Positions 1-64,000 of a stretch of DNA of 64,000 nt are shown here, in pieces; the stretch's first letter is position 1; the number at the start of each line of letters is the position of its first letter. The DNA comes from Cellulophaga omnivescoria. Lineage in GTDB: Bacteria; Bacteroidota; Bacteroidia; Flavobacteriales; Flavobacteriaceae. The position numbers and the translations under genes were made by a program. Where the stretch lies: NCBI RefSeq assembly GCF_001999725.1, contig NZ_MDDP01000023.1, forward strand, positions 62,001-126,000, written 5' to 3'. The notes beneath the pieces are model-generated. The model was not told the origin of the DNA. It searched no databases and saw nothing but the letters and a program-made list of their open reading frames with translations.

Positions 1-372
1 TTTAATGTATGCATTAAAATCTGTAAAATTATTTATTGGAAATGTAGTAAAAATAGTGTTTTTAACATCTTTAAAAGTATATAATACTGCCGCATAAGGA
101 CTAAAGTTTATACCTTTATTTAAAGTTGAATCTTTTTCATTTTTACTGCCAGAAAATGATATGTTATCATAATAAAACTTAGGTGAAGATAGCGCATCTA
201 AAACCAATGTTTCTTTTATACTATGTAAATCTATTTTAACAACAGCATCTGCATTTTTAGGTATAACTCCTAATAAAGAAGAGGTCTTGTTTATAAACTT
301 ATAGCCCCAATAAACTATACCTAAAAGTATAATTATTGGGACTACTATTTTTACTGTTTTTTTTAAATGCAT
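1..372 (-). CDS. Membrane-anchored protein of unknown function (C-terminus outside window)
   Basis: The reading frame opens with ATG at 372 and stays open to the window edge, so only the first 124 residues are seen. A short basic start is followed by a hydrophobic segment (about residues 8-22) that looks like a signal anchor. The region after it contains the motif VIPKNADAVVKIDL, which resembles IPANSAAVVTIKG near the start of the mature protein of the next gene upstream (385-2313). The two are therefore probably related envelope proteins. It lies 12 bases beyond the stop of that gene and is likely the last gene seen of one operon. I do not recognise a function. DUF3352/DUF4836-like families are a possibility from the N-terminal motif only. 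Confidence 0.75.
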   Translation of the reverse strand, partial: MHLKKTVKIVVPIIILLGIVYWGYKFINKTSSLLGVIPKNADAVVKIDLHSIKETLVLDALSSPKFYYDNISFSGSKNEKDSTLNKGINFSPYAAVLYTFKDVKNTIFTTFPINNFTDFNAYIK

Positions 373-384
373 ATTGCTTAAAAC

Positions 385-2313
385 TTAATCTATAAATGCA
401 TCTATAAAATTAATAAAGTATGCTAAGCCATTTTTATGACCTTCTTCTGGAGTATTTAAAATAACTTTAGTGGTAGATGTATTCCCCTTTAATTTACCTG
501 TAGTAATTAAAAGATCTTCTGTATTACTGGTTAAAAAGTTAATTTTTCTTTTAAACTCTCTAGGTAACTCATTAACTGGTATTTGAGAAATTATATTTTT
601 ACCATTAACATAAGCTGCAGAAGTATTTTTACTAATATTTTTCTTGTGTTCACCACTTACACTACCTTTAAAACTACCATTTCTAATGGCCAACAACTGG
701 TCTTTAGACGTTGCAAAAAACAACACTCCTTTAGCGTGCATTGCATATACATTTACAGGTACACTTCTTGGTGTGTTAAACTTATAAATACCGTTATCTA
801 CCGTCATTTCGTTTTCTTTAACAGCAATATTCATAAGCTTGTTAAAAATACTTTCTCCGTTAGACGTAGCCATAAAAATAAAATCTGGTACCGTTTCTTC
901 TTTAGTTTTCTCTATTGGAATTCTATTGTAGTTTTCATCATAATCATATGTTGTATATGTTACTTGCTTTTTAGCAATATCATTAACAACAAACAACATA
1001 TCTCCTCTAACCAATTCACCAACAGCCTCTTCATCTAAAAATACAGATAATAAGTCTGCTCCAAGTGGTATTACAGTTGCCATTTCATTATTTGTAGAGT
1101 TAGCAAACATAGACTTCATAAGTTTTGGATACTCTGTAAGCAAACCTTCTGTACTTGCATTAACAGACATATAACCCAGCATTTTATCTTGGTTAAAATA
1201 TTTATAAAAATCTTTATTCATTTTACCATTGTACATAGCTTTAGCGTGTTTTGCCATAGCATTACTCATAGTATAATCTATGTTTAAAACAGCACTAGTG
1301 TTGGTAAAATCTAAGGTAGAAGACACAGAAGAGTTTCTATACAATTCTTCTACATTATACATACCAAAAGCATTACTAAAACCTTGAGTAACTACTAACT
1401 CTTGGTAAAGATTCATAAAATCTCCAGCCCAAGCGTGCGCCTCAAATTTTTGAGTTCCCAAACTTGCTGTATAACTTTTATTACTTAAAATGTTATTAGA
1501 CTTATGGTTTCCGTTAATAAAATCTTTTACCTTTTGTAAATTACGTAACCTTGCTTTTTGATTTTTTGCTATCCTTTTTGCTTCTCTTTCTTGTCGTTCT
1601 CTTTTGTAACGCTCTTCTCTTTTTTTATAGTAATCATCATTAGAGTATGTTGCTTCTTCAGTAGATTCAATTACTGTTTCTTCTACATCTTCTATTTCTA
1701 CCTCAACAACTTCCTCTACATATTCAATTTCTTCTACCTCAGTTTCTTCTACTTCTGAAACTTCAATTTCAACCTCTTCAATAGCCTCTTCAACATCTGC
1801 CTCATTATTATAACTGTAGTAGCTATAATCTGTATCATTATTAATATCCTCAGATACTACTATAAGAATCATTTTATTATTCCAAGCAACTGTACTACCG
1901 TCATAGTTACTCTGAAAATAGGTGATATCGCCATCAGTTTTTATTTTCTCTGTACTACTGTTATTTTGCCTCATTAAATTCTCAAAAGCATTTTTGGAAC
2001 GCAATGGAATAGCAAAATAATTTGTAAATACTCCTTTCTCTGCTTGTAAAAAATAATATAGGTTAGCATTATAATCTATACCTAAATCGTTTAGGCTTGT
2101 TAAATCTCCATTAGATTCTCTGGTTAACTCTTTAACCATTTCCTGTCCTATTTTAGAGTTTTCAAACTCTTTAACAGAAAATAAGTCTGTAATATTGCTT
2201 CCTTTTATAGTAACTACTGCTGCCGAATTTGCAGGTATATTTTGTATTAAATCTTGAGCTTGCATTGTATATGCAGCACAACAAATGGTTAGGCTTAATA
2301 ATAGTTTTTTCAT
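385..2313 (-). CDS. Secreted protein of unknown function with long charged segment (DUF4836-like?)
   Basis: This is a 642-residue protein with a clear signal peptide (about residues 1-19, ending AQ) and no lipobox. Past the N-terminal IPANSAAVVTIKG motif come two parts that look folded, separated by a striking low-complexity stretch. Residues about 171-217 are mostly Glu and Val. Residues about 229-257 are rich in Lys, Arg and Glu. The overall pattern resembles Bacteroidota proteins annotated DUF4836, but that is recalled similarity and not a search. It follows the lipoprotein gene at 2320-3021 after 6 bases, so the two are almost certainly cotranscribed. The function is unknown; it is expected to act in the periplasm or outer membrane. 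Confidence 0.8.
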   Translation of the reverse strand: MKKLLLSLTICCAAYTMQAQDLIQNIPANSAAVVTIKGSNITDLFSVKEFENSKIGQEMVKELTRESNGDLTSLNDLGIDYNANLYYFLQAEKGVFTNYFAIPLRSKNAFENLMRQNNSSTEKIKTDGDITYFQSNYDGSTVAWNNKMILIVVSEDINNDTDYSYYSYNNEADVEEAIEEVEIEVSEVEETEVEEIEYVEEVVEVEIEDVEETVIESTEEATYSNDDYYKKREERYKRERQEREAKRIAKNQKARLRNLQKVKDFINGNHKSNNILSNKSYTASLGTQKFEAHAWAGDFMNLYQELVVTQGFSNAFGMYNVEELYRNSSVSSTLDFTNTSAVLNIDYTMSNAMAKHAKAMYNGKMNKDFYKYFNQDKMLGYMSVNASTEGLLTEYPKLMKSMFANSTNNEMATVIPLGADLLSVFLDEEAVGELVRGDMLFVVNDIAKKQVTYTTYDYDENYNRIPIEKTKEETVPDFIFMATSNGESIFNKLMNIAVKENEMTVDNGIYKFNTPRSVPVNVYAMHAKGVLFFATSKDQLLAIRNGSFKGSVSGEHKKNISKNTSAAYVNGKNIISQIPVNELPREFKRKINFLTSNTEDLLITTGKLKGNTSTTKVILNTPEEGHKNGLAYFINFIDAFID

Positions 2314-2319
2314 TCTGTT

Positions 2320-3021
2320 TTAATTGTTGATTAATTGTATGGTATTTTCTAAGGTTTGTTTGCCGGTTATTAAAGACAATGCAGGTACACGCATAAATAC
2401 TGCCTTCTTGTTTGGAGCTATTTTAGCACCTGAATTAGACACACTTTTTACAGATGAATTAAACCTATAAATTGTTGTGTAACTGGCATCATTAAAAATT
2501 TTTTTGTCTTCTGACTTAAGTGAGTTGAATTTTCTTTTTATACTATCATCATATTTAAAATGTCTTTTAAATTGATGATTCATATTGTTATATGAAAAAT
2601 TAGTTGTGCTAAAACTGGTTTTTTCTCTTCTATTTTGGTTGTTAATCATTTCTTTAAAAATTGAATTAACATTTGCTACAGATTTAAAATCACATGCTAT
2701 AGAAAATATATAATTATCATAATCTACACTTTTTTCTATGTTAGATATACCTTCTGTTTTTTTTAAGTGATCTACTGCATTTTTAATTGCCAAATCTATA
2801 TCTGCCTTAGAAGGAACTTTATATCCGTTTACACTATCTAGGAGCATTACAGAAGCTAATTTAGATTTACTTTTACTTAGGTTTGCAGTTACCGTTATAC
2901 GCCCGCTACCGTCTTTATTAAAGCTTATTTCTTCTAAAATTTCAAAACAACTTGTACAAAGCAATAGTGAAGTAAACAACAGCGTATAGGTGAAAAATTT
3001 TTTAAACATATAAATTGACAT
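2320..3021 (-). CDS. Lipoprotein of unknown function
   Basis: The 233-residue product has a type II signal peptide: basic start, hydrophobic core, and lipobox LCTSC with the lipidated Cys at residue 25 of this long form. A second ATG at 3009 (starting MFKKFF) would give a more typical signal peptide and may be the real start. The mature protein begins with FEILEEISFNKDGSGRITV, suggesting a beta-rich domain. No enzymatic motif is visible. It is the first gene of the apparent operon with 385-2313 and 1-372, all on the minus strand. The three probably form one envelope-associated unit. I do not recognise the family. Confidence 0.8.
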   Translation of the reverse strand: MSIYMFKKFFTYTLLFTSLLLCTSCFEILEEISFNKDGSGRITVTANLSKSKSKLASVMLLDSVNGYKVPSKADIDLAIKNAVDHLKKTEGISNIEKSVDYDNYIFSIACDFKSVANVNSIFKEMINNQNRREKTSFSTTNFSYNNMNHQFKRHFKYDDSIKRKFNSLKSEDKKIFNDASYTTIYRFNSSVKSVSNSGAKIAPNKKAVFMRVPALSLITGKQTLENTIQLINN

Positions 3022-3104
3022 AAATTATAATAGTAAACTGTTATTTAATGTTAAAATTGTAATTAACACTATTTAATTAGTTAGACTACGGTAACGTTTA
3101 TATG

Positions 3105-3863
3105 TTACGCTAAAGAAGAAATTATATGAGACCAGTTTAATTTTTTAGCATAATCTAAAGCTGTTAAACCGTTATTTGTTGTGGCGTTTTTATCTGCCCC
3201 CAACTCTAACAATATATTTACAGTAGTTTTGTTACCCGCAATTGCTTGCCTATGTAAAACCGTATAACCAGCTTCATCCTTGGTTGTAAGCTCTTCTGGA
3301 TTTTCTTTAAAAAATTCTAAAAACTTATCTGCTGTGTTTACACACATTGGATGCTCTACAAGATTTTCAGGGTTTTCTGCTTGGCCATTAACCAACATAA
3401 TTTTATTAAAATCGCCAAAATCTAAACCCCAAGCGTTATCATGTTGTTTTCTTTTTTCATCGCTCATACCAGACCTTAAGGTATGTATTGTAAAGCCACC
3501 ATATGTTTTACCTAATGTTGCAAACATCCAATCGCTTATTTTAGATCTACTGCAACTAACAGTATCACCTTCTGTCACATTTGTTAATTGCATTGGGTTG
3601 TTAGCTAAAACGCCAGTTATATTTTCTCCGTCAAAACTTATATTGCGCACCCACATATGCTCTATAGTTGGCTCACTTTCTCCTTTAAAAGTTTGTTCAA
3701 AAGGAAACTTTACAATGGCCAAGTCTAGGCCAGGTATAACTCTCCTGTACTCCCAGTACATTTCTCTCCAAAAATACTTAAATGTTTCTTGTGCTTTTTT
3801 AAAGGCTAATGACATTTCATCATCTTGTTTTGCAAAAAATATATTATTATCTGAATTACTCAT
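3105..3863 (-). CDS. DUF2314 domain protein with C-terminal ankyrin repeats
   Basis: I start the gene at ATG 3863 (MSNSDNN), not at the ATG 63 bases upstream, because the extra residues are hydrophobic and do not match the family. The 252-residue product has a DUF2314-type domain (about residues 15-170) with motifs such as EHMWVRNISFDGENITGVL and a following NEP-like ANNPMQL. Residues about 196-252 form two ankyrin repeats (GYTVLHRQAIAGN and NGLTALDYAKKL, with LLELGADKNA between). No signal peptide is seen, so it is probably cytoplasmic. Ankyrin repeats imply protein-protein contact. The role of DUF2314 is not known. It is a monocistronic minus-strand gene. Confidence 0.8.
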   Translation of the reverse strand: MSNSDNNIFFAKQDDEMSLAFKKAQETFKYFWREMYWEYRRVIPGLDLAIVKFPFEQTFKGESEPTIEHMWVRNISFDGENITGVLANNPMQLTNVTEGDTVSCSRSKISDWMFATLGKTYGGFTIHTLRSGMSDEKRKQHDNAWGLDFGDFNKIMLVNGQAENPENLVEHPMCVNTADKFLEFFKENPEELTTKDEAGYTVLHRQAIAGNKTTVNILLELGADKNATTNNGLTALDYAKKLNWSHIISSLA

Positions 3864-3967
3864 AAGTACTTTTAATTTTTGTGTAAAGTTATATGCAGCA
3901 AAGATATAGGCATTACACAATAGCAAATACCCTGTAAACCGTGAAAAGGGATGAGCTAGTTATCACC

Positions 3968-4001
3968 AAAAAAAAGCTCCGATAAAATATCGGAGCTTTT
4001 T
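3968..4001 (-). terminator. Rho-independent terminator of the accC operon
   Basis: A 13-bp inverted repeat (AAAAGCTCCGATA / TATCGGAGCTTTT, 3-base loop) directly follows the accC stop codon. Read on the minus strand, the stem runs into a run of eight T. This closes the yceD-rpmF-fabH-accB-accC direction of transcription. Confidence 0.88.
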
Positions 4002-4004
4002 AAT

Positions 4005-5360
4005 TTATTCATCGTCTTTGCTAGGTTCCATAACAAAATCTTCCATAAAGGCCGTGGTATAATTACCCGCCAAATAATCTGGATGATCCATTAATTGCCT
4101 ATGAAAAGGAATTGTAGTTTTTACACCTTCAATTACAAATTCATCTAAAGCACGTTTCATTTTATTAATAGCCTCTTCTCTGGTTTGTGCTGTTGTAATT
4201 AGCTTAGCTACCATAGAATCATAATAAGGAGGAATAGTATAACCGCTGTATACGTTTGTATCTAAACGCACACCGTGTCCGCCTGGTGTATGTAATGTAG
4301 TAATTTTTCCTGGAGAAGGTCTAAAATCATTTCTAGGATCCTCTGCATTAATTCTACATTCTATAGAGTGCAATTTAGGGTAGTAGTTTTTACCAGAAAT
4401 TGGCACACCACCAGCTACTAAAATTTGCTCACGTATTAAATCGTAATCTACTACTTGTTCTGTTATAGGATGCTCTACCTGTATTCTGGTATTCATCTCC
4501 ATAAAGTAAAAGTTACGGTGTTTATCTACTAGAAACTCAATTGTACCAGCACCTTCATACTTAATGTATTCTGCTGCCTTAACAGCTGCTGCTCCCATAT
4601 CATCACGCAGTTTATCGGTCATGAAAGGAGAAGGTGTTTCCTCTGTTAATTTTTGGTGACGTCTTTGTATAGAACAATCTCTTTCTGATAAGTGACACGC
4701 TTTACCATATTGGTCACCTACAACTTGTATTTCTATATGTCTAGGTTCTTCAATAAGTTTTTCCATATACATAGCACCGTTTCCAAAAGCAGCTGTAGCT
4801 TCTTGTACGGCACTCTCGTAAAGAGCTTCCATTTTATCTTCAGACCAAACAGCACGCATACCTTTACCACCACCACCAGCAGTTGCTTTAATCATAACAG
4901 GATATCCCATTTTTTTAGCAACTTTTTTAGCTTCAGCAACATCTTTAAGTAAACCGTCTGAGCCAGGTATTGTAGGTACACCAGCTTTTTTCATAGTTTC
5001 CCTAGCACTAGCTTTATCACCCATACGGTCTATATGCTCGCCAGAAGCACCTATAAACTTAATGTCATGTTCTGCACATATTTTAGAAAACTTAGAGTTT
5101 TCTGATAAAAACCCATAACCAGGGTGTATAGCATCTGCATTAGTAATTTCTGCTGCTGCTATAATATTTGGTATTTTTAAATAAGACTCGCTACTAGGAG
5201 CAGGACCAATACATACGGCCTCATCTGCAAACCTAACATGCAAACTCTCTTCATCTGCCTTAGAGTAAACCGCAACCGTTTTAATTCCCATTTCTTTACA
5301 GGTCCTAATTATACGCAGCGCAATTTCTCCCCTATTTGCAATAAGTATTTTTTTAAACAT
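4005..5360 (-). CDS. accC: Acetyl-CoA carboxylase, biotin carboxylase subunit
   Basis: The 451-residue protein has normal AccC length. It starts [17 protein letters not shown], the biotin carboxylase N-terminal fold. It then has an ATP-grasp glycine loop ([14 protein letters not shown], around residue 160) and the catalytic signature [13 protein letters not shown] near residue 290. It carboxylates the biotin on AccB using ATP and bicarbonate, the first half of malonyl-CoA synthesis. accB lies 66 bases upstream on the same strand and fabH before that, forming a fatty-acid initiation cluster. A strong terminator follows. The alternative, a subunit of propionyl- or pyruvate-type carboxylases, is less likely given the neighbours. 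Confidence 0.95.
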
Positions 5361-5426
5361 CTTATGAAATTTTAAATTTTAATTCTAAATTCTAAAAAAC
5401 TAAAAGTATTTAGTGTCTAAAATTTC

Positions 5427-5912
5427 TTATGATGGATCTACTAAAAATAAAGGTTGGTCAAATTCTACTGGAGAAGAATCATCTACCAATACTTTTACTA
5501 TTTTACCTGAAACCTCAGATTCTATATCGTTAAAAAGTTTCATTGCCTCTATTACACAAAGTACATCGCCTTGTCCAATAGTATCACCAACCTCTACAAA
5601 AACTGGTTTGTCTGGAGATGGTTTTCTATAAAAAGTACCAATAATTGGCGACTTAATTGTTATGTATTTATCTTCTTTACTAGCTTCTGGCGCAGGTGCG
5701 GCCTCTGGTGCAGCAGCTGGTGCAGGTGCAGCGGCAGCTGGTGCCATTGGCGCTTGCCCCATAGGTATTTGCTGTAAAATAGTAGTCTCTCCACCAGAGT
5801 TTAAAGCTCCTGTTCTAATGGTAATTTTAATGTCTTCCATCTCTAATTTAACTTCGCTAGCTCCAGATTTTGCTACGAACTTAATTAAACTCTGAATTTC
5901 TTTAATATCCAT
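5427..5912 (-). CDS. accB: Acetyl-CoA carboxylase, biotin carboxyl carrier protein
   Basis: This 161-residue protein has three parts. The N-terminal segment (1-45) is typical of BCCP. An Ala/Pro-rich flexible linker follows (about 50-80). The biotinyl domain (about 83-160) contains the biotinylation motif EAMKL with the acceptor Lys125. It carries carboxybiotin between AccC and the carboxyltransferase AccA/AccD, which are not in this window. It sits between fabH (41 bases upstream) and accC (66 bases downstream), all minus strand. Alanine-rich reading frames on the opposite strand here are only the shadow of the linker. Confidence 0.96.
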   Translation of the reverse strand: MDIKEIQSLIKFVAKSGASEVKLEMEDIKITIRTGALNSGGETTILQQIPMGQAPMAPAAAAPAPAAAPEAAPAPEASKEDKYITIKSPIIGTFYRKPSPDKPVFVEVGDTIGQGDVLCVIEAMKLFNDIESEVSGKIVKVLVDDSSPVEFDQPLFLVDPS

Positions 5913-5953
5913 AAAAATTAGATTTTGTTTAGTTGTAAGTTTTTATTTTTAGT

Positions 5954-6949
5954 TTAAGAGTTATAGGCCCATTTTAAGAAAATAGAACCCCAAGTAAAGC
6001 CACCACCAAAAGCGGCAAATACTAAATTGTCTCCTTTTTTAAGTTGATTTTCGTAATCTGCTAATAAAAGTGGTAGTGTAGCAGAAGTTGTGTTTCCGTA
6101 TTTCTGAATGTTCATCATTACTTTAGATGGCCCTACACCCATTCTACTAGCTGTAGCATCTATAATACGTTTATTGGCTTGGTGTGGTACCAACCAGTCT
6201 ACATCTTTTTCTTCTAAATTATTGCGTTCCATAATTTTAGCAGATACCTCTGCCATATTAGAAACTGCGTATTTAAATACGGTTTTACCGTCCTGAAAAA
6301 CGTAATGTTGTTTATTTTTAACTGTTTCTTCAGATGCTGGCAAAATAGATCCACCTGCATCAATTTTTAAAAAGTTACGGCCAATACCGTCAGACCTTAA
6401 GTATTCATCCTGAAAACCTAAACCTTCTTCATTTGGCTCAAAAAGTGCAGCACCTGCACCATCACCAAAAATTATACACGTTGTTCTGTCTGTATAATCT
6501 AATATAGATGACATTTTATCTGCACCTATTAACAATACTTTTTTATACCTGCCAGACTCTACATAACTACTAGCCGTAGACATACCGTATAAAAAACTAG
6601 AGCACGCTGCTTCTAAATCAAAAGCAAAAGCATTAGTTGCACCAATTTCTGAAGCTACATATGCAGCAGTTGCCGCTACTTGTAAATCTGGTGTTGCTGT
6701 ACCAACTATAATTAAATCAATTTCTGTTGGTTTAATACCTCTTTTTTGCAGTAAATCTTCAGCTGCTTTAATTGCCATAAAAGAAGTTCCTTTACCTTCT
6801 TCTTTTAAAATTCGCCTTTCTTTGATACCTGTTCTGGTGGTAATCCACTCATCATTTGTATCTACCATTGTTTCCAACTCTTTGTTAGTTAAAACATAGT
6901 CAGGAACATACTTACCCACTGCAGTTATTGCCGCTGATATCTTACCCAT
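5954..6949 (-). CDS. fabH: Beta-ketoacyl-ACP synthase III
   Basis: The start chosen is ATG 6949 (MGKISAAITAVGKYVPDYVL), which fits the family. The ATG 24 bases upstream would add a Lys-rich tail encoded partly by an inverted repeat. The 331-residue thiolase-fold enzyme shows the catalytic triad: Cys116 in LEAACSSFL, His in LVPHQANKRI (about 256) and Asn in KYGNTTSA (about 286). It condenses acetyl-CoA, or a branched primer common in Bacteroidota, with malonyl-ACP to start fatty-acid synthesis in the cytoplasm. It is upstream of accB-accC. plsX, often between rpmF and fabH in Proteobacteria, is absent here. Confidence 0.95.
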   Translation of the reverse strand: MGKISAAITAVGKYVPDYVLTNKELETMVDTNDEWITTRTGIKERRILKEEGKGTSFMAIKAAEDLLQKRGIKPTEIDLIIVGTATPDLQVAATAAYVASEIGATNAFAFDLEAACSSFLYGMSTASSYVESGRYKKVLLIGADKMSSILDYTDRTTCIIFGDGAGAALFEPNEEGLGFQDEYLRSDGIGRNFLKIDAGGSILPASEETVKNKQHYVFQDGKTVFKYAVSNMAEVSAKIMERNNLEEKDVDWLVPHQANKRIIDATASRMGVGPSKVMMNIQKYGNTTSATLPLLLADYENQLKKGDNLVFAAFGGGFTWGSIFLKWAYNS

Positions 6950-6956
6950 ATATAAG

Positions 6957-6974
6957 TTTGATTTTTTAATCAAA
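6957..6974. promoter_or_regulatory. Perfect inverted repeat just upstream of fabH
   Basis: TTTGATT-TTTT-AATCAAA is an 18-base perfect inverted repeat ending 8 bases before the chosen fabH start codon (6949). Its position in the leader suggests an operator or a small mRNA hairpin. No known regulator site is recognised. Confidence 0.35.
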
Positions 6975-7072
6975 AATTTTAAAAAAGTCTAAAAATCATG
7001 GAAAATTAGTCAATTTTTACGACTTTTTACCAAAACTGACTTTTTTTTGACGAAAATTGATGAAAAATAAAA

Positions 7073-7100
7073 AAACCCTCACTTTTACGGTGAGAGTTTT
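7073..7100 (-). terminator. Terminator between rpmF and fabH
   Basis: On the minus strand, a stem (AAAACTCTCAC / GTGAGGGTTTT with one G-U pair) is followed by a T-rich run, about 20 bases downstream of the rpmF stop. It probably terminates or attenuates transcription from the yceD promoter. fabH-accB-accC may therefore also have its own promoter. Confidence 0.65.
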
Positions 7101-7121
7101 AAATATTGTACAAAAGTAGAA

Positions 7122-7319
7122 TTAAGCTACTGCCTCTTCTGCTTTGTCAATTAAAATTTGTCCACGGTAGTATAATTTACCTTCGTGCCAGTGAGCTCTG
7201 TGATACAAGTGCATTTCTCCTGTTGTTGCATCTTTTGCAATTGTAGGAGCTACCGCTTTATAGTGCGTTCTTCTCTTGTCTCTTCTGGTTTTTGAAATTT
7301 TTCTCTTTGGATGTGCCAT
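7122..7319 (-). CDS. rpmF: 50S ribosomal protein L32
   Basis: This 65-residue basic protein has the L32 N-terminus [17 protein letters not shown] and the conserved continuation [12 protein letters not shown]. The zinc-binding cysteines found in some L32 proteins are absent. It is a component of the large ribosomal subunit. It follows the yceD-family gene by 9 bases, the near-universal rpmF arrangement, and a terminator-like hairpin follows it. Confidence 0.96.
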
Positions 7320-7328
7320 TATGAAACT

Positions 7329-7862
7329 TTATTTATCCGTTATTAACTTTTTTAATGCGTCCCATCTGGGATCAATATCTTCTTTATTTTCCTTCTCTTC
7401 TTTTGGTTGTAGCTCTTGTAGCTTATCTACGGCTTTAGATCTTAAAGTACCATCCAAAACTCCTGGATGAACTCTTTTAGATGGAACGGCCAATACCAGC
7501 ATTTCGTATAAATATTGCGAAATATTAACCTGATGCTCTCCGTGAGGAATTATCAGTATTTCTTCATTCTCATCATTATACTCTTCGCCAAACTTAACTA
7601 CTAACTCTAATGTAGAGTTTATAGCTTGGTCATAAGCTTCACTAGATACATCACAGAAAACATTAACTGTTCCTTCTGCTTTCATCTCTAGCTCTAACAT
7701 TGTACTCATTTTATTTAATTGTACCTCAATATGTATATTGGCATCATTAAACTCATTGTACTCAAAAGATTCAAAGAACTTATTGTCTATATTATACTCA
7801 AAACTGTGCTTTCCCTGCTTTAATCCAGAAAAAGGAATGGAATACTCCTTTAGCTTCATCAT
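7329..7862 (-). CDS. DUF177 (YceD-family) protein
   Basis: The 177-residue acidic protein belongs to the YceD/DUF177 family, recognised by its fixed position before rpmF and the C-terminal motif DPRWDALKKL. YceD is linked to 23S rRNA accumulation in plants and E. coli. The Cys-containing centre (VFCDVSSEAYD) aligns with the usual conserved region but lacks a second Cys of the CxRC type. The codon after ATG 7862 is again ATG, so either may start translation. A TAnnTTTG promoter element lies about 45 bases upstream. Confidence 0.88.
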   Translation of the reverse strand: MMKLKEYSIPFSGLKQGKHSFEYNIDNKFFESFEYNEFNDANIHIEVQLNKMSTMLELEMKAEGTVNVFCDVSSEAYDQAINSTLELVVKFGEEYNDENEEILIIPHGEHQVNISQYLYEMLVLAVPSKRVHPGVLDGTLRSKAVDKLQELQPKEEKENKEDIDPRWDALKKLITDK

Positions 7863-7906
7863 AACAACACTATATTTTAAAGTACCAGCCTCGTTAAAGG
7901 CGGGTG

Positions 7907-7914
7907 CAAAGATA
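7907..7914 (-). promoter_or_regulatory. Bacteroidota -7 promoter element for yceD-rpmF operon
   Basis: On the minus strand TATCTTTG matches the Bacteroidota consensus TAnnTTTG exactly, about 45 bases upstream of the yceD start. No clear TTTG -33 box was identified. Confidence 0.5.
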
Positions 7915-8029
7915 TTATTATTTTAATAAAACCCAACTAAAAAATTGTAAATATATTATTACTTAATAGTTTAGGTATTGTTTTGCCCTATTTTAGGGCT
8001 TAATTTTGTTTAAATCTAGAAAAAATATC

Positions 8030-9082
8030 TTACTCTTTTCTCTTTAAACGTTGTTTTTTTAACGGATTTTGAGTTAGCTCTGCATATTCTTGCCTGTTTT
8101 TAAAGATTTTTAACGCTGTAAATACAGCTTCTTTAAAAGAACTATGGTCTGCTTTACCTTTACCTGCTATTTCATAAGCTGTGCCATGATCTGGTGATGT
8201 ACGTACCTTATGTAAACCTGCAGTATAATTTACTCCTTTACCAAATGATAATGTTTTAAAAGGTATTAAGCCCTGATCATGGTATGCCGCAAGTATTGCA
8301 TCAAAATTACTATAAGCATCAGACCCAAAAAAGCTATCTGCAGAATAGGGACCAAAAACCATTTTACCTTGGTTTTTTAACTCGGTTACTGTTGGCTTTA
8401 ATACCTCATCATCCTCTTTACCAATTACACCATTATCTCCACTATGCGGATTTATACCTAATAATGCAATTTTAGGTTTTTGTATGGCAAAATCTGCTTT
8501 TAAAGAACGTTCTATAGTTGCTACTTTTTCTTTTATTAACTTAGGTGTAATTGCTTTTGCTACATCTTTAACAGCAATATGGTCTGTTAATAAACCTACT
8601 TTTAATGTATTTGTTACCATAAACATTAAGCTACTGCCACCTAATTCTTTTGCTAAGTAATCTGTATGTCCTGGAAAATTAAATTCATCAGACTGAATAT
8701 TATTTTTATTAATAGGAGCCGTAACTAATACATCTATTTTATCTTCTTTTAAAGCTTTTGTTGCCGCCTGTAAAGATTTTAGAGCATATTTACCACTTTC
8801 TTCTGTAGGAATACCAAATTGTGTTTTTGGTATTTCTTTCCATACATTAACTACATTAATTTTGTTATCTACAGCTTTGTCTGCATCAGGCACACCATTA
8901 TAATTAATATTTAAGTTTAGTTCTTTTTTTTGAAAAGAAATGGTTTTGTTTGATGCAAAAATAACAGGAGTACAAAAATCTAACATTCGGTTGTCTTCAA
9001 AAGTCTTTAAAACAACTTCACAGCCAATTCCGTTTAAATCGCCTATAGAAATTCCTACCTTAATTTTTTTATCTTCTTGCAT
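8030..9082 (-). CDS. pdxA: 4-hydroxythreonine-4-phosphate dehydrogenase
   Basis: The 350-residue protein matches PdxA in length and motifs. It starts KVGISIGDLNGIGCEVVLK. It has PGHTDYLA with a metal-binding His, LGINPHSGDNGVIGKED with further ligands, and AYHDQGLIPFKTL. The enzyme oxidises 4-phosphohydroxy-L-threonine with NAD in the DXP-independent branch of pyridoxal phosphate synthesis, in the cytoplasm. It is divergent from ribE with only 55 bases between, and upstream of the yceD cluster on the same strand. An exact TAnnTTTG element lies in the shared gap. Confidence 0.95.
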   Translation of the reverse strand: MQEDKKIKVGISIGDLNGIGCEVVLKTFEDNRMLDFCTPVIFASNKTISFQKKELNLNINYNGVPDADKAVDNKINVVNVWKEIPKTQFGIPTEESGKYALKSLQAATKALKEDKIDVLVTAPINKNNIQSDEFNFPGHTDYLAKELGGSSLMFMVTNTLKVGLLTDHIAVKDVAKAITPKLIKEKVATIERSLKADFAIQKPKIALLGINPHSGDNGVIGKEDDEVLKPTVTELKNQGKMVFGPYSADSFFGSDAYSNFDAILAAYHDQGLIPFKTLSFGKGVNYTAGLHKVRTSPDHGTAYEIAGKGKADHSSFKEAVFTALKIFKNRQEYAELTQNPLKKQRLKRKE

Positions 9083-9114
9083 AATTCAACTGTATAATGT
9101 CTAAATTTACACCG

Positions 9115-9122
9115 CAAAACTA
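9115..9122 (-). promoter_or_regulatory. Bacteroidota -7 promoter element for pdxA
   Basis: TAGTTTTG on the minus strand matches TAnnTTTG, 33 bases before the pdxA start codon, inside the short pdxA/ribE divergent gap. Confidence 0.5.
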
Positions 9123-9137
9123 CTTAATTAAAACGAT

Positions 9138-9722
9138 ATGTTTACTGGCATTATAGAAACTTTAGGGAAAGTAACCGCATTACGTAGAGAGGATACTAAC
9201 CTACACATTACTATACAATCTACTTTAACACCAGAACTTAAAATAGACCAAAGTGTTGCTCACAATGGAGTTTGCCTTACTGTAATTGCTATAGAAAATG
9301 ACACTTATACAGTTACTGCTATAGATGAGACTTTGCAAAAAACAAGTATTGGAGCTTTAAAATTAAATTCTACCGTAAACTTAGAGCGTGCTATGATATT
9401 GGGCACAAGATTAGACGGACACATTGTGCAGGGCCACGTAGACCAAACTGCTATTTGTACTGCTATTGAAGAGCAAGATGGCAGCTGGATTTTTAATTTT
9501 GAATACGATGATAAATACAATAACGTAACTATTGAAAAAGGTTCTATTACAATAGACGGAACTAGCTTAACCGTTTTTAACTCTGGTAAAAACACATTTA
9601 GCGTAGCCATAATCCCTTATACTTTTGAAAACACTGTTTTTAACACCTACAAGGTAGGTACAGTTGTAAACCTGGAGTTTGATGTTATTGGAAAATACGT
9701 TGCTAAGCTAATAGCAAAATAA
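9138..9722 (+). CDS. ribE: Riboflavin synthase (alpha subunit)
   Basis: The 194-residue protein begins MFTGIIETLGKV and is built of two lumazine-binding repeats (about 1-97 and 98-194). Each repeat has its signature: NGVCLTVIAIE in the first and DGTSLTVFNSG in the second. It dismutates two 6,7-dimethyl-8-ribityllumazine molecules to riboflavin. It is a single gene divergent from pdxA and convergent with the symporter gene, from which a hairpin separates it. No FMN riboswitch fits in the 55-base upstream gap. Confidence 0.96.
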   Translation: MFTGIIETLGKVTALRREDTNLHITIQSTLTPELKIDQSVAHNGVCLTVIAIENDTYTVTAIDETLQKTSIGALKLNSTVNLERAMILGTRLDGHIVQGHVDQTAICTAIEEQDGSWIFNFEYDDKYNNVTIEKGSITIDGTSLTVFNSGKNTFSVAIIPYTFENTVFNTYKVGTVVNLEFDVIGKYVAKLIAK

Positions 9723-9732
9723 ATTTTATAGG

Positions 9733-9761
9733 TGTAGGCTATTATTAAAAAATAGCCTACA
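9733..9761. terminator. Hairpin between convergent ribE and symporter genes
   Basis: An 11-bp perfect inverted repeat TGTAGGCTATT / AATAGCCTACA with a 7-base A/T loop sits in the 53-base convergent gap. It lacks a long T-run on either side, so termination is likely but not certain. Confidence 0.6.
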
Positions 9762-9775
9762 TCTACAATTGTAAT

Positions 9776-11587
9776 TTATAAAATATTCTTCTTCATTTTA
9801 CTCCATGTTTTTATTAGGAGCAAACCAGCTAATATAGCAACACCTGTAAATAGCATTCCTTTTGTTGTTTGTCCATAAATCCAATATCCTGTAGCAAACA
9901 TACATGTGTATATAAGTACACAACCTAATACCATAGCTCCTATGCCAGAAGGAACACTCCATTTTTCATTTGGGTTTACAATATTTATATTATCTGCTTT
10001 AGCGTTATCTACCACTTTTTTCCAACCTGGGCCTCCTGGCTGTATTTTTATATAAAAACTATTTAAGACTTTTTTAGACTCTGGTTTAGTCATAAACGTT
10101 GCTGCTACCCAAATTATGGTTGTTACTAACATCACAAATGGTATTTGAAACCAATCTGGAAAAACTCCTTTATCAACTTCAAAAAGATAATTACCAAGTG
10201 GCGTAACTTTTAGTAAGATAGATAAGACTCCAGATGCAAACATAGCCGAAATCTCTGTCCAAGCATTAATACGCCACCAAAACCAACGTAAAATAAAAAT
10301 TAATCCGGTACCAGCTCCAAACAATAATAACATATCAAAAACCTCCATTGCATTTTGCATTAACAATGCTAAGCAAGCACTTAAAATCATTAACACAACA
10401 GTAGATAATTTACCCACCGCTACCAATTGTTTTTCTGATGCATTTGGATTTACTTGCTGTTTGTAAAAATCATACACTATATATGATGAACCCCAATTAA
10501 GCTGGGTAGAAATTGTACTCATATAAGCAGCTATTAAAGATGCTAAAACCAAACCTAATAATCCGCTTGGCAACTTTGTTAGCATTGCCGGGTACGCTAA
10601 ATCATGTCCCAATTTATCTGCACCTATATTAGGAAAAGCTTCTGCAATACTTGCTATATCTGGGTAAACAACTATAGATGCTAAAGCCACTAAAATCCAA
10701 GGCCAAGGGCGCAAAGCGTAGTGCATAATATTAAAAAAGAAAGTAGCTCCTATTGCATGGTTTTCATCTTTTGCGGCTAACATACGTTGTGCAATATAAC
10801 CGCCACCACCGGGTTCTGCTCCTGGATACCAAGAACTCCACCATTGTACAGCTAAAGGAATAACTAATAAGGTAATTACAGCATTTGTATTGCTAAAATC
10901 TGGCAAAATAGACAATTTCCCTTTCACACCTTCATGCGCTAATAGTTTTGTTACTCCGCCTACTTCTGGTAAATTAACCAAATAGTAAGCAGCGCCTATA
11001 GCGCCACCCATTGCTACAAAAAACAATAAAAAATCTGTATAAACAACACCTTTAAAACCACCTAAAGCACTAAAAGTAACAGTTATTAAACCTGCACTTA
11101 CAACGGTTTGCCAAGGCTCTAACCCAAGCATAATACCTCCTATTTTAATTGCCGCCAATGTAACTGCAGACATTGTAATTACATTAAAAATAACACCTAA
11201 ATATATTGCTCTAAATTTCCTTAAAAAGCTGGCTGGTTTTCCGCCATAACGCAACTCATAAAACTCTAAATCTGTACTAACATTAGATTTACGCCAAAGC
11301 TTTGCATATACAAAAACAGTTAACATACCTGTTATTAAAAAAGCCCACCATACCCAATTACCAGATACACCATCTTTCCGTACAATATCTGTAACTAAAT
11401 TTGGGGTGTCTGTAGAAAATGTAGTTGCCACCATAGACAAACCTAATAACCACCAAGGCATAGTTCTGCCAGATAAAAAATATTCTGATGAGCTTTTTCC
11501 AGACTTTTTAGAAACCACAACTCCAATTCCTAAAACAATTGTAAAAAACCCTATTATAAGGCTATAATCTAACGCACTTAATTCCAT
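9776..11587 (-). CDS. Sodium:solute symporter (SSS family)
   Basis: This 603-residue integral membrane protein has about 13-14 hydrophobic segments. SSS features include DYSLIIGFFTIVLGIGV at the start, SGRTMPWWLLGLSMVATTFS (the FLSGR-type motif with Na-site residues) and a conserved WYPGAEPGGGGYIAQR loop. Transport is expected to be sodium-driven uptake across the inner membrane. The substrate (sugar, sialic acid or similar) cannot be read from the sequence. It is divergent from the TSUP permease and a few kilobases from a polysaccharide locus, so sugar uptake is a possible link but not shown. Confidence 0.88.
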   Translation of the reverse strand: MELSALDYSLIIGFFTIVLGIGVVVSKKSGKSSSEYFLSGRTMPWWLLGLSMVATTFSTDTPNLVTDIVRKDGVSGNWVWWAFLITGMLTVFVYAKLWRKSNVSTDLEFYELRYGGKPASFLRKFRAIYLGVIFNVITMSAVTLAAIKIGGIMLGLEPWQTVVSAGLITVTFSALGGFKGVVYTDFLLFFVAMGGAIGAAYYLVNLPEVGGVTKLLAHEGVKGKLSILPDFSNTNAVITLLVIPLAVQWWSSWYPGAEPGGGGYIAQRMLAAKDENHAIGATFFFNIMHYALRPWPWILVALASIVVYPDIASIAEAFPNIGADKLGHDLAYPAMLTKLPSGLLGLVLASLIAAYMSTISTQLNWGSSYIVYDFYKQQVNPNASEKQLVAVGKLSTVVLMILSACLALLMQNAMEVFDMLLLFGAGTGLIFILRWFWWRINAWTEISAMFASGVLSILLKVTPLGNYLFEVDKGVFPDWFQIPFVMLVTTIIWVAATFMTKPESKKVLNSFYIKIQPGGPGWKKVVDNAKADNINIVNPNEKWSVPSGIGAMVLGCVLIYTCMFATGYWIYGQTTKGMLFTGVAILAGLLLIKTWSKMKKNIL

Positions 11588-11630
11588 TTTTTAGTAGTTG
11601 GTTAATTAGTAAAGATATTATTTTTTGCAA

Positions 11631-11638
11631 TACTTTTG
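11631..11638 (+). promoter_or_regulatory. Bacteroidota -7 promoter element for TSUP gene
   Basis: TACTTTTG matches TAnnTTTG, with its last base 23 bases before the permease start codon. Confidence 0.45.
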
Positions 11639-11661
11639 TTTTTTTTAGCTAAACGCCAATT

Positions 11662-12417
11662 ATGAGTTTATTACTAGTTACCCATATTTCTACAACCACT
11701 TGGATATTGGCTTTTGCTGCTGCATTTGTTATGGGTATTTCTAAGTCTGGCTTAAAAGGGATATCTATAATAGTAGTTACCTTAATGGCATTAGCTTTTG
11801 GCTCTAAAGCATCTACAGGGTTACTTGTGCCTTTATTGGTTGTTGGAGATATTTTTGCTGTGGTTTATTATAGTAAATATACCCAATGGAAATATATTAT
11901 AAAGTTTTTACCTTGGATGGTTTGTGGTATATTAATAGGCGTACTTATTGGTAAAGACTTACCAGAGGCCTCCTTTAAGTACTGTATGGGTGGTATTATA
12001 TTAATTACCGTTGTGATGATGCTTTGGTGGGATCAAAAAAAATCTAAAAATGTACCAACACATTGGACATTTGCTGGCTCTATGGGCTTGCTTGCTGGTA
12101 TTACTACTATGATTGGTAATTTGGCTGGTTCTTTTTCTAACATTTACTTTTTAGCAATGCGTTTACCTAAAAATCAATTTATAGGTACTGCAGCTTGGTT
12201 GTTTTTAATAACTAATGTATTTAAACTTCCGTTTCATATTTTTGTTTGGAATACGATTACCAAAGAATCTCTAATTTTAAATCTAAAACTATTACCTGCA
12301 ATTTTTATTGGCTTTACAGTTGGCACCTTTTTAGTAAAGTACATTAAAGACAAATTTTTTAGGAAAATGATACTAATTCTTACGGCTATAGGTGCTTTGC
12401 TAATCTTGCTTAGATAA
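11662..12417 (+). CDS. TSUP (TauE/SafE) family membrane permease
   Basis: The 251-residue protein is almost entirely hydrophobic, with about eight transmembrane segments. It carries the family motif GISKSGLKG near residue 25 and a second-half counterpart around GITTMIGNLAGSFSNIY. TSUP members export sulfite, sulfoacetate or related anions. Substrate is not predictable here. A sulfite link to the sulfatase-like gene of the downstream polysaccharide locus is only a guess. The next gene, the locus regulator, starts 43 bases later without an evident terminator. Confidence 0.85.
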   Translation: MSLLLVTHISTTTWILAFAAAFVMGISKSGLKGISIIVVTLMALAFGSKASTGLLVPLLVVGDIFAVVYYSKYTQWKYIIKFLPWMVCGILIGVLIGKDLPEASFKYCMGGIILITVVMMLWWDQKKSKNVPTHWTFAGSMGLLAGITTMIGNLAGSFSNIYFLAMRLPKNQFIGTAAWLFLITNVFKLPFHIFVWNTITKESLILNLKLLPAIFIGFTVGTFLVKYIKDKFFRKMILILTAIGALLILLR

Positions 12418-12460
12418 TAATTGCTTTTTTGGGTAATAGTATTATATTCATAAAGAATTA

Positions 12461-15247
12461 ATGATGTTTTCTATATCCCCTATGAAAAATTTAACCTCGC
12501 TTATTTTACTTTTCTTTATTAGTTGTTACGTTATTGTTGGACAAAATCTTTTTCCACCTATACACAATTATAAAATATTTGATTACAATGCTGCTAGTAA
12601 AAATTGGGGATTAGCCACTAATAAAGATGGCGAGTTATTTTCTGCCAATAATGCTGGTTTATTGCATTTTAACGGCGAGGAATGGAAACTTAACGCCTTA
12701 CCTAGTAAAACCACCATACGATCTGTTGCTGCTATAGAAGACAAAGTTTACACAGGATCTTATGAAGAATTTGGATTTTGGAAAAAAGATAACCTAGGGG
12801 TTTTACAATACACATCATTAACGCATCTTATAAAAAACCACGTATTTACTAGTGAAGAGTTTTGGCAAATTATACCTTATAACAATGCAATTGTTTTTAG
12901 ATCATTTTCTAAAGTATATGTGTACAAAAACAATAAAATAACGGTAGTTAAAGCAGATATTATTGTTAACAATATTGCAAAACACAACAACCAAATTATT
13001 GTTGCAGGTGGTGATGATGGTTTGTTTTATTTAGAAGGAGACACCTTAGAACCCCTTGTCTTAAAAAACAACATTTCTTTTGTAAATAAAACTGTTGTAG
13101 ATATGGTTTCTACTAAAGAAGGTTTGTTAATTGGCACCAAATTAAACGGTTGTTACTTAATTAAAAATAATGAAATTAATGTTTGGAGTAGCACTATTAA
13201 CGACACATTAAAGCAACATCAGCTTAATAAAATTATGGTATTAAATAAGCACAGCATTGCTTTTGGCACTATAAAAAACGGACTCTTTTTATACAACAAT
13301 AACACAAAAACCTATAAAAGCATTAACCGTGAAGTAGGGTTACAAAACAACACCATTTTAGCTATGGTTGCTTTTAAAAATCAGCTTTGGTTAGGGTTAG
13401 ACAATGGTATAGACCACATTCAACTAGACCACCCTATTACGTATTACACAGATTTTACTGGTGTTTTAGGTACTGTTTATGACATTGCTTTGTACAACAA
13501 TAAAGTATACTTAGGCTCTAATACTGGTTTGTATTATGTAGATAATGATGTGCTACATTTTGTAAAAGGCACTCAGGGGCACGTTTGGGATATTGCAGTT
13601 GTAAACAATGAGCTCTTTTGTGGCCATAATACAGGTACATTTAAGTTAAATAAAGATGGCTTGGTTAAGGTATCTAATATTTCTGGAGGCTATCAAATAG
13701 AGAAAATACCTGAGGACAAATCATCCTTTTTACAGGGTACTTATACCGGAATAGCAAAATACAGTAAAGATGATATTAACCAATGGACTGTAGAACGATT
13801 AAAAGGCTTTAATTTACCAGTAAAAAAATTGTGTTTTGAAGACTCTAACACACTTTGGGTTGCTCATCCATATAAAGGTTTTTACAAACTAAAATTAAAT
13901 AACACCTATGACTCTGTAATTAGCTCTAAAGAATATAACGGAAAAAATGCTCCTAATAAATACAATGTAAAACTCTACAATATTAAAAACCAAATTGTTT
14001 TTTACAGTCAGGGAGAGTGGTTTAAATACGATCCTATTTTAGACAAAATTGTAACGCTAGAGGAGTTTAGCTCATTTAAAAATAATGAGTTGTTGTATTA
14101 CAATGATGATCATTTTTGGTTTATAGACAATGAAAACAGTAAAAAAATTACTTATACCAATTTTAAGGAAGACAATATTATTATTGAAAACCAAAGCTTA
14201 AAAAAACGTATAATTCCTGAGGCAGAAAATATTATTAAAGTAAACGACTCTACATTTTATTTTACCCTTGTAGATGGTTACAGTCAAATAAACTTTAACA
14301 AGTTAAACAATCAGTTAAAAGATAATAACAGGCTACCAACTCCTAAATTAGTGAGTTTTAATGGTAAACAAAATAGTTACCCAATACATACAAAAAACAT
14401 AACATTGCCTTTTAAAGATGCTAGTAATATTAGTATTAAAATTGCTTCCTCTGGTGTTATGCACCCCAAATATTACTATAGTCTAGATGGTAAAGATGCA
14501 CAGTTTGCCCAATTAGATAATGGCTTTATATCATTTCAAAATTTAAGTTACGGTAGTTACATTTTAGAGGTTTATGGTGTAGGTATTGACAATAAAAAAT
14601 CTGAACCAAATGTTATTAATTTTACAATAAAAGCACCTTGGTATTTATCTGGCCCGGCACTGTTAATTTACCTTTTACTTATAATAGCTGCAATACTTCT
14701 TATTAGAAAATATAACAAACACAAACTAAACCTAAAACACAACAAACTTAAAGAACGTATGCAAAAGGAGCAAGATGAAAAAATTGCACTTTTAGAGAAA
14801 GAAAAACTAGCAAAAGAAGTAAAACTTAAACAAAAAGAATTAGCAAATACCACACTAAATATTGCCAAAAAGAATGAAATTATATTAGACCTAAAAAACT
14901 TATTAACTCAAAATAAAGACAAATTTCCAAATCAACAACGTTATAAATCTTTTATGAAAAGATTAAATAACTCTGTAAACAATAAAGAAGATTGGAAACG
15001 TTTTGAAATGAATTTTAAAGAACTACATAGTGACTTTTTTGAGAATCTTTTAAAAGAATACCCAAAGCTTACCCCTAAAGATTTAAAACTGTGTGCTTAC
15101 CTTAAAATGAACCTTTCTACCAAAGAAATTGCACCATTAATGGCCATTACTGTTAGGGGCGTAGAAATACATCGTTACCGTTTGCGTAAAAAATTAAATA
15201 TAGATAGTTCAGAGAACATATCTAACTTCTTAATAACCTTTAAATAA
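12461..15247 (+). CDS. Membrane-bound Y_Y_Y / LuxR-type one-component regulator of the polysaccharide locus
   Basis: The 928-residue protein may start here or at ATG 12482 (MKNLTSLILLFFIS), the latter giving a cleaner signal peptide. The periplasmic part is a beta-propeller of two-component-regulator-type repeats (about 30-600) followed by a Y_Y_Y domain (about 640-715). A transmembrane helix (about 728-750) leads to a charged coiled coil (about 755-825). The C-terminus (about 869-928) is a LuxR/GerE-like HTH (LTPKDLKLCAYLKMNLSTKE, then EIHRYRLRKKL). No histidine-kinase or receiver domain is present, unlike hybrid two-component regulators. It probably senses an oligosaccharide and activates the susC operon 232 bases downstream. 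Confidence 0.88.
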   Translation: MMFSISPMKNLTSLILLFFISCYVIVGQNLFPPIHNYKIFDYNAASKNWGLATNKDGELFSANNAGLLHFNGEEWKLNALPSKTTIRSVAAIEDKVYTGSYEEFGFWKKDNLGVLQYTSLTHLIKNHVFTSEEFWQIIPYNNAIVFRSFSKVYVYKNNKITVVKADIIVNNIAKHNNQIIVAGGDDGLFYLEGDTLEPLVLKNNISFVNKTVVDMVSTKEGLLIGTKLNGCYLIKNNEINVWSSTINDTLKQHQLNKIMVLNKHSIAFGTIKNGLFLYNNNTKTYKSINREVGLQNNTILAMVAFKNQLWLGLDNGIDHIQLDHPITYYTDFTGVLGTVYDIALYNNKVYLGSNTGLYYVDNDVLHFVKGTQGHVWDIAVVNNELFCGHNTGTFKLNKDGLVKVSNISGGYQIEKIPEDKSSFLQGTYTGIAKYSKDDINQWTVERLKGFNLPVKKLCFEDSNTLWVAHPYKGFYKLKLNNTYDSVISSKEYNGKNAPNKYNVKLYNIKNQIVFYSQGEWFKYDPILDKIVTLEEFSSFKNNELLYYNDDHFWFIDNENSKKITYTNFKEDNIIIENQSLKKRIIPEAENIIKVNDSTFYFTLVDGYSQINFNKLNNQLKDNNRLPTPKLVSFNGKQNSYPIHTKNITLPFKDASNISIKIASSGVMHPKYYYSLDGKDAQFAQLDNGFISFQNLSYGSYILEVYGVGIDNKKSEPNVINFTIKAPWYLSGPALLIYLLLIIAAILLIRKYNKHKLNLKHNKLKERMQKEQDEKIALLEKEKLAKEVKLKQKELANTTLNIAKKNEIILDLKNLLTQNKDKFPNQQRYKSFMKRLNNSVNNKEDWKRFEMNFKELHSDFFENLLKEYPKLTPKDLKLCAYLKMNLSTKEIAPLMAITVRGVEIHRYRLRKKLNIDSSENISNFLITFK

Positions 15248-15291
15248 AGGTTTTTCTTTCAAAAACAGCTTAACAATTACATAACATAGAG

Positions 15292-15409
15292 TACATCATT
15301 ACTACATCAAACTGTTAAAAGTGCACAAATAAAAAGGATGTAATACTACTGCAAACCATATTATTGGCGGTGTGTAGCGTAATTTTAGTATTGATGTAGT
15401 TTTTATGTA
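15292..15409. promoter_or_regulatory. Paired 18-bp candidate operator sites upstream of susC
   Basis: Site 1 (15292-15309) read on the minus strand is TGATGTAGTAATGATGTA. Site 2 (15392-15409) on the plus strand is TGATGTAGTTTTTATGTA, identical at 15 of 18 positions. Each consists of two near-identical 7-mers spaced 11 bases apart, one helical turn. The two sites face opposite ways, 100 bases apart. This sits in the 232-base gap between the regulator gene and susC, the only substantial gap of the locus. Binding by the Y_Y_Y/LuxR protein is inferred. Confidence 0.5.
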
Positions 15410-15479
15410 GTTATTAAAACCTTAGCAAATACGCTCTTTTATTAATTTAGTAAAAATCTAACTCAATTTTTAATGTATT

Positions 15480-18400
15480 ATGAAAATACTCAATCAAATA
15501 TTATTAATCTGCTTTATTCTGTTTGGGATGGCTGCCTACGCCCAAGAGAATATAACAGTTAAAGGACAAGTAGTAGACAATAATGGCACTCCTTTATTAG
15601 GCGCTAGCATTGTTGTAAAAGGTACTACAACAGGAACGCAAACAGATTTTGATGGTAACTACCAATTAAACAGCGTTCCAAACAATGCAACTTTAGTTAT
15701 TAGTTATATTGGTTTTATTACTTCAGAAATTGCTGTAAATAATTCCAATACAATTAATGTAACGTTAGAAGAAGATGCAGAGTCTTTAGATGAAGTTGTT
15801 GTAATTGGCTACGGTGAAATGAAGTCTAAGGATTTAACCTCATCTATAACCACTGTTAAAGCCGAAGAACTTGCTGCTGTACCAACAGGCTCTGCAATGC
15901 AGGCCATGCAAGGTAAGGTTGCAGGTATGCAAGTAGTAAGTAGTGGTTCTCCTGGGCAAGGACCAACTATTAGAGTAAGGGGTATAGGGTCTTACAACAC
16001 AGGTGCATCTGCTCCTTTGTATGTTGTAGACGGTATGTTTTTTGACAATATAGATTTTTTAAATACAGCAGACATAACATCCATTTCTGTTTTAAAAGAT
16101 GCTTCTGCATCTGCAATTTATGGTGTTAGAGCTGCAAATGGTGTTGTTTTAATAGAAACAAAATCTGGAGCATTTAATAAAAAAGCAGAAATTACATATG
16201 ATGGCTACACTGGTTTCCAGGTTGCACAAAATGTTTTAAAAGTTGCTAACGCAGAACAATTTACAACCTTAGCGTTAGAATCTGGTTCTGCACCAGATGC
16301 AAACTATATTCTAAATGCTATGCAGCGTTACGGCCGTAGTAGAGTTAACCCAAATATACCTAATGTTAACACAGATTGGTATGATGAAATTATAAGACCT
16401 GCCTTAATACAAAACCATAGTATTGGTGTAACTGGTGGTAGTGAAGATGTTAGTTATTCTGTAGGGGCTAATTACTTTGGACAGCAAGGTATATTAGACA
16501 CTAAAAATGAATATGAGCGTTTTAACTTAAGAAGTAAAATAGAGTTTAATGCAAACGACTGGTTAAAAGTTGGTGCTAACACGGTAATTAGTAACGCTAC
16601 TAGGTATGATGGCGACAACTCTGCTTGGCGTGCTGCTTATTTTGCTGTACCTATTTTACCTGTATATGATGAGGCTTTAGCTAACAACCCAGATGTTTTC
16701 CCTACAAACTACGCTAATGCTCAAGACTTAGGCTACAGAGGTGGCCAAAACCCTTTTCCCCTTTTAGATTTTAATGAAAATAGAACAAAAATTAGAAATG
16801 TACTTGCTAACTTTTATGCAGAAATAGACGTTATACCTACTAAACTTAAGTTTAAAACTGCATACAATCACAACTACCAAACTTTTGAAAACAGAACCGT
16901 TAATTTACCTTACTACATTGGAGATAGTTTTCAAAGACCAGACGCCTCTTTAACAAAAAGTAACACTACAATATCTAATCAAATCTGGGATAACACTTTA
17001 ACTTATAAAGAATCTTTTGGTAATCATGATGTAACTGTTTTAGCTGGTACTTCGTTTAGAGACGAGTCTTATCAGTTTTTAACAGCAACCGGATTAAACT
17101 TTCCGTTGTCTGGTGAAGAAGCTTATTATTTAGACCAAGCACAAACTATTGTAGAAAATAGTGTTGGTGATGGTGGGGCAAGAGAATATGGATTCTCTTA
17201 TTTTAGTAGAGTATCTTATAATTATGATGGTAAATACCTGCTTTACGGAACCTTTAGAGCAGACGGAACTAACAAATACCAAGAAAAATGGGGGTACTTC
17301 CCTACTGTTGGTGCTGGTTGGGTAGTGTCTGAAGAACCTTTTATGCAAAACAATGGTGTTTTTGACTTTCTTAAACTACGTGGTAGTTGGGGTAAATTAG
17401 GTAATGATAATGTTGCAGGCAGTAACGGTTCTATTACTTCTTCTGTAGTTACAACTGCGTTAGGAGACACTATGTTTAGCGGTTTAAACACAGGTAGTGA
17501 TTTTACTTCTTTAAAATGGGAAGTTACAGAGGAAACTAACATTGGTATAAATGCTAGTTTTTTAGCCAACAATTTATCTTTAGAGGCAGATTATTATGTT
17601 AGAGATACAAAAGACGCCGTTATCCCTGTACAAAGACCATTAATACCTGGTTCTACCAGACAAAACGTAGGGGAAATTAGAAACTCTGGTTTTGAGATGT
17701 CTTTAAACTGGAGTAAAAAAGTATCAGATGATTTTAGTTATAACATTGGTGGTAACTTTGCTACACTTAAAAATGAAGTATTAAGTTTAGATGGCCAACA
17801 ATACATAGATGCTGGCTCAGCCGAATTTCGTCAACGTTCTATAGTTGGTGAACCTCTTTACGCCTTTTATGGTCGCGAGGTTGTTGGCATTTACCAAAAC
17901 GAAGCAGAAATACTTGCAGATCCAGTTGCTGTAGCTAATAACTTAGTTCCTGGAGATTTTAAATACAAAGAAAACGGTGGAGATCCTACTACTATTGATG
18001 ATGATGACCGCGTAGTTTTAGGGTCTTACTTACCAACATACTCATACGGATTTAACTTTGGGTTTAACTACAAAAATTTTGACTTTACGGCTACTGCTTC
18101 TGGTCAAGGTGGCAACAAAATACTTAACCGTAAAAGATTAGAAGTAATTTTTACTAGTGATACTAACTGGGACAGAGACTTTGCTGTTAACCGTTGGCAC
18201 GGTGAGGGTACTACAAACTCATACCCATCTGCAGCAGCAGTACGCAAAGGATGGAACCAAAAATTAAACGATTACTACGTAGAAGATGGTGACTACTTTA
18301 GAATTCAGAACATAACACTTGGGTACACAATTAATAAAAACGGAGAATTAAAAGGTATTCCTAAAACCCGTATTTACCTAACAGCAGAAAAACCATTAAC

Positions 18401-18506
18401 CATATTTGGCTATAACGGGTTTAACCCAGAGGTTGCTAATGGTGTAGATAACCAAACATATCCTATCCCTGCAGTTTATACAATGGGAGTTAACATTAAA
18501 ATATAA
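15480..18506 (+). CDS. SusC-type TonB-dependent outer-membrane transporter
   Basis: The 1008-residue protein has a signal peptide ending near residue 21 (AYAQ). Next come a carboxypeptidase-regulatory-like domain (about 25-105: GQVVDNNGTPLLGASIVVKG) and the SusC junction EEDAESLDEVVVIGYG. A TonB plug follows (about 118-235, with YVVDGMFFDNI and ISVLKDASASAIYG), then a long beta-barrel to the C-terminus. It imports oligosaccharides through the outer membrane together with the SusD partner, whose gene starts 5 bases later. Both belong to the regulated operon running to the sulfatase gene. The glycan specificity is not readable from this protein. Confidence 0.95.
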   Translation: MKILNQILLICFILFGMAAYAQENITVKGQVVDNNGTPLLGASIVVKGTTTGTQTDFDGNYQLNSVPNNATLVISYIGFITSEIAVNNSNTINVTLEEDAESLDEVVVIGYGEMKSKDLTSSITTVKAEELAAVPTGSAMQAMQGKVAGMQVVSSGSPGQGPTIRVRGIGSYNTGASAPLYVVDGMFFDNIDFLNTADITSISVLKDASASAIYGVRAANGVVLIETKSGAFNKKAEITYDGYTGFQVAQNVLKVANAEQFTTLALESGSAPDANYILNAMQRYGRSRVNPNIPNVNTDWYDEIIRPALIQNHSIGVTGGSEDVSYSVGANYFGQQGILDTKNEYERFNLRSKIEFNANDWLKVGANTVISNATRYDGDNSAWRAAYFAVPILPVYDEALANNPDVFPTNYANAQDLGYRGGQNPFPLLDFNENRTKIRNVLANFYAEIDVIPTKLKFKTAYNHNYQTFENRTVNLPYYIGDSFQRPDASLTKSNTTISNQIWDNTLTYKESFGNHDVTVLAGTSFRDESYQFLTATGLNFPLSGEEAYYLDQAQTIVENSVGDGGAREYGFSYFSRVSYNYDGKYLLYGTFRADGTNKYQEKWGYFPTVGAGWVVSEEPFMQNNGVFDFLKLRGSWGKLGNDNVAGSNGSITSSVVTTALGDTMFSGLNTGSDFTSLKWEVTEETNIGINASFLANNLSLEADYYVRDTKDAVIPVQRPLIPGSTRQNVGEIRNSGFEMSLNWSKKVSDDFSYNIGGNFATLKNEVLSLDGQQYIDAGSAEFRQRSIVGEPLYAFYGREVVGIYQNEAEILADPVAVANNLVPGDFKYKENGGDPTTIDDDDRVVLGSYLPTYSYGFNFGFNYKNFDFTATASGQGGNKILNRKRLEVIFTSDTNWDRDFAVNRWHGEGTTNSYPSAAAVRKGWNQKLNDYYVEDGDYFRIQNITLGYTINKNGELKGIPKTRIYLTAEKPLTIFGYNGFNPEVANGVDNQTYPIPAVYTMGVNIKI

Positions 18507-18511
18507 GACTT

Positions 18512-20062
18512 ATGAAACTGTATAAAAAACATATATCACTTCTACTTATACTAGCATTTATTGCATCAGTGTTTGTTGGGTGTTCAGACAAGTTAGATGA
18601 GCCACAGGAAAACAACAACTTTGCTGGTGGTACAGATTTTACAAAAACCGAGGATATGATATTGTCTATCATTGGTGTTTACGATGCTTTTCAATCTCGT
18701 GGATGGGAACAACCTTTATTAATTTCTGTTCGTGGAGACGATGTTAATGCTGGTGGTTTAGGTGACCAACAAGATTTTGCCGAAACTGATCTTTTTAATT
18801 ATAACAAAGATTATTGGATGTACAATTCTCTTTGGGAAAACGTATATGTAGATGTTATTACAGCGCATACAGCTATGGAACAAATAGCACGTTACCAAGA
18901 GTTTGCAGATGCAGACGGTATTGATAAAGGAAACCAATACATTGCAGAAGCTAAAGTTTTAAGAGGAATGATGTTGTTTCAAATTTCTCAGGTTTGGGGA
19001 GACGTTTTTATTCCAGAATCCTCAGACACTGGCGCACTTTTAAACGTTACAGAGTTACCTACTAAGGATGAGGTTATGCAACATATATCTAACCAGATGG
19101 ATGAAGCAATTTCATTTTTACCAGACGCAAGACCTAATGAGCGTATAGATATCCCTGGAGGGGTCACAAAATATACTGCTTTAGCTATAAAAGCATTGGC
19201 TAACCAAGAACTTAAAAATTACCAAGAAGTTGCTGCTGCAACTGGACAAATAATTAATTCTGGTAAGTTTAGTTTATTTACAGATTATTATGAGCTTTTT
19301 AAAACTCCTGGTAAATTAAGTGATGAGAGTATTTTAGATTTACAATATTCAGATTTTGGACAAGGTGAAGGTGATAGAGAAGGACATTTGTTTGCTCCTT
19401 ATGGCCCGCAAAACTGGACTCCGGCTGTTACTGGTGCTGCATCTGGCTGGGGTTTTTATGAGCCTAGCTTAAAATTTATAAAGTTTATGTTAGACCGCGG
19501 AGAATCTGTACGTTTAGAAACTAGTGTGCTATTTACAGATCGTGGTATTGCAGAGCTTCAAACAGACCCTAATTACAGTACTTTACCAAGTTTTGTAACT
19601 AATACTACTAGAGATGGTGATGTTATAAACGACTATTCTAGAGCCCTTTTTTCTAGTGGTAAACACTATTTGCCATCAAACCAATTAATAGAAGGCAGAA
19701 CAGAATATGGTAGTAACAAAAACTACAATGTTATACGTTATGCAGAAATTCTATTAATGTATGCAGAAGCCATTACACAAGGAGCAACAGCAACTTCTAT
19801 AACTGCAGATAATGCTGTAAACCTGGTAAGAGAAAGAGCTGGTATGGCATCTCTTACAGGTGTAACATTAGACAATGTAATAGATGAAAAATTTGCCGAA
19901 CTAGGTATGGAATGGGGCAAACGCTATTACGATATGGTTAGACTAGGCAGATTTAGCGAGTTAAGCTATGACGGAAGAACATTTTCCGAAGACAAAGTTT
20001 ACCTTCCTTACCCACAACCTCAGGTAGACCAATTTCCAATTTTAGGGAACTCATCAAACTAA
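18512..20062 (+). CDS. SusD/RagB-type glycan-binding lipoprotein
   Basis: The 516-residue protein has a lipobox FVGC with the lipidated Cys24. The mature protein shows SusD features: helical TPR-like region with YIAEAKVLRGMMLFQISQVWGD, and C-terminal YNVIRYAEILLMYAEAI and GKRYYDMVRLGRF. It forms the lid of the SusC transporter on the cell surface and binds the target oligosaccharide. It sits between susC (5 bases) and the LamG lipoprotein gene (13 bases). Confidence 0.95.
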   Translation: MKLYKKHISLLLILAFIASVFVGCSDKLDEPQENNNFAGGTDFTKTEDMILSIIGVYDAFQSRGWEQPLLISVRGDDVNAGGLGDQQDFAETDLFNYNKDYWMYNSLWENVYVDVITAHTAMEQIARYQEFADADGIDKGNQYIAEAKVLRGMMLFQISQVWGDVFIPESSDTGALLNVTELPTKDEVMQHISNQMDEAISFLPDARPNERIDIPGGVTKYTALAIKALANQELKNYQEVAAATGQIINSGKFSLFTDYYELFKTPGKLSDESILDLQYSDFGQGEGDREGHLFAPYGPQNWTPAVTGAASGWGFYEPSLKFIKFMLDRGESVRLETSVLFTDRGIAELQTDPNYSTLPSFVTNTTRDGDVINDYSRALFSSGKHYLPSNQLIEGRTEYGSNKNYNVIRYAEILLMYAEAITQGATATSITADNAVNLVRERAGMASLTGVTLDNVIDEKFAELGMEWGKRYYDMVRLGRFSELSYDGRTFSEDKVYLPYPQPQVDQFPILGNSSN

Positions 20063-20075
20063 AAAACTAAACGCA

Positions 20076-21800
20076 ATGAAAAATTTAAAATACATTTTAA
20101 CCTGTATGGTTTGCACATTGTTTTTCTATTCTTGTGACCAAGGTATAGATAACATAACGCAAGTAGCTGCAGGTACAGATGAAACTGCTCCAGAAGTTAA
20201 AATAAATTACCCTACAGAAGGTACAAAAATTAAGGTGCTAGACATTGTTACTTCTATTGTAATAGATTTTGAAGTTACAGATGATATAGAAGTTGCATCT
20301 ATAAATGTTGCCATAGATAATAATACAATACAATCTTTTACAAGTTTTAAAGACTATAGACGTGTTTTAATAGATGATCTTGTTTATGATAATTTAGTTG
20401 ATGGCACACATAAACTAACAATTACAGCAACAGATGTAGAAGGTAAAACCACTGAAGCTTCTGTAAACTTTGAAAAAGAACCTGCCTATACACCATTGTT
20501 TGCCGGAGAAACCTTATATATGCCTTTTGATGGTGATTATATAGATCTTATTGGTTTACAAGCAGCAACTAAAGTTGGCAACCCTAATTTTGCTGGAGAA
20601 AGTGTTGTTGGCACCAATGCATATGCAGGCGCTACAGATGCATATTTAGAATATCCTACAGAGGGTTTAATTGGCGCTACAGAGTTTAGTGCTTCATTCT
20701 GGTATAAGGTAAATGCTAGTCCAGACAGAGCGGGTATTTTAATTATTGGTGATGATGCAGAAGACCGTTTTCAGGGTATAAGATTATTTAGAGAAGGTAA
20801 TGGCGCTGAGCAAAGAATAAAAGCTAATGTAGGTACAGGAGCAGGAGAAAGCTGGAATGATGGTGGCGTTATTAATGTTGCAGAACAAGAATGGGTATAT
20901 ATTACACTTGCCGTTTCTGCTACCAAGAGTACAATCTTTTTTAATGGTGTTGCAGTAAATACTGCAGATTTGGCAGCACCTGTAGATTGGACAAATTGTA
21001 ATACTGTTACTATTGGTGCCGGCGGAGATACTTTTAGTTACTGGGACCATAAGTCAGACAACAGTGCTATTGATGAGCTACGTTTCTTTAACGAAGCACT
21101 TACCACTAGCGATATAGAAAATATGATAAACGTTACTAACCCTTACACAGGTGTTTATGATGGGGAAATGTTCTACGCTGCTTTTGATAACGACACAAAA
21201 AATAAATTTACGGCTCAAGAGGCTACCGTAGTTGGTTCTCCAGGATTTGCAGATGAAAGTGTTATTGGTAGTAACGCCTTTGCAAGTACTACAGATTCTT
21301 ATATAACTTATCCTGCAAATAACTTATTAAGTGGCTCAGAGTTTAGCGCAACTTTCTGGTATAAAGTAAATGCAACCCCAGACAGAGCTGGAATTTTAGT
21401 TATTGGTGATGATGCTGATGATCGTTTTCAAGGACTAAGGTTATTTAGAGAAGGTAGTGACACAGAACAAAGAATTAAAGCAAATATTGGTATTGGTACT
21501 GATGAAAGTTGGAATGATGGTGACATTATTAACGTTGCAGACCAAGAGTGGGTATTTGTAACCTTAGTTGTTTCTGCTACAAAAAGCACTATTTATTTTG
21601 ATGGTGTTCCTGTTAATTCTGCAGACTTAGCTGCTCCTATAGACTGGACAGGTTGTGACCTTATAACAGTGGGTTCTGGTGGTGAAACATTTAGTTACTG
21701 GGATCATAAGTCAGACAACAGTGCTATAGACGAACTACGCCTTTACAACAAAGCACTTTCACAACAAGAAATACAGTCTATTAGAGACGCAGATTTATAA
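20076..21800 (+). CDS. Surface lipoprotein with Ig-like domain and two duplicated LamG domains
   Basis: The 574-residue product has a lipobox ending FYSC with Cys20. An Ig-like domain (about 40-128: APEVKINYPTEGTKIK, then DGTHKLTITATDVEG) precedes two LamG/concanavalin-type domains (about 145-350 and 365-574). The repeats are very similar. Both contain EFSA(S/T)FWYKVNA, PDRAGIL and the tail FSYWDHKSDNSAIDELR. By position after susD it is the surface glycan-binding protein of the locus. The duplication may increase avidity for a polymer. No catalytic site is evident. Confidence 0.88.
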   Translation: MKNLKYILTCMVCTLFFYSCDQGIDNITQVAAGTDETAPEVKINYPTEGTKIKVLDIVTSIVIDFEVTDDIEVASINVAIDNNTIQSFTSFKDYRRVLIDDLVYDNLVDGTHKLTITATDVEGKTTEASVNFEKEPAYTPLFAGETLYMPFDGDYIDLIGLQAATKVGNPNFAGESVVGTNAYAGATDAYLEYPTEGLIGATEFSASFWYKVNASPDRAGILIIGDDAEDRFQGIRLFREGNGAEQRIKANVGTGAGESWNDGGVINVAEQEWVYITLAVSATKSTIFFNGVAVNTADLAAPVDWTNCNTVTIGAGGDTFSYWDHKSDNSAIDELRFFNEALTTSDIENMINVTNPYTGVYDGEMFYAAFDNDTKNKFTAQEATVVGSPGFADESVIGSNAFASTTDSYITYPANNLLSGSEFSATFWYKVNATPDRAGILVIGDDADDRFQGLRLFREGSDTEQRIKANIGIGTDESWNDGDIINVADQEWVFVTLVVSATKSTIYFDGVPVNSADLAAPIDWTGCDLITVGSGGETFSYWDHKSDNSAIDELRLYNKALSQQEIQSIRDADL

Positions 21801-21827
21801 TAAATACATTTTTAGTTATTCATATTT

Positions 21828-23165
21828 ATGAGATTATTTTTAGTAGTATTGGCTGTTGCATCCTTATTAACAGGATGCAACAACAAGCCAAAAAAAATAC
21901 AAAAACAAGTTTGGACAGATGAAGCCTTAATGGACTCTGTACAAAAACAAACCTTTAGCTATTTTTGGGATGGAGCAGAACCTGTTTCTGGACTTGCTAG
22001 AGAGCGTATACATTTAGACAGTATTTACCCAACACATGATAAAGATATAATTACTATTGGTGGTTCCGGTTTTGGATTAATGGCTATAGTTGTTGGTGCA
22101 GAACGTGGTTATATTACAAAAGAAGAAGCATTATCTAGATTTGAAAAATCTGTAGATTTCTTAGAAAAAGCAGATCGTTTTCATGGTGCATGGCCACATT
22201 GGTTATTGCCTAGTGGTAAAGTTGCTCCTTTTAGTACGTATGATGATGGTGGAGATTTGGTAGAAACTGCCTTTTTAATTCAAGGTCTATTAACAGTAAA
22301 AGAGTATTACGCTAATGGAGGCGAACGTGAACAAAAACTAGTTGCTAAAATTCAGCAACTTTGGGAAGAAGTAGAATGGGATTGGTACACTAAAGGAGAA
22401 AACACCTTATACTGGCACTGGTCCCCTAATGTAGCGTGGAAAATGAATTTTCCTGTTGGTGGTTACAATGAGGCTTTAATTATGTACATATTAGCTGCTG
22501 CATCACCAACACATCCTGTTTCTAAAGATGTTTATGATAAAGGTTGGGCTTTAGACGGACAAATCGCAAAAGACACTGTTTATTATGGTTTAGAAACAGA
22601 ACTTAACCATTATGAGCATGATGCATCTCCTGTTGGTCCGTTATTTTGGGCACATTATTCATACTTAGGTTTAAACCCTAAAGGATTAACAGATGCCTAT
22701 GCAGACTATTGGAAATTAAATGTTAATCACGCTAAAATACACTACAGACACGCAGTAGAAAACCCAAATAAGTATAAGGGTTACGGCAAAAATTTATGGG
22801 GATTAACATCTAGCTATTCTGTTAAAGGTTATGCTGGCCACAGACCAGATAACGACTTAGGCGTAATATCACCAACAGCAGCTTTATCTTCTATGCCATA
22901 CACACCTAAAGAGAGTTTACAGTTTTTACGCTATATGTATACAGAACAAGATTCGCTTGTTGGTAAGTATGGTCCTTATGATGCTTTTAGCTTGGAAAGT
23001 GATTGGTCTTTACCTCGCTATTTAGCTATAGACCAAGGCCCAATTCCTGTAATGATAGAAAACTATAGAACAGGTTTATTATGGAATTTATTTATGAAAA
23101 ATAAAGACTTACATAAGGGATTAGAAAAACTAGGTTTCTCTACAACGCACAAAAATGACAATTAA
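21828..23165 (+). CDS. GH144-like (glycoamylase family, PF10091-type) lipoprotein, copy 1
   Basis: The 445-residue protein has a lipobox LLTGC (Cys17). The mature part has the glycoamylase/GH144 pattern: QTFSYFWDGAEPVSGLARER near the start, GGSGFGLMAIVVGAERG, and KADRFHGAWPHWL. The acidic motif DDGGDLVETAF (D139-E146) follows, then NTLYWHWSPN and LFWAHYSYLGLNPKGL. Characterised GH144 members are endo-beta-1,2-glucanases (for example from Chitinophaga pinensis). The acidic motif is the probable catalytic region. The tandem paralogue overlaps it by 11 bases. Activity on beta-1,2-glucan is inferred from family and from the GH3 neighbour, not proven. Confidence 0.85.
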   Translation: MRLFLVVLAVASLLTGCNNKPKKIQKQVWTDEALMDSVQKQTFSYFWDGAEPVSGLARERIHLDSIYPTHDKDIITIGGSGFGLMAIVVGAERGYITKEEALSRFEKSVDFLEKADRFHGAWPHWLLPSGKVAPFSTYDDGGDLVETAFLIQGLLTVKEYYANGGEREQKLVAKIQQLWEEVEWDWYTKGENTLYWHWSPNVAWKMNFPVGGYNEALIMYILAAASPTHPVSKDVYDKGWALDGQIAKDTVYYGLETELNHYEHDASPVGPLFWAHYSYLGLNPKGLTDAYADYWKLNVNHAKIHYRHAVENPNKYKGYGKNLWGLTSSYSVKGYAGHRPDNDLGVISPTAALSSMPYTPKESLQFLRYMYTEQDSLVGKYGPYDAFSLESDWSLPRYLAIDQGPIPVMIENYRTGLLWNLFMKNKDLHKGLEKLGFSTTHKNDN

Positions 23166-24537
23166 AAATAGTCTTTTTACAACATTACTTATACTTGTAA
23201 TTATCTCGTGCAAAAGCGGAGATGATTACGAGTATACTCCAATTGAATTTCCTACTGATGACGATCCAATTTCTACACCTACAATAACAGATGAGGAGTT
23301 GCTAGATATTACACAGGCTGAAACCTTTAAATATTTTTGGGATTTTGCTGAAGAAAATTCTGGTGCAGCAAGAGAGCGATACCATCCTAACGACCCAAAT
23401 AATAGTAAAAATACGGTTACAACAGGTGGTACAGGTTTTGGTATTATGGCGCTTATTGTGGGTATAGAAAGAGGGTTTATTACAAGAGACCAAGGGTTAG
23501 ATAGGTTTTCTAAAATTTTAGATTTTTTAGAAAAAGCAGATCGTTTTCACGGTGCCTGGCCACATTGGCTTAACGGACAAACGGCTGCGGTTATACCGTT
23601 TAGTGCATTAGATAATGGAGGAGATTTGGTAGAAACTGCTTTTTTAACTCAAGGTTTAATCTGCTTAAAAGAATATTTAAAAAACGGCACAGATATAGAA
23701 AAAGCTATAGCAGCAAAAGCAGATGAGTTATGGAAAGGTGTTGAGTGGAACTGGTACACAAAAAATGAAAATACGCTGTATTGGCACTGGTCTCCTAACA
23801 ACAATTTTGCAATAAACCTAGAGCTAAAAGGATACAATGAAGTTTTAATTACCTATGTTTTAGCAGCCGCTTCACCAAATTATTCAATTTCTAAAGAGGT
23901 GTATACAAACGGTTGGGCATCTAACGGTTCAATTACATCTGCAAACACAAAATATGGGTTTCCTTTATTAGCTAAACACGCTGGCAACCAAGAGTATGGC
24001 GGACCCTTATTTTGGGCTCATTATTCGTATTTGGGCCTAAACCCTAAAGGATTATCAGACGAGTATTTAAATTACTGGAACGTGAATACAAATCACGCCA
24101 AAGTAAACTATAGTTATAGTGTAGAAAATCCAAAGCAATTTAAAGATTATGGTAAAGATTGTTGGGGTTTAACAGCCAGCTATACCAGAAATTCAGATGG
24201 TACAATTGGGTATAATGCTCATAGTCCTTCTAACGATACAGGTGTTATATCACCAACTGCAGCAATTAGCTCTTTACCTTATACGCCAACAGAGTCTTTA
24301 CAAGCGCTACATTATTTTTATAAAAATAAGGACAAGTTATTTGGGCCTGCTGGGTTTTATGATGCCTTTAGTCCGGAATATAATTATTGGGTTGCAGAAC
24401 AGTATTTAGCTATAGACCAAGGGCCAATTATACTTATGATAGAGAATTACAGAACCGGACTTCTTTGGGAATTATTTATGCAAAATACTGATGTAAAAAA
24501 CGGACTAGATAAACTAGATTTTAACTATGCAAACTAA
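23155..24537 (+). CDS. GH144-like (glycoamylase family) lipoprotein, copy 2
   Basis: This 460-residue paralogue of the preceding gene has a signal peptide with SC near residue 19 as likely lipobox, a longer acidic linker (residues about 22-45), and the same family motifs. These are QAETFKYFWDFAEENSGAAR, KADRFHGAWPHWL, DNGGDLVETAF (D153-E160), YWHWSPN and FWAHYSYLGLNPKGL. The start overlaps the previous stop and its own stop overlaps the next start (both by 11 bases), so the three are translationally coupled. The two copies may split endo- and exo-type roles, or surface and periplasmic cleavage. Confidence 0.85.
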   Translation: MTIKNSLFTTLLILVIISCKSGDDYEYTPIEFPTDDDPISTPTITDEELLDITQAETFKYFWDFAEENSGAARERYHPNDPNNSKNTVTTGGTGFGIMALIVGIERGFITRDQGLDRFSKILDFLEKADRFHGAWPHWLNGQTAAVIPFSALDNGGDLVETAFLTQGLICLKEYLKNGTDIEKAIAAKADELWKGVEWNWYTKNENTLYWHWSPNNNFAINLELKGYNEVLITYVLAAASPNYSISKEVYTNGWASNGSITSANTKYGFPLLAKHAGNQEYGGPLFWAHYSYLGLNPKGLSDEYLNYWNVNTNHAKVNYSYSVENPKQFKDYGKDCWGLTASYTRNSDGTIGYNAHSPSNDTGVISPTAAISSLPYTPTESLQALHYFYKNKDKLFGPAGFYDAFSPEYNYWVAEQYLAIDQGPIILMIENYRTGLLWELFMQNTDVKNGLDKLDFNYAN

Positions 24538-25315
24538 AAATTTAAGTACTATACTGTTATTTGCTTTTGTTGTATTTACCATAAACGCACAACATACAGA
24601 AGCATACCAAAAAAAACATTTTATACAAAATACAGACACATTATTGTATAGAATATTATACCCACAAAATTTTGATGAAAACAAAAAATACCCTGTGCTT
24701 TTATTTTTGCACGGTGCAGGGGAGCGTGGTAATGACAATAAAAAACAATTAACACACGGGAGTAAATTATTTACATCAGAAATAGCAAAAACAGATTTTC
24801 CTGCCATTGTAATTTTTCCTCAATGTGCAGAAAATGATTACTGGTCTAAAGTAAAAGTGAACCGAAAAAAAAGTCCCATAAGTTTAAAATTTAAATATAA
24901 AAAAGGACCTACAAAATCTTTAGCCTTAACAATGGCTTTGTTAGATAGTATTTCTTCTAAAAAATACAGTAACAAACACCAAGTATATGTTATGGGGTTA
25001 TCTATGGGTGGTATGGGAACCTATGAGATATTGTACAGAAAACCCAACACTTTTGCGGCTGCTATACCTATTTGCGGTGGTGGTGACCCAAAAGCCGTTG
25101 TAAACTATGCTACAAAAACTCCTATTTGGGCTTTTCATGGCGCAGAAGACAATGTAGTAAGTCCGCAAGAGTCTTTAACAATGGTTTCTGCCATATTAAA
25201 AGCTAAAGGTAAACCTAGATTTACATTGTTTGAAAACGCAAACCATAACAGCTGGGATCCTGCATTTGCAGAACCATTATTGTTGTCTTGGTTGTTTTCT
25301 CATTCTTTAAATTAA
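24527..25315 (+). CDS. Secreted alpha/beta-hydrolase (predicted esterase)
   Basis: The 262-residue protein has a signal peptide (ending NAQ near residue 21) and an alpha/beta-hydrolase fold. The oxyanion region is LLFLHGAGERGNDN. The nucleophile Ser159 is in GLSMGGMGTYE, the acid is Asp208 in HGAEDNVV, and the base is His240 in ANHNSWDP. This matches the phospholipase/carboxylesterase or feruloyl-esterase-like group often found in glycan loci. In this locus it probably removes an ester substituent from the glycan. Which one is unknown. It overlaps the second GH144-like gene by 11 bases. Confidence 0.85.
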   Translation: MQTKNLSTILLFAFVVFTINAQHTEAYQKKHFIQNTDTLLYRILYPQNFDENKKYPVLLFLHGAGERGNDNKKQLTHGSKLFTSEIAKTDFPAIVIFPQCAENDYWSKVKVNRKKSPISLKFKYKKGPTKSLALTMALLDSISSKKYSNKHQVYVMGLSMGGMGTYEILYRKPNTFAAAIPICGGGDPKAVVNYATKTPIWAFHGAEDNVVSPQESLTMVSAILKAKGKPRFTLFENANHNSWDPAFAEPLLLSWLFSHSLN

Positions 25316-25367
25316 AATCATTCTTAAAAATTAAAAACAAACCCATCACGGGAATAAAATATAGTAT

Positions 25368-27632
25368 ATGAAAAAAACAAAACTACTACTAATGCTCACC
25401 TTTTGCAGCAGTTTTCTAGCAATAGGGCAAACTAAAGTTCCTTTTATAGAAAATTTACTTGCAAAAATGACTATTGACGAAAAAATAGGACAACTAAATT
25501 TAGTAACACCAGGTGGTGGTATTGCCACGGGCTCTGTTGTTAGTAGTAACGTTGAAGAAAAAATTAAAGCTGCTGAGGTTGGTGGTATGTTTGGTATATC
25601 TGGTCCAGAAAAACTTAAAATAGCACAAGACTTTGCCGTAAAAGAAACCAGATTAAAAATTCCTTTATTCTTTGGTTCTGATGTAATACATGGTTACAAA
25701 ACCACATTTCCTATTCCACTTGGTACTGCATCTAGTTGGGATATGGATTTAATTAAAAAAATGGCTCAAATTGCAGCACAAGAAGCTACTGCAGATGGTA
25801 TTAACTGGAACTTCTCTCCTATGGTAGATGTGGCTCGTGATCCGCGTTGGGGAAGAATTGCAGAGGGTGCTGGTGAGGATCCCTATTTGGGCTCTGCTAT
25901 TGCAAAAGCAATGGTACAAGGCTACCAAGGAACAGATTTAACATCTAAAAATACTATGATAGCTACCATTAAGCACTTTGCACTTTATGGAGCTGCTGAG
26001 GCTGGTAGAGATTATAATTCTGTTGATATGAGTAAAATAAAAATGTTTAATCAATATTTACCACCATACAAAGCCGGTATAGATGCTGGCGCAGCAAGTA
26101 TAATGACATCTTTTAACGATGTAGACGGCATACCTGCAAGCGGCAACAAATGGTTACTTACAGATTTACTCCGTAAAAAATGGGGCTTTAAAGGCTTTGT
26201 AGTTTCAGATTACACTTCTGTTAATGAAATGATTGCTCACGGACTTGGAGATTTACAAGATGTATCTGCTTTATCTTTAAAAGCTGGCTTAGATATGGAT
26301 ATGGTTGGTGAAGGTTTTTTAACTACGCTTAAAAAATCTTTAAATGAAGGTCGTGTTACTGAAGAGGAAATTACCAATGCTTGTAGAAGAATATTAGAAG
26401 CAAAATACAAACTTGGCCTTTTTGATGATCCTTATAAATATATTGATGCTAAAAGACCTAAAAAAGACATTTTAACTAAAGCTAATAAAGCATTTGCAAG
26501 GGATGCTGCTAAACGTTCGTTTGTATTATTTAAAAACCATAACAACGTATTACCACTTAGTAAAACAGCCAATATTGCATTAATTGGTCCTTTAGCAAAC
26601 AATAAAAATAATATGTTGGGTACATGGGCTCCTACAGGAGATCCGCAATTATCTACTCCTGTTTTAGAAGGTTTTAAAAGTGTTGCGCCAAAGGCAAAAA
26701 TAACATATGCCAAAGGCGCTAATATTACAGATGATGCCGAGCTGGCTAAAAAAGTAAATGTTTTTGGAACACGTGTAGATATTGATAAAAGGTCATCTCA
26801 AGAACTTTTGCAAGAAGCATTAGACCTTGCTAAAACATCTGATGTTGTTGTTGCCGTTGTAGGTGAAGCATCAGAGATGAGTGGTGAAGCCGCTAGTAGA
26901 ACAGATATCTCTATTCCTGCTAATCAAAAAAAATTAATACAAGCATTAGTAAAAACAGGCAAGCCTGTTGTTATGGTATTAATGAGCGGTAGACCGTTAA
27001 CCATTGAAGAAGAATTTAATCTTCCTGTTAGTATTCTTCAAGTTTGGCACCCTGGTATAGAAGCAGGTAATGCTATTGCTGATGTTATTTTTGGAGATTA
27101 TAATCCGTCTGGAAAAATAACTGCTACGTGGCCAAGAAATGTAGGGCAAATTCCTATTTATCATAGTATAAAAAATACTGGAAGACCTGCACCAACTGAG
27201 GCCTTTGAAAAATTTAAAAGCAATTATTTAGATGTTAAAAATGCGCCCTTATTACCTTTTGGTTACGGACTTAGTTATACTTCATTTGCATATGAGAACA
27301 TCAACCTATCTAAAAAAGAAATTGAACAAGGACAAGATGTAACCGTTTCTGTTACTGTAAAAAACACTGGTAATTTTGATGGTGAAGAAGTTGTACAACT
27401 ATATTTAAGGGATGTTGTGCGCAGTATTACACCACCAATGAGACAATTAAAAGGCTTTAAAAAAGTATTTCTTAAAAAAGGAGAATCTAAAACAGTAGAA
27501 TTAATACTTACGGCAGACGATTTTAAATTTTACAATAGCACTTTAGACTTTATTGCGGAACCTGGAGATTTTGAGATATTTGTAGGGACAAATTCTAACG
27601 CCCAATTAAAGGCAACTTTAACCCTAAAATAA
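25368..27632 (+). CDS. GH3 beta-glucosidase (BglX-like)
   Basis: The 754-residue protein has a signal peptide ending near residue 21 (AIGQ) and no lipobox, so it is periplasmic or exported. The N-terminal GH3 barrel contains RDPRWGRIAEGAGEDPYLG and KHFALYGAAEAGRDYN. The nucleophile is Asp281 in GFVVSDYTS. The second domain holds the probable acid/base Glu in EASEMSGEAASR (near residue 507). The C-terminal fibronectin-III-like domain starts around residue 660 (DVTVSVTVKNTGNFDGEEVV). It should release glucose from the oligosaccharides made by the GH144-like enzymes. In Bacteroides, a GH3 beside GH144 acts on sophorooligosaccharides, which supports beta-1,2 specificity. Confidence 0.93.
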   Translation: MKKTKLLLMLTFCSSFLAIGQTKVPFIENLLAKMTIDEKIGQLNLVTPGGGIATGSVVSSNVEEKIKAAEVGGMFGISGPEKLKIAQDFAVKETRLKIPLFFGSDVIHGYKTTFPIPLGTASSWDMDLIKKMAQIAAQEATADGINWNFSPMVDVARDPRWGRIAEGAGEDPYLGSAIAKAMVQGYQGTDLTSKNTMIATIKHFALYGAAEAGRDYNSVDMSKIKMFNQYLPPYKAGIDAGAASIMTSFNDVDGIPASGNKWLLTDLLRKKWGFKGFVVSDYTSVNEMIAHGLGDLQDVSALSLKAGLDMDMVGEGFLTTLKKSLNEGRVTEEEITNACRRILEAKYKLGLFDDPYKYIDAKRPKKDILTKANKAFARDAAKRSFVLFKNHNNVLPLSKTANIALIGPLANNKNNMLGTWAPTGDPQLSTPVLEGFKSVAPKAKITYAKGANITDDAELAKKVNVFGTRVDIDKRSSQELLQEALDLAKTSDVVVAVVGEASEMSGEAASRTDISIPANQKKLIQALVKTGKPVVMVLMSGRPLTIEEEFNLPVSILQVWHPGIEAGNAIADVIFGDYNPSGKITATWPRNVGQIPIYHSIKNTGRPAPTEAFEKFKSNYLDVKNAPLLPFGYGLSYTSFAYENINLSKKEIEQGQDVTVSVTVKNTGNFDGEEVVQLYLRDVVRSITPPMRQLKGFKKVFLKKGESKTVELILTADDFKFYNSTLDFIAEPGDFEIFVGTNSNAQLKATLTLK

Positions 27633-27641
27633 TTAATACAT

Positions 27642-28571
27642 ATGCGTATTTATTTAGCTTTTTTAAAACGTGCTACTTTTTTAATATTAATTGTACTAAC
27701 AACTACTATTGGTAATTCGCAAACAAGGTATGAGCAAAAGGTATTTTCAGACATTAAAATGAAAACATATACCTATGCAGACACGTTAAAACTAGATTTC
27801 TACAGCATTAAAAAAGATACCGTTACCAAAAAACCTTTGCTAATTTTAGTTCACGGAGGCGGTTTCAGTGGGGGAAAGCGCGATAATCCATCAGAAATAA
27901 AATTTTGCGAAGATATGGCAAAAAGAGGCTACGCTGTAGCCTCTATAAGCTATAGACTGGTGCGTAAAGGTAATCCGCTTGGTTTTAGTTGTAATTGTCC
28001 GGCAGACCAAAAAATAGAAACATTTGTATCGGTTTCTAAGGATATTTTAAAAGCAACGCAGTTTTTAATTGATAAAAAAGATAAGCTTGAATTTAACCCA
28101 GAAAATATAATACTTATTGGAAGTAGCGCTGGTGCAGAGGCGGTATTAAATACTGTATTTATGAAAAATGAATTTAGCTTTAAAAAATTGCCCTACGCTA
28201 CTATTAAATACAAAGGAGTAATATCATTTGCAGGTGCCATAGTAAATGCAAATTACATTACAAAAAATACGGCAATACCAACAATGTTATTTCATGGAGT
28301 TAAGGATAATTTGGTACCCTATTCTACCGCACCTCATCATTTATGTGAAGAAGATAAGGCAGGTTTTATTATGTTAGACGGCTCCTTAACCATTGCAGAA
28401 AAACTAGAGCAATTAGATGTTGCACACACACTTGTTGTAGACAAGAGTGGTACACATAATTGGGCTAGTATACCATACAGTTACACCAACCTTATTGCCA
28501 AGTTTATTAAACAAAATGTTTTAGAAAAACAAAACATACAAAGTACAATTAAAGTAAAGCACAAAAATTAA
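27642..28571 (+). CDS. Secreted alpha/beta-hydrolase (carboxylesterase-like)
   Basis: The 309-residue protein has a signal peptide (ending NSQ near residue 27) and a hormone-sensitive-lipase-like N-terminus with LLILVHGGGFSGGKRDNP. The nucleophile Ser162 lies in IGSSAGAEA. Acid and base are probably Asp in GVKDNLVP and His in GTHNWASI. It is the second esterase-type gene of the locus and unlike the first in sequence, suggesting a second type of ester or a different position on the glycan. The gene starts 9 bases after the GH3 stop and ends 2 bases before the sulfatase start. Confidence 0.82.
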   Translation: MRIYLAFLKRATFLILIVLTTTIGNSQTRYEQKVFSDIKMKTYTYADTLKLDFYSIKKDTVTKKPLLILVHGGGFSGGKRDNPSEIKFCEDMAKRGYAVASISYRLVRKGNPLGFSCNCPADQKIETFVSVSKDILKATQFLIDKKDKLEFNPENIILIGSSAGAEAVLNTVFMKNEFSFKKLPYATIKYKGVISFAGAIVNANYITKNTAIPTMLFHGVKDNLVPYSTAPHHLCEEDKAGFIMLDGSLTIAEKLEQLDVAHTLVVDKSGTHNWASIPYSYTNLIAKFIKQNVLEKQNIQSTIKVKHKN

Positions 28572-28573
28572 TT

Positions 28574-30211
28574 ATGCTTAAGAAGAAGTTCTATATTGTA
28601 GTTTTAGTACTAGCTATTATTGGCTGTAAACAAAAAGAACCTCCTAAAAAGCAAGTACACAAAAGGCCTAATATTATTTTTATTATGTCTGATGATCATG
28701 CTGTACAAGCAATTAGTGCTTACAACCATTCTATTGGCAAATTAGCTCCAACACCCAATATAGACAAAATTGCTACAGAAGGTGCAATTTTTAATAGCAG
28801 CTATGTAACAAATTCTATTTGTGGACCAAGTAGGGCTGTTATTTTAACAGGCAAGCACAGTCATATAAATGGGTTTAGACAAAATGGAGATCATTTTAAT
28901 GGAGACCAGGAAACGCTACCTAAAATTTTAAAAAATGAAGGCTACCAAACAGCCTTAATGGGCAAATGGCATTTGCATGATTACCCACAAGGTTTTGATA
29001 ATTGGAAAATTCTTGTAGATCAAGGAAATTATTACAATCCCGATTTTATTGAAAACGGAGACACCACCCGTGTTAAAGGCTATGCTACAGACTTAATTAC
29101 TGCAGATGCTATAGATTGGCTTAAAAACAAAAGAAAAGACAGTGTGCCCTTCTTTTTAATGGTGCAACATAAAGCACCACATAGAAATTGGATGCCAGCA
29201 CTTCGTCATTTAAATAAATATGACTCGGTTACTTTTTCCTTACCTACTTCTTATTTTCCTAAATTTAGCAATCAAAATGCAAGTAGTACACAGCAACAAA
29301 CCATTTATAAAGATATGTATGAGGGTCACGACTTAAAACTATCTAGTGGCTTAAACAAAACTACACTGGCCCACAATCCTTGGAAAACAGATTTTGAGCG
29401 TATGTCTACCAAACAAAGAGCAATTTGGGATAGTGCATATATAGCTAAAAACAACGCCTTTTACAAAGCCAAACTAAGTAACGAGGAAATAGCTATATGG
29501 AAAGGACAAAGGTACTTACAAGATTATATGGCAACTATTGCATCTGTAGATGAAGGAGTAGGCGAAATATTAGATTATTTAAAAGCCAATAATTTAGAGG
29601 AAAATACCATTGTAGTTTATACTTCTGACCAAGGTTTTTATATGGGTGAAAATGGCTGGTTTGATAAGCGTTTTATGTATGAAGAATCTTTTAGAACACC
29701 ATTACTTATTAAATACCCACAAACCATAAAACCAGGTACAAAAATAAATGCTATGGTACAAAATTTAGATTATGCACCCACTATTTTAGATTTTGCTGGC
29801 ATACCTAATAAAGCTGAAAATATGCAGGGAATATCCTTTAAAGGTTTGTTAGATGGTACAATAAATGAAGACGATTTTAGAGACGCTATTTACTACCATT
29901 ACTATGACTATCCTGCTTTTCATATGGTAAAAAAACATTATGGTATTAAAACAAAACGTTATAAGCTTATTCATTTTTATGATGATATTGATGTTTGGGA
30001 ATTTTACGATCTAGAAACAGACCCAAAAGAGCAGATTAACCAAATTAATAATACTACGTATGCAAAAGAAATTGAACTAATGCATACTAAATTGAAAGAA
30101 CTTCAAAAAGAATATAAAATAACTAATAAAGAGTTTACAAAAGCCAAAAAAGAAGACGTAAACAAGGCATACAAACAATTTAAAAAACTTAGAGGCATAC
30201 CTAAAAGTTAA
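28574..30211 (+). CDS. Sulfatase-family (FGly) lipoprotein
   Basis: The 545-residue protein has a lipobox AIIGC (Cys18). The alkaline-phosphatase-like fold starts with the metal-binding NIIFIMSDDHAV. The formylglycine motif C-G-P-S-R has its Cys at residue 83, so the enzyme needs an FGly-generating sulfatase maturase encoded elsewhere. TSDQGFYMGENGWFDKRFMYEES provides further metal and substrate residues. S1 sulfatases remove sulfate esters. Related FGly enzymes cleave phosphodiesters or phosphonate esters, so a phosphoglycerol-type decoration is an alternative. It is the last gene of the locus and a hairpin follows. Confidence 0.88.
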   Translation: MLKKKFYIVVLVLAIIGCKQKEPPKKQVHKRPNIIFIMSDDHAVQAISAYNHSIGKLAPTPNIDKIATEGAIFNSSYVTNSICGPSRAVILTGKHSHINGFRQNGDHFNGDQETLPKILKNEGYQTALMGKWHLHDYPQGFDNWKILVDQGNYYNPDFIENGDTTRVKGYATDLITADAIDWLKNKRKDSVPFFLMVQHKAPHRNWMPALRHLNKYDSVTFSLPTSYFPKFSNQNASSTQQQTIYKDMYEGHDLKLSSGLNKTTLAHNPWKTDFERMSTKQRAIWDSAYIAKNNAFYKAKLSNEEIAIWKGQRYLQDYMATIASVDEGVGEILDYLKANNLEENTIVVYTSDQGFYMGENGWFDKRFMYEESFRTPLLIKYPQTIKPGTKINAMVQNLDYAPTILDFAGIPNKAENMQGISFKGLLDGTINEDDFRDAIYYHYYDYPAFHMVKKHYGIKTKRYKLIHFYDDIDVWEFYDLETDPKEQINQINNTTYAKEIELMHTKLKELQKEYKITNKEFTKAKKEDVNKAYKQFKKLRGIPKS

Positions 30212-30237
30212 AAAGTCGGTATTTACACACCGACTTT
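30212..30237 (+). terminator. Hairpin closing the polysaccharide locus
   Basis: AAAGTCGGT / ACCGACTTT (9-bp stem, 8-base loop) begins directly after the sulfatase stop codon. The T-run is short, so it may be a processing or pausing hairpin as well as a terminator. Confidence 0.6.
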
Positions 30238-30340
30238 AACTGACTTAAATTAGATTAATAAAAGAACAATTAATCTAACGCAAATGTTAAGGTTTTTATG
30301 GTCTTAAATGTTAATTTAATATCAAAGTTGTATTAACGTT

Positions 30341-31516
30341 TTACGCTATTACCTCCTCTTTAGTCACTATTTTATTTACAATAAGTGCAATTGCACCATC
30401 ACCAGTAATATTTGCGGCAGTACCAAAACTATCCATTGCAATATAAAGTGCTATCATTAATGCTTGTGCCTCTGCGTTAAAACCCAACATTGTTTGTAAT
30501 ATACCTACCGCAGCCATAATTGCACCTCCAGGAACTCCTGGTGCAGCAACCATTGCTATACCTAACATCATTACAAAACCAGCAAACATTGTAAAATTAA
30601 AATCTAAACCTTGCATAAGCATAAGTGCTACTGCACAGGCAACAATTTTCATTGTACTACCCGCTAAATGTATAGTGGCGCAAAGTGGCACAACAAAATT
30701 AGCAACCTTAGGAGATACGCCATTTTTTTGTACTTGCTGTAACGTAACTGGTATGGTAGCAGCAGAAGATTGTGTACCCAAAGCTGTTAAATATGCAGGA
30801 GCCATATTAAGTAGTGCTTTTACTGGATTTTGTTTGGTTATTGCACCAGCTATAATAAACTGTACTAACATTAGTAAAAAGTGCATTATAAAAATAATTC
30901 CTATAATTTTTAAAAACACACTAAGTACAGACTCTACCTGACCATTATAAGCAATGGCAGAAAAAATACCAAGAATATATAATGGCAATAAAGGAATAAT
31001 TACCTTCTCTATAACCATCATTATTATTTTTTGAAAATCGTTAGCTACTTTTTTTAAGCTACTTTCTCCTTGTGATGCCAATCCTAAACCAATTACAAAT
31101 GCCAGTACTAAGGCAGACATAACATCTAATACAGGAGGAATTGTTATAGAGAAAAACGGACTTAATTTTTCTACACCTTCACCAACATTTTGTACGGTTT
31201 GTGGTTCTATAAATGAAGGGAAAAAGCCTGATGCTACAAAGTAGGTTGAAAACCCCGAGAATAAAGTAGATCCATATGCTATAGCGGCTGTAATAAGTAA
31301 TAATTTACCTGCTCCCTTGCCAAGATCTGCAATTGCAGGCATAATTAAACCTAAAATAATTAACGGTATTGCAAAGCCTAAAAACTGACTAAAAACAGCT
31401 TTAAAAGTGTTAAATAACCTATTTATAGATTCTGGTAAATACAAGCCTATAAGTATACCTAAAATAATTGCAATAAATACTTTAAATAATAGGTTTGAAG
31501 TAATTTTTTTAAGCAT
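30341..31516 (-). CDS. Dicarboxylate/amino acid:cation symporter (DAACS family)
   Basis: The 391-residue integral membrane protein has the DAACS layout: eight transmembrane segments and hairpin loops. Motifs include GIFSAIAYNG, a serine-rich re-entrant loop LGTQSSAATIPVTL, and FVVPLCATIHLAGSTMK. It takes up glutamate, aspartate or C4-dicarboxylates with sodium or protons. The exact substrate is not clear. It lies alone, facing the polysaccharide locus, with 105 bases to the metallophosphoesterase gene upstream. Confidence 0.9.
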   Translation of the reverse strand: MLKKITSNLLFKVFIAIILGILIGLYLPESINRLFNTFKAVFSQFLGFAIPLIILGLIMPAIADLGKGAGKLLLITAAIAYGSTLFSGFSTYFVASGFFPSFIEPQTVQNVGEGVEKLSPFFSITIPPVLDVMSALVLAFVIGLGLASQGESSLKKVANDFQKIIMMVIEKVIIPLLPLYILGIFSAIAYNGQVESVLSVFLKIIGIIFIMHFLLMLVQFIIAGAITKQNPVKALLNMAPAYLTALGTQSSAATIPVTLQQVQKNGVSPKVANFVVPLCATIHLAGSTMKIVACAVALMLMQGLDFNFTMFAGFVMMLGIAMVAAPGVPGGAIMAAVGILQTMLGFNAEAQALMIALYIAMDSFGTAANITGDGAIALIVNKIVTKEEVIA

Positions 31517-31621
31517 AGCCTAGTTTTTATTTTTATAAAAAACACAAATATAGCCTAAGTAAGCTAGTCACTAATTTATTATAACAGTTACTTATTAACT
31601 AGCTAGGTTTATAAACTAGAA

Positions 31622-32701
31622 TTAATCTAAAGAAAAAGAAAAGTCGTTATAACTTTCTGTGCTCCATGCCAAGTGCCTTGTAGCTGGTGATGCTGCAAAA
31701 AACGGAGAAAACGTATGCACCTTTACCGTTTTGTTATCTGGTAAAAACTCTAAAATTCGTAACCAACCGTCTCCACCATTACCTTGCCATCCGCCACCCA
31801 TAGCTTGGGCGTTAAATGCCATTTGACTCACTTTTTTACCTCCTTTATTTTTGTCTACTTTAAAGCCCACGTGAGCTTTAAAATCATCTGCACCACCAAT
31901 ATGACCAGAAAACACTAGTTGTATATTTTTAGATGGTTCTACTAATTTTTTCCAAACTGCCTCTCCGTAGTTAGCATCTTTTACAGGATAATTCTCTTTT
32001 TCTATACGCTGGTTTTTAGCGTTTAAGTAAGAGTGCGTAAGTACTGCAACTGTATGGTTTTTGTACTTATCTTCATCTACCACATTTTTTGCCCATTGTA
32101 CAATAGTATCTCTTGGTGCAAACTCTAAGGTCATAAATAAAAATTTACGCCCATTAGGCGCGGTAAAATTAAAAGCTGCGTTTTCTAAACTTGGGTGGCC
32201 GCCAGCATTTTTTGCAGCCGCACTTAGTAACTTATAATTAGCTTGGTTTTTATGCGCTGGAAAATACGTATTGTAGTTAGATCCTCTGTGTTCTACACCT
32301 TTGTATCCGTAATCATGATTACCTGCAGCCAACACATAAGGTACTTGCCCATCTAACCTACCAAACATTCTAGACACAGCCATCCATTGTTGTCTGCTTG
32401 TTTGGTTTCCGTTTTTACCGTCGGGGATAATCATATCGTTTTGCTCTACTAAATCTCCGGTACACAATACCATTTTAATATTTAGTGAATCTACGTTTTC
32501 ACTTATCCAAGCCGTCATTAAATCTAAAGTGCCTTGGTTGCGTTGGTACTTAACGTAGTTTTGAGTATCTGGTACCAAGATTAAACTCCATGAGTTTGGG
32601 TTAGATAGTTTTGGTGCTTTGTATTTTTTTTGGGCTATAATAGATTGTTGGGTTGCAAAAAGTAACAACGTTACTACTATAAACTGGTAAACCTTTTTCA
32701 T
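31622..32701 (-). CDS. Secreted metallophosphoesterase
   Basis: I start the gene at ATG 32701 (MKKVYQFIVVTLLLFATQQS), which gives a signal peptide. The in-frame ATG pair 57-60 bases upstream adds an unlikely leader. The calcineurin-type motifs are present in order: LVPDTQNY (first Asp), LCTGDLVEQND, AAGNHDYG, LTHSYLN and FSGHIGGADD. The product (359 residues) should hydrolyse phosphomonoesters or diesters in the periplasm or outside. The substrate is unknown. No operon partner is evident. Confidence 0.87.
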   Translation of the reverse strand: MKKVYQFIVVTLLLFATQQSIIAQKKYKAPKLSNPNSWSLILVPDTQNYVKYQRNQGTLDLMTAWISENVDSLNIKMVLCTGDLVEQNDMIIPDGKNGNQTSRQQWMAVSRMFGRLDGQVPYVLAAGNHDYGYKGVEHRGSNYNTYFPAHKNQANYKLLSAAAKNAGGHPSLENAAFNFTAPNGRKFLFMTLEFAPRDTIVQWAKNVVDEDKYKNHTVAVLTHSYLNAKNQRIEKENYPVKDANYGEAVWKKLVEPSKNIQLVFSGHIGGADDFKAHVGFKVDKNKGGKKVSQMAFNAQAMGGGWQGNGGDGWLRILEFLPDNKTVKVHTFSPFFAASPATRHLAWSTESYNDFSFSLD

Positions 32702-33021
32702 ACAAGTGTAATTATTTATCAATCTTAAAAATTGATTGTCTTCTTTTATTTTAGTCATCAAAAATAACTGAAAAATTACTTTTGGAATCTATAAAACAAA
32801 TTATATAAAGTTAACTTAATATTAAAAAAGGAGCATATTTGTAAAGTATCAACCTAAAAATATAAAACAAATAGCCACTTATTAATTCAAAGCTATTTTA
32901 ATACATTTAAACAAAAATTATATGTTCTTATAATGGTATTGGAGTAACAAAAAAAGCACTAAATACAAAAAATGGACTCCTGAATACGGAAAAGCTCTTT
33001 ATTACAGATATTAAAGAAGAG

Positions 33022-33450
33022 TTGTACTCCGACAAAGCTTACAACCGTGCCGTAGTTGCATATAAAAACAACGTTCCTTTTCAGCTCTTGGTAACAGATT
33101 TACAGTTTAAAGAAGGATATACAGACCGTAAACTTACATCTGGCATAGAGCTTATAAATGCCATAGAAAGGATACAACATACTATTAAGGTTATTGTAAA
33201 CTCTATGGAAGATTACCTAACAAAAATAAAAGCTCTTTTTAAAGAGCAAAAAATGAATGGGTTTGTATGTAAAGGCAGAGAAAACTTAAATGAACATATG
33301 ACGGCCATACAAGATGTTTATAATGGTAATAGCTATGTTTCTCCGCAAATAAATATGAGTTCTAACACTTCTATTATAGAGCTAGATGATTTTGAGGCTA
33401 AGAATACAACGCATCTAATTGCTAAACTTACCAGAGACGGAATTATATAA
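33022..33450 (+). pseudogene. Truncated response regulator remnant (receiver part, HTH missing)
   Basis: The frame is open from 32911 but has no ATG before 33229. The first usable start is TTG 33022. The translated text contains a receiver phosphorylation-site strand (FQLLVTDLQF) and helix (LTSGIELINAIERI). It then has a later receiver/linker part (KMNGFVCKGRENLNEHMTAI). The first beta strand and acidic DD pair of a receiver are missing. After IIELDD the sequence jumps to KNTTHLIAKLTRDGII and stops. From memory, intact flavobacterial relatives carry about 45-50 residues of LuxR-like HTH before such an ending. I infer an N-terminal loss plus an internal deletion. A short functional protein cannot be excluded. 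Confidence 0.6.
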
Positions 33451-33461
33451 TTCCTAGATTA

Positions 33462-34274
33462 CTAAATCACAGAAAACTTAAAAAAAACAGGAAGATGATC
33501 TGATAAGTCTCTTCCTGCATCCAAATTATTACAAGTTTTAATAAAGTCTATAACCTTAGAATCTACCTTTTGTATTTGTTTAGAGTAAAAAATATTATCA
33601 ATAGCGTGGTTGGTATACTGCCCCCTGTAACATTTCCTTTTTAGCGTTGTTTTCTTATTTACTACTGCAGTTTTGTAGCCTTTATTTTTGAGATTGTTAA
33701 ACGCATCGTTTTTATCATTTATATTAAAATCTCCTACAAGTAATATTGGTGAGGTAAACGAATTTAATATATATTTTGATATTGCTTTTACTTCGCTTTC
33801 CGGGTCTCTATTATATGGTCTAGAGTGAAAATTAAGTACGGTAAATTTTTTGCCTTCAATATAAAAATTTAGTAAAAAAGGTTCTCTCTCTACCTGCTCG
33901 TCTAGCTCTTTTACCAAAAAACCTCTGCTCTTTATTTTAATATGTTTTGTTTTCCAAATAAAGGCATAACGCTCTGTTATATATTTGGAGCTGTTGGTAG
34001 GATTACTAATTACATAGTCCCACTTACTACCTTTTCTATTTAAAATGTCAGATAATTTAGCCACCGCTTGTGCACCGCCATAACCAGCCACAACTTCTTG
34101 TATTGCTAAAATATCTGTATCTCTAACAATATCTGCTATTTTGTCTAATTCTTCACTGTTTTTAGTTTTACCAAAATCTCTAATATTCCAAGAGATTATC
34201 TTTACTTCTTTAGACTGAGAATACGTAGAAAAATGAAGAGATATTAAACACAGTAATAATAGTTTTTTTAGCAT
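33462..34274 (-). CDS. Secreted endonuclease/exonuclease/phosphatase-family protein
   Basis: The 270-residue protein has a signal peptide (about 1-19). EEP-fold motifs are KIISWNIRDFG, ILAIQEVV (metal-binding Glu), LNFHSRPYN, LVGDFNIND and the final SDHLPVFFKF with the catalytic Asp-His pair. It may be an extracellular DNase or a phosphodiesterase. Substrate is not defined by the sequence. The 244-base gap to the next gene, which is divergent, shows nothing else I can name. Confidence 0.87.
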   Translation of the reverse strand: MLKKLLLLCLISLHFSTYSQSKEVKIISWNIRDFGKTKNSEELDKIADIVRDTDILAIQEVVAGYGGAQAVAKLSDILNRKGSKWDYVISNPTNSSKYITERYAFIWKTKHIKIKSRGFLVKELDEQVEREPFLLNFYIEGKKFTVLNFHSRPYNRDPESEVKAISKYILNSFTSPILLVGDFNINDKNDAFNNLKNKGYKTAVVNKKTTLKRKCYRGQYTNHAIDNIFYSKQIQKVDSKVIDFIKTCNNLDAGRDLSDHLPVFFKFSVI

Positions 34275-34518
34275 TTTATTAATTATTTAAAAGCAAAAGT
34301 AACCTCATTACGGATATCCGTAAAACTATTTTTATAAGTAGGTTTCTTTTTGTGCTGTTGTTACTAATAGTTGCAATTATAAAGATATTTGGTCTGCTTG
34401 CTAATGCGGTAATAGGGGAAGTTATCCAAATTAGTAGGCAAGGCCTTTTCTTTACACATTTCTGTATTTTATTGTAAGTTAAATAATGTAAGTTTGTATT
34501 TTTCTACGCACAACCACT

Positions 34519-34866
34519 ATGACTAAACCGTACTACGAAATTAAGAAGACCATTACTAATGAGTACTACTATAATTTAAAAACTAGTGAAGGAGAAATAA
34601 TATTATATGGTGAAGTATTTAAAAGTTTAGAAGCGTGTAAACAACAAATTATTTTTATTAAACAATATGCTTATGATTATGATTACTACTACAGTAAACT
34701 AACAAAAAACAACAAGCATTACTTTTATTTGTGTTTAAATAAGGATACGCTGCTAGGCAAAAGCAATATATACAATACAGAAGAAGAAAAAGAACTAGGC
34801 ATTGCATCTGTAATGCTATGTGCTACAGTAGCTACTATTAAGGTTTTTAGTGAGGAAGAGGAATAG
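34519..34866 (+). CDS. DUF1508 (YegP-like) small protein
   Basis: The 115-residue protein has two copies of the DUF1508 unit. One runs from EYYYNLKTSEGEIILYGEVF and the other from HYFYLCLNKDTLLGKSNIY, each followed by a helix (SLEACKQQIIFIKQYA and TEEEKELGIASVMLCA). It lacks a signal peptide. YegP-like proteins are small cytoplasmic proteins of unknown function. The second unit is more diverged. It is a single gene. Confidence 0.75.
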   Translation: MTKPYYEIKKTITNEYYYNLKTSEGEIILYGEVFKSLEACKQQIIFIKQYAYDYDYYYSKLTKNNKHYFYLCLNKDTLLGKSNIYNTEEEKELGIASVMLCATVATIKVFSEEEE

Positions 34867-34994
34867 TTTGGCAGCTTAATTTTAATTTACTCTAAACTAA
34901 ATTCTAATTTTTTAGTTACCCTCATATATTAACTTGTTGCTAATCATAAAAAAACGAATCATAATTTGCCCCCTTGATTATCACCTAAAACCAA

Positions 34995-35024
34995 AAAAGC
35001 CTTTACATTTCTGTAAAGGCTTTT
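34995..35024 (-). terminator. Terminator downstream of the tRNA
   Basis: AAAAGCCTTTACA / TGTAAAGGCTTTT is a 13-bp perfect inverted repeat with a 4-base loop. It starts 10 bases beyond the tRNA 3' end, with a T-run on the minus strand. Confidence 0.85.
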
Positions 35025-35033
35025 ATTTGCTTG

Positions 35034-35107
35034 TGGTCCCACATGGGCTCGAACCATGGACCCCCTGATTATGAGTCAGGTGCTCTAACCAGCTGAGCTA
35101 TAGGACC
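35034..35107 (-). tRNA. tRNA with CAU anticodon (Met elongator or Ile2)
   Basis: The 74-base minus-strand cloverleaf has a 7-bp acceptor stem (GGTCCTA with TGGGACC, one G-U), D-arm AGCTCAGCTGGTTAGAGC, anticodon loop CTCATAA, and a 5-bp T-arm around TTCGAGC. The paired 1-72 end excludes initiator tRNA. A CAU anticodon means either elongator tRNA-Met or a tRNA-Ile2 whose C34 is converted to lysidine. The sequence alone does not decide. CCA is not encoded. Confidence 0.93.
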
Positions 35108-35122
35108 TGCATTTTGCGGATG

Positions 35123-35155
35123 CAATATTACTATTTATTTTGTTACAATCCAAAA
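35123..35155 (-). promoter_or_regulatory. Promoter of the CAU tRNA
   Basis: On the minus strand TTTTG is followed 20 bases later by TAATATTG, one mismatch from TAnnTTTG. This is the best-spaced -33/-7 pair seen in the window, ending 16 bases before the tRNA. Confidence 0.5.
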
Positions 35156-35180
35156 GAACATTGCAGTTATATTAACTTTT

Positions 35181-35594
35181 TTATTTTAATGGCGCTGGTG
35201 CTTCTTGGCAAAGCTCTATTAATGTGCCATTTGTACCCTTTGGATGTAAAAAAGCAACTAGTTTATTATCTGCTCCTTTTTTAGGCGTTTCGTTTAAAAC
35301 CACAAAACCTTCAGCTTTTAAACGTGCAATTTCTGCAACAATATCATCTACTGCAAATGCTATATGGTGCACACCTTCACCTTTTTTAGCTATAAATTTT
35401 GCAATCGGACTATCTTCTTTAGTTGCCTCTAACAGTTCAATTTTATTTGGGCCTTGCATAAAAAAAGAGGTTTTAACACCCTCAGACGCTACTTCTTCTT
35501 CTTTATAACTTGGTGTGCCCAACAATTTTTCAAACAAAATATTAGATGCTTTAAGGTCTTTAACTGCTATTCCTATATGTTCTATTTTTTGCAT
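35181..35594 (-). CDS. mce: Methylmalonyl-CoA epimerase
   Basis: The 137-residue protein has the vicinal-oxygen-chelate fold: MQKIEHIGIAVKDL with a metal His, then EGVHHIAFAVDDI and the final GTLIELCQE with the metal Glu. It interconverts the S and R forms of methylmalonyl-CoA, linking propionyl-CoA to the TCA cycle through the B12-dependent mutase. It is divergent from rbfA, a pairing common in Flavobacteria. The mutase is not in this window. Confidence 0.93.
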   Translation of the reverse strand: MQKIEHIGIAVKDLKASNILFEKLLGTPSYKEEEVASEGVKTSFFMQGPNKIELLEATKEDSPIAKFIAKKGEGVHHIAFAVDDIVAEIARLKAEGFVVLNETPKKGADNKLVAFLHPKGTNGTLIELCQEAPAPLK

Positions 35595-35697
35595 AATCTA
35601 TCTTTAAAAATATAAAGGCTAAAATTACAACAATTAATCTTTTAGGTAATCCCCTAGGATACTAGGCTAAGGTATAGGACTCTAATAATATAAATTG

Positions 35698-35705
35698 TAC
35701 TTTTG
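35698..35705 (+). promoter_or_regulatory. -7 promoter element directly before rbfA start
   Basis: TACTTTTG matches TAnnTTTG and ends 4 bases before ATG 35710. This implies a leaderless or nearly leaderless transcript, and argues against the ATG at 35695. Confidence 0.5.
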
Positions 35706-35709
35706 CCCT

Positions 35710-36102
35710 ATGGAAACTCAAAGACAGAAAAAAATAGGAGGCGTAATACAAAAAGATATCGCAGATATCTTACAACGCGCAGTGATTGATGGTGGTTTGC
35801 GTGGTACACTTATATCTGTTTCTAAGGTGGTTGTTACTACAGATTTATCTATAGCTAAAGTATATATTAGTATTTTTCCGCATAAAAATGCAGACGAACT
35901 TTTAGAAGGTATAAAATCTAATCAACCATTAATTAAACATGAACTTGCACAGCGTACCAAAAACCAATTGCGTCGTGTACCAGAATTATTATTTTTTATA
36001 GACGATTCTTTAGAATACATAGATGGTATAGAAAAATCTTTAAAGGGAGAAGACAACCCTATAGAAAATCCGGATTTGTTAGAACGCAGAAAAAAATCTT
36101 AA
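35710..36102 (+). CDS. rbfA: Ribosome-binding factor A
   Basis: The 130-residue protein starts METQRQKKIGGVIQKDIADIL, the RbfA family N-terminus. It continues with SKVVVTTDLSIAKVYISIFP (KH-like domain) and LRRVPELLFFIDDSLEYIDGIEKSL. An in-frame ATG 15 bases upstream is rejected because it overlaps the promoter element and does not fit the family. RbfA helps mature the 30S subunit near the 16S rRNA 5' end. It is followed after 2 bases by the permease gene, an operon seen in related genomes. Confidence 0.95.
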   Translation: METQRQKKIGGVIQKDIADILQRAVIDGGLRGTLISVSKVVVTTDLSIAKVYISIFPHKNADELLEGIKSNQPLIKHELAQRTKNQLRRVPELLFFIDDSLEYIDGIEKSLKGEDNPIENPDLLERRKKS

Positions 36103-36104
36103 GA

Positions 36105-37313
36105 TTGAATTTTCCGCTATACATCGCTAAGCGATATGTACGCTCTAAAAGCAGTCAAAACGCTGTAAATATTATCAATTTTATTACTTTTTTAGTAATT
36201 GTTATTGGTTCTGCAGCGCTTTTTATTGTATTATCTGGCTTTGCCGGATTAAAAACGTACAGCCTTAGCTTTAGTGAAAGTTTTGATCCAGATTTAAAAG
36301 CTTCTCCATTAACAGGAAAATTTATATCGGTTTTACCAGAACAAGAAACCAAATTACAAAATATAGACGGTGTACTTTCTTTTTCTAAAGAACTAGAAGA
36401 AAAGGTATACTTTTTACATAACGAGAAAAGCCATATTGGCTATATTAAAGGTGTAGATAGTAACTACAATAAAGTTACTAGCATAGATAGTACTTTGTAT
36501 TTTGGCGAGTGGTTATTAGACCACCAAAGAGGTGTAGTTGGTATTGGTATTGCTAATTTACTAGGCTTAACAGTTAATAATTTCAGAAGTCCACTACAAA
36601 TATTAGTGCCAAAACCAAAAAAAGGTGCGGTTAACCAAGGCGGATTTAATAAAACACCATACAACCAGCACAATGTTGTAGTTAGTGGTATGTATAATGT
36701 AGCAGAGGACCTAGATAAAAAATACCTTTTTACAAGTTTGCCTGTAGTACAAAAACTATTAGAAAAAGATAGTTTACAGGTTTCTGCTATAAATTTTAAA
36801 ATTGATGACGCTAAAGATATTAACAGTATTAAAAAAGAAATTGCCGTTGTTTTTAACCAAAAGATAGTTTTAAAAGATAGGCAAGAGCAAAATAGCACGC
36901 TACACCGTATGTTAAACACTGAAAACTTGGCTACTTACCTAATTTTTACGTTAGTACTTATAATAGCCTTATTTAATGTTGTAGGCGCTATTATTATGAT
37001 GATTTTAGACAAGCAACAAAACTCTAAAACACTTTACTACTTAGGCACAACTATAAAAGAATTACGAAAAATATACTTTATACAGGGTACACTTGTTACC
37101 AGTTTGGGTGGTTTGGTTGGTGTACTTATTGGCTCTATATTAATTGTTTCTCAACTAGCGTTTGGATGGCTTAAAATAAACGCATTTTTAGCCTATCCAG
37201 TAGAATACAAATTACTAAATGTTGTAATTGTATTAGCTACTATTATTGTACTAGGGTTAATATCTGCTAAAATTGCAAGTAGCAGAATAAGTAAAAAGCT
37301 TGTTACACAATAA
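36105..37313 (+). CDS. LolC/LolE-type ABC transporter permease (FtsX fold)
   Basis: The 402-residue protein starts with TTG at 36105 (MNFPLYIAKRYVRSKSSQNAVNI). There is no better ATG, and the N-terminus matches the family. The topology is one N-terminal helix (about 24-46), a large periplasmic domain (about 47-270) and three C-terminal helices (about 275-395). This is the LolC/E or MacB-like arrangement used in lipoprotein release. No ATPase gene is adjacent, so a LolD partner must be elsewhere. It is tightly linked to rbfA and convergent with dusB. Confidence 0.87.
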   Translation: MNFPLYIAKRYVRSKSSQNAVNIINFITFLVIVIGSAALFIVLSGFAGLKTYSLSFSESFDPDLKASPLTGKFISVLPEQETKLQNIDGVLSFSKELEEKVYFLHNEKSHIGYIKGVDSNYNKVTSIDSTLYFGEWLLDHQRGVVGIGIANLLGLTVNNFRSPLQILVPKPKKGAVNQGGFNKTPYNQHNVVVSGMYNVAEDLDKKYLFTSLPVVQKLLEKDSLQVSAINFKIDDAKDINSIKKEIAVVFNQKIVLKDRQEQNSTLHRMLNTENLATYLIFTLVLIIALFNVVGAIIMMILDKQQNSKTLYYLGTTIKELRKIYFIQGTLVTSLGGLVGVLIGSILIVSQLAFGWLKINAFLAYPVEYKLLNVVIVLATIIVLGLISAKIASSRISKKLVTQ

Positions 37314-37363
37314 ATAAGTAATACCTTAAGGTTTAGCGTTTTTGTGTAAGTAACACAAAGCCA

Positions 37364-38356
37364 TTAAGAAAACTGATGATCGCCAAATTTTTCTAAAACC
37401 TCATCAAAAGTAGCAAAAACATCTACAGAGTCATCACTAGTTACCATTTTCATACGGTATTGCTTAAAATCTGGTATGCCCTTAAAATAATTGGTATAAT
37501 GCCTACGGGTTTCAAAAACACCTAGTTTTTCTCCTTTCCAATCTATAGACATTTGTAAGTGCCTACGAGCGGCATCTACGCGCTCTTGCATTGTTGGTGG
37601 TGCTTTGTGTTCTCCTGTTTTTATAAAGTGTTTAACCTCATTAAAAAACCAAGGGTAGCCAATACTTGCCCGTCCAATCATTGCTCCGTCTAACCCGTAC
37701 TCATCTCTCATTTTTACAGCAGCTTCAGGAGAGTCTACATCACCATTACCAAAAACAGGAATATGCATACGTTGGTTATTTTTAACTTGTGCAATAGGTT
37801 TCCAGTCTGCATTACCTTTATACATTTGTACTCTGGTTCTGCCGTGTATTGCTATTGCTGCACAGCCTACATCTTGCAAACGTTCTGCAACCTCAACAAT
37901 TTTAATAGAATCTGCATCCCAACCCAAACGGGTTTTTACTGTAACAGGTAATTTGGTATGCTTTACCATTGCATCGGTAAGCTTAACCATTAAATCTATG
38001 TCTTTTAAGATACCCGCACCAGCACCTTTACTTACTACCTTTTTAACAGGGCAACCAAAGTTAATATCTATAATGTCTGGTTTAGATTTTTCTACAATCT
38101 CTACCGAGCGCAACATAGAATCTAAATTTGCTCCAAAAATTTGTATACCTACAGGTCGTTCTTTTTCATAAATATCTAATTTCATCACGCTTTTTGCAGC
38201 GTCACGTATTAAACCTTCTGATGAAATAAATTCTGTGTACACCACGTCTGCTCCTTGTTCTTTACACAAAGCTCTAAACGGTGGGTCACTTACATCTTCC
38301 ATTGGTGCTAGCAACAACGGAAAATCTGGTAGCTGTATGTCTCCTATTTTTGGCAT
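37364..38356 (-). CDS. dusB: tRNA-dihydrouridine synthase B
   Basis: The 330-residue TIM-barrel flavoprotein has LLAPMEDVSDPPFRALCKEQ near the start. The active-site loop IDINFGCPVKKVVSKGAGAG contains the catalytic Cys, IHGRTRVQMYKGNADW is the substrate region, and GNGDV and DGAMIGRASIGYPW bind FMN phosphate. It reduces uridines in the tRNA D-loop. A TAnnTTTG element ends 4 bases before its ATG. It is divergent from the Lgt-like gene with only 59 bases between start codons. Confidence 0.94.
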   Translation of the reverse strand: MPKIGDIQLPDFPLLLAPMEDVSDPPFRALCKEQGADVVYTEFISSEGLIRDAAKSVMKLDIYEKERPVGIQIFGANLDSMLRSVEIVEKSKPDIIDINFGCPVKKVVSKGAGAGILKDIDLMVKLTDAMVKHTKLPVTVKTRLGWDADSIKIVEVAERLQDVGCAAIAIHGRTRVQMYKGNADWKPIAQVKNNQRMHIPVFGNGDVDSPEAAVKMRDEYGLDGAMIGRASIGYPWFFNEVKHFIKTGEHKAPPTMQERVDAARRHLQMSIDWKGEKLGVFETRRHYTNYFKGIPDFKQYRMKMVTSDDSVDVFATFDEVLEKFGDHQFS

Positions 38357-38360
38357 TTGG

Positions 38361-38368
38361 CAAATTTA
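38361..38368 (-). promoter_or_regulatory. -7 promoter element directly before dusB start
   Basis: TAAATTTG on the minus strand matches TAnnTTTG exactly and lies 4 bases before the dusB ATG, predicting a leaderless mRNA. Confidence 0.5.
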
Positions 38369-38403
38369 CAACATATCCGTTACCTAAAAAACAGAAAACA
38401 TTC

Positions 38404-38411
38404 TATCTTAG
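38404..38411 (+). promoter_or_regulatory. Probable -7 element before the Lgt-like gene
   Basis: TATCTTAG (one mismatch to TAnnTTTG) ends 4 bases before ATG 38416. It mirrors the dusB element on the other strand of the same 59-base gap. Confidence 0.35.
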
Positions 38412-38415
38412 CCTT

Positions 38416-39189
38416 ATGCCATTACAATTTTTACTGCCTTATGAGCCTGTGGTTTTTGGTTACCACTTAAACGTGCACCTTATTTTAGAGTATTTGGCAT
38501 TTTTTATTGGCTTTAGGTATTATGTTATTTTACGTAAAAATAGCAACGATACCATTTCTAGCTTAAACCGTTTGTCTATACTAATTGGTGCTATTTTTGG
38601 CGCGCTATTTATGTCTAGACTTATTGGTTTTTTAGAAAATCCTCCGTTACACGCTACACAAGGTTTTATAGCAATTGTAAACAACAAAACTATAATGGGT
38701 GGTTTGTTTGGCGGTTTACTAGGTGTAGAAATTGCTAAAAAAATTATTGGAGAAAAAACATCTTCGGGAGATTTGTTTACACTACCCATAATTGTAGGTA
38801 TAATTATTGGCCGCATAGGCTGTTTTTTATCAGGTACAAAAGAGTTTACTTATGGTGTGCAAACCTCTTCTGTTTTTGGTTTAAATTTAGGAGATGGTGT
38901 CCTAAGGCACCCTGTTGCACTGTATGAAATTGTATTTTTAGTACTACTTTTTATCGCTCTAAAAACACATCAGAATAAAAAAATAAAGGTAGAAAACGGT
39001 AGTTATTTTAAGTTTTTTATGATAACGTATTTCTTTTATCGTTTCTGTATTGAGTTTTTAAAACCTAATGAGTTTCTAATATTAGGACTAAGTAGTATTC
39101 AATATTTATGCGTAATTTGTTTTTTATACTACTATAAATTCATTTTAAAAATACTCTTGTATGTCGCAAAAAAATTACACTTATTATGA
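38416..39189 (+). CDS. Lgt-like (prolipoprotein diacylglyceryl transferase-like) membrane protein lacking the HGGL histidine
   Basis: The chosen start is ATG 38416 (MPLQFLLPYEPVVFGYHLNV). A longer frame from 38281 lies over dusB and has no family match. The 257-residue protein has about seven transmembrane helices. It retains Lgt landmarks: GRIGCFLSGTKEFTYG where Lgt has GRxGNFxNxE, RHPVALYE, and YFFYRFCIEFLK. The motif equivalent to FHGGLIG reads LFGGLLG, so the His essential in E. coli Lgt (H103) is Phe. The GNF Asn is Cys. It may therefore use a different lipid or acceptor than lipoprotein Cys. It overlaps the radical SAM gene by 29 bases. Confidence 0.82.
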   Translation: MPLQFLLPYEPVVFGYHLNVHLILEYLAFFIGFRYYVILRKNSNDTISSLNRLSILIGAIFGALFMSRLIGFLENPPLHATQGFIAIVNNKTIMGGLFGGLLGVEIAKKIIGEKTSSGDLFTLPIIVGIIIGRIGCFLSGTKEFTYGVQTSSVFGLNLGDGVLRHPVALYEIVFLVLLFIALKTHQNKKIKVENGSYFKFFMITYFFYRFCIEFLKPNEFLILGLSSIQYLCVICFLYYYKFILKILLYVAKKLHLL

Positions 39190-40555
39190 TTTTACATTAA
39201 GCCTTTGCCCGGATTGTTTAAGGCGTGTAGATGCTAAAATTGTGTTTGAGAATGATAAGGTATATATGCTTAAAAACTGTAAAGAACACGGTAGGTCTAA
39301 GGTTTTAATTGCTGATGATATTGAGTATTATAAAAATATAAGAAACTACAACAAAGCGTCTGAATATCCTAAAACATTTAACACGCAAACGCATTATGGT
39401 TGCCCGTACGACTGTGGTTTGTGTCCGGATCATGAGCAACACTCTTGTTTAACTGTTGTAGAGGTTACAGACCGTTGCAACCTTACTTGCCCTACCTGCT
39501 ACGCAGGGTCTTCACCAACTTACGGAAGACACAGAACATTGGAGGAAATTAAAAAAATGTTAGATGTTATTGTAAGGAATGAAGGCGAGCCAGACGTGGT
39601 ACAAATTAGTGGTGGTGAGCCTACTATACATCCTAATTTTTTTGAAATTATGGATTATGCTAAGTCTTTACCTATTAGACATTTAATGGTTAATACAAAC
39701 GGAATTAAAATTGCTAAAGATGTTGCTTTTGCAGAAAAATTAGCAACATACGCACCAGATTTTGAAATTTATTTGCAGTTTGACTCTCTTGATAATACCG
39801 TACTACAAACACTTAGAGGGGCAGACCTTGCAGATACACGCTTAAAGGCCATAGAAAACCTTAACAAGTTAAACTTAGCTACAACTTTGGTTGTTACACT
39901 GCAAAAAGGGTTAAACGACCACGAAATGGGTAAAACCATAGATTTTGCTTTAAAACAAAAGTGTGTTAGAGGTGTTACTTTTCAGCCAACACAAATTGCT
40001 GGTAGATTAGAGAATTTTGAGGTTGATGAAAATAGAATTACACTTACAGAAGTACGCCGTAATATTTTAGAGCAGTCTCCTATTTTTGAACCAGATGATT
40101 TAATTCCGGTTCCTTGTAACCCAGATGCTTTGGTTATGGCTTATGCTTTAAAACTAGGTGATGAGGTTAGTCCGTTAACACGTTATATAAACCCAGATGA
40201 TTTACTAAACGAAGGTAAAAACACCATTATATATGAGCAAGATGAAGCTTTACACGGTAAAATGATAGAACTGTTTAGCACGGGAAACTCTGTAGATAAG
40301 GCCTCAGAAAATTTAAAATCTATTATGTGTTGTTTGCCAGAGATTGATGCGCCAGAACTAGGGTATGACAACCTTTTTAGAATAATAATTATGCAATTTA
40401 TAGATGCGCATAATTTTGATGTACGTGCAATAAAAAAATCTTGTGTACACATTGTAAATAAGGATTATAAAATTATCCCTTTTGAGACTATGAACCTCTT
40501 TTATAGAGATGATAAAATAGACCGACTTAAAGAACTACAAAAAGAAAACGCATGA
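39161..40555 (+). CDS. Radical SAM enzyme of the MJ0619/Tes-like (class D methyltransferase-like) group
   Basis: The 464-residue protein has the radical SAM motif C106-N-L-T-C110-P-T-C113. A cysteine set lies before it: C16 and C19 with C40 (zinc-like, LCPDC and KNCKEHG), and C81, C85, C88 and C96 in YGCPYDCGLCPDHEQHSC. ISGGEPTIHP and TNG motifs follow. The C-terminus has SIMCCLPEIDAPELG and KSCVHIVNKDYKIIPFETMN. This layout resembles MJ0619-type class D methyltransferases and archaeal tetraether synthase (Tes), which alkylate at unactivated carbons. I infer a C-methylation or C-C coupling on a lipid or cofactor. It overlaps its neighbours by 29 and 4 bases. Confidence 0.85.
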   Translation: MSQKNYTYYDFTLSLCPDCLRRVDAKIVFENDKVYMLKNCKEHGRSKVLIADDIEYYKNIRNYNKASEYPKTFNTQTHYGCPYDCGLCPDHEQHSCLTVVEVTDRCNLTCPTCYAGSSPTYGRHRTLEEIKKMLDVIVRNEGEPDVVQISGGEPTIHPNFFEIMDYAKSLPIRHLMVNTNGIKIAKDVAFAEKLATYAPDFEIYLQFDSLDNTVLQTLRGADLADTRLKAIENLNKLNLATTLVVTLQKGLNDHEMGKTIDFALKQKCVRGVTFQPTQIAGRLENFEVDENRITLTEVRRNILEQSPIFEPDDLIPVPCNPDALVMAYALKLGDEVSPLTRYINPDDLLNEGKNTIIYEQDEALHGKMIELFSTGNSVDKASENLKSIMCCLPEIDAPELGYDNLFRIIIMQFIDAHNFDVRAIKKSCVHIVNKDYKIIPFETMNLFYRDDKIDRLKELQKENA

Positions 40556-40767
40556 TACAGTTATTACCTTTAGAAGCTGGCAACCTTGATGGCTTGTTTA
40601 CACTAATATTATTAATAATGTTTGGTCCTGCGCTCTTATTTTTAATTATTGCTTTAATTATGCTAGGACAAAAAAAGAAAAAGGCTGCTAAAATATTTTT
40701 TATTTTAACCGGCCTTTACCTGCTTATAAGTCTGGGTATTTGCGGTGCAATGATTACAGGGTATTAA
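40552..40767 (+). CDS. Small two-helix membrane protein, copy 1
   Basis: The 71-residue protein starts at an ATGA overlap with the radical SAM stop codon, a sign of translational coupling. Two hydrophobic helices (about 14-38 and 47-69) are separated by a basic loop GQKKKKAAKIF. It has no signal peptide cleavage site or enzymatic motif. It is clearly related to the next gene (shared KKKxKxAKxxFIxxGxYL pattern). It is likely an accessory subunit of the Lgt-like/radical SAM unit. Confidence 0.75.
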   Translation: MIQLLPLEAGNLDGLFTLILLIMFGPALLFLIIALIMLGQKKKKAAKIFFILTGLYLLISLGICGAMITGY

Positions 40768-40780
40768 ATAAATAGTATAG

Positions 40781-41002
40781 ATGATAAATGCAATACTGTT
40801 AAATCAAAGTCCTAACGGCAGTGCTGATTACTTACTCCTTGTAATACTTGTTATTTTAGCGTTATTATCACCTGCAATAATTTGTATAACAGTTGGCTTA
40901 TTTTTACGTAAAAAGAAACCCAAAACAGCCAAAACACTTTTTATTATAGCGGGTATATACTTGGTTGTTGGTATTGGACTATGTAGCGTTCCTAGTTTTT
41001 AA
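40781..41002 (+). CDS. Small two-helix membrane protein, copy 2
   Basis: The 73-residue protein, 13 bases after its paralogue, has helices at about 17-42 and 52-70 around the loop LRKKKPKTAKTLF. The preserved pattern across both copies suggests that the pair arose by tandem duplication and that both are maintained. Function is unknown. A strong terminator follows, closing the four-gene unit. Confidence 0.72.
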   Translation: MINAILLNQSPNGSADYLLLVILVILALLSPAIICITVGLFLRKKKPKTAKTLFIIAGIYLVVGIGLCSVPSF

Positions 41003-41010
41003 ACATAAAA

Positions 41011-41042
41011 AAAGCGGAAATTCTTAATTGAATTTCCGCTTT
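41011..41042. terminator. Bidirectional terminator between the Lgt-like operon and the OmpA-family gene
   Basis: AAAGCGGAAATTC / GAATTTCCGCTTT is a 13-bp perfect inverted repeat with a 6-base loop, with A/T tracts on both sides of the stem. It serves both convergent transcripts. Confidence 0.85.
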
Positions 41043-41075
41043 AACAAATTTATAGTTGTTAGCTAGTGTTATTGC

Positions 41076-41906
41076 TTATTCATTAGAAGCCATTAATGCA
41101 AAAAACTTATCTATGTTAGGTAAGATTACAATACGTGTTCTTCTGTTTTTAGCTCTATCTTCTTTAGTGTCATTAGATGCTAAAGGAACATAACTACTTC
41201 TACCAGATGCAATTAATTTTTCTGGAGCTACATTATATTTAGTTTGTAATTTACGTACAATAGATGTTGCTCTTAATACACTTAAATCCCAGTTATCTGT
41301 TACTTTAGGAGTACTAATAGATCTGGAATCTGTGTGTCCTTCTACCATAACTTCAATACTTGGCTCAGAGTTAATAACGTCTGCTAATTTTTGTAAAATA
41401 GCATCTGCTTTGTTGCTTACATTGTAGCTAGCAGTGTTAAACAATAACTTATCAGAAATAGAAATCATAACAACTGTATCATCAATATCAATTGCAATAT
41501 CATCATCTTCATTTAAGCTATTTGTACCAATAGATTTTTTTAAGTTGTGAGACAATGCTAAGTTCATAGAATCTTTAAGTGTTTTTGCACCCATTAATTG
41601 TTCTGGACTAACATTTTTTAAAGTCTCGCGCATTTTAGCTTTAACGTTATTACTAATAACTGCACCATCTGCAGAAATTAATTTTGCATCGTTATCTTCT
41701 GTTAATGCGTTTATTTTAGAATTATAATCAGCAACTCTTGCTTCTATTTTAGCAAATTTAGCTTCTAACTCTTCCTTTTCTACTGCAGTCTTGGTTAATT
41801 GACTTTTAGTTTCACCGTGAGCCTGTTGTAATTCTACATATTTCTTTTTAGAAACACATGATCCCAATAAAACTACTGCAGCTAGTGCTAATGATATTTT
41901 CTTCAT
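41076..41906 (-). CDS. OmpA-family lipoprotein
   Basis: The 276-residue product has lipobox LLGSC (Cys17). Residues about 20-80 form a coiled coil. Residues about 145-270 form an OmpA peptidoglycan-binding domain with VEGHTDSRSI and DLSVLRATSIVRKL, including the conserved Asp and Arg for diaminopimelate binding. It anchors the outer membrane to peptidoglycan. It is a single gene. The region up to lepA (41907-42207, about 300 bases) holds only promoter sequence that I can recognise. Confidence 0.9.
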   Translation of the reverse strand: MKKISLALAAVVLLGSCVSKKKYVELQQAHGETKSQLTKTAVEKEELEAKFAKIEARVADYNSKINALTEDNDAKLISADGAVISNNVKAKMRETLKNVSPEQLMGAKTLKDSMNLALSHNLKKSIGTNSLNEDDDIAIDIDDTVVMISISDKLLFNTASYNVSNKADAILQKLADVINSEPSIEVMVEGHTDSRSISTPKVTDNWDLSVLRATSIVRKLQTKYNVAPEKLIASGRSSYVPLASNDTKEDRAKNRRTRIVILPNIDKFFALMASNE

Positions 41907-42179
41907 AATTTTTGTTTTGTTCTAAGGTAGATACGTGCATAAGATTGAATTAGATTTTTTATTTTAAAAATTATTATCTTAAACACTGATAATAAAGTAG
42001 TTAAAAAGTAATTTTTTTAACAAATGAAACCACTATATTTAAAAACATTACGTTAAAACAATATAAAAACAACATTAAAAAAGAAGAAGTTGCTTATTTT
42101 ATAAACCTTAGAAGTAAAAATTGTAATTAATTTTAGATGTGCTTTAAACTTAGACCCTTATAACCTGTAAAATATAAAC

Positions 42180-42187
42180 TATATTTG
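42180..42187 (+). promoter_or_regulatory. Bacteroidota -7 promoter element for lepA
   Basis: TATATTTG matches TAnnTTTG and ends 20 bases before the lepA ATG. The remaining part of the 41907-42207 gap shows no gene. Confidence 0.5.
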
Positions 42188-42207
42188 CAGCTACTTTAGT
42201 ACTACAT

Positions 42208-44004
42208 ATGAAGAATATTCGAAATTTTTGCATTATTGCACACATAGATCACGGTAAAAGTACCTTAGCAGATAGACTATTAGACTATACTGGTTCTGTA
42301 ACAGATCGTGAAAAACAAGATCAACTTTTAGATAGTATGGACTTGGAGCGAGAACGTGGTATTACCATAAAATCGCACGCCATACAAATGGACTTTGAAT
42401 ACAAAGGAGAAAAATTTATTTTAAATTTAATAGATACTCCTGGCCACGTAGATTTTAGTTACGAGGTGTCTAGATCTATTGCTGCTTGTGAAGGTGCTTT
42501 GTTAATTGTAGATGCTGCACAAAGTATACAAGCACAAACTATATCTAACTTATATCTTGCTTTAGAAAACGATTTAGAAATAATTCCGGTTCTTAATAAA
42601 GTAGATTTACCTAGTGCAAACCCAGAAGAAGTTACAGATGATATTGTAGAACTTTTAGGTTGTGCACCAGAAGACGTAATACACGCAAGTGGTAAAACAG
42701 GTTTTGGTGTAGATAATATTTTGGCCGCCGTAATAGAACGTATTCCTGCGCCAGTTGGTAATGTAGACGAACCTTTACAAGCCTTAGTGTTTGACTCTGT
42801 TTACAACCCTTTTAGAGGTGTAGAAACCTATTTTAGAGTTATTAATGGTGAAATAAAAAAGGGACAAAAAATAAAATTTGTTGCTACAGATAAAAGCTAC
42901 TTTGCAGATGAAGTTGGTACCTTAAAGCTAAACCAAGTTATTAAACAAAGTGTAAAAGCTGGTGATGTAGGGTATTTAATTACGGGTATTAAAGATGCTC
43001 GTGAAGTTAAAGTTGGTGATACCATTACAGACTCTGCAAACCCAACCAAAAATCCTATTGATGGTTTTGAGGATGTAAAACCTATGGTATTTGCTGGTAT
43101 TTATCCAGTAGATACAGATGAGTTTGAAGAATTGCGTTCTTCTATGGAAAAATTGCAACTAAATGATGCCTCTTTAGTATTTGCACCAGAAAGTAGTGCT
43201 GCACTTGGTTTTGGTTTCCGTTGTGGGTTTTTAGGAATGCTGCATATGGAGATTATACAAGAACGTTTGGAGCGCGAGTTTAATATGACCGTTATTACTA
43301 CGGTACCTAACGTTAGTTACCACGCGTTTACACGTAAAGACCCAGATACTCCTGTAATTGTTAATAACCCTACAGATTTACCAGACCCTTCTAGTATAGA
43401 CCGTGTAGAGGAACCATATATTAAGGCTACCATAATTACAAAATCAGACTTTGTTGGTAATGTAATGTCTTTATGTATAGAAAAACGAGGACAAATTACA
43501 AACCAAACGTATTTAACACCAGAGCGTGTAGAGCTGTCTTTTGATATGCCACTTGCTGAAATTGTTTTTGATTTTTATGACAGATTAAAGACGGTTTCTA
43601 AAGGATATGCTTCTTTTGATTATACACCAATTGGTATGCGTACCTCTAAATTAGTACGTGTAGATATTTTATTAAATGCACAACCAGTAGATGCCTTATC
43701 TGCCTTAATACACGCAGATAATGCCGTACATATTGGTAAAAAAATGTGTGAAAAATTAAAAGAATTAATTCCAAGACAACAGTTTGATATTCCTATACAA
43801 GCTGCCATTGGAGCAAAAATTATTTCTAGAGAAACTACAAAAGCATTACGTAAAGATGTTACTGCAAAATGTTACGGTGGTGATATATCTAGAAAACGTA
43901 AACTTTTAGAAAAACAGAAAAAAGGTAAAAAACGTATGCGCCAGGTTGGTAACGTAGAGGTACCACAAGAGGCGTTTATGGCAGTATTAAAACTTAACGA
44001 TTAA
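42208..44004 (+). CDS. lepA: Elongation factor 4 (back-translocating GTPase)
   Basis: The 598-residue protein has the family's normal length. GTPase motifs are AHIDHGKST (G1), RGITIKSHA (switch I), DTPGH (G3) and NKVDLPSA (G4). The C-terminal LepA-specific domain includes [22 protein letters not shown]-4 acts on stalled ribosomes and in initiation. It has its own promoter and a terminator shared with the convergent LytTR gene. Confidence 0.97.
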
Positions 44005-44031
44005 TACACCTATTACTTAATATAGATATAT

Positions 44032-44062
44032 AAAAACCTTCATTTAAAAAATGAAGGTTTTT
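44032..44062. terminator. Bidirectional terminator between lepA and the LytTR gene
   Basis: AAAAACCTTCATTT / AAATGAAGGTTTTT forms a 14-bp stem with a 3-base loop, with a T-run after it on the plus strand and an A-run before it. It sits in the 62-base convergent gap. Confidence 0.85.
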
Positions 44063-44066
44063 TATT

Positions 44067-44831
44067 TTATTGCTCTAACCATTTTCTAAATTCTGCTGTG
44101 GTAGATGTGCTAGTCATTACTTTTTCTTTTACACCAACCATTTTTAATAATAATCGGTTTTTAAAATGACTTTCTATATTGTCTATAAAATCTATACTTA
44201 TAATTTGGCTTCGGTTTATTTTAAAAAATTTATTAGGGTGTAATTGTTGGTGTATGGTACCTAAATTTAAAGATATTGTATGCCTTTTCCCTTTTGCATC
44301 TGTAGCAACACAAAAATCTCCTGATGCCTCTATGCAACTAATTTCTGAAACACTTAACAACTGTATACCGTTTGCTTTTTTTATTACAAATCTTGTTTTA
44401 TAGTTGTTATGTTCTTCTTGTAACGCAATTTTAAGGTTTGTAAGTGTTTTGGTAGATAGGGAGTTGTAATCTCCTTTATTAAACAATGCTTGGTATTTTT
44501 CTAGCGCCTTTTTAAAATCTAATTGTGTGTATGGCTTTAAAATATAAGCAATGCCATTGGTGTTAAATGCCTGAAAAAGATACTCATCATGCGCAGAGCA
44601 AAATATAATTGGGGCATCTATATTAACCTCGTTATACAAATCAAAAGAAACACCATCTAAAAGCTGAATATCAGACAAAATAAAATCATATGTGTTGCTC
44701 TTTAAAAATAGCTTACCTTCTGCGTTAGACCTTGCCCAGTCATACACAACCTCATCATTAAAATAGTCTTTAACAAAAGAAACTAGTTTTTGAAAAGCTG
44801 GTATTTCATCTTCTAAAATTAAAATTTTCAT
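44067..44831 (-). CDS. LytTR-family response regulator
   Basis: The 254-residue protein has a receiver domain (1-120, starting MKILILEDEI, phosphoacceptor Asp54 in ILSDIQLLDG). A LytTR DNA-binding domain follows (about 150-254: ISCIEASGDFCVATDAKGKR, then FFKINRSQIISIDFI). It lies 5 bases after the sensor kinase gene, its evident partner. The target genes are unknown. Autoregulation of the outer-membrane protein gene at the head of the operon is plausible. Confidence 0.92.
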   Translation of the reverse strand: MKILILEDEIPAFQKLVSFVKDYFNDEVVYDWARSNAEGKLFLKSNTYDFILSDIQLLDGVSFDLYNEVNIDAPIIFCSAHDEYLFQAFNTNGIAYILKPYTQLDFKKALEKYQALFNKGDYNSLSTKTLTNLKIALQEEHNNYKTRFVIKKANGIQLLSVSEISCIEASGDFCVATDAKGKRHTISLNLGTIHQQLHPNKFFKINRSQIISIDFIDNIESHFKNRLLLKMVGVKEKVMTSTSTTAEFRKWLEQ

Positions 44832-44836
44832 CTACT

Positions 44837-45847
44837 TTAATTATCTTCAATTAGTTTAATTACTGGAATAGAAACCGAAAATTCTTTATCAGTACTTATA
44901 ATAATTACCTCTTTGTCTGATAATAATTTATACCGAGCTTTTAAATTATCTATACCTATACCAAAAGATTCGTTTTTTGGTATAATGTTAGATTTTGTAT
45001 TACTTACTTTTAAAGCGTTTTCCTCCACACAAATTACTGTTTTTACACTAACACCTGCCGTAGGCTTGTTGTGCTTTACAACATTCTCTAATAAAGCTTG
45101 TATGGCTCCTGTGGGTATAAATTTATCTTCTATAGCTGTGGTTTTTTCAATTTTAAAATCATAATCGTTGCCAAAGCGCGTTTTTATTAAAAACATATAG
45201 TTTTCTGCAAGTTGAATTTCTTCAGCCAACTCCATAACCTCTGCATCTTTTGTTTTTATTAAATACCTGTATATTAATGACAAACGATTTATGTATTCTT
45301 TTGCTCTTTGGGTATCACTATCTATTAAAGAATCTAATGTATTTAAGTTGTTAAATAAAAAATGAGGATCTATTTGTGAACGTAATAGTTTAAGCTCGTT
45401 TTCTTTTTGTTGTTTTTCAAACTTTAATAATTGGTTTTGCCCTTCGTAGAACTTTTTAGTAAGCAATAATGCAAAAGGAAAAGCGGTTTGTAAACTACCC
45501 TTATCTATCATTTCTATAACAAAATCTAAACCCGTTGGAAACTTACTCCAATCATTATCTCCTGTCCAAAAGCCAACTACATTTTGAATTCCCGTTAAAA
45601 CAACCAAGATAAGTATACCCAAGAAAGCAAAAAGCACATACTTTTTTTCTTTTACAAACTTTGGTATTAGCCAAAAAACAAACAAGAAAATAATACCACA
45701 GATGGTAATTAAATCTACTGGAAAATCTATAAGATATTCCCTAAGCATAGAGTCGTTTTTATAATATTCTCGTCCTTGCAAAGAAAAAGAAATTATAAAA
45801 TAAACTACCATAAGTAGTATATCTGATTTGTTTATTTTCTTGTTCAT
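44837..45847 (-). CDS. LytS-type sensor histidine kinase
   Basis: The 336-residue protein has four hydrophobic segments in residues 1-135. A cytoplasmic kinase of the His_kinase (LytS/YehU) type follows, with the phosphoacceptor His162 in RSQIDPHFLFNNLNTL and a C-terminal ATPase part (FGIGIDNLKARYKLL). No extracellular sensor domain of size is present, so the input may be a membrane state or a partner protein. The preceding outer-membrane gene ends 15 bases upstream and the response regulator begins 5 bases downstream. Confidence 0.9.
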   Translation of the reverse strand: MNKKINKSDILLMVVYFIISFSLQGREYYKNDSMLREYLIDFPVDLITICGIIFLFVFWLIPKFVKEKKYVLFAFLGILILVVLTGIQNVVGFWTGDNDWSKFPTGLDFVIEMIDKGSLQTAFPFALLLTKKFYEGQNQLLKFEKQQKENELKLLRSQIDPHFLFNNLNTLDSLIDSDTQRAKEYINRLSLIYRYLIKTKDAEVMELAEEIQLAENYMFLIKTRFGNDYDFKIEKTTAIEDKFIPTGAIQALLENVVKHNKPTAGVSVKTVICVEENALKVSNTKSNIIPKNESFGIGIDNLKARYKLLSDKEVIIISTDKEFSVSIPVIKLIEDN

Positions 45848-45862
45848 TAAACAGTTGGTATG

Positions 45863-48217
45863 TTAGTTATTATCATCAATTCTGTTTTGTTCTTCTTTGG
45901 ATGAGTTTTCTCTATTTTTTTGCTTGCCATATCTAGATCCAAAACTGTAGGTTACTCTTAATTGTACGTTTCTTCTAGACTCATTACTCTCTATATCTGC
46001 ATTTAGGTTGTTGTAATTAATTGTCCCCACAAAACCTCTGTTTAATATTTTATTTAACCCAAAATTTACCTTTAACCTATCATCTAAAAAAGTTTTACCT
46101 AAAGAAAAATCTAAACCAACAAACCAATCTACATCCATACCACCATCTAATGCACCAGTACCATAATTTCCACTAATTTCTGCATTAATCTCCCAAGGAA
46201 GCTCATAACTTGCTTGTGTAAACCAAATTAAGCTCCATTTATCTAAATTTAAGTTGTCTGGATCAGATTCTAACTTGTTATAATTTACAATAAAACCAGT
46301 AAAACCCTCAACACCGTTTATAAAACTTAATGGTCCAAATAATCTAAAATTCCAGTTTTGATTATCTGTTAAATTTATTGTTGTTCTGCTAATTTCTGCG
46401 GTTTCTGTGTTTTGTGATACGTATTGAAACATTGCGTCCTTAGTTTCATTATATGCAATAGTAAAAAAAGGCTGCCCATCAAAAGTTAAGTTAAACTGAT
46501 AATTATTGGTAAAAGCTGGTTTTAAGTTTTCATTACCAACGTCTGATGATAAAGGATCATAATACGTTACAAAAGAGTTTAGTGTACTGTAACTTGGCCT
46601 ACTAATACGATAACTATAAGCTACATTGGCACTTAAGTTATCATTTAGTTTTTTACTTACAGATGCACTAGGGAATAGTTTAGATATTTTACGTTCTCTA
46701 CTTTCATTAGTAGTACTAGAGGTACCTTTTGTGTTACTATCTTCAAAACGTAAACCTCCAGAAAAAGACCAATCTCCGCTTGTAATATTTAGTTTAGAAT
46801 ACACCGCAAAAATATTTTCTTCTACTAAAAACCTATTGCTAGCATCTTCATTAAAAACAAATTCTCCGTTTGTATCTTCAGTAAAAGACATTAAATCGCT
46901 ATCTGTGTCTACATCTGCGTATTTACTACCAAAACTAAGTTTAAAGTTTTCTGTAAACTGCTTAGAGTAGTCTATTTTATATGTTTTTATTTGGTATTCA
47001 CCGTCTTGCAAATAACGTTGGTTTGTATAAGGTACAGTGCTGCCCTCTAATGAAGATATGGTATTAATATTATCATTAGTATAGTCTACAAAATTAAAAT
47101 CTGCTGTTAGTTTTTGTGTTTCTGTTTTATACTCGTAATATGGATTAACATTAAATACTGTTTGGTCTCTGTTAAAACTATTTTGAGACAGTAAATAATC
47201 TGTAGTATTAGCGGTAGTAATTATGTTGCTACTTTTAGAGTTCCGGTCAGAGTCTGTAGTAATGTTTCTAACACCAACACCAATACTGTGCTTATCTGTA
47301 ATGTAATAATCTAAACTAGCACTAGCCCTTATACTTTGCGGGTTATAAGGTTCTATTGTAGCTTGGTCATATGTAGCGTCTTCTACGGTTCTTTTAATAA
47401 ACAAATCTTCTCTCCAGGTAGGACTAGAATATCCTGCACTGGCTTGCCAGTTTAGTTTGTTTTTATAACTGGCAATAGATGCACTTGTACCATACTCTAC
47501 GCCTTCATCTTCACCAACCCAACCAACTACGGTACCGTGTGTACCAAGTTTTACATTTTTCTTTAAAATAATATTTAAAATTGGTCCAGACCCAGCAGCA
47601 TCAAACTCGGCTCCTGGCTGTTCTATCATCTCTACTCTGGCTATGTTGTCTGCAGGCATATCACGCAGCAGAGTATTAATATCCATATAGTCTGTGGTTT
47701 TACCATTAATTAATATTCTTATATTGTTTTGGCCCGCATAGCTTATACCATTATTACTAACAATTATACCAGGTACACGTTTCATAACATCTTGTAAGTT
47801 AGAATTTATCATTTCTGAATTTTCTAAATCTACAATTAGCTTTTCTGCCGTTTGTTTAATTACCGGTCTTTTGCTCTTAACCACAACTTCATTTAATGTT
47901 TCTGCTTCTTCCTGCAGGTTAAAATCTAAGGTAATATCGGTAGTTAATTCAAATACATTAGATGTTTTAGTTTTAAAACCAAGCATAGAAACTTCTAAAT
48001 AATAACTTCCGTTTTTTATATTATTAAATGTATAAACGCCTTGCTTGTTTGATATTGTACCAGTTACAACCTCTTTATTGGCTTGTTGATATAAAATAAC
48101 ATTGGCATACTCTAAGGGTGTATTATTTTCTGTAATAAGGCCAGAAACTTTGTTTTGTGCTTGGGTAGCTAATATACCCAGGACTAAAATAAAAATAGTT
48201 TTTGTAAAGGTTTCCAT
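45863..48217 (-). CDS. Outer-membrane beta-barrel protein (TonB-receptor-like, OMP_b-brl_3 type)
   Basis: The 784-residue protein has a signal peptide (about 1-20) and a carboxypeptidase-regulatory-like domain (about 22-105: VSGLITENNTPLEYANVILY). A plug-like region (about 120-215: VPGIIVSNNGISYAGQNNI, EMIEQPGAEFDAAGSGPIL) and a barrel follow. It resembles the outer-membrane beta-barrel proteins often found beside LytS/LytTR pairs. It may transport or sense a substrate. The ligand is unknown. It heads a three-gene operon with the two-component pair. Confidence 0.88.
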   Translation of the reverse strand: METFTKTIFILVLGILATQAQNKVSGLITENNTPLEYANVILYQQANKEVVTGTISNKQGVYTFNNIKNGSYYLEVSMLGFKTKTSNVFELTTDITLDFNLQEEAETLNEVVVKSKRPVIKQTAEKLIVDLENSEMINSNLQDVMKRVPGIIVSNNGISYAGQNNIRILINGKTTDYMDINTLLRDMPADNIARVEMIEQPGAEFDAAGSGPILNIILKKNVKLGTHGTVVGWVGEDEGVEYGTSASIASYKNKLNWQASAGYSSPTWREDLFIKRTVEDATYDQATIEPYNPQSIRASASLDYYITDKHSIGVGVRNITTDSDRNSKSSNIITTANTTDYLLSQNSFNRDQTVFNVNPYYEYKTETQKLTADFNFVDYTNDNINTISSLEGSTVPYTNQRYLQDGEYQIKTYKIDYSKQFTENFKLSFGSKYADVDTDSDLMSFTEDTNGEFVFNEDASNRFLVEENIFAVYSKLNITSGDWSFSGGLRFEDSNTKGTSSTTNESRERKISKLFPSASVSKKLNDNLSANVAYSYRISRPSYSTLNSFVTYYDPLSSDVGNENLKPAFTNNYQFNLTFDGQPFFTIAYNETKDAMFQYVSQNTETAEISRTTINLTDNQNWNFRLFGPLSFINGVEGFTGFIVNYNKLESDPDNLNLDKWSLIWFTQASYELPWEINAEISGNYGTGALDGGMDVDWFVGLDFSLGKTFLDDRLKVNFGLNKILNRGFVGTINYNNLNADIESNESRRNVQLRVTYSFGSRYGKQKNRENSSKEEQNRIDDNN

Positions 48218-48350
48218 GACTGTTGATTATGATTGATACCATAAATGTATAGTAACTAATATATTACAGAAACTATTTTCTGATAAATTGGGATAAAATA
48301 AGGTTAAAACCTATTTTTTTTATGACCAATTGTAACAGCTAAAAACAAAA

Positions 48351-48375
48351 AAGGCTCCCTGTTTCAGGAAGCCTT
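48351..48375 (-). terminator. Terminator after the antiporter gene
   Basis: AAGGCT-C-CCTG / CAGG-A-AGCCTT, a hairpin with one internal mismatch, lies about 20 bases beyond the antiporter stop. A T-run follows on the minus strand. Confidence 0.8.
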
Positions 48376-48396
48376 ACTTTATAAAATAGTTCTTTT

Positions 48397-50250
48397 TTAT
48401 TCTTCTTCTGTAATATCTGCGTGTTTATCTACATCTAACATTTTACCTAAATAAACAAGCTCATACCCTTCTGTAATATCGGTAAAAGACTTACTAAACG
48501 ATGGTATAATGTGCAACTCACCATCTGGAGATTTTAAAAATATTGGTATTATACTTTCATCTGCCTTGGTAATTTCAATTAAACCTTCATAATGGGTTTG
48601 GTCTTTTAGTTTTATTTCATGTATTGTTGGGTACTTACGTGTAGCTTCCATTAGCTTAATAAAATCGTCTGTATGAGAAAATAAACCTTCTTTCGGGTTA
48701 TTTTGTGGATCGTTCATTTCATCAGAATTAACCAACCTAAATGATCCATTTTCTCCAAATTGTTTTTCAAACTTTTTTACTGCAAAATTATTAATGTCTG
48801 AGTTTGCAGTAAGTGCCATAACGTAGCCCATATCATTCAACTCTATATTATCTGTTAATGAGTCTGAGTAAATATTAGCACTAATAGCATCAATACCTAA
48901 TTTTTTTGCCTTGTTAATGTTAGTTTGGTTATTGTCTATTAACACCACGTGTCTGTTATGTTCTTTTAAATATTGAGCTATTAATCTAGATAATTTTGAG
49001 GCACCTATAATTAAAATACCTTCAGACCTTTTTAAGAAAACACCAACAAGTTTAGCAAACATCCTAGCCGTAGTTGCATTAAGTAAAACAGTACCTAATA
49101 CAATAACAAATACTAAAGGCGTAATATAATCTGCACCCTCTACACCTTTTGTAAAAAGTTTAGATCCAAATAATGACGCAATACCTGCCGCAACAATACC
49201 TCTTGGACCTACCCAACTTATAAAAAGCTTTTCTTTTAATTGAAGGTTAGATCCTCTGGTGCTTAAAAATACACCCAATGGCCGTACTATAAATACAATT
49301 ACAGCAAAAAGTATTAGTGTATTCCAATTAAAAATTAACTCTAAGTCTGCTATGTTAATATTAGCAGAAAGCAATATAAATAATATAGATATTAACAATA
49401 CACTTAAAGATTCTTTAAAGTACAGTAACTCTTTAATATTAGGCAGATCTGTATTACCCATTACCATACCCATAACTACTACGGCTAATAATCCAGATTC
49501 ATGTGCAAAAACATCAGACATTACAAAAACAAGTAATACTGTAGATAAAGACACCACATTAAGTAAATAATGTGGTATAAAATTACGTTTTACAGCTGCT
49601 GTTAAACCGTGTGCAAAAGTAAAACCAAATGTGGTACCAAATAACAGTATTTTTCCAAACTCTATTAGTGCGGTAAATGTAAAGTCTCCACCGCCGCCTA
49701 CACTAATAAACTCATAAACTAAAACGGCAACTAAAGCTCCAATAGGATCTATTAAAATACCTTCCCATTTAAGTACTGCAGAAATATCTTTTTTTAAAGG
49801 TATGTTTCTTAAAATTGGAGTTATTACAGTAGGACCCGTTACAATAATTAATCCTGAGAATAAAAAGGATATAGACCAACTTAAACCAAGAATATAATGT
49901 GCAGCAACACCTGCGCCTAAAAATGTAACTAAAGAACCTATTGTTATTAATTTGGAAATTACTGGCCCTACATTTTTAATTTCAGATCGTTTTAAGGTTA
50001 AACCACCTTCAAACAAAATAATACTAATAGCCAATGAAACAAAATAATACAAACTTTCTCCTGGAAAAAGCCCAGTTTTACCGTTCCAAATTGGCTCTAT
50101 AATTTTGCTATTATCTTCAGTAAAAAAAGTGGCTATTGGCCCTACCATTAGGCCTATTAAAATTAATGGTAAAATGGCTGGTAGTTTTAACCTCCAGGCA
50201 AACCATTGGGCAATTATTCCTAATATTATAATTCCGGCTAACTCTAGCAT
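48397..50250 (-). CDS. CPA-family cation:proton antiporter with TrkA-N domain
   Basis: The 617-residue protein has about 12 transmembrane helices (1-400), with family motifs such as FSGLIIVTGPTVITPIL and SWVGPRGIVAAGIASLFG. A TrkA-N nucleotide-binding domain (about 410-530: GILIIGASKLSRLIAQYLKE) and a C-terminal tail follow. It exchanges Na+ or K+ for protons, with activity probably gated by a nucleotide bound in the TrkA-N domain. It is divergent from the UspA-SulP pair (102-base gap), a possible ion/pH homeostasis cluster. Confidence 0.9.
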   Translation of the reverse strand: MLELAGIIILGIIAQWFAWRLKLPAILPLILIGLMVGPIATFFTEDNSKIIEPIWNGKTGLFPGESLYYFVSLAISIILFEGGLTLKRSEIKNVGPVISKLITIGSLVTFLGAGVAAHYILGLSWSISFLFSGLIIVTGPTVITPILRNIPLKKDISAVLKWEGILIDPIGALVAVLVYEFISVGGGGDFTFTALIEFGKILLFGTTFGFTFAHGLTAAVKRNFIPHYLLNVVSLSTVLLVFVMSDVFAHESGLLAVVVMGMVMGNTDLPNIKELLYFKESLSVLLISILFILLSANINIADLELIFNWNTLILFAVIVFIVRPLGVFLSTRGSNLQLKEKLFISWVGPRGIVAAGIASLFGSKLFTKGVEGADYITPLVFVIVLGTVLLNATTARMFAKLVGVFLKRSEGILIIGASKLSRLIAQYLKEHNRHVVLIDNNQTNINKAKKLGIDAISANIYSDSLTDNIELNDMGYVMALTANSDINNFAVKKFEKQFGENGSFRLVNSDEMNDPQNNPKEGLFSHTDDFIKLMEATRKYPTIHEIKLKDQTHYEGLIEITKADESIIPIFLKSPDGELHIIPSFSKSFTDITEGYELVYLGKMLDVDKHADITEEE

Positions 50251-50352
50251 AATTCATTTTTTTTGAAAAATAGTATTTTAATTTTAAAAAGCAATTTTAA
50301 CTCAAAATAACTTTTGTTATATAATTGTACTATCTTGGGCTAAATTTAGCCT

Positions 50353-51228
50353 ATGGTTTATAAAAATCGTCCTTTTAAAACGATTCTTTTTGGATTTGCA
50401 TTCTCCCCAAAATTAGAGATAAATATTTTGGAGACTATCAGAATAGCTCATTTTTTTAAGGCTAAATTAATTTTACTTCATGTTGGAACTAAAACAGAAG
50501 ATAAAGAGGCTAAAATTGCATCTTTTTTAAATAAAACAGAGTACCAAAATTTAGACATTGAAGTTAAATGGCAAAAAGGTGACCCCATTACCATTATTAC
50601 CACGGCTTGTAAAACTAGTAACATAGACTTGTTAATTATTGGAGCTTTACAAAAAGAAAAAATATATCAGTTTTATGTAGGTTCTATTGCGCGTAAACTA
50701 ACACGTAAGGTTTGTTGTTCTGTATTGTTACTTATAAAACCGTCTAAAGAACGTGTGCCTTGCAAAAACATTGTTGTTAATGGGCTAGATGCACCAAATA
50801 CCCCACTTACTATAAACTCTGCTTTTTATATTGCCAACGCCCTTGGTGCTCCGCAGCTAACAATTGTAGAAGAAATTTTACAAAAAAATATACAAGTAAG
50901 TGTACAGGATGATAAAACATTAAAAAAAGTAAATATTGTTAAAGAGCGATTAAAACACCGAGAAGAACAAAGGGTTAGAGAAATTGTAAAAGAAATTCCT
51001 GATGCTTGTAAAGAAGGAATAAAAGTAAAAAACCAAGGTATTTTTGGCAAAAGAGGTTATTCTATTGGCCATTATGCAGAAATTGTTAGGGCAGATTTAT
51101 TGGTAATGAATGCTCCGTCTAAAACAAGATTTTTAGACCGTATTTTTCCCCATGATTTAGAATACATTTTGTCTGATTTACCAACAGATTTATTTATAAT
51201 ACGTAACCAATTTGACTCTAAAAAATAA
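50353..51228 (+). CDS. Tandem universal stress protein (UspA)
   Basis: The 291-residue protein consists of two UspA-like domains. The first (about 10-135) has ILFGFAFSPKLEINILETI and IGALQKEKIYQFYVGSIARKL. The second (about 140-288) is less conserved. The first domain keeps the G-x-x-x-S-region typical of nucleotide-binding Usps (GSIARKL). It overlaps the following SulP gene by 17 bases, suggesting a regulatory link with that transporter. Confidence 0.85.
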   Translation: MVYKNRPFKTILFGFAFSPKLEINILETIRIAHFFKAKLILLHVGTKTEDKEAKIASFLNKTEYQNLDIEVKWQKGDPITIITTACKTSNIDLLIIGALQKEKIYQFYVGSIARKLTRKVCCSVLLLIKPSKERVPCKNIVVNGLDAPNTPLTINSAFYIANALGAPQLTIVEEILQKNIQVSVQDDKTLKKVNIVKERLKHREEQRVREIVKEIPDACKEGIKVKNQGIFGKRGYSIGHYAEIVRADLLVMNAPSKTRFLDRIFPHDLEYILSDLPTDLFIIRNQFDSKK

Positions 51229-53422
51229 TAAAACCAAAACGTTTATAAGCGCACTACCAAAGAATATTTTTTCTGGTTTTGTAGTATCATTAATAGCATT
51301 ACCATTAGGGTTAGGATTAGCACTTGCCAGTGAAGCACCTCCAATTTCTGGAGTTATAGCTGCAATTGTTGGTGGTTTTATAGTTTCTATTTTAGGTGGT
51401 TCTAATGTTACTATTACTGGTCCGGGTAATGGTATGGTAATTGTTTTATTAAGTGCCATTTATACCTTAGGTAATGGAGATTTGTACCAAGGTTACCTGT
51501 GTACACTTGCCGCCATTATTGTATCTGGCTTGGTAATGATAATACTTGGTTTTTTAAAAATGGGTCGTCTGGCAGATTTTTTTCCTGCCTCTGCCATAGA
51601 GGGTATGCTTGCCGCAATTGGTATAGGAATCCTCTCTAAACAATTTCATATAATGCTAGGTAATAATGGTGCTAATGGCTCTATAGTATCATTACTAAAA
51701 CAGTTTCCGGCAGGAATACAAAATTTATGGATTACCACAGATATTAGCGTTTTAATTGCTGCTGCAATTGGTATTATTAGTTTGCTAATTATGGTTTTTT
51801 ATGCAAAAATTAGAAATAAGTATTTTCAATTAATACCTGCTCCTATGTGGATTATTGTACTTGTTGTAGGACTTAGTTATTTGTTGACTAGTTTAGATAT
51901 TAATTATCCGTTAACCAAAGATTTTTTGGTAAAAATACCAAAAGATGTTACTTCTAATTTAGCTTTTCCAGATTTTTCAAAAGTATACCAGCCTAATTTT
52001 ATAATAGCTGTTTTTTCTATCACATTAATTGCAAGTATAGAATCTTTATTAAGTATAAAAGCGGTAGATAAGTTAGACCCTTTAAACAGGCGCTCTAATG
52101 TTAATAGAGACTTAAAAGCCTTAGGTGTAGCCTCTATTGCTAGTGGTTTTTTAGGTGGTATAAATGTTGTAACTGTTATAGCACGTAGCTCTGTAAATGT
52201 TAATAACGGCGCAACAAATAGGTCTGCCAATTTTTTTCAAGCATTTTTTTTAGCAGCATTTGTACTTCTTTTTCAAGAACAACTACGTAAAATTCCTTTA
52301 GCTGCACTTGCTGCAATACTAGTTTATACGGGCTATAAACTTGCTACACCAAAAACATTACAAAAAATTGCTAAAGTTGGTAAAGAGCAAATAATAATAT
52401 TTTTAGTTACTCTTTTAACAACTTTATTTACCAACTTAATTACGGGTATAAGTGCTGGTATATTGGTTACGTTTGTAATACACATTATACTTAATAAAAG
52501 TTTTTCGTTATTTTTTAGCAACATATTAAAGCCAAATATTTTAATGTATAAAGAGCCAGACGGTGGTAACTTTTATATTAGCATAAAATACTTTTGTAGC
52601 TTTTTAAATTTTTACAAGCTAAAAAATAAATTAGATGCTATACAAGAAAACAATACTGTAGTTTTAGATTTTTCTATGTGTAATTTTGTAGACCACACCG
52701 TTATGGATGGTTTAGAGGGTTATGCAGATACGTTTAGTAAAAAAGGTGGTAGTATAGAGCTTATTGGACTAGACAAACACGGTACAGATTCTGCACATCC
52801 ATTTGCAATACGTAAAATTCTTCCGTTTGCAACAAAATTAGCATCTGTAGGTGGTAACCTTACAAAAAGGCAGTTACTATTAAAAAATACTGCTGCAAAT
52901 TTTACGTGGGATTATATTCCAGAAAAAAATAAAAACGCTGGTTTTTTAACCAATTTTGTTTTCTTTAAAACTAGAGAAATAAGCTATTTTTATAATCAGC
53001 TTAAAGCAAAAAACAATAAAGTTGCTCTTATGGATGTAGAGTTTACTGAAGGTGAATTTATAGTAAAAGAAGTAATAAAAACAACTGTTTTACACATAAA
53101 ATTAGATAGAGAAGTACCTGTTTTTACGTTAGACAAAGAAGGACTAATAAAATACTTGTATAGTTTAGCTGGTTTTAAAGAGTTAAACGTAGATAATCAT
53201 CCAGATTTTAACCAAAGGTTTTACTTAAGTGGAGAAAAACCTAAACAAATTCAACAACTATTTACAAATGAGCTTATTTTATTTTTAGAAAGTAACCCTT
53301 ATTACCATATAGAGTGTAATGGCTCTTCACTTTTAATTATTAAAAAAGAACGTTTATTAAGTGTACAAGAAGTTAAAGCAATGTTGTATTTTGGCAAACA
53401 ATTGCATAAAATTTTACAATAA
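51212..53422 (+). CDS. SulP-family anion transporter with STAS domain and C-terminal extension
   Basis: The 736-residue protein has a SulP/SLC26 membrane part (about 1-430: LIALPLGLGLALASEAPPISG, SNVTITGPGNGMVI) and a STAS domain (about 455-545: VVLDFSMCNFVDHTVMDGL). About 155 further residues (580-736) contain HPDFNQRFYLSGEKPKQIQQ and CNGSSLLIIKKE. The STAS part regulates transport. The extra domain is unusual for SulP and resembles domains of other Bacteroidota membrane proteins. The anion (sulfate, bicarbonate or other) is not predictable. It is coupled to the overlapping upstream UspA gene. Confidence 0.87.
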   Translation: MTLKNNKTKTFISALPKNIFSGFVVSLIALPLGLGLALASEAPPISGVIAAIVGGFIVSILGGSNVTITGPGNGMVIVLLSAIYTLGNGDLYQGYLCTLAAIIVSGLVMIILGFLKMGRLADFFPASAIEGMLAAIGIGILSKQFHIMLGNNGANGSIVSLLKQFPAGIQNLWITTDISVLIAAAIGIISLLIMVFYAKIRNKYFQLIPAPMWIIVLVVGLSYLLTSLDINYPLTKDFLVKIPKDVTSNLAFPDFSKVYQPNFIIAVFSITLIASIESLLSIKAVDKLDPLNRRSNVNRDLKALGVASIASGFLGGINVVTVIARSSVNVNNGATNRSANFFQAFFLAAFVLLFQEQLRKIPLAALAAILVYTGYKLATPKTLQKIAKVGKEQIIIFLVTLLTTLFTNLITGISAGILVTFVIHIILNKSFSLFFSNILKPNILMYKEPDGGNFYISIKYFCSFLNFYKLKNKLDAIQENNTVVLDFSMCNFVDHTVMDGLEGYADTFSKKGGSIELIGLDKHGTDSAHPFAIRKILPFATKLASVGGNLTKRQLLLKNTAANFTWDYIPEKNKNAGFLTNFVFFKTREISYFYNQLKAKNNKVALMDVEFTEGEFIVKEVIKTTVLHIKLDREVPVFTLDKEGLIKYLYSLAGFKELNVDNHPDFNQRFYLSGEKPKQIQQLFTNELILFLESNPYYHIECNGSSLLIIKKERLLSVQEVKAMLYFGKQLHKILQ

Positions 53423-53463
53423 TGTTAACATAATTTAGCGCATTATAAACATTTTAGTTTACC

Positions 53464-53471
53464 TAATTTTG
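53464..53471 (+). promoter_or_regulatory. -7 promoter element just before the MBL-fold gene start
   Basis: TAATTTTG matches TAnnTTTG and ends 5 bases before ATG 53477, again suggesting a leaderless or nearly leaderless mRNA. Confidence 0.45.
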
Positions 53472-53476
53472 TAAAT

Positions 53477-54337
53477 ATGAAGATTTACCCAATAGAAACA
53501 GGCAATTTTAAGTTAGATGGCGGTGCAATGTTTGGCGTTGTTCCTAAAGCTATATGGACAAGAACTAACCCGGCAGATGCTAACAATATGATAGATATTG
53601 CTGGCCGTTGCTTATTAATAGAAGACGGTAACAGACTTATACTTATAGATACTGGTATGGGTAACAAACAATCTGATAAGTTTTTTGGCTATTACTATAT
53701 GTGGGGAGACCATACCTTAGATAATTCATTAAAAAAATTAGGTTTTAGTAAGGATGATATTACAGACGTTTTTTTAACACACTTACATTTTGACCATTCT
53801 GGTGGCTGCGCCGTTTGGAACAAAGATCGTACAGGTTTTGAAGTTGCCTTTAAAAATGCAACATTTTGGACTAATGAAAACCATTGGAATTGGGCAACAA
53901 AACCTAATGCACGTGAAAAAGCATCGTTTTTAACAGAAAACATAATGCCAATGCAACAAAGCGGACAATTAAAATTTTTAAAGCCAAATCAGCATCAATT
54001 TGAAGCCAAATCTGAATTAGGTTTTGGTATTTTTTATGCAGACGGACATACAGAAAAACAAATGATTCCGCACATACAATACAAAGGAAAAACCCTAGTT
54101 TTTATGGCAGATTTACTACCAACAGTTGGGCACTTACCTCTACCCTACGTTATGGGTTTTGATACTAGACCTCTGTTAACCTTGTCTGAAAAAGAAGTGT
54201 TTTTAAACTCTGCAGCAGATCATAATTATTATTTGGTATTAGAACATGATGCACATAATGAAATTTGCACTGTAAAGCACACAGAAAAAGGAGTTAGACT
54301 TAATGAAACATTTACATTTAATGAGCTTTTTAACTAA
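53477..54337 (+). CDS. Metallo-beta-lactamase-fold hydrolase
   Basis: The 286-residue protein lacks a signal peptide. The dinuclear metal site motif is FLTHLHFDHSGG, followed by later ligands (ADGHTEKQM, LEHDAHNE). It resembles lactonase-type or glyoxalase-II-like cytoplasmic enzymes. A quorum-quenching lactonase role is possible but not shown. It is a single gene with its promoter element only 5 bases from the start. Confidence 0.87.
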   Translation: MKIYPIETGNFKLDGGAMFGVVPKAIWTRTNPADANNMIDIAGRCLLIEDGNRLILIDTGMGNKQSDKFFGYYYMWGDHTLDNSLKKLGFSKDDITDVFLTHLHFDHSGGCAVWNKDRTGFEVAFKNATFWTNENHWNWATKPNAREKASFLTENIMPMQQSGQLKFLKPNQHQFEAKSELGFGIFYADGHTEKQMIPHIQYKGKTLVFMADLLPTVGHLPLPYVMGFDTRPLLTLSEKEVFLNSAADHNYYLVLEHDAHNEICTVKHTEKGVRLNETFTFNELFN

Positions 54338-54422
54338 GCTTGTAATCCACCATACTCCAACATTTATCAATAAATTACTAAATTCATCAAAATAATAAAT
54401 ACACAAATTAAATTAACATAAT

Positions 54423-56063
54423 ATGAATATCAGACTATCAAAATCTGTTTTAAGCCTATCAGCAGTTGCTTTAATAATGGCTAGCTGTGGCTCTGCACCC
54501 ACCTTAATTTCTACTCCTGTAGAAAATATAGATGCTTTACCTTTAAAAGTATCGGAACTTACAGAGCAACAAAAGCAAAACTGGGGTCACGCAGATCTTG
54601 CTACAGACACTATACCAGGTATGAGTGTAGACAAAGCCTACAAAGAGCTTATTGGCAATAAAAAAGGAACCAAAGTTATTGTAGCTGTTATGGACTCTGG
54701 AATGGATTTAAATCATGAAGATCTTAAAAATGTTCTATGGACTAATAAAAAAGAAATTCCTGGTAATAATATAGATGATGATAATAACGGTTTTATTGAT
54801 GATGTTCATGGATATAACTTTTTAGGAGATTCTTATAATGAACAATTAGAAAGTGCTAGAATTGTAAGATTAGGTCTTGGCGATGCTGCATTACAAGCTA
54901 AAGCTAAAGCAGAAGTAGAAGCAGACTATGCTGAAGCTTTAGCTGGCAAACAAAGATATGAGCAAATTTTACAAGCTGTAAAAAATGCAGATGAAGCTGT
55001 AAAAAAAGAACTAGGTAAAGACAGTTATACAAAACAAGATTTAGCCAGTATAACTGCAAAAGATGAAACTATGCAACGCAACTTGGCTGTATTAAACCAA
55101 ATGTATTCTTTTAGTAGCTCAATCCCTGAAGCTATAAAAAATATTACCGGTGGTATTACTTACTTTACAGACCAAGTAAATTACAACTTAAACAAAGATT
55201 TTAACGGTAGAGAACCTGTTGGTGACAATCCTTATGACATTACAGACACTAAATATGGTAATGGTAACCCAATTAACACTGTAGATACAGAAAGCCATGG
55301 TACACACGTTGCCGGTATTATTGCAGCAGAGCGTAATAATGGTAAAGGTGCTAACGGTGTTGCTAATAATGTAGAGTTAATGAGCATTAGAACTGTACCT
55401 AACGGTGATGAATACGACAAGGATATTGCTTTAGGTATACGTTATGCAGTAGATAATGGAGCTAAAGTTATAAACGCAAGTTTTGGTAAAGCTTATTCAC
55501 CAAAAGCAGAATGGGTTTATGAGGCTTTAAAATATGCTGCAGAAAAAGATGTACTTTTTGTACATGCTGCAGGTAATGATGGTGCTAATTTAGACGATTA
55601 TGAAAACCACCCTAATTACCCAAATGACCAAATAAAAAATGGTGCAGAATTTGTAGATAACGTAATAACAGTTGGTGCTTTAGCTAACAAATACGGATCT
55701 ACAATGCTTGCAGATTTCTCTAACTACGGTAAAATTAATGTAGATGTTTTTGCTCCGGGTGCAGAAATTTACTCTACAATGCCAGGTAGTAAATATGAGT
55801 ATATGGGAGGAACATCTATGGCTTCTCCGGGTGTTGCTGGTGTTGCTGCAGTTATAAGATCACAATACCCTAAATTAACAGCTGCACAGGTTAAAAAAAT
55901 AATCATGCAGTCTGGTATAGCAATTAAAACTAAAGTTGTTCTTGGCGGTGATCCATCAAACAACAATACATTAGCTAATATATCTACATCAGGTAAAATG
56001 GTAAATTTATATAACGCACTTTTATTAGCTGAAAGCGTTTCTAAAGGACAAGTAAAACTATAA
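54423..56063 (+). CDS. S8-family (subtilisin-like) serine peptidase lipoprotein
   Basis: The 546-residue protein has a lipobox ASC (Cys22). The S8 triad is Asp91 (VAVMDSGMDL), His292 (ESHGTHVAG) and Ser465 (GGTSMASPG). The spacing between Asp and His is about 200 residues, much longer than in usual subtilisins. The insert (about 130-270) is helical and charged (QAKAKAEVEADYAEALAGKQ). It should act as an anchored periplasmic or surface protease. It is followed 2 bases later by the M1 peptidase gene, so both may degrade peptides together. Confidence 0.92.
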   Translation: MNIRLSKSVLSLSAVALIMASCGSAPTLISTPVENIDALPLKVSELTEQQKQNWGHADLATDTIPGMSVDKAYKELIGNKKGTKVIVAVMDSGMDLNHEDLKNVLWTNKKEIPGNNIDDDNNGFIDDVHGYNFLGDSYNEQLESARIVRLGLGDAALQAKAKAEVEADYAEALAGKQRYEQILQAVKNADEAVKKELGKDSYTKQDLASITAKDETMQRNLAVLNQMYSFSSSIPEAIKNITGGITYFTDQVNYNLNKDFNGREPVGDNPYDITDTKYGNGNPINTVDTESHGTHVAGIIAAERNNGKGANGVANNVELMSIRTVPNGDEYDKDIALGIRYAVDNGAKVINASFGKAYSPKAEWVYEALKYAAEKDVLFVHAAGNDGANLDDYENHPNYPNDQIKNGAEFVDNVITVGALANKYGSTMLADFSNYGKINVDVFAPGAEIYSTMPGSKYEYMGGTSMASPGVAGVAAVIRSQYPKLTAAQVKKIIMQSGIAIKTKVVLGGDPSNNNTLANISTSGKMVNLYNALLLAESVSKGQVKL

Positions 56064-56065
56064 TT

Positions 56066-57925
56066 ATGAAAAAAATATTAATTGCGGGGGTAGCAGCGTT
56101 AACAACCTTGTTTTCTCCTTTATCTGCACAAAATGGTTCGTATTGGCAACAACACGTAGACTATGCTATGGAGATAGATATGAATGTTGAAAATTACCAG
56201 TATGATGGTACACAAAAATTAGTATACACTAACAACTCACCAGATGAGTTAACGCGTGTATACTACCATTTATATTTTAATGCTTTTCAGCCAGGTAGTG
56301 AAATGGATGCTCGTTTACACAGCATTGCAGATCCTGATGGAAGAATGACAGATAAAAATAAAAATAGCAGAATTGCTACTTTAAAAGAAGATGAAATTGG
56401 TTTTATTAAAGTTTCTTCTTTAAAACAAGATGGTGTTCCTGTAAAATACAGTGTAGAAGGTACTGTTTTAATAGTAGAATTGGCTAAACCAATAGCTGCT
56501 GGTTCTAAAACTACTTTTGATATGGTTTTTAAAGGTCAGGTTCCTGTACAAATACGTAGATCTGGACGCAATAGTAGTGATGGTGTCTCATTATCTATGA
56601 CACAGTGGTACCCAAAATTAGCAGAATATGATTTTGAAGGTTGGCACGCAGACCCTTACATTGCTAGAGAATTTCATGGTGTTTGGGGAGATTTTGATGT
56701 AAAACTTACAATAGATAAAAATTATGTTGTTGGAGGTAGTGGTTATTTACAAAACGCTAATGAAATAGGCCACGGATATGAAACTCCTGGAACTAAAGTA
56801 AAAAAACAACGTGGTAAAAAATTAACTTGGCACTTTAAAGCGCCTATGGTACACGATTTTATGTGGGCAGCAGATCCAGATTATATTCATGACACACTAC
56901 AAGTAGAAAACGGACCATTATTACACTTTTTATACCAAGGTAACGACCCAGAAATTAAAGCAAATTGGGAAAAAGTACAGCCTAAAGCTGCAGAAATGAT
57001 GCAGTTTTTTAGCAAAAACATTGGTAAATACCCATACAAACAATACTCTATTATACAAGGTGGAGATGGTGGTATGGAGTACGCTATGAGTACTTTAATT
57101 GCTGGTGGTAAAAAGTTTGGTAGCCTTGCTGGTACAACAGCACATGAAATGGCTCACTCCTGGTTTCAGCACATATTAGCTAGTAATGAAGCTAAACATG
57201 AGTGGATGGATGAAGGTTTTACAACTTTTATTTCTTCATTATGTATGAACGAGGTTATGGACCAGAAAAAAGACAATCCTTTTGAAGGATCTTACCGTGG
57301 TTATTATTACCTAGTAAATTCTGGTAAAGAACAACCACAAACTACACATGCAGATCGTTATCATGAAAATATGCCTTATAGTATAGCTGCTTACAGTAAA
57401 GGTTCTATATTTTTATCACAATTAGGTTATATTATTGGACAAGAAAACTTAATGAAAACAATTCGTAAGTACTACGAAGACTTTAAATTTAAGCACCCAA
57501 TACCTAACGATATTAAAAGAACCGCAGAAAAAGTATCTGGTATGGAGCTAGATTGGTATTTAACAGACTGGACACAAACTACTAATACTATAGATTATGG
57601 TATTACAGAAGTTACAGAAGCCAACAATGCATCTACAGTTTCTTTAGAAAGAATTGGTTTAATGCCAATGCCTTTAGATATTTTAGTTGTTTATACAGAT
57701 GGTACACAAGAAACTTTTTACGCTCCTTTACGTATGATGCGTGGAGAAAAAGAAAATCCTTATGCCAACTTAAAAAGAACTGTATTGCCAGACTGGCCTT
57801 GGGCAAACTCTAACTACAGCTTTACTATTAACAAGCCAAAAGCAAGTATTAAAGCAATTGTTATAGACCCATCTAACCTTATGGCAGATATTAATAAAGA
57901 AAACAACGTTTATCAGGCAGAGTAA
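56066..57925 (+). CDS. M1-family metallopeptidase
   Basis: The 619-residue protein has a signal peptide (about 1-21). Its gluzincin zinc site is H360-E361-M-A-H364 with Glu383 (HEMAHSWFQH, WMDEGF). The aminopeptidase exopeptidase motif GxMEN is changed to GGMEYAMS. An N-terminal beta-sandwich of the M1 type is present (about 30-240). It removes N-terminal residues from peptides in the periplasm or outer surface. It is cotranscribed with the S8 peptidase gene and ends at a strong terminator. Confidence 0.93.
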   Translation: MKKILIAGVAALTTLFSPLSAQNGSYWQQHVDYAMEIDMNVENYQYDGTQKLVYTNNSPDELTRVYYHLYFNAFQPGSEMDARLHSIADPDGRMTDKNKNSRIATLKEDEIGFIKVSSLKQDGVPVKYSVEGTVLIVELAKPIAAGSKTTFDMVFKGQVPVQIRRSGRNSSDGVSLSMTQWYPKLAEYDFEGWHADPYIAREFHGVWGDFDVKLTIDKNYVVGGSGYLQNANEIGHGYETPGTKVKKQRGKKLTWHFKAPMVHDFMWAADPDYIHDTLQVENGPLLHFLYQGNDPEIKANWEKVQPKAAEMMQFFSKNIGKYPYKQYSIIQGGDGGMEYAMSTLIAGGKKFGSLAGTTAHEMAHSWFQHILASNEAKHEWMDEGFTTFISSLCMNEVMDQKKDNPFEGSYRGYYYLVNSGKEQPQTTHADRYHENMPYSIAAYSKGSIFLSQLGYIIGQENLMKTIRKYYEDFKFKHPIPNDIKRTAEKVSGMELDWYLTDWTQTTNTIDYGITEVTEANNASTVSLERIGLMPMPLDILVVYTDGTQETFYAPLRMMRGEKENPYANLKRTVLPDWPWANSNYSFTINKPKASIKAIVIDPSNLMADINKENNVYQAE

Positions 57926-57947
57926 AATCTTCATGTTAACAACTATC

Positions 57948-57982
57948 AAAATCCGTTTAGAGTTCAGCTTTAAACGGATTTT
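57948..57982 (+). terminator. Terminator after the S8-M1 peptidase operon
   Basis: AAAATCCGTTTA / TAAACGGATTTT is a 12-bp perfect stem with an 11-base loop, followed by an additional T-run. It lies about 25 bases after the M1 stop codon. Confidence 0.88.
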
Positions 57983-58052
57983 TTTTATAATTCTAAAACA
58001 GCATCAAAAAAGATAAAAAACTAATAGATAGTTAAAAATAGTAACTTTATAA

Positions 58053-58060
58053 TACCTTTG
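58053..58060 (+). promoter_or_regulatory. Bacteroidota -7 promoter element for rnpA operon
   Basis: TACCTTTG matches TAnnTTTG, 71 bases before the rnpA ATG, leaving room for a leader of about 65 bases. Confidence 0.45.
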
Positions 58061-58131
58061 CTTTTTAGTAAAGAAGTGGTGTTACTGTAAACACTCATTT
58101 TTTATATAACTAGATAATTAATACATTTTTA

Positions 58132-58542
58132 ATGCCTACGCAAGAACAACCAAACACTCCTAATTTTAAGTTTCCTACCAAAGAAAAATTAAAAAGTAAA
58201 AAGTTAATTGGAGAATTGTTTGAAAATGGAAAAAGTGTATCTAGCTACCCAGTTAAACTAATTTACTTGCCTTGCACATTAGAAAACACCCCTTTAAAAG
58301 TTGGTGTAACTGTGCCTAAACGTAATTTTAAAAGTGCTGTAGACCGTAATAGAATTAAAAGATTATTACGAGAAGGTTACAGACTTAACAAACACGTAAT
58401 TTTTAACAACATAGATAAAGATTTTGCGTTACTATTTTTATACCTTGGTAAAAAGAAGCCAAACCATACTGAAATAGAGAAATCTGTTGCAGAAGTGCTT
58501 GCCAAATTTTATAAGAAAGTAAACAATGAAGAACGTACTTAA
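58132..58542 (+). CDS. rnpA: Ribonuclease P protein component
   Basis: The 136-residue basic protein has the RnpA signature KSAVDRNRIKRLLREGYRLN and N-terminal FPTKEKLKSKKLIGELFENG. It binds the RNase P RNA to process tRNA 5' ends. rpmH and dnaA are not adjacent, in contrast to the usual bacterial arrangement. It overlaps the S41 peptidase gene by 17 bases, as in related Flavobacteria. Confidence 0.94.
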   Translation: MPTQEQPNTPNFKFPTKEKLKSKKLIGELFENGKSVSSYPVKLIYLPCTLENTPLKVGVTVPKRNFKSAVDRNRIKRLLREGYRLNKHVIFNNIDKDFALLFLYLGKKKPNHTEIEKSVAEVLAKFYKKVNNEERT

Positions 58543-60154
58543 AAAAAGAATAATTATACCGGTTTTTGCCGTTTTTATTTTAATAGGAGCCAGTAGTTTT
58601 AAAGGCGATTTTTTTGAAATAGCAAAGCAAATAGAAATTTTTACTACGCTCTTTAAAGAGTTAAATATGAATTATGTGGATGAAACCAATCCGGCAGAAT
58701 TAATGGATAATGCCATTAAAAATATGCTAAACGGTTTAGATCCATATACCCGCTTTTTAAATGAACAAGATGTAGAAGCTTACCGTATTAATAATGCTGG
58801 TAAATACTCTGGTATTGGTGCTACTGTACGTACTTACAAAGATAAAATGCTAATTATAGAAGCCTATAAAGACCTACCTGCAGATAAGGCTGGTTTAAAG
58901 GCTGGTGACGAGATTATTAAAATTGGCGATACCGATGTTGCAACTTTTAAAGATGATGCAACAGAGCTTCTAAAAGGTGCCAGTAACACTGGTGTAACCG
59001 TTGTATACAAAAGACAAGGTAAAACAAACACCACAACAATTAACAGAGAAGATATAGAAGTAGACGCTGTACCTTTTTACAAAATGGTAGATGAAACTAC
59101 AGGTTACATTGTGTTAACAAAGTTTAACCAAAAAGCATCTTCACAAACAAAAGAAGCTTTGATAAACCTTAAAAATGAAGGTGCCAAAAAAATAATATTG
59201 GATTTAAGAGGAAATCCGGGTGGTTTATTGTCCGAAGCTATAAACGTTACCAATTTATTTGTTCCTAGAGGAGAACTAATTGTAACCACAAAATCTAAGG
59301 TTAAAAAGTTTAATAAAACATACACTACAAGAAACGCTGCTGTAGACACAGAAATTCCTTTGGTCGTACTTGTAAATGGCTCTAGTGCTTCTGCTAGTGA
59401 AATTGTTTCGGGTAGTTTACAAGATTTAGACAGAGCTGTAATTGTTGGTGCGCGTAGTTTTGGTAAAGGTTTGGTACAAAGGCCTCTTAAACTTACTTAT
59501 GGTACGCAATTAAAAGTTACCATCTCTAGGTATTATACACCTAGTGGCAGATGTATACAGTCTTTAGATTACTGGCATAGAGATGAAAACGGTAAAGCCG
59601 TAAAAAATACTAAGTTTAATGAGTTTAAAACCAAAAACGGACGTAAAGTACAAGATGGTGGAGGTGTTTTACCAGAAATACAAATTACTGCTGCTAAAAC
59701 AAACTCACTTACAAAAGCACTTATTGTTAACAATGTTATTTTTGACTACGCAACCAACTACTATTATAATAATAAAGTAGCTTCAATTACAGATTTTAAG
59801 TTAACAGATACAGATTTTACTGCTTTTAAAAGCTTTGTAGAAGCTTCTAATTTTTCTTTTGAAACTGAAACAGAAAAAGCACTTACTGCCGCTATAAACA
59901 GTAATGATACCGCTATTTTTGGTGATGATATACAAGAAAAATATAAAAGTCTTTTGGTAGATATCAATAAAAATAAAATTAAAGCACTAGATAAATACAA
60001 AACAGAAATTGTAAAAAATATTGAAGACGAGATTGTAAAACGTTATTTTTATAGAGAAGGTTTGTATGAGTATTACTTATCTCATGACGATGCTATTTTA
60101 ACAGCAACAGAATTACTTAACAACCCAAGTAAATACAACGATTATTTAAAGTAG
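58526..60154 (+). CDS. S41-family C-terminal processing peptidase
   Basis: The 542-residue protein has an N-terminal hydrophobic segment (about 9-26, signal or anchor). A PDZ domain follows (about 85-170: IGATVRTYKDKMLIIEAYKD, then AGLKAGDEI). The S41 catalytic core has the nucleophile Ser289 in SSASASEIVSG and general base Lys314 in SFGKGLVQ. It cleaves C-termini of periplasmic proteins. Its start lies inside the end of rnpA. Confidence 0.93.
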   Translation: MKNVLKKRIIIPVFAVFILIGASSFKGDFFEIAKQIEIFTTLFKELNMNYVDETNPAELMDNAIKNMLNGLDPYTRFLNEQDVEAYRINNAGKYSGIGATVRTYKDKMLIIEAYKDLPADKAGLKAGDEIIKIGDTDVATFKDDATELLKGASNTGVTVVYKRQGKTNTTTINREDIEVDAVPFYKMVDETTGYIVLTKFNQKASSQTKEALINLKNEGAKKIILDLRGNPGGLLSEAINVTNLFVPRGELIVTTKSKVKKFNKTYTTRNAAVDTEIPLVVLVNGSSASASEIVSGSLQDLDRAVIVGARSFGKGLVQRPLKLTYGTQLKVTISRYYTPSGRCIQSLDYWHRDENGKAVKNTKFNEFKTKNGRKVQDGGGVLPEIQITAAKTNSLTKALIVNNVIFDYATNYYYNNKVASITDFKLTDTDFTAFKSFVEASNFSFETETEKALTAAINSNDTAIFGDDIQEKYKSLLVDINKNKIKALDKYKTEIVKNIEDEIVKRYFYREGLYEYYLSHDDAILTATELLNNPSKYNDYLK

Positions 60155-60170
60155 AATACGTAAAAATACT

Positions 60171-60704
60171 ATGTCTGTTTACCAAAAAATGGCCAATATT
60201 GGTCAAAAACTATTTTCTAAACATATACTTTTTAAATACGGATTTAATTATTCGCCTATGTACAGGAGAAGTACAGGTAAAATAATTGAAATTACTAAAG
60301 ATTTACTGCACATAAAGGTGAAGATTCCTATTAGTTGGAAAAACAGAAATTATGTAAATTCTATTTTTGGTGGTAGTTTGTTTTCTGCTGTAGACCCAAT
60401 ACCTATGATACAGTTGTTGTATTTAATTGGTGATGATTATGTGGTTTGGGATAAAGCTGCAGATATACGTTTTAAAAAGCCTGCTAAACAAAATGTTTTT
60501 GCAGATTTTACTTATACTGAAGAGGAACTACAAGATATTAAAAAATGCATTGCTGCAGAAAACGAAATTGAGGTTAAAAAAACTACCGAAATTAAAAGTG
60601 AAGATGGTACAACTACCTTTTGCGTGGTACATAAAACCATTTATGTAGCCAACAAAGAGTTTTACAAGCAAAAAATGAAAAATAGAAAAAAACAAAAGGC
60701 ATAA
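60171..60704 (+). CDS. DUF4442 hot-dog-fold protein (putative thioesterase)
   Basis: The 177-residue protein matches the DUF4442/hot-dog family: KVKIPISWKNRNYVNSIFGG, AVDPIPMIQLLYLIG, and ADIRFKKPAK. It is probably a cytoplasmic acyl-CoA or acyl-ACP thioesterase, but its substrate is unknown. It begins 16 bases after the S41 peptidase stop, so it belongs to the rnpA operon, and is followed by a strong bidirectional terminator. Confidence 0.85.
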   Translation: MSVYQKMANIGQKLFSKHILFKYGFNYSPMYRRSTGKIIEITKDLLHIKVKIPISWKNRNYVNSIFGGSLFSAVDPIPMIQLLYLIGDDYVVWDKAADIRFKKPAKQNVFADFTYTEEELQDIKKCIAAENEIEVKKTTEIKSEDGTTTFCVVHKTIYVANKEFYKQKMKNRKKQKA

Positions 60705-60721
60705 TATTAGTTTATATAAAT

Positions 60722-60763
60722 AAAAAAGAGACCTAAAATAACTATATTTTAGGTCTCTTTTTT
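60722..60763. terminator. Bidirectional terminator (rnpA operon / NlpC gene)
   Basis: AAAAAAGAGACCTAAAATA / TATTTTAGGTCTCTTTTTT, a 19-bp perfect stem with a 4-base loop, lies between convergent genes. It is the longest stem in the window. Confidence 0.9.
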
Positions 60764-60781
60764 TGGTGTATTTTACACACT

Positions 60782-61987
60782 TTACTCTACAAAAAGTGCA
60801 GCATTTTTAAGTTCTAAAATAGCTTCTGTATTTTGGTGTAACATGCGGTTACTTTGTAAATATCTGTTTAAATTAAACTCATCAAAATTAGTAGCGTCTT
60901 TATCTATACTACTAATATGTACACGTCCAGAGGAATGTATAAATTGGTTGTTACCAATCCACATACCAACATGTACAACTTTTTGTTTAGTAGAATCTGT
61001 TGCTGGTCTTCCAAAAAACAATAAATCGCCAACTGCTAGCTTACTAAAATCTTTATCTTTATCTACTACTGTACCTGCATTTACTTGTTGTGATGCATCC
61101 CTTGGTAAAACCATACCATTTAAAAAGTATATAGTTTTGGTAAAACCGCTACAGTCTACTCCTTTACTAGATGTACCTCCCCATAAATACGGTAAACCCA
61201 TTAATTGTTTAGATGTTGCTACTAAAGATTCTTGCGATGGGTTTAATGCTTTTAACCAATTATTGTACGTTTGTGCTTCGTCTTTTTTAACAAATGCAAG
61301 TCTACCATCTGGGTATTTTACTTGGTAAAATAAGCCTTCTTCAGCTACTAATTCTAAAATACTACCAGCTACTAAATCTGAAACAATTTCTTGACCTGTT
61401 GTTGACGCGTAAGAAAAACCTGTAGTATTAGTATATATTATTTTTTCTGTTGCTTTCCAGTTTTTATAATCGTTATTCTTTAAAATTTCTATGCCACCTT
61501 TATCTACCCACGCTATGTAATTATCTGGTGTTTGTATAAGATACCAATCGCCATCATTTTTATACACTTTTACTGGTGTACCCAAAGTTGCTTGTGTGGC
61601 AAGTTCTTGTGAGTGTCCTGCTTTGCTTCTTAAATTAGCAACAGAAATTTTTACAATGGCCCAATTGCTATTTTTAAATTCTGCTGTTGGTAGTAATTGT
61701 ATACTATCTATATACTCAATTTTAGCCTCATTTAGCTTGGTTTTAAGCTCGTTTACCGCTTTTGGTAGGTTAGATTGTCCTGTTAAAATAAAACTATTGT
61801 TAACAGCTTTATATTCAATATTAAAAAGAGCAACACGTTTGTCTGGAGCATATGTTGTTTTTACATCATCTATATATTCTAAAACAGGATTTTCTACTTC
61901 TGTAACTACTTCATTTTTACAACTACCCAAAACCATTATTGTTGCAAGTGCTATTAATGGAATTTTAGAATTGATATTCTTCATCAT
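60782..61987 (-). CDS. NlpC/P60 lipoprotein peptidase with SH3 domains
   Basis: The 401-residue product has the lipobox MVLGSC. It starts with two ATG codons in a row (61987 and 61984). It contains two SH3-like domains (about 110-245, including SVANLRSKAGHSQELATQAT) and an NlpC/P60 domain (about 260-390) with Cys in KGVDCSGFTKTI and His in VVHVGMWIGNNQFIH. It cleaves peptide cross-bridges of peptidoglycan, probably between D-Glu and the third residue, anchored in the outer membrane. Confidence 0.93.
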   Translation of the reverse strand: MMKNINSKIPLIALATIMVLGSCKNEVVTEVENPVLEYIDDVKTTYAPDKRVALFNIEYKAVNNSFILTGQSNLPKAVNELKTKLNEAKIEYIDSIQLLPTAEFKNSNWAIVKISVANLRSKAGHSQELATQATLGTPVKVYKNDGDWYLIQTPDNYIAWVDKGGIEILKNNDYKNWKATEKIIYTNTTGFSYASTTGQEIVSDLVAGSILELVAEEGLFYQVKYPDGRLAFVKKDEAQTYNNWLKALNPSQESLVATSKQLMGLPYLWGGTSSKGVDCSGFTKTIYFLNGMVLPRDASQQVNAGTVVDKDKDFSKLAVGDLLFFGRPATDSTKQKVVHVGMWIGNNQFIHSSGRVHISSIDKDATNFDEFNLNRYLQSNRMLHQNTEAILELKNAALFVE

Positions 61988-62126
61988 TTTTGTGCGTGTT
62001 TAATTGAAAGAGTGAAATTATGAAAATTTTATTTTACTGTAGACAAAATGAACATTGTAATGTTAATAACTACGTTAAAGTACTGTTAATCAATATATAA
62101 ATTAGGAATTTTGAGTTTATTTTATT

Positions 62127-62513
62127 ATGTTGATAACTATGATAGAGACAGATAAAATTGAAAATACAGCGTTTATAAAAAAATCTATAGGTTATTTAGA
62201 ATCTAGAGGATTTACAAATATCAAAGCAGATGTAACAGATTGTGAAATACCAAAATCTTACATTAGAAAAAATACTGGTGATAAAGTAACGCCAGATATT
62301 GTTGCTATGAAAAACGGGAGAAAATATTTTTTTGAAATTAGCTTAAAGTCAGATAAACCTAAACTTTTAAAGTCTAAGTGGCTGTTTTTAGATACTTTAA
62401 GTAGAATGAACTCTAACAGATTTAGAATTATTACTACCAAAGGACATTTTAAATTTACCGATACAATGTTAGAAGATATAAACCTTACCAATAAAACACC
62501 TATAAAAATTTAG
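62127..62513 (+). CDS. Small PD-(D/E)XK-nuclease-like protein
   Basis: The 128-residue protein could also start at ATG 62139 (MIETDKIENTAF). The motif TPDIVAMKNGRKYFFEISLK fits a PD-(D/E)XK-type core, with Asp57, Glu70 and Ser72/Lys74 as candidate metal and catalytic residues. N-terminal residues form a helix like those of such folds. A nucleic-acid-processing role is inferred from fold only. Its stop codon overlaps by 4 bases the stop of the convergent acetyltransferase gene. Confidence 0.68.
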   Translation: MLITMIETDKIENTAFIKKSIGYLESRGFTNIKADVTDCEIPKSYIRKNTGDKVTPDIVAMKNGRKYFFEISLKSDKPKLLKSKWLFLDTLSRMNSNRFRIITTKGHFKFTDTMLEDINLTNKTPIKI

Positions 62514-62950
62514 TGTTTGTACATTACCATATGCGGTATGCCGTCTTCTAAATATTCTGCTCCTTCTTCTTTAAAACCTAAATTATTATAAAATTTTAAA
62601 AGGTATTTTTGAGCAGATATTTTTATCGTTGTTTGTTGTAGGTAACTTTTTACGGCAGTAATAGATGCTTCCATTATTGCATACCCATATTTATGTTTCC
62701 TTTCAGATTTTTTAACTACTACTCTACCAATACTAGCGTCATTAAAATAATCTCCAGGTTTAAATATACGTGTATATGCAACTAACTCGTTGTTTTTAAA
62801 ACCTAAAACATGTAGAGCTTTAAAATCCTTACCATCTATATCTTGGTAAACGCAATTTTGTTCTACAACAAAAATCTCTGATCTAAGTTGTAGAACTGCG
62901 TATAAATCCTTTGTAGTAAGCTCGTTAAAACTTTTAACACTTATTACCAT
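62510..62950 (-). CDS. GNAT-family acetyltransferase (ElaA-like)
   Basis: The 146-residue protein has the GNAT fold. It begins with VISVKSFNELTTKDLYAVLQ, then LRSEIFVVEQNCVYQDIDG (ElaA-like). The acetyl-CoA region is IGRVVVKKSERKHKYGYAIM. The tail contains FYNLGFKEEGAEYLEDGIPH. The substrate is unknown. It lies 8 bases after the rpiB stop and probably belongs to its transcript. Confidence 0.9.
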   Translation of the reverse strand: MVISVKSFNELTTKDLYAVLQLRSEIFVVEQNCVYQDIDGKDFKALHVLGFKNNELVAYTRIFKPGDYFNDASIGRVVVKKSERKHKYGYAIMEASITAVKSYLQQTTIKISAQKYLLKFYNNLGFKEEGAEYLEDGIPHMVMYKH

Positions 62951-62958
62951 ATAAAGTA

Positions 62959-63390
62959 TTAATTACATGCTATTTTTTCTACCCTGTTTTGGTGTCTTCC
63001 GCCAGCAAATTCTGTATTTAAAAATGTAGTAACCATTTCTAATGCCTGCGGTAAAGAAACAAAACGTGCTGGTATACTTAATATGTTTGCATTGTTATGC
63101 TCACGTGTTAAAGACACAATTTCTTTAGTCCAGCATAAACCAGCTCTAACATTTTGGTATTTATTGGCTGTCATAGAAACACCATTGCCACTACCACATA
63201 TAAGGATACCAAAATCTACTTTTTTTGTATCTACATCTGCAGCTACTGGGTGCACAAAATCTGGATAGTCTACACTATCATTACTATCTGTACCGTAGTT
63301 AGTTACTTCTATACCTTTAGATTTTAAAAGTTCTAATACCGCAAATTTATACTCTGTACCGGCGTGGTCATTACCTATAGCTATATGCAT
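62959..63390 (-). CDS. rpiB: Ribose-5-phosphate isomerase B
   Basis: The start is ATG 63390 (MHIAIGNDHAGTEYKFAVLE). The frame from 63435 adds a leader that overlaps the promoter and does not fit. The 143-residue protein has the RpiB/LacAB signature ICGSGNGVSMTANKYQNVRA and GLCWTKEI, with Asp9/His10 in GNDHAG. It interconverts ribose 5-phosphate and ribulose 5-phosphate. The active-site Cys in LICGSGNG is present. Confidence 0.95.
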   Translation of the reverse strand: MHIAIGNDHAGTEYKFAVLELLKSKGIEVTNYGTDSNDSVDYPDFVHPVAADVDTKKVDFGILICGSGNGVSMTANKYQNVRAGLCWTKEIVSLTREHNNANILSIPARFVSLPQALEMVTTFLNTEFAGGRHQNRVEKIACN

Positions 63391-63417
63391 TATATTGTTT
63401 TTTGTAGTTTTACAATA

Positions 63418-63425
63418 CAAAAGTA
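63418..63425 (-). promoter_or_regulatory. Bacteroidota -7 promoter element for rpiB
   Basis: TACTTTTG on the minus strand matches TAnnTTTG, 27 bases before the chosen rpiB start. It supports the ATG at 63390 over the longer frame. Confidence 0.5.
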
Positions 63426-63429
63426 CAAA

Positions 63430-64000
63430 TACCATTGTATATCCTATTCTAAAATTGTTAATAAATACAAACCCCCATTTTTACATACATTTTTGATTGT
63501 ATCACATACAACTAACAAGTTGTTCACAACACTTTAATAAGTATACAAAACATAAATTTTGTTTTTCGTAAAAATTGTTGCATTATAGCATAGAATTTCT
63601 TCAACCAAATCTATTTTTTACTTTTTAGATAAAAGATATTAAGACTATTGTTAATAATGTAAACAATTTTTTAGCGGTTAATTATTAAAAATTTGATGTT
63701 AATAGAAGTTGTTAATAACCGTTAATAATTATGGTAATAGATTGATTTCTAAATAAAAAGTTAAAAATAAACACTTAATAACTTTACAATAAATTTACAT
63801 TACTGTTCAACACAAGAAATATTACATAATTTTATTGTAGATATTAACACACTATTATAATCACCATTTTTTTTTAAAATTTAATAAAAGAAAAATAGTA
63901 TATTATATATATGTTTATAACAACGTTTTCTTTACTAAAAAATTAAGAAACTGTTTAATTAGATAAGAGTAGATTATAATTTGTAATTTACCAGAAATAA
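63430..64000. other. Gene-free AT-rich region with GTTAATAA-type repeats
   Basis: No open frame of length or RNA gene is seen in these 570 bases, which are very rich in A and T. Around 63649-63730 GTTAAT occurs five times, including the tandem ten-mers GTTAATAACC-GTTAATAATT (63711-63730). A near-palindrome GTTGTTCACAAC lies at about 63509-63520. It may be a long regulatory region or a replication origin. Confidence 0.5.

Follow-up and report, generated by a model that had tools for sequence, protein, structure and literature searches.

A conserved cassette of an Lgt paralogue, a Tes-type radical SAM enzyme and small membrane proteins with a C-terminal lipobox-like motif

Organization of the locus

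The window, a stretch of 64,000 nucleotides from Cellulophaga omnivescoria, contains a compact cassette of four plus-strand genes whose layout, as given in an earlier note on this DNA, is confirmed by the coordinates of the open reading frames: two overlaps of 29 and 4 bases are followed by a gap of 13. The features of the locus are as follows.

37364-38356, minus strand: dus, divergent from lgt2
38416-39189, plus strand: lgt2 (gene 1), an Lgt paralogue of 257 amino acids, multi-helix membrane protein and predicted lipid transferase (Pfam LGT, fold, residues)
39161-40555, plus strand: rSAM (gene 2), a Tes/TrsS-type radical SAM enzyme of 464 amino acids (Pfam, NCBIfam and PDB matches, cysteine spacing)
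40552-40767, plus strand: sm1 (gene 3), a small membrane protein of 71 amino acids with proposed lipid acceptor Cys64 (SLGIC-G)
40781-41002, plus strand: sm2 (gene 4), a small membrane protein of 73 amino acids, paralogous to sm1, with proposed second acceptor Cys68 (GIGLC-S)
41011-41042, minus strand: hairpin of 13 pairs, followed on this strand by a T tail and flanked by convergent units, for which it is a common boundary at most

The starts of dus and lgt2 are separated by 59 bases. The divergent promoter that had been proposed here corresponds to this arrangement of genes alone; sigma70-like matches between 37300 and 42300 occur at chance level (21, against a mean of 21.0 in shuffled sequences). 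The strong terminator described at the other end of the unit is called as terminator-like only in the minus-strand direction, in which it would stop transcription of the convergent OmpA-like gene; the hairpin may also act both ways, although the call covers a single strand.

The Lgt paralogue

The product of lgt2 is the second PF01790 copy in the genome, in which a canonical Lgt coexists (LGT genes were counted as matches, so that a count of two or more could include fragments). It scores above the Pfam LGT cut-off (E 6.6e-21; 75.2 bits against 24.9) and far below those of the NCBIfam Lgt equivalogs (35.8 against 118.9; 34.1 against 334). The sole PDB match of its AF2 model (pLDDT 89.7) at E ≤ 0.001 is E. 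coli Lgt (5azb; E 4.1e-5, probability 1.00, TM 0.51/0.47), which identifies an Lgt fold.

Comparison with the E. coli enzyme (5azb/5azc) illustrates both retention and loss of active site features. R143, E202, Y235, R239 and E243 are kept as R133, E171, Y205, R209 and E213, and the motif RHPxxLYE is common to both proteins. The equivalents of R143, Y235 and R239, which cover the essential arginines (R133 and R209), are invariant among 49 Lgt2 rows, and at the E243 position the rows read have E or D. In contrast, H103 (M93), Y26 (H21) and N146 (C136) are replaced, leaving the residue set of E. coli Lgt incomplete. At the H103 position, the Lgt2 rows that were read have M, V, L, A or T, whereas 17 of 17 housekeeping rows have H, Y or F; at the Y26 position, H is present in at least 90% of the 49 Lgt2 rows; N146C was dropped as an Lgt2 hallmark because several housekeeping copies also have it. 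In the Lgt tree, a 100/99 branch divides Lgt2 from the 17 housekeeping copies, with one housekeeping row on a very long branch (2nd_G231) placed on the Lgt2 side, and the Lgt2 profile aligns with the canonical Lgt profile in the C-terminal half alone. A duplicated housekeeping Lgt was rejected, since the tree, the residues and the coexisting canonical copy argue against it.

Replacement of H103, described as essential in E. coli Lgt (PMC4728403), together with the changes at Y26 and N146, counts against Lgt2 as a cysteine lipid transferase. The enzyme might instead be a related lipid transferase or hydrolase, with the cysteine of the small proteins serving as a redox or metal site for the radical SAM enzyme or a membrane complex. 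The invariant residues listed above, and the presence of at least one such cysteine in each of the best 80 of 249 loci, argue against this explanation and make it very unlikely.

The radical SAM enzyme

The product of rSAM matches Pfam Radical_SAM (E 8.1e-27) and the HMPTM N-terminal zinc ribbon; support for a pterin role, as raised in the earlier note, is limited to the name of the latter domain. Among solved structures, archaeal Tes (GDGT-MAS, M. jannaschii MJ0619; E 7e-69) is the closest in sequence, and 7tol/7tom are its best PDB matches both by profile (2.7e-93) and by fold (1.7e-36, TM 0.79). The fold is Tes-like over nearly the full length, with residues 370-400 of the model poorly modelled. 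C16-C19-C40-H43, C81-C85-C88 and C106-C110-C113 reproduce the Tes spacing and comprise the ligands of the RS, rubredoxin and N-auxiliary clusters as these are named in PMC9433317.

Other features depart from Tes. Of Met439 and Tyr459, both completely conserved in Tes (PMC9433317), Met439 is kept (M411) and Tyr459 is lost (I431). The Tes C-terminal cysteines C438 and C475 correspond to I410 and E442, and the additional cysteines of the enzyme are C319, C390, C391 and C428. The score against the NCBIfam Tes equivalog is 291.5 bits (cut-off 450), and even the top NCBIfam match, TrsS (NF045646), reaches 332.2 bits, under its cut-off of 490. Thus the enzyme may work like Tes, yet it falls outside the Tes class by cut-off, and a strict tetraether synthase was rejected on account of that cut-off and the loss of Tyr459. 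Relatives in M. vanbaalenii and on two haloarchaeal plasmids adjoin a methyltransferase, and the region displayed lists no Lgt. The rSAM tree carries a warning of long branches meeting. A defence system was also considered and rejected, PADLOC returning viperin models on the radical SAM core alone (E 1e-13 and 1.6e-12) and no match to the lgt2, sm1 or sm2 proteins.

The nearly full-length Tes-like fold, the hydrophobic partners of the enzyme, and the Lgt fold of Lgt2, which belongs to a family using phosphatidylglycerol, are all compatible with the view of the earlier note that the cassette produces an unusual lipid, here one that stays free in the membrane; the small proteins would act as subunits or scaffolds and their cysteine as a transient lipid carrier or structural residue. 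MJ0619 itself acts on lipids (PMC9433317). This possibility is nevertheless unlikely: the copies number one to three per locus and diverge around a fixed cysteine context, as would suit substrates more than subunits, and the cysteine lies at lipobox distance from the charges.

The small membrane proteins and their C-terminal cysteine

sm1 and sm2 align with 31% identity. A known small-protein family was rejected, as a Pfam search with sm1 returned no family and similarity to DUF4064 is weak (27 of 73 small-protein rows, best 3e-5); this similarity makes another origin of the proteins conceivable. Almost the entire length of these proteins is hydrophobic, and nearly all copies share a pattern in which a positively charged loop is followed by the last helix and then by a cysteine, mostly as [SG]-x-G-x-C. 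A cysteine lies within the last 22 residues in 136 of 141 distinct cassette ORFs and in 21 of 197 background ORFs, the background being other multi-helix mechanical ORFs of the same loci, uncurated. For G-x-C, the counts are 126 of 141 and 6 of 197. When five ORFs that represent pieces of other genes or spurious calls (L018, two of L107, L108, L109) are removed, the cassette counts become 134 of 136 and 124 of 136, respectively. (The counts 136/141 and 134/136 exclude the proteins read by eye, namely those of G121, G156, G096, M. branderi, M. avium, Nonomuraea, Persicobacter and G212.) The two remaining exceptions are an L024 copy, with the motif further in, and an L067 copy with a Cys-to-Trp change; extra copies lacking the motif occur in L056 and L067, as do ORFs in L048 and L051. 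In the 73-row alignment, whose rows were picked from ORFs with a cysteine in the last 22 residues, the single invariant column arises partly by selection.

In 108 of the 132 proteins with [GSY]-x-C, 17 residues separate K/R from the cysteine (mean hydropathy 2.46). The elements of a lipobox, a positive n-region, a hydrophobic stretch and a cysteine, are therefore present, but at the C-terminal rather than the N-terminal end. The consensus [LVI][ASTVI][GAS]C is not matched: position -1 holds A or S in 8 of 134 proteins and G in none, and position -2 holds G in 123 of 134. As judged from sequence, the tail pattern is a putative lipoprotein signal at the C-terminus, in which [SG]-x-G-x-C would represent a C-terminal version of the lipobox.

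Small, variable and often multi-copy proteins adjoining a radical SAM enzyme also recall RiPP-like maturation, as does a 4-base overlap between the rSAM stop and the small-protein start, seen in 43 of the best 80 of 249 loci. In such a scheme, the radical SAM enzyme would modify the small protein (by a thioether or C-C cross-link, for example), Lgt2 would lipidate it and a lipopeptide would be released. We find this quite unlikely for proteins so wholly hydrophobic, with 3-8 residues after the cysteine in 115 of 134. Moreover, no protease, exporter or leader was recognised among the neighbours read, and the radical SAM fold matches Tes far better than the best peptide maturase (1.7e-36 against 5.1e-10).

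Conservation and co-occurrence

The conserved unit, present in many marine bacteria and some actinobacteria, comprises Lgt2, the Tes-type radical SAM enzyme and between one and three tiny membrane proteins. Among the best 80 of 249 relatives, which are the closest relatives rather than a random sample, the order Lgt2, radical SAM enzyme, motif-bearing small protein is kept in 80 of 80 loci; two of these have their rSAM in common with two genomes of the phylum sample described next, as L033 and L034 do with each other. In that sample of 296 genomes (Lgt2 profile E ≤ 1e-25, rSAM E ≤ 1e-60), Lgt2 occurs in 24 of 24 rSAM-positive and 3 of 272 rSAM-negative genomes, counts on which Fisher tests ignore phylogeny. 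The earlier note had taken confinement to a few genomes without conserved order as grounds for abandoning its reading; the data show the opposite, with a conserved unit whose two enzymes are almost always found together.

The two genes are clustered in 22 of the 24 rSAM-positive genomes and lie on separate contigs in G034 and G268. In G096, one of the three Lgt2-positive, rSAM-negative genomes, a profile search places an rSAM beside the Lgt, giving 25 pairs, and a Cys-tail small protein is seen for 24 of these; in G034 none was found near either the Lgt2 or the rSAM gene. Genus g2 includes six genomes with both genes and 11 with neither. The small-protein profile matches 18 of the 24 rSAM-positive genomes (E ≤ 1.1e-4), compared with 4 of 272 rSAM-negative ones (2.0e-4 to 5.2e-4); an ORF scan or reading by eye located copies in five of the six that it missed. 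The cassette also occurs in three actinobacterial records, where the small proteins end in SGGLCTG, TVGVCTG, TAGICTG, SAGYCTG and SAGICTG (SLGICG in sm1 of the window), so that the C-terminal cysteine feature is kept in two phyla.

A possible route to protein lipidation

The family assignments of the earlier note, an Lgt relative, a Tes-type radical SAM enzyme and paralogous small proteins, are upheld by Pfam, PDB and the identity of sm1 to sm2. Its idea of an unusual lipid modification gains partial support from a conserved unit of membrane-lipid-type enzymes, but both C-terminal cysteines were missed. Because a cysteine stands at the end of the last helix in sm1 and sm2 alike, the likely job of Lgt2 is tagging these proteins, not general lipid work.

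Lipidation and the radical chemistry, as we infer them from the observed cassette and motif, would make up a dedicated protein-lipidation cassette, in which the radical SAM enzyme alters lipid tails, Lgt2 transfers the lipid to the small-protein cysteine and the protein stays uncleaved; to this tentative reading we give somewhat less than an even chance. By the positive-inside rule, the small proteins would be inner-membrane proteins whose K/R-rich loop faces the cytosol and whose last helix presents the cysteine at its outer end. Lgt2, its essential arginines kept and H103 lost, would then transfer a diacylglyceryl-type lipid to that cysteine. A residue other than Gly, Ala or Ser precedes the cysteine in 126 of 134 proteins, which makes cleavage by signal peptidase II improbable; the product would then be a multi-helix proteolipid. 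In the weakest step, the radical SAM enzyme would work from the cytosolic side, altering the acyl tails of the donor lipid. The likeliest chemistry, as in Tes, would be C-H activation or C-C coupling close to a tail end, and an unusual anchor would result. Tes binds phospholipids and couples tail ends (PMC9433317).

Several observations count against the lipidation reading, including the changes at H103, Y26 and N146, the departure from the lipobox, the loss of Tyr459 and two cysteines of Tes, the extra copies lacking the motif, and G034 with its missing small protein. A further point is that the radical SAM enzyme should be cytosolic, whereas the cysteine is predicted to be outside. Bolder, and quite improbable, is the proposal of a new kind of protein lipidation, in which a dedicated Lgt would modify C-terminal lipoboxes of multi-helix microproteins with a lipid whose tails the Tes-type enzyme had coupled. 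The anchor of the protein would then be a membrane-spanning or otherwise cross-linked lipid, conserved from Bacteroidota to Actinomycetota.

A literature search for an Lgt and radical SAM enzyme pair found nothing, and no description of lipid tagging at the C-terminal end of tiny membrane proteins was found there. If correct, the lipidation reading would imply that annotated genomes conceal a second lipoprotein pathway, and it would assign one branch of bacterial Tes relatives a role outside tetraether synthesis; bacterial homologues have been noted in organisms for which biphytanyl chains are not known (PMC9433317). The reading would also provide a substrate for the diverged second Lgt copies of Bacteroidota, perhaps of mycobacteria. 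Y26H and N146C, both found in Lgt2, are reported for MSMEG_5408, the second Lgt homologue of M. smegmatis, in PMC13251419, where low Lgt activity is presumed for a homologue with these changes; the N146C part of this likeness extends to the housekeeping copies noted above. The Lgt of M. branderi, read by eye, has Y26H and N146C too.

The four-gene locus and its conservation

The arrangement described in an earlier note at 38416-41002 is confirmed, with four plus-strand genes: the first three overlap successively by 29 and 4 bases, and 13 bases separate the last two. Gene 1, taken there for an Lgt relative, is an Lgt paralogue, here termed Lgt2, that matches Pfam LGT at 6.6e-21; a canonical Lgt is encoded separately in the same genome (8.7e-56). 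Gene 2 encodes a Tes/TrsS/MJ0619-type radical SAM enzyme (rSAM), in line with the note, and genes 3 and 4 encode the two-helix small proteins that were expected. The strong terminator claimed for the 3' end stands only in part: a hairpin is present there, with a terminator score solely for the opposite strand. The outer neighbours, dus and lepA, are frequently but not invariably close by in the loci of relatives.

Conservation of this neighbourhood, which the note had set as the check on its proposed operon, is borne out by a genome scan with rSAM covering the best 80 of 249 relatives, mostly Flavobacteriaceae. Among these best 80, Lgt2 lies upstream of rSAM in 80/80, overlapping it by 29, 20 or 11 bases in 69 and standing up to 348 bases away from it in 11, and a small membrane protein with a cysteine motif follows downstream in all 80, as one copy in 53 loci, two in 23 and three in 4. 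Lgt2, rSAM and one to three such proteins thus form a cassette.

Lgt2 and rSAM also co-occur across a phylum sample of 296 genomes. rSAM was called in 24 (E<=1e-60), and an Lgt2 profile built from 49 rows (E<=1e-25) matches 27, comprising all 24 together with G017, G096 and G168. The resulting table (24 with both, 0 with rSAM only, 3 with Lgt2 only, 269 with neither) gives a Fisher p of 2e-32 with phylogeny ignored; within genus g2, both genes are found in 6 genomes and neither in 11. At least two LGT-family matches occur in 24/24 rSAM-positive genomes versus 43/272 others. In G096 an rSAM overlooked by the first search adjoins the Lgt, and in G168, where rSAM is absent at E<=1e-10, the Lgt clusters with the housekeeping (canonical) copies. 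Of the 24 rSAM-positive genomes, 22 carry the two genes in a single cluster, as does G096; the remaining two, G034 and G268, have them on different contigs, so that the pair is retained without adjacency.

The Lgt2 of G017 (L122:6653-7498) lies on a long branch, and neither an rSAM nor a small-protein profile match was found in that genome. This is the pattern expected once the system has been lost, and the gene is perhaps decaying.

The small proteins and their C-terminal cysteine

Most of the small-protein sequence is variable, and length among those read ranges from 53 to 151 residues, with a Nonomuraea copy of 368 residues that has a proline-rich front. Common to them are a K/R-rich loop, a final hydrophobic helix and a cysteine close to the C-terminus. 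This cysteine falls within the last 22 residues in 136 of 141 distinct cassette ORFs versus 21 of the 197 remaining multi-helix ORFs at these loci, and G-x-C occurs in 126/141 versus 6/197; with five fragments dropped, the cassette counts are 134/136 and 124/136. Among the 56 background ORFs of up to 140 residues, the corresponding counts are 11 and 5. The last K/R precedes the cysteine by 17 residues in 108/132 small proteins, and residue -2 is glycine in 123/134. Positively charged loops are cytosolic under the positive-inside rule, which predicts that the cysteine sits at the outer face, where the prolipoprotein cysteine meets Lgt. Lgt2 would then, with somewhat better than even probability, lipidate the C-terminal cysteine of the small proteins. 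A rival explanation is that the cassette makes a special lipid that stays free, the small proteins serving as subunits.

A small protein adjoins rSAM or Lgt2 in 24 of 25 Lgt2-rSAM pairs. In G212, where rSAM is split by a contig break, the contig with the end of the gene carries three copies behind it; in G034, no small protein with a C-terminal cysteine was seen near Lgt2 or rSAM on their separate contigs (L120, L109), and the acceptor may be located elsewhere. The small-protein profile matches 18/24 rSAM-positive genomes at E<=1.1e-4 and, at 2.0e-4 to 5.2e-4, 4/272 rSAM-negative ones. In lineage f2 the small-protein gene stands between Lgt2 and rSAM. Two genomes have the order rSAM, ICMT-family methyltransferase, DUF4395 protein, Lgt2, small protein (families assigned on G121):

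L107:8883-11088 (G121), variant cluster with methyltransferase and DUF4395 genes between rSAM and Lgt2
L108:4784-6941 (G156), the same variant cluster

In other systems, ICMT enzymes methylate lipidated C-terminal cysteines, and their presence here would therefore suit a lipidated cysteine.

Position -1 is occupied by I, V, T or L in 118/134 small proteins and by A or S in only 8. Signal peptidase II requires G, A or S at this position, so that cleavage appears unlikely from these sequences. For the lipobox, by comparison, PMC4728403 gives G, A or S as the residue before the cysteine.

The two enzymes

The predicted structure of Lgt2 (pLDDT 89.7) has E. coli Lgt as its sole PDB match at E<=0.001. 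In alignment with that enzyme (5azb), the equivalents of R143, E202, Y235, R239 and E243 are retained (the last as D in some rows), whereas R246 is replaced by K, H103 by M, Y26 by H and N146 by C. H103 is essential in E. coli Lgt (PMC4728403), yet certain species carry Y, W or F at this position, and a homologue from mycobacteria with Y26H and N146C is presumed to be low in Lgt activity (PMC13251419). Among the 17 housekeeping rows of our tree, the H103 position holds H in 9, Y in 7 and F in 1. These rows lie together on one side of a 100/99 branch, and on the opposite side are 25 rSAM-partnered rows, the G017 orphan and a long-branched housekeeping row, 2nd_G231. The changes at H103, Y26 and N146 suggest that Lgt2 may be specialised for an acceptor other than that of the usual Lgt; a rival reading is that Lgt2 has a different activity.

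The rSAM model (pLDDT 78.4, poor at residues 370-400) matches Tes at 1.7e-36 and the next different fold at 5.1e-10. The enzyme resembles Tes in the ligand spacing of the rubredoxin, N-auxiliary and RS sites given in PMC9433317. It differs at the C-terminal cluster, where Met439 of Tes is retained (M411) and Tyr459 is not, nor are two cysteines; C319 and C428 are kept in 17/17 partnered rSAMs compared. It falls below the NCBIfam cut-offs for both Tes and TrsS. A Tes-like mode of operation is likely from sequence and model, and the enzyme is not claimed to be a Tes. Bacterial Tes homologues have been proposed for branched tetraethers (PMC8941075), and PMC9433317 leaves their reactions open. That rSAM would alter the lipid donor is given slightly less than an even chance, and the combination of this step with lipidation by Lgt2 is more tentative still. 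A further competing possibility is a RiPP-like peptide modification. In a search of open-access literature, with subscription journals mostly outside it, the co-mention of "diacylglyceryl transferase" and "radical SAM" in PMC8939145 was unrelated.

Distribution outside the phylum

A protein search of a plasmid collection returned ten records with rSAM relatives, of which seven were read (H4, H6 and H10 were left out). M. branderi, M. avium and Nonomuraea, the last in an 11.9-Mb record that is evidently a chromosome, each have Lgt and rSAM together with a small protein or a pair of them; the C-terminal ends are SGGLCTG and TVGVCTG, TAGICTG and SAGYCTG, and SAGICTG, respectively. The G096 cassette of the phylum sample is of this actinobacterial type (small-protein end SGGMC), and that of Persicobacter has the Bacteroidota form. 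Three further rSAM relatives lie beside a methyltransferase gene:

L125:5968-8336, L129:5001-7164 and L146:3974-6084, M. vanbaalenii and two haloarchaea

No Lgt is present in the region shown around these rSAMs, which form another branch of the same family; the Lgt-rSAM pairing thus belongs to some branches and not to all Tes relatives.

Directly 3' of rSAM in G096 (L123, about 4270-4600) and Nonomuraea (L127:6356-6787) lie related membrane proteins (DPLRLCVY...), neither of which has a C-terminal cysteine. On the M. branderi plasmid (L126:6734-8379), IS200/IS605 transposase and TnpB genes stand immediately behind the cassette, which may move between replicons.
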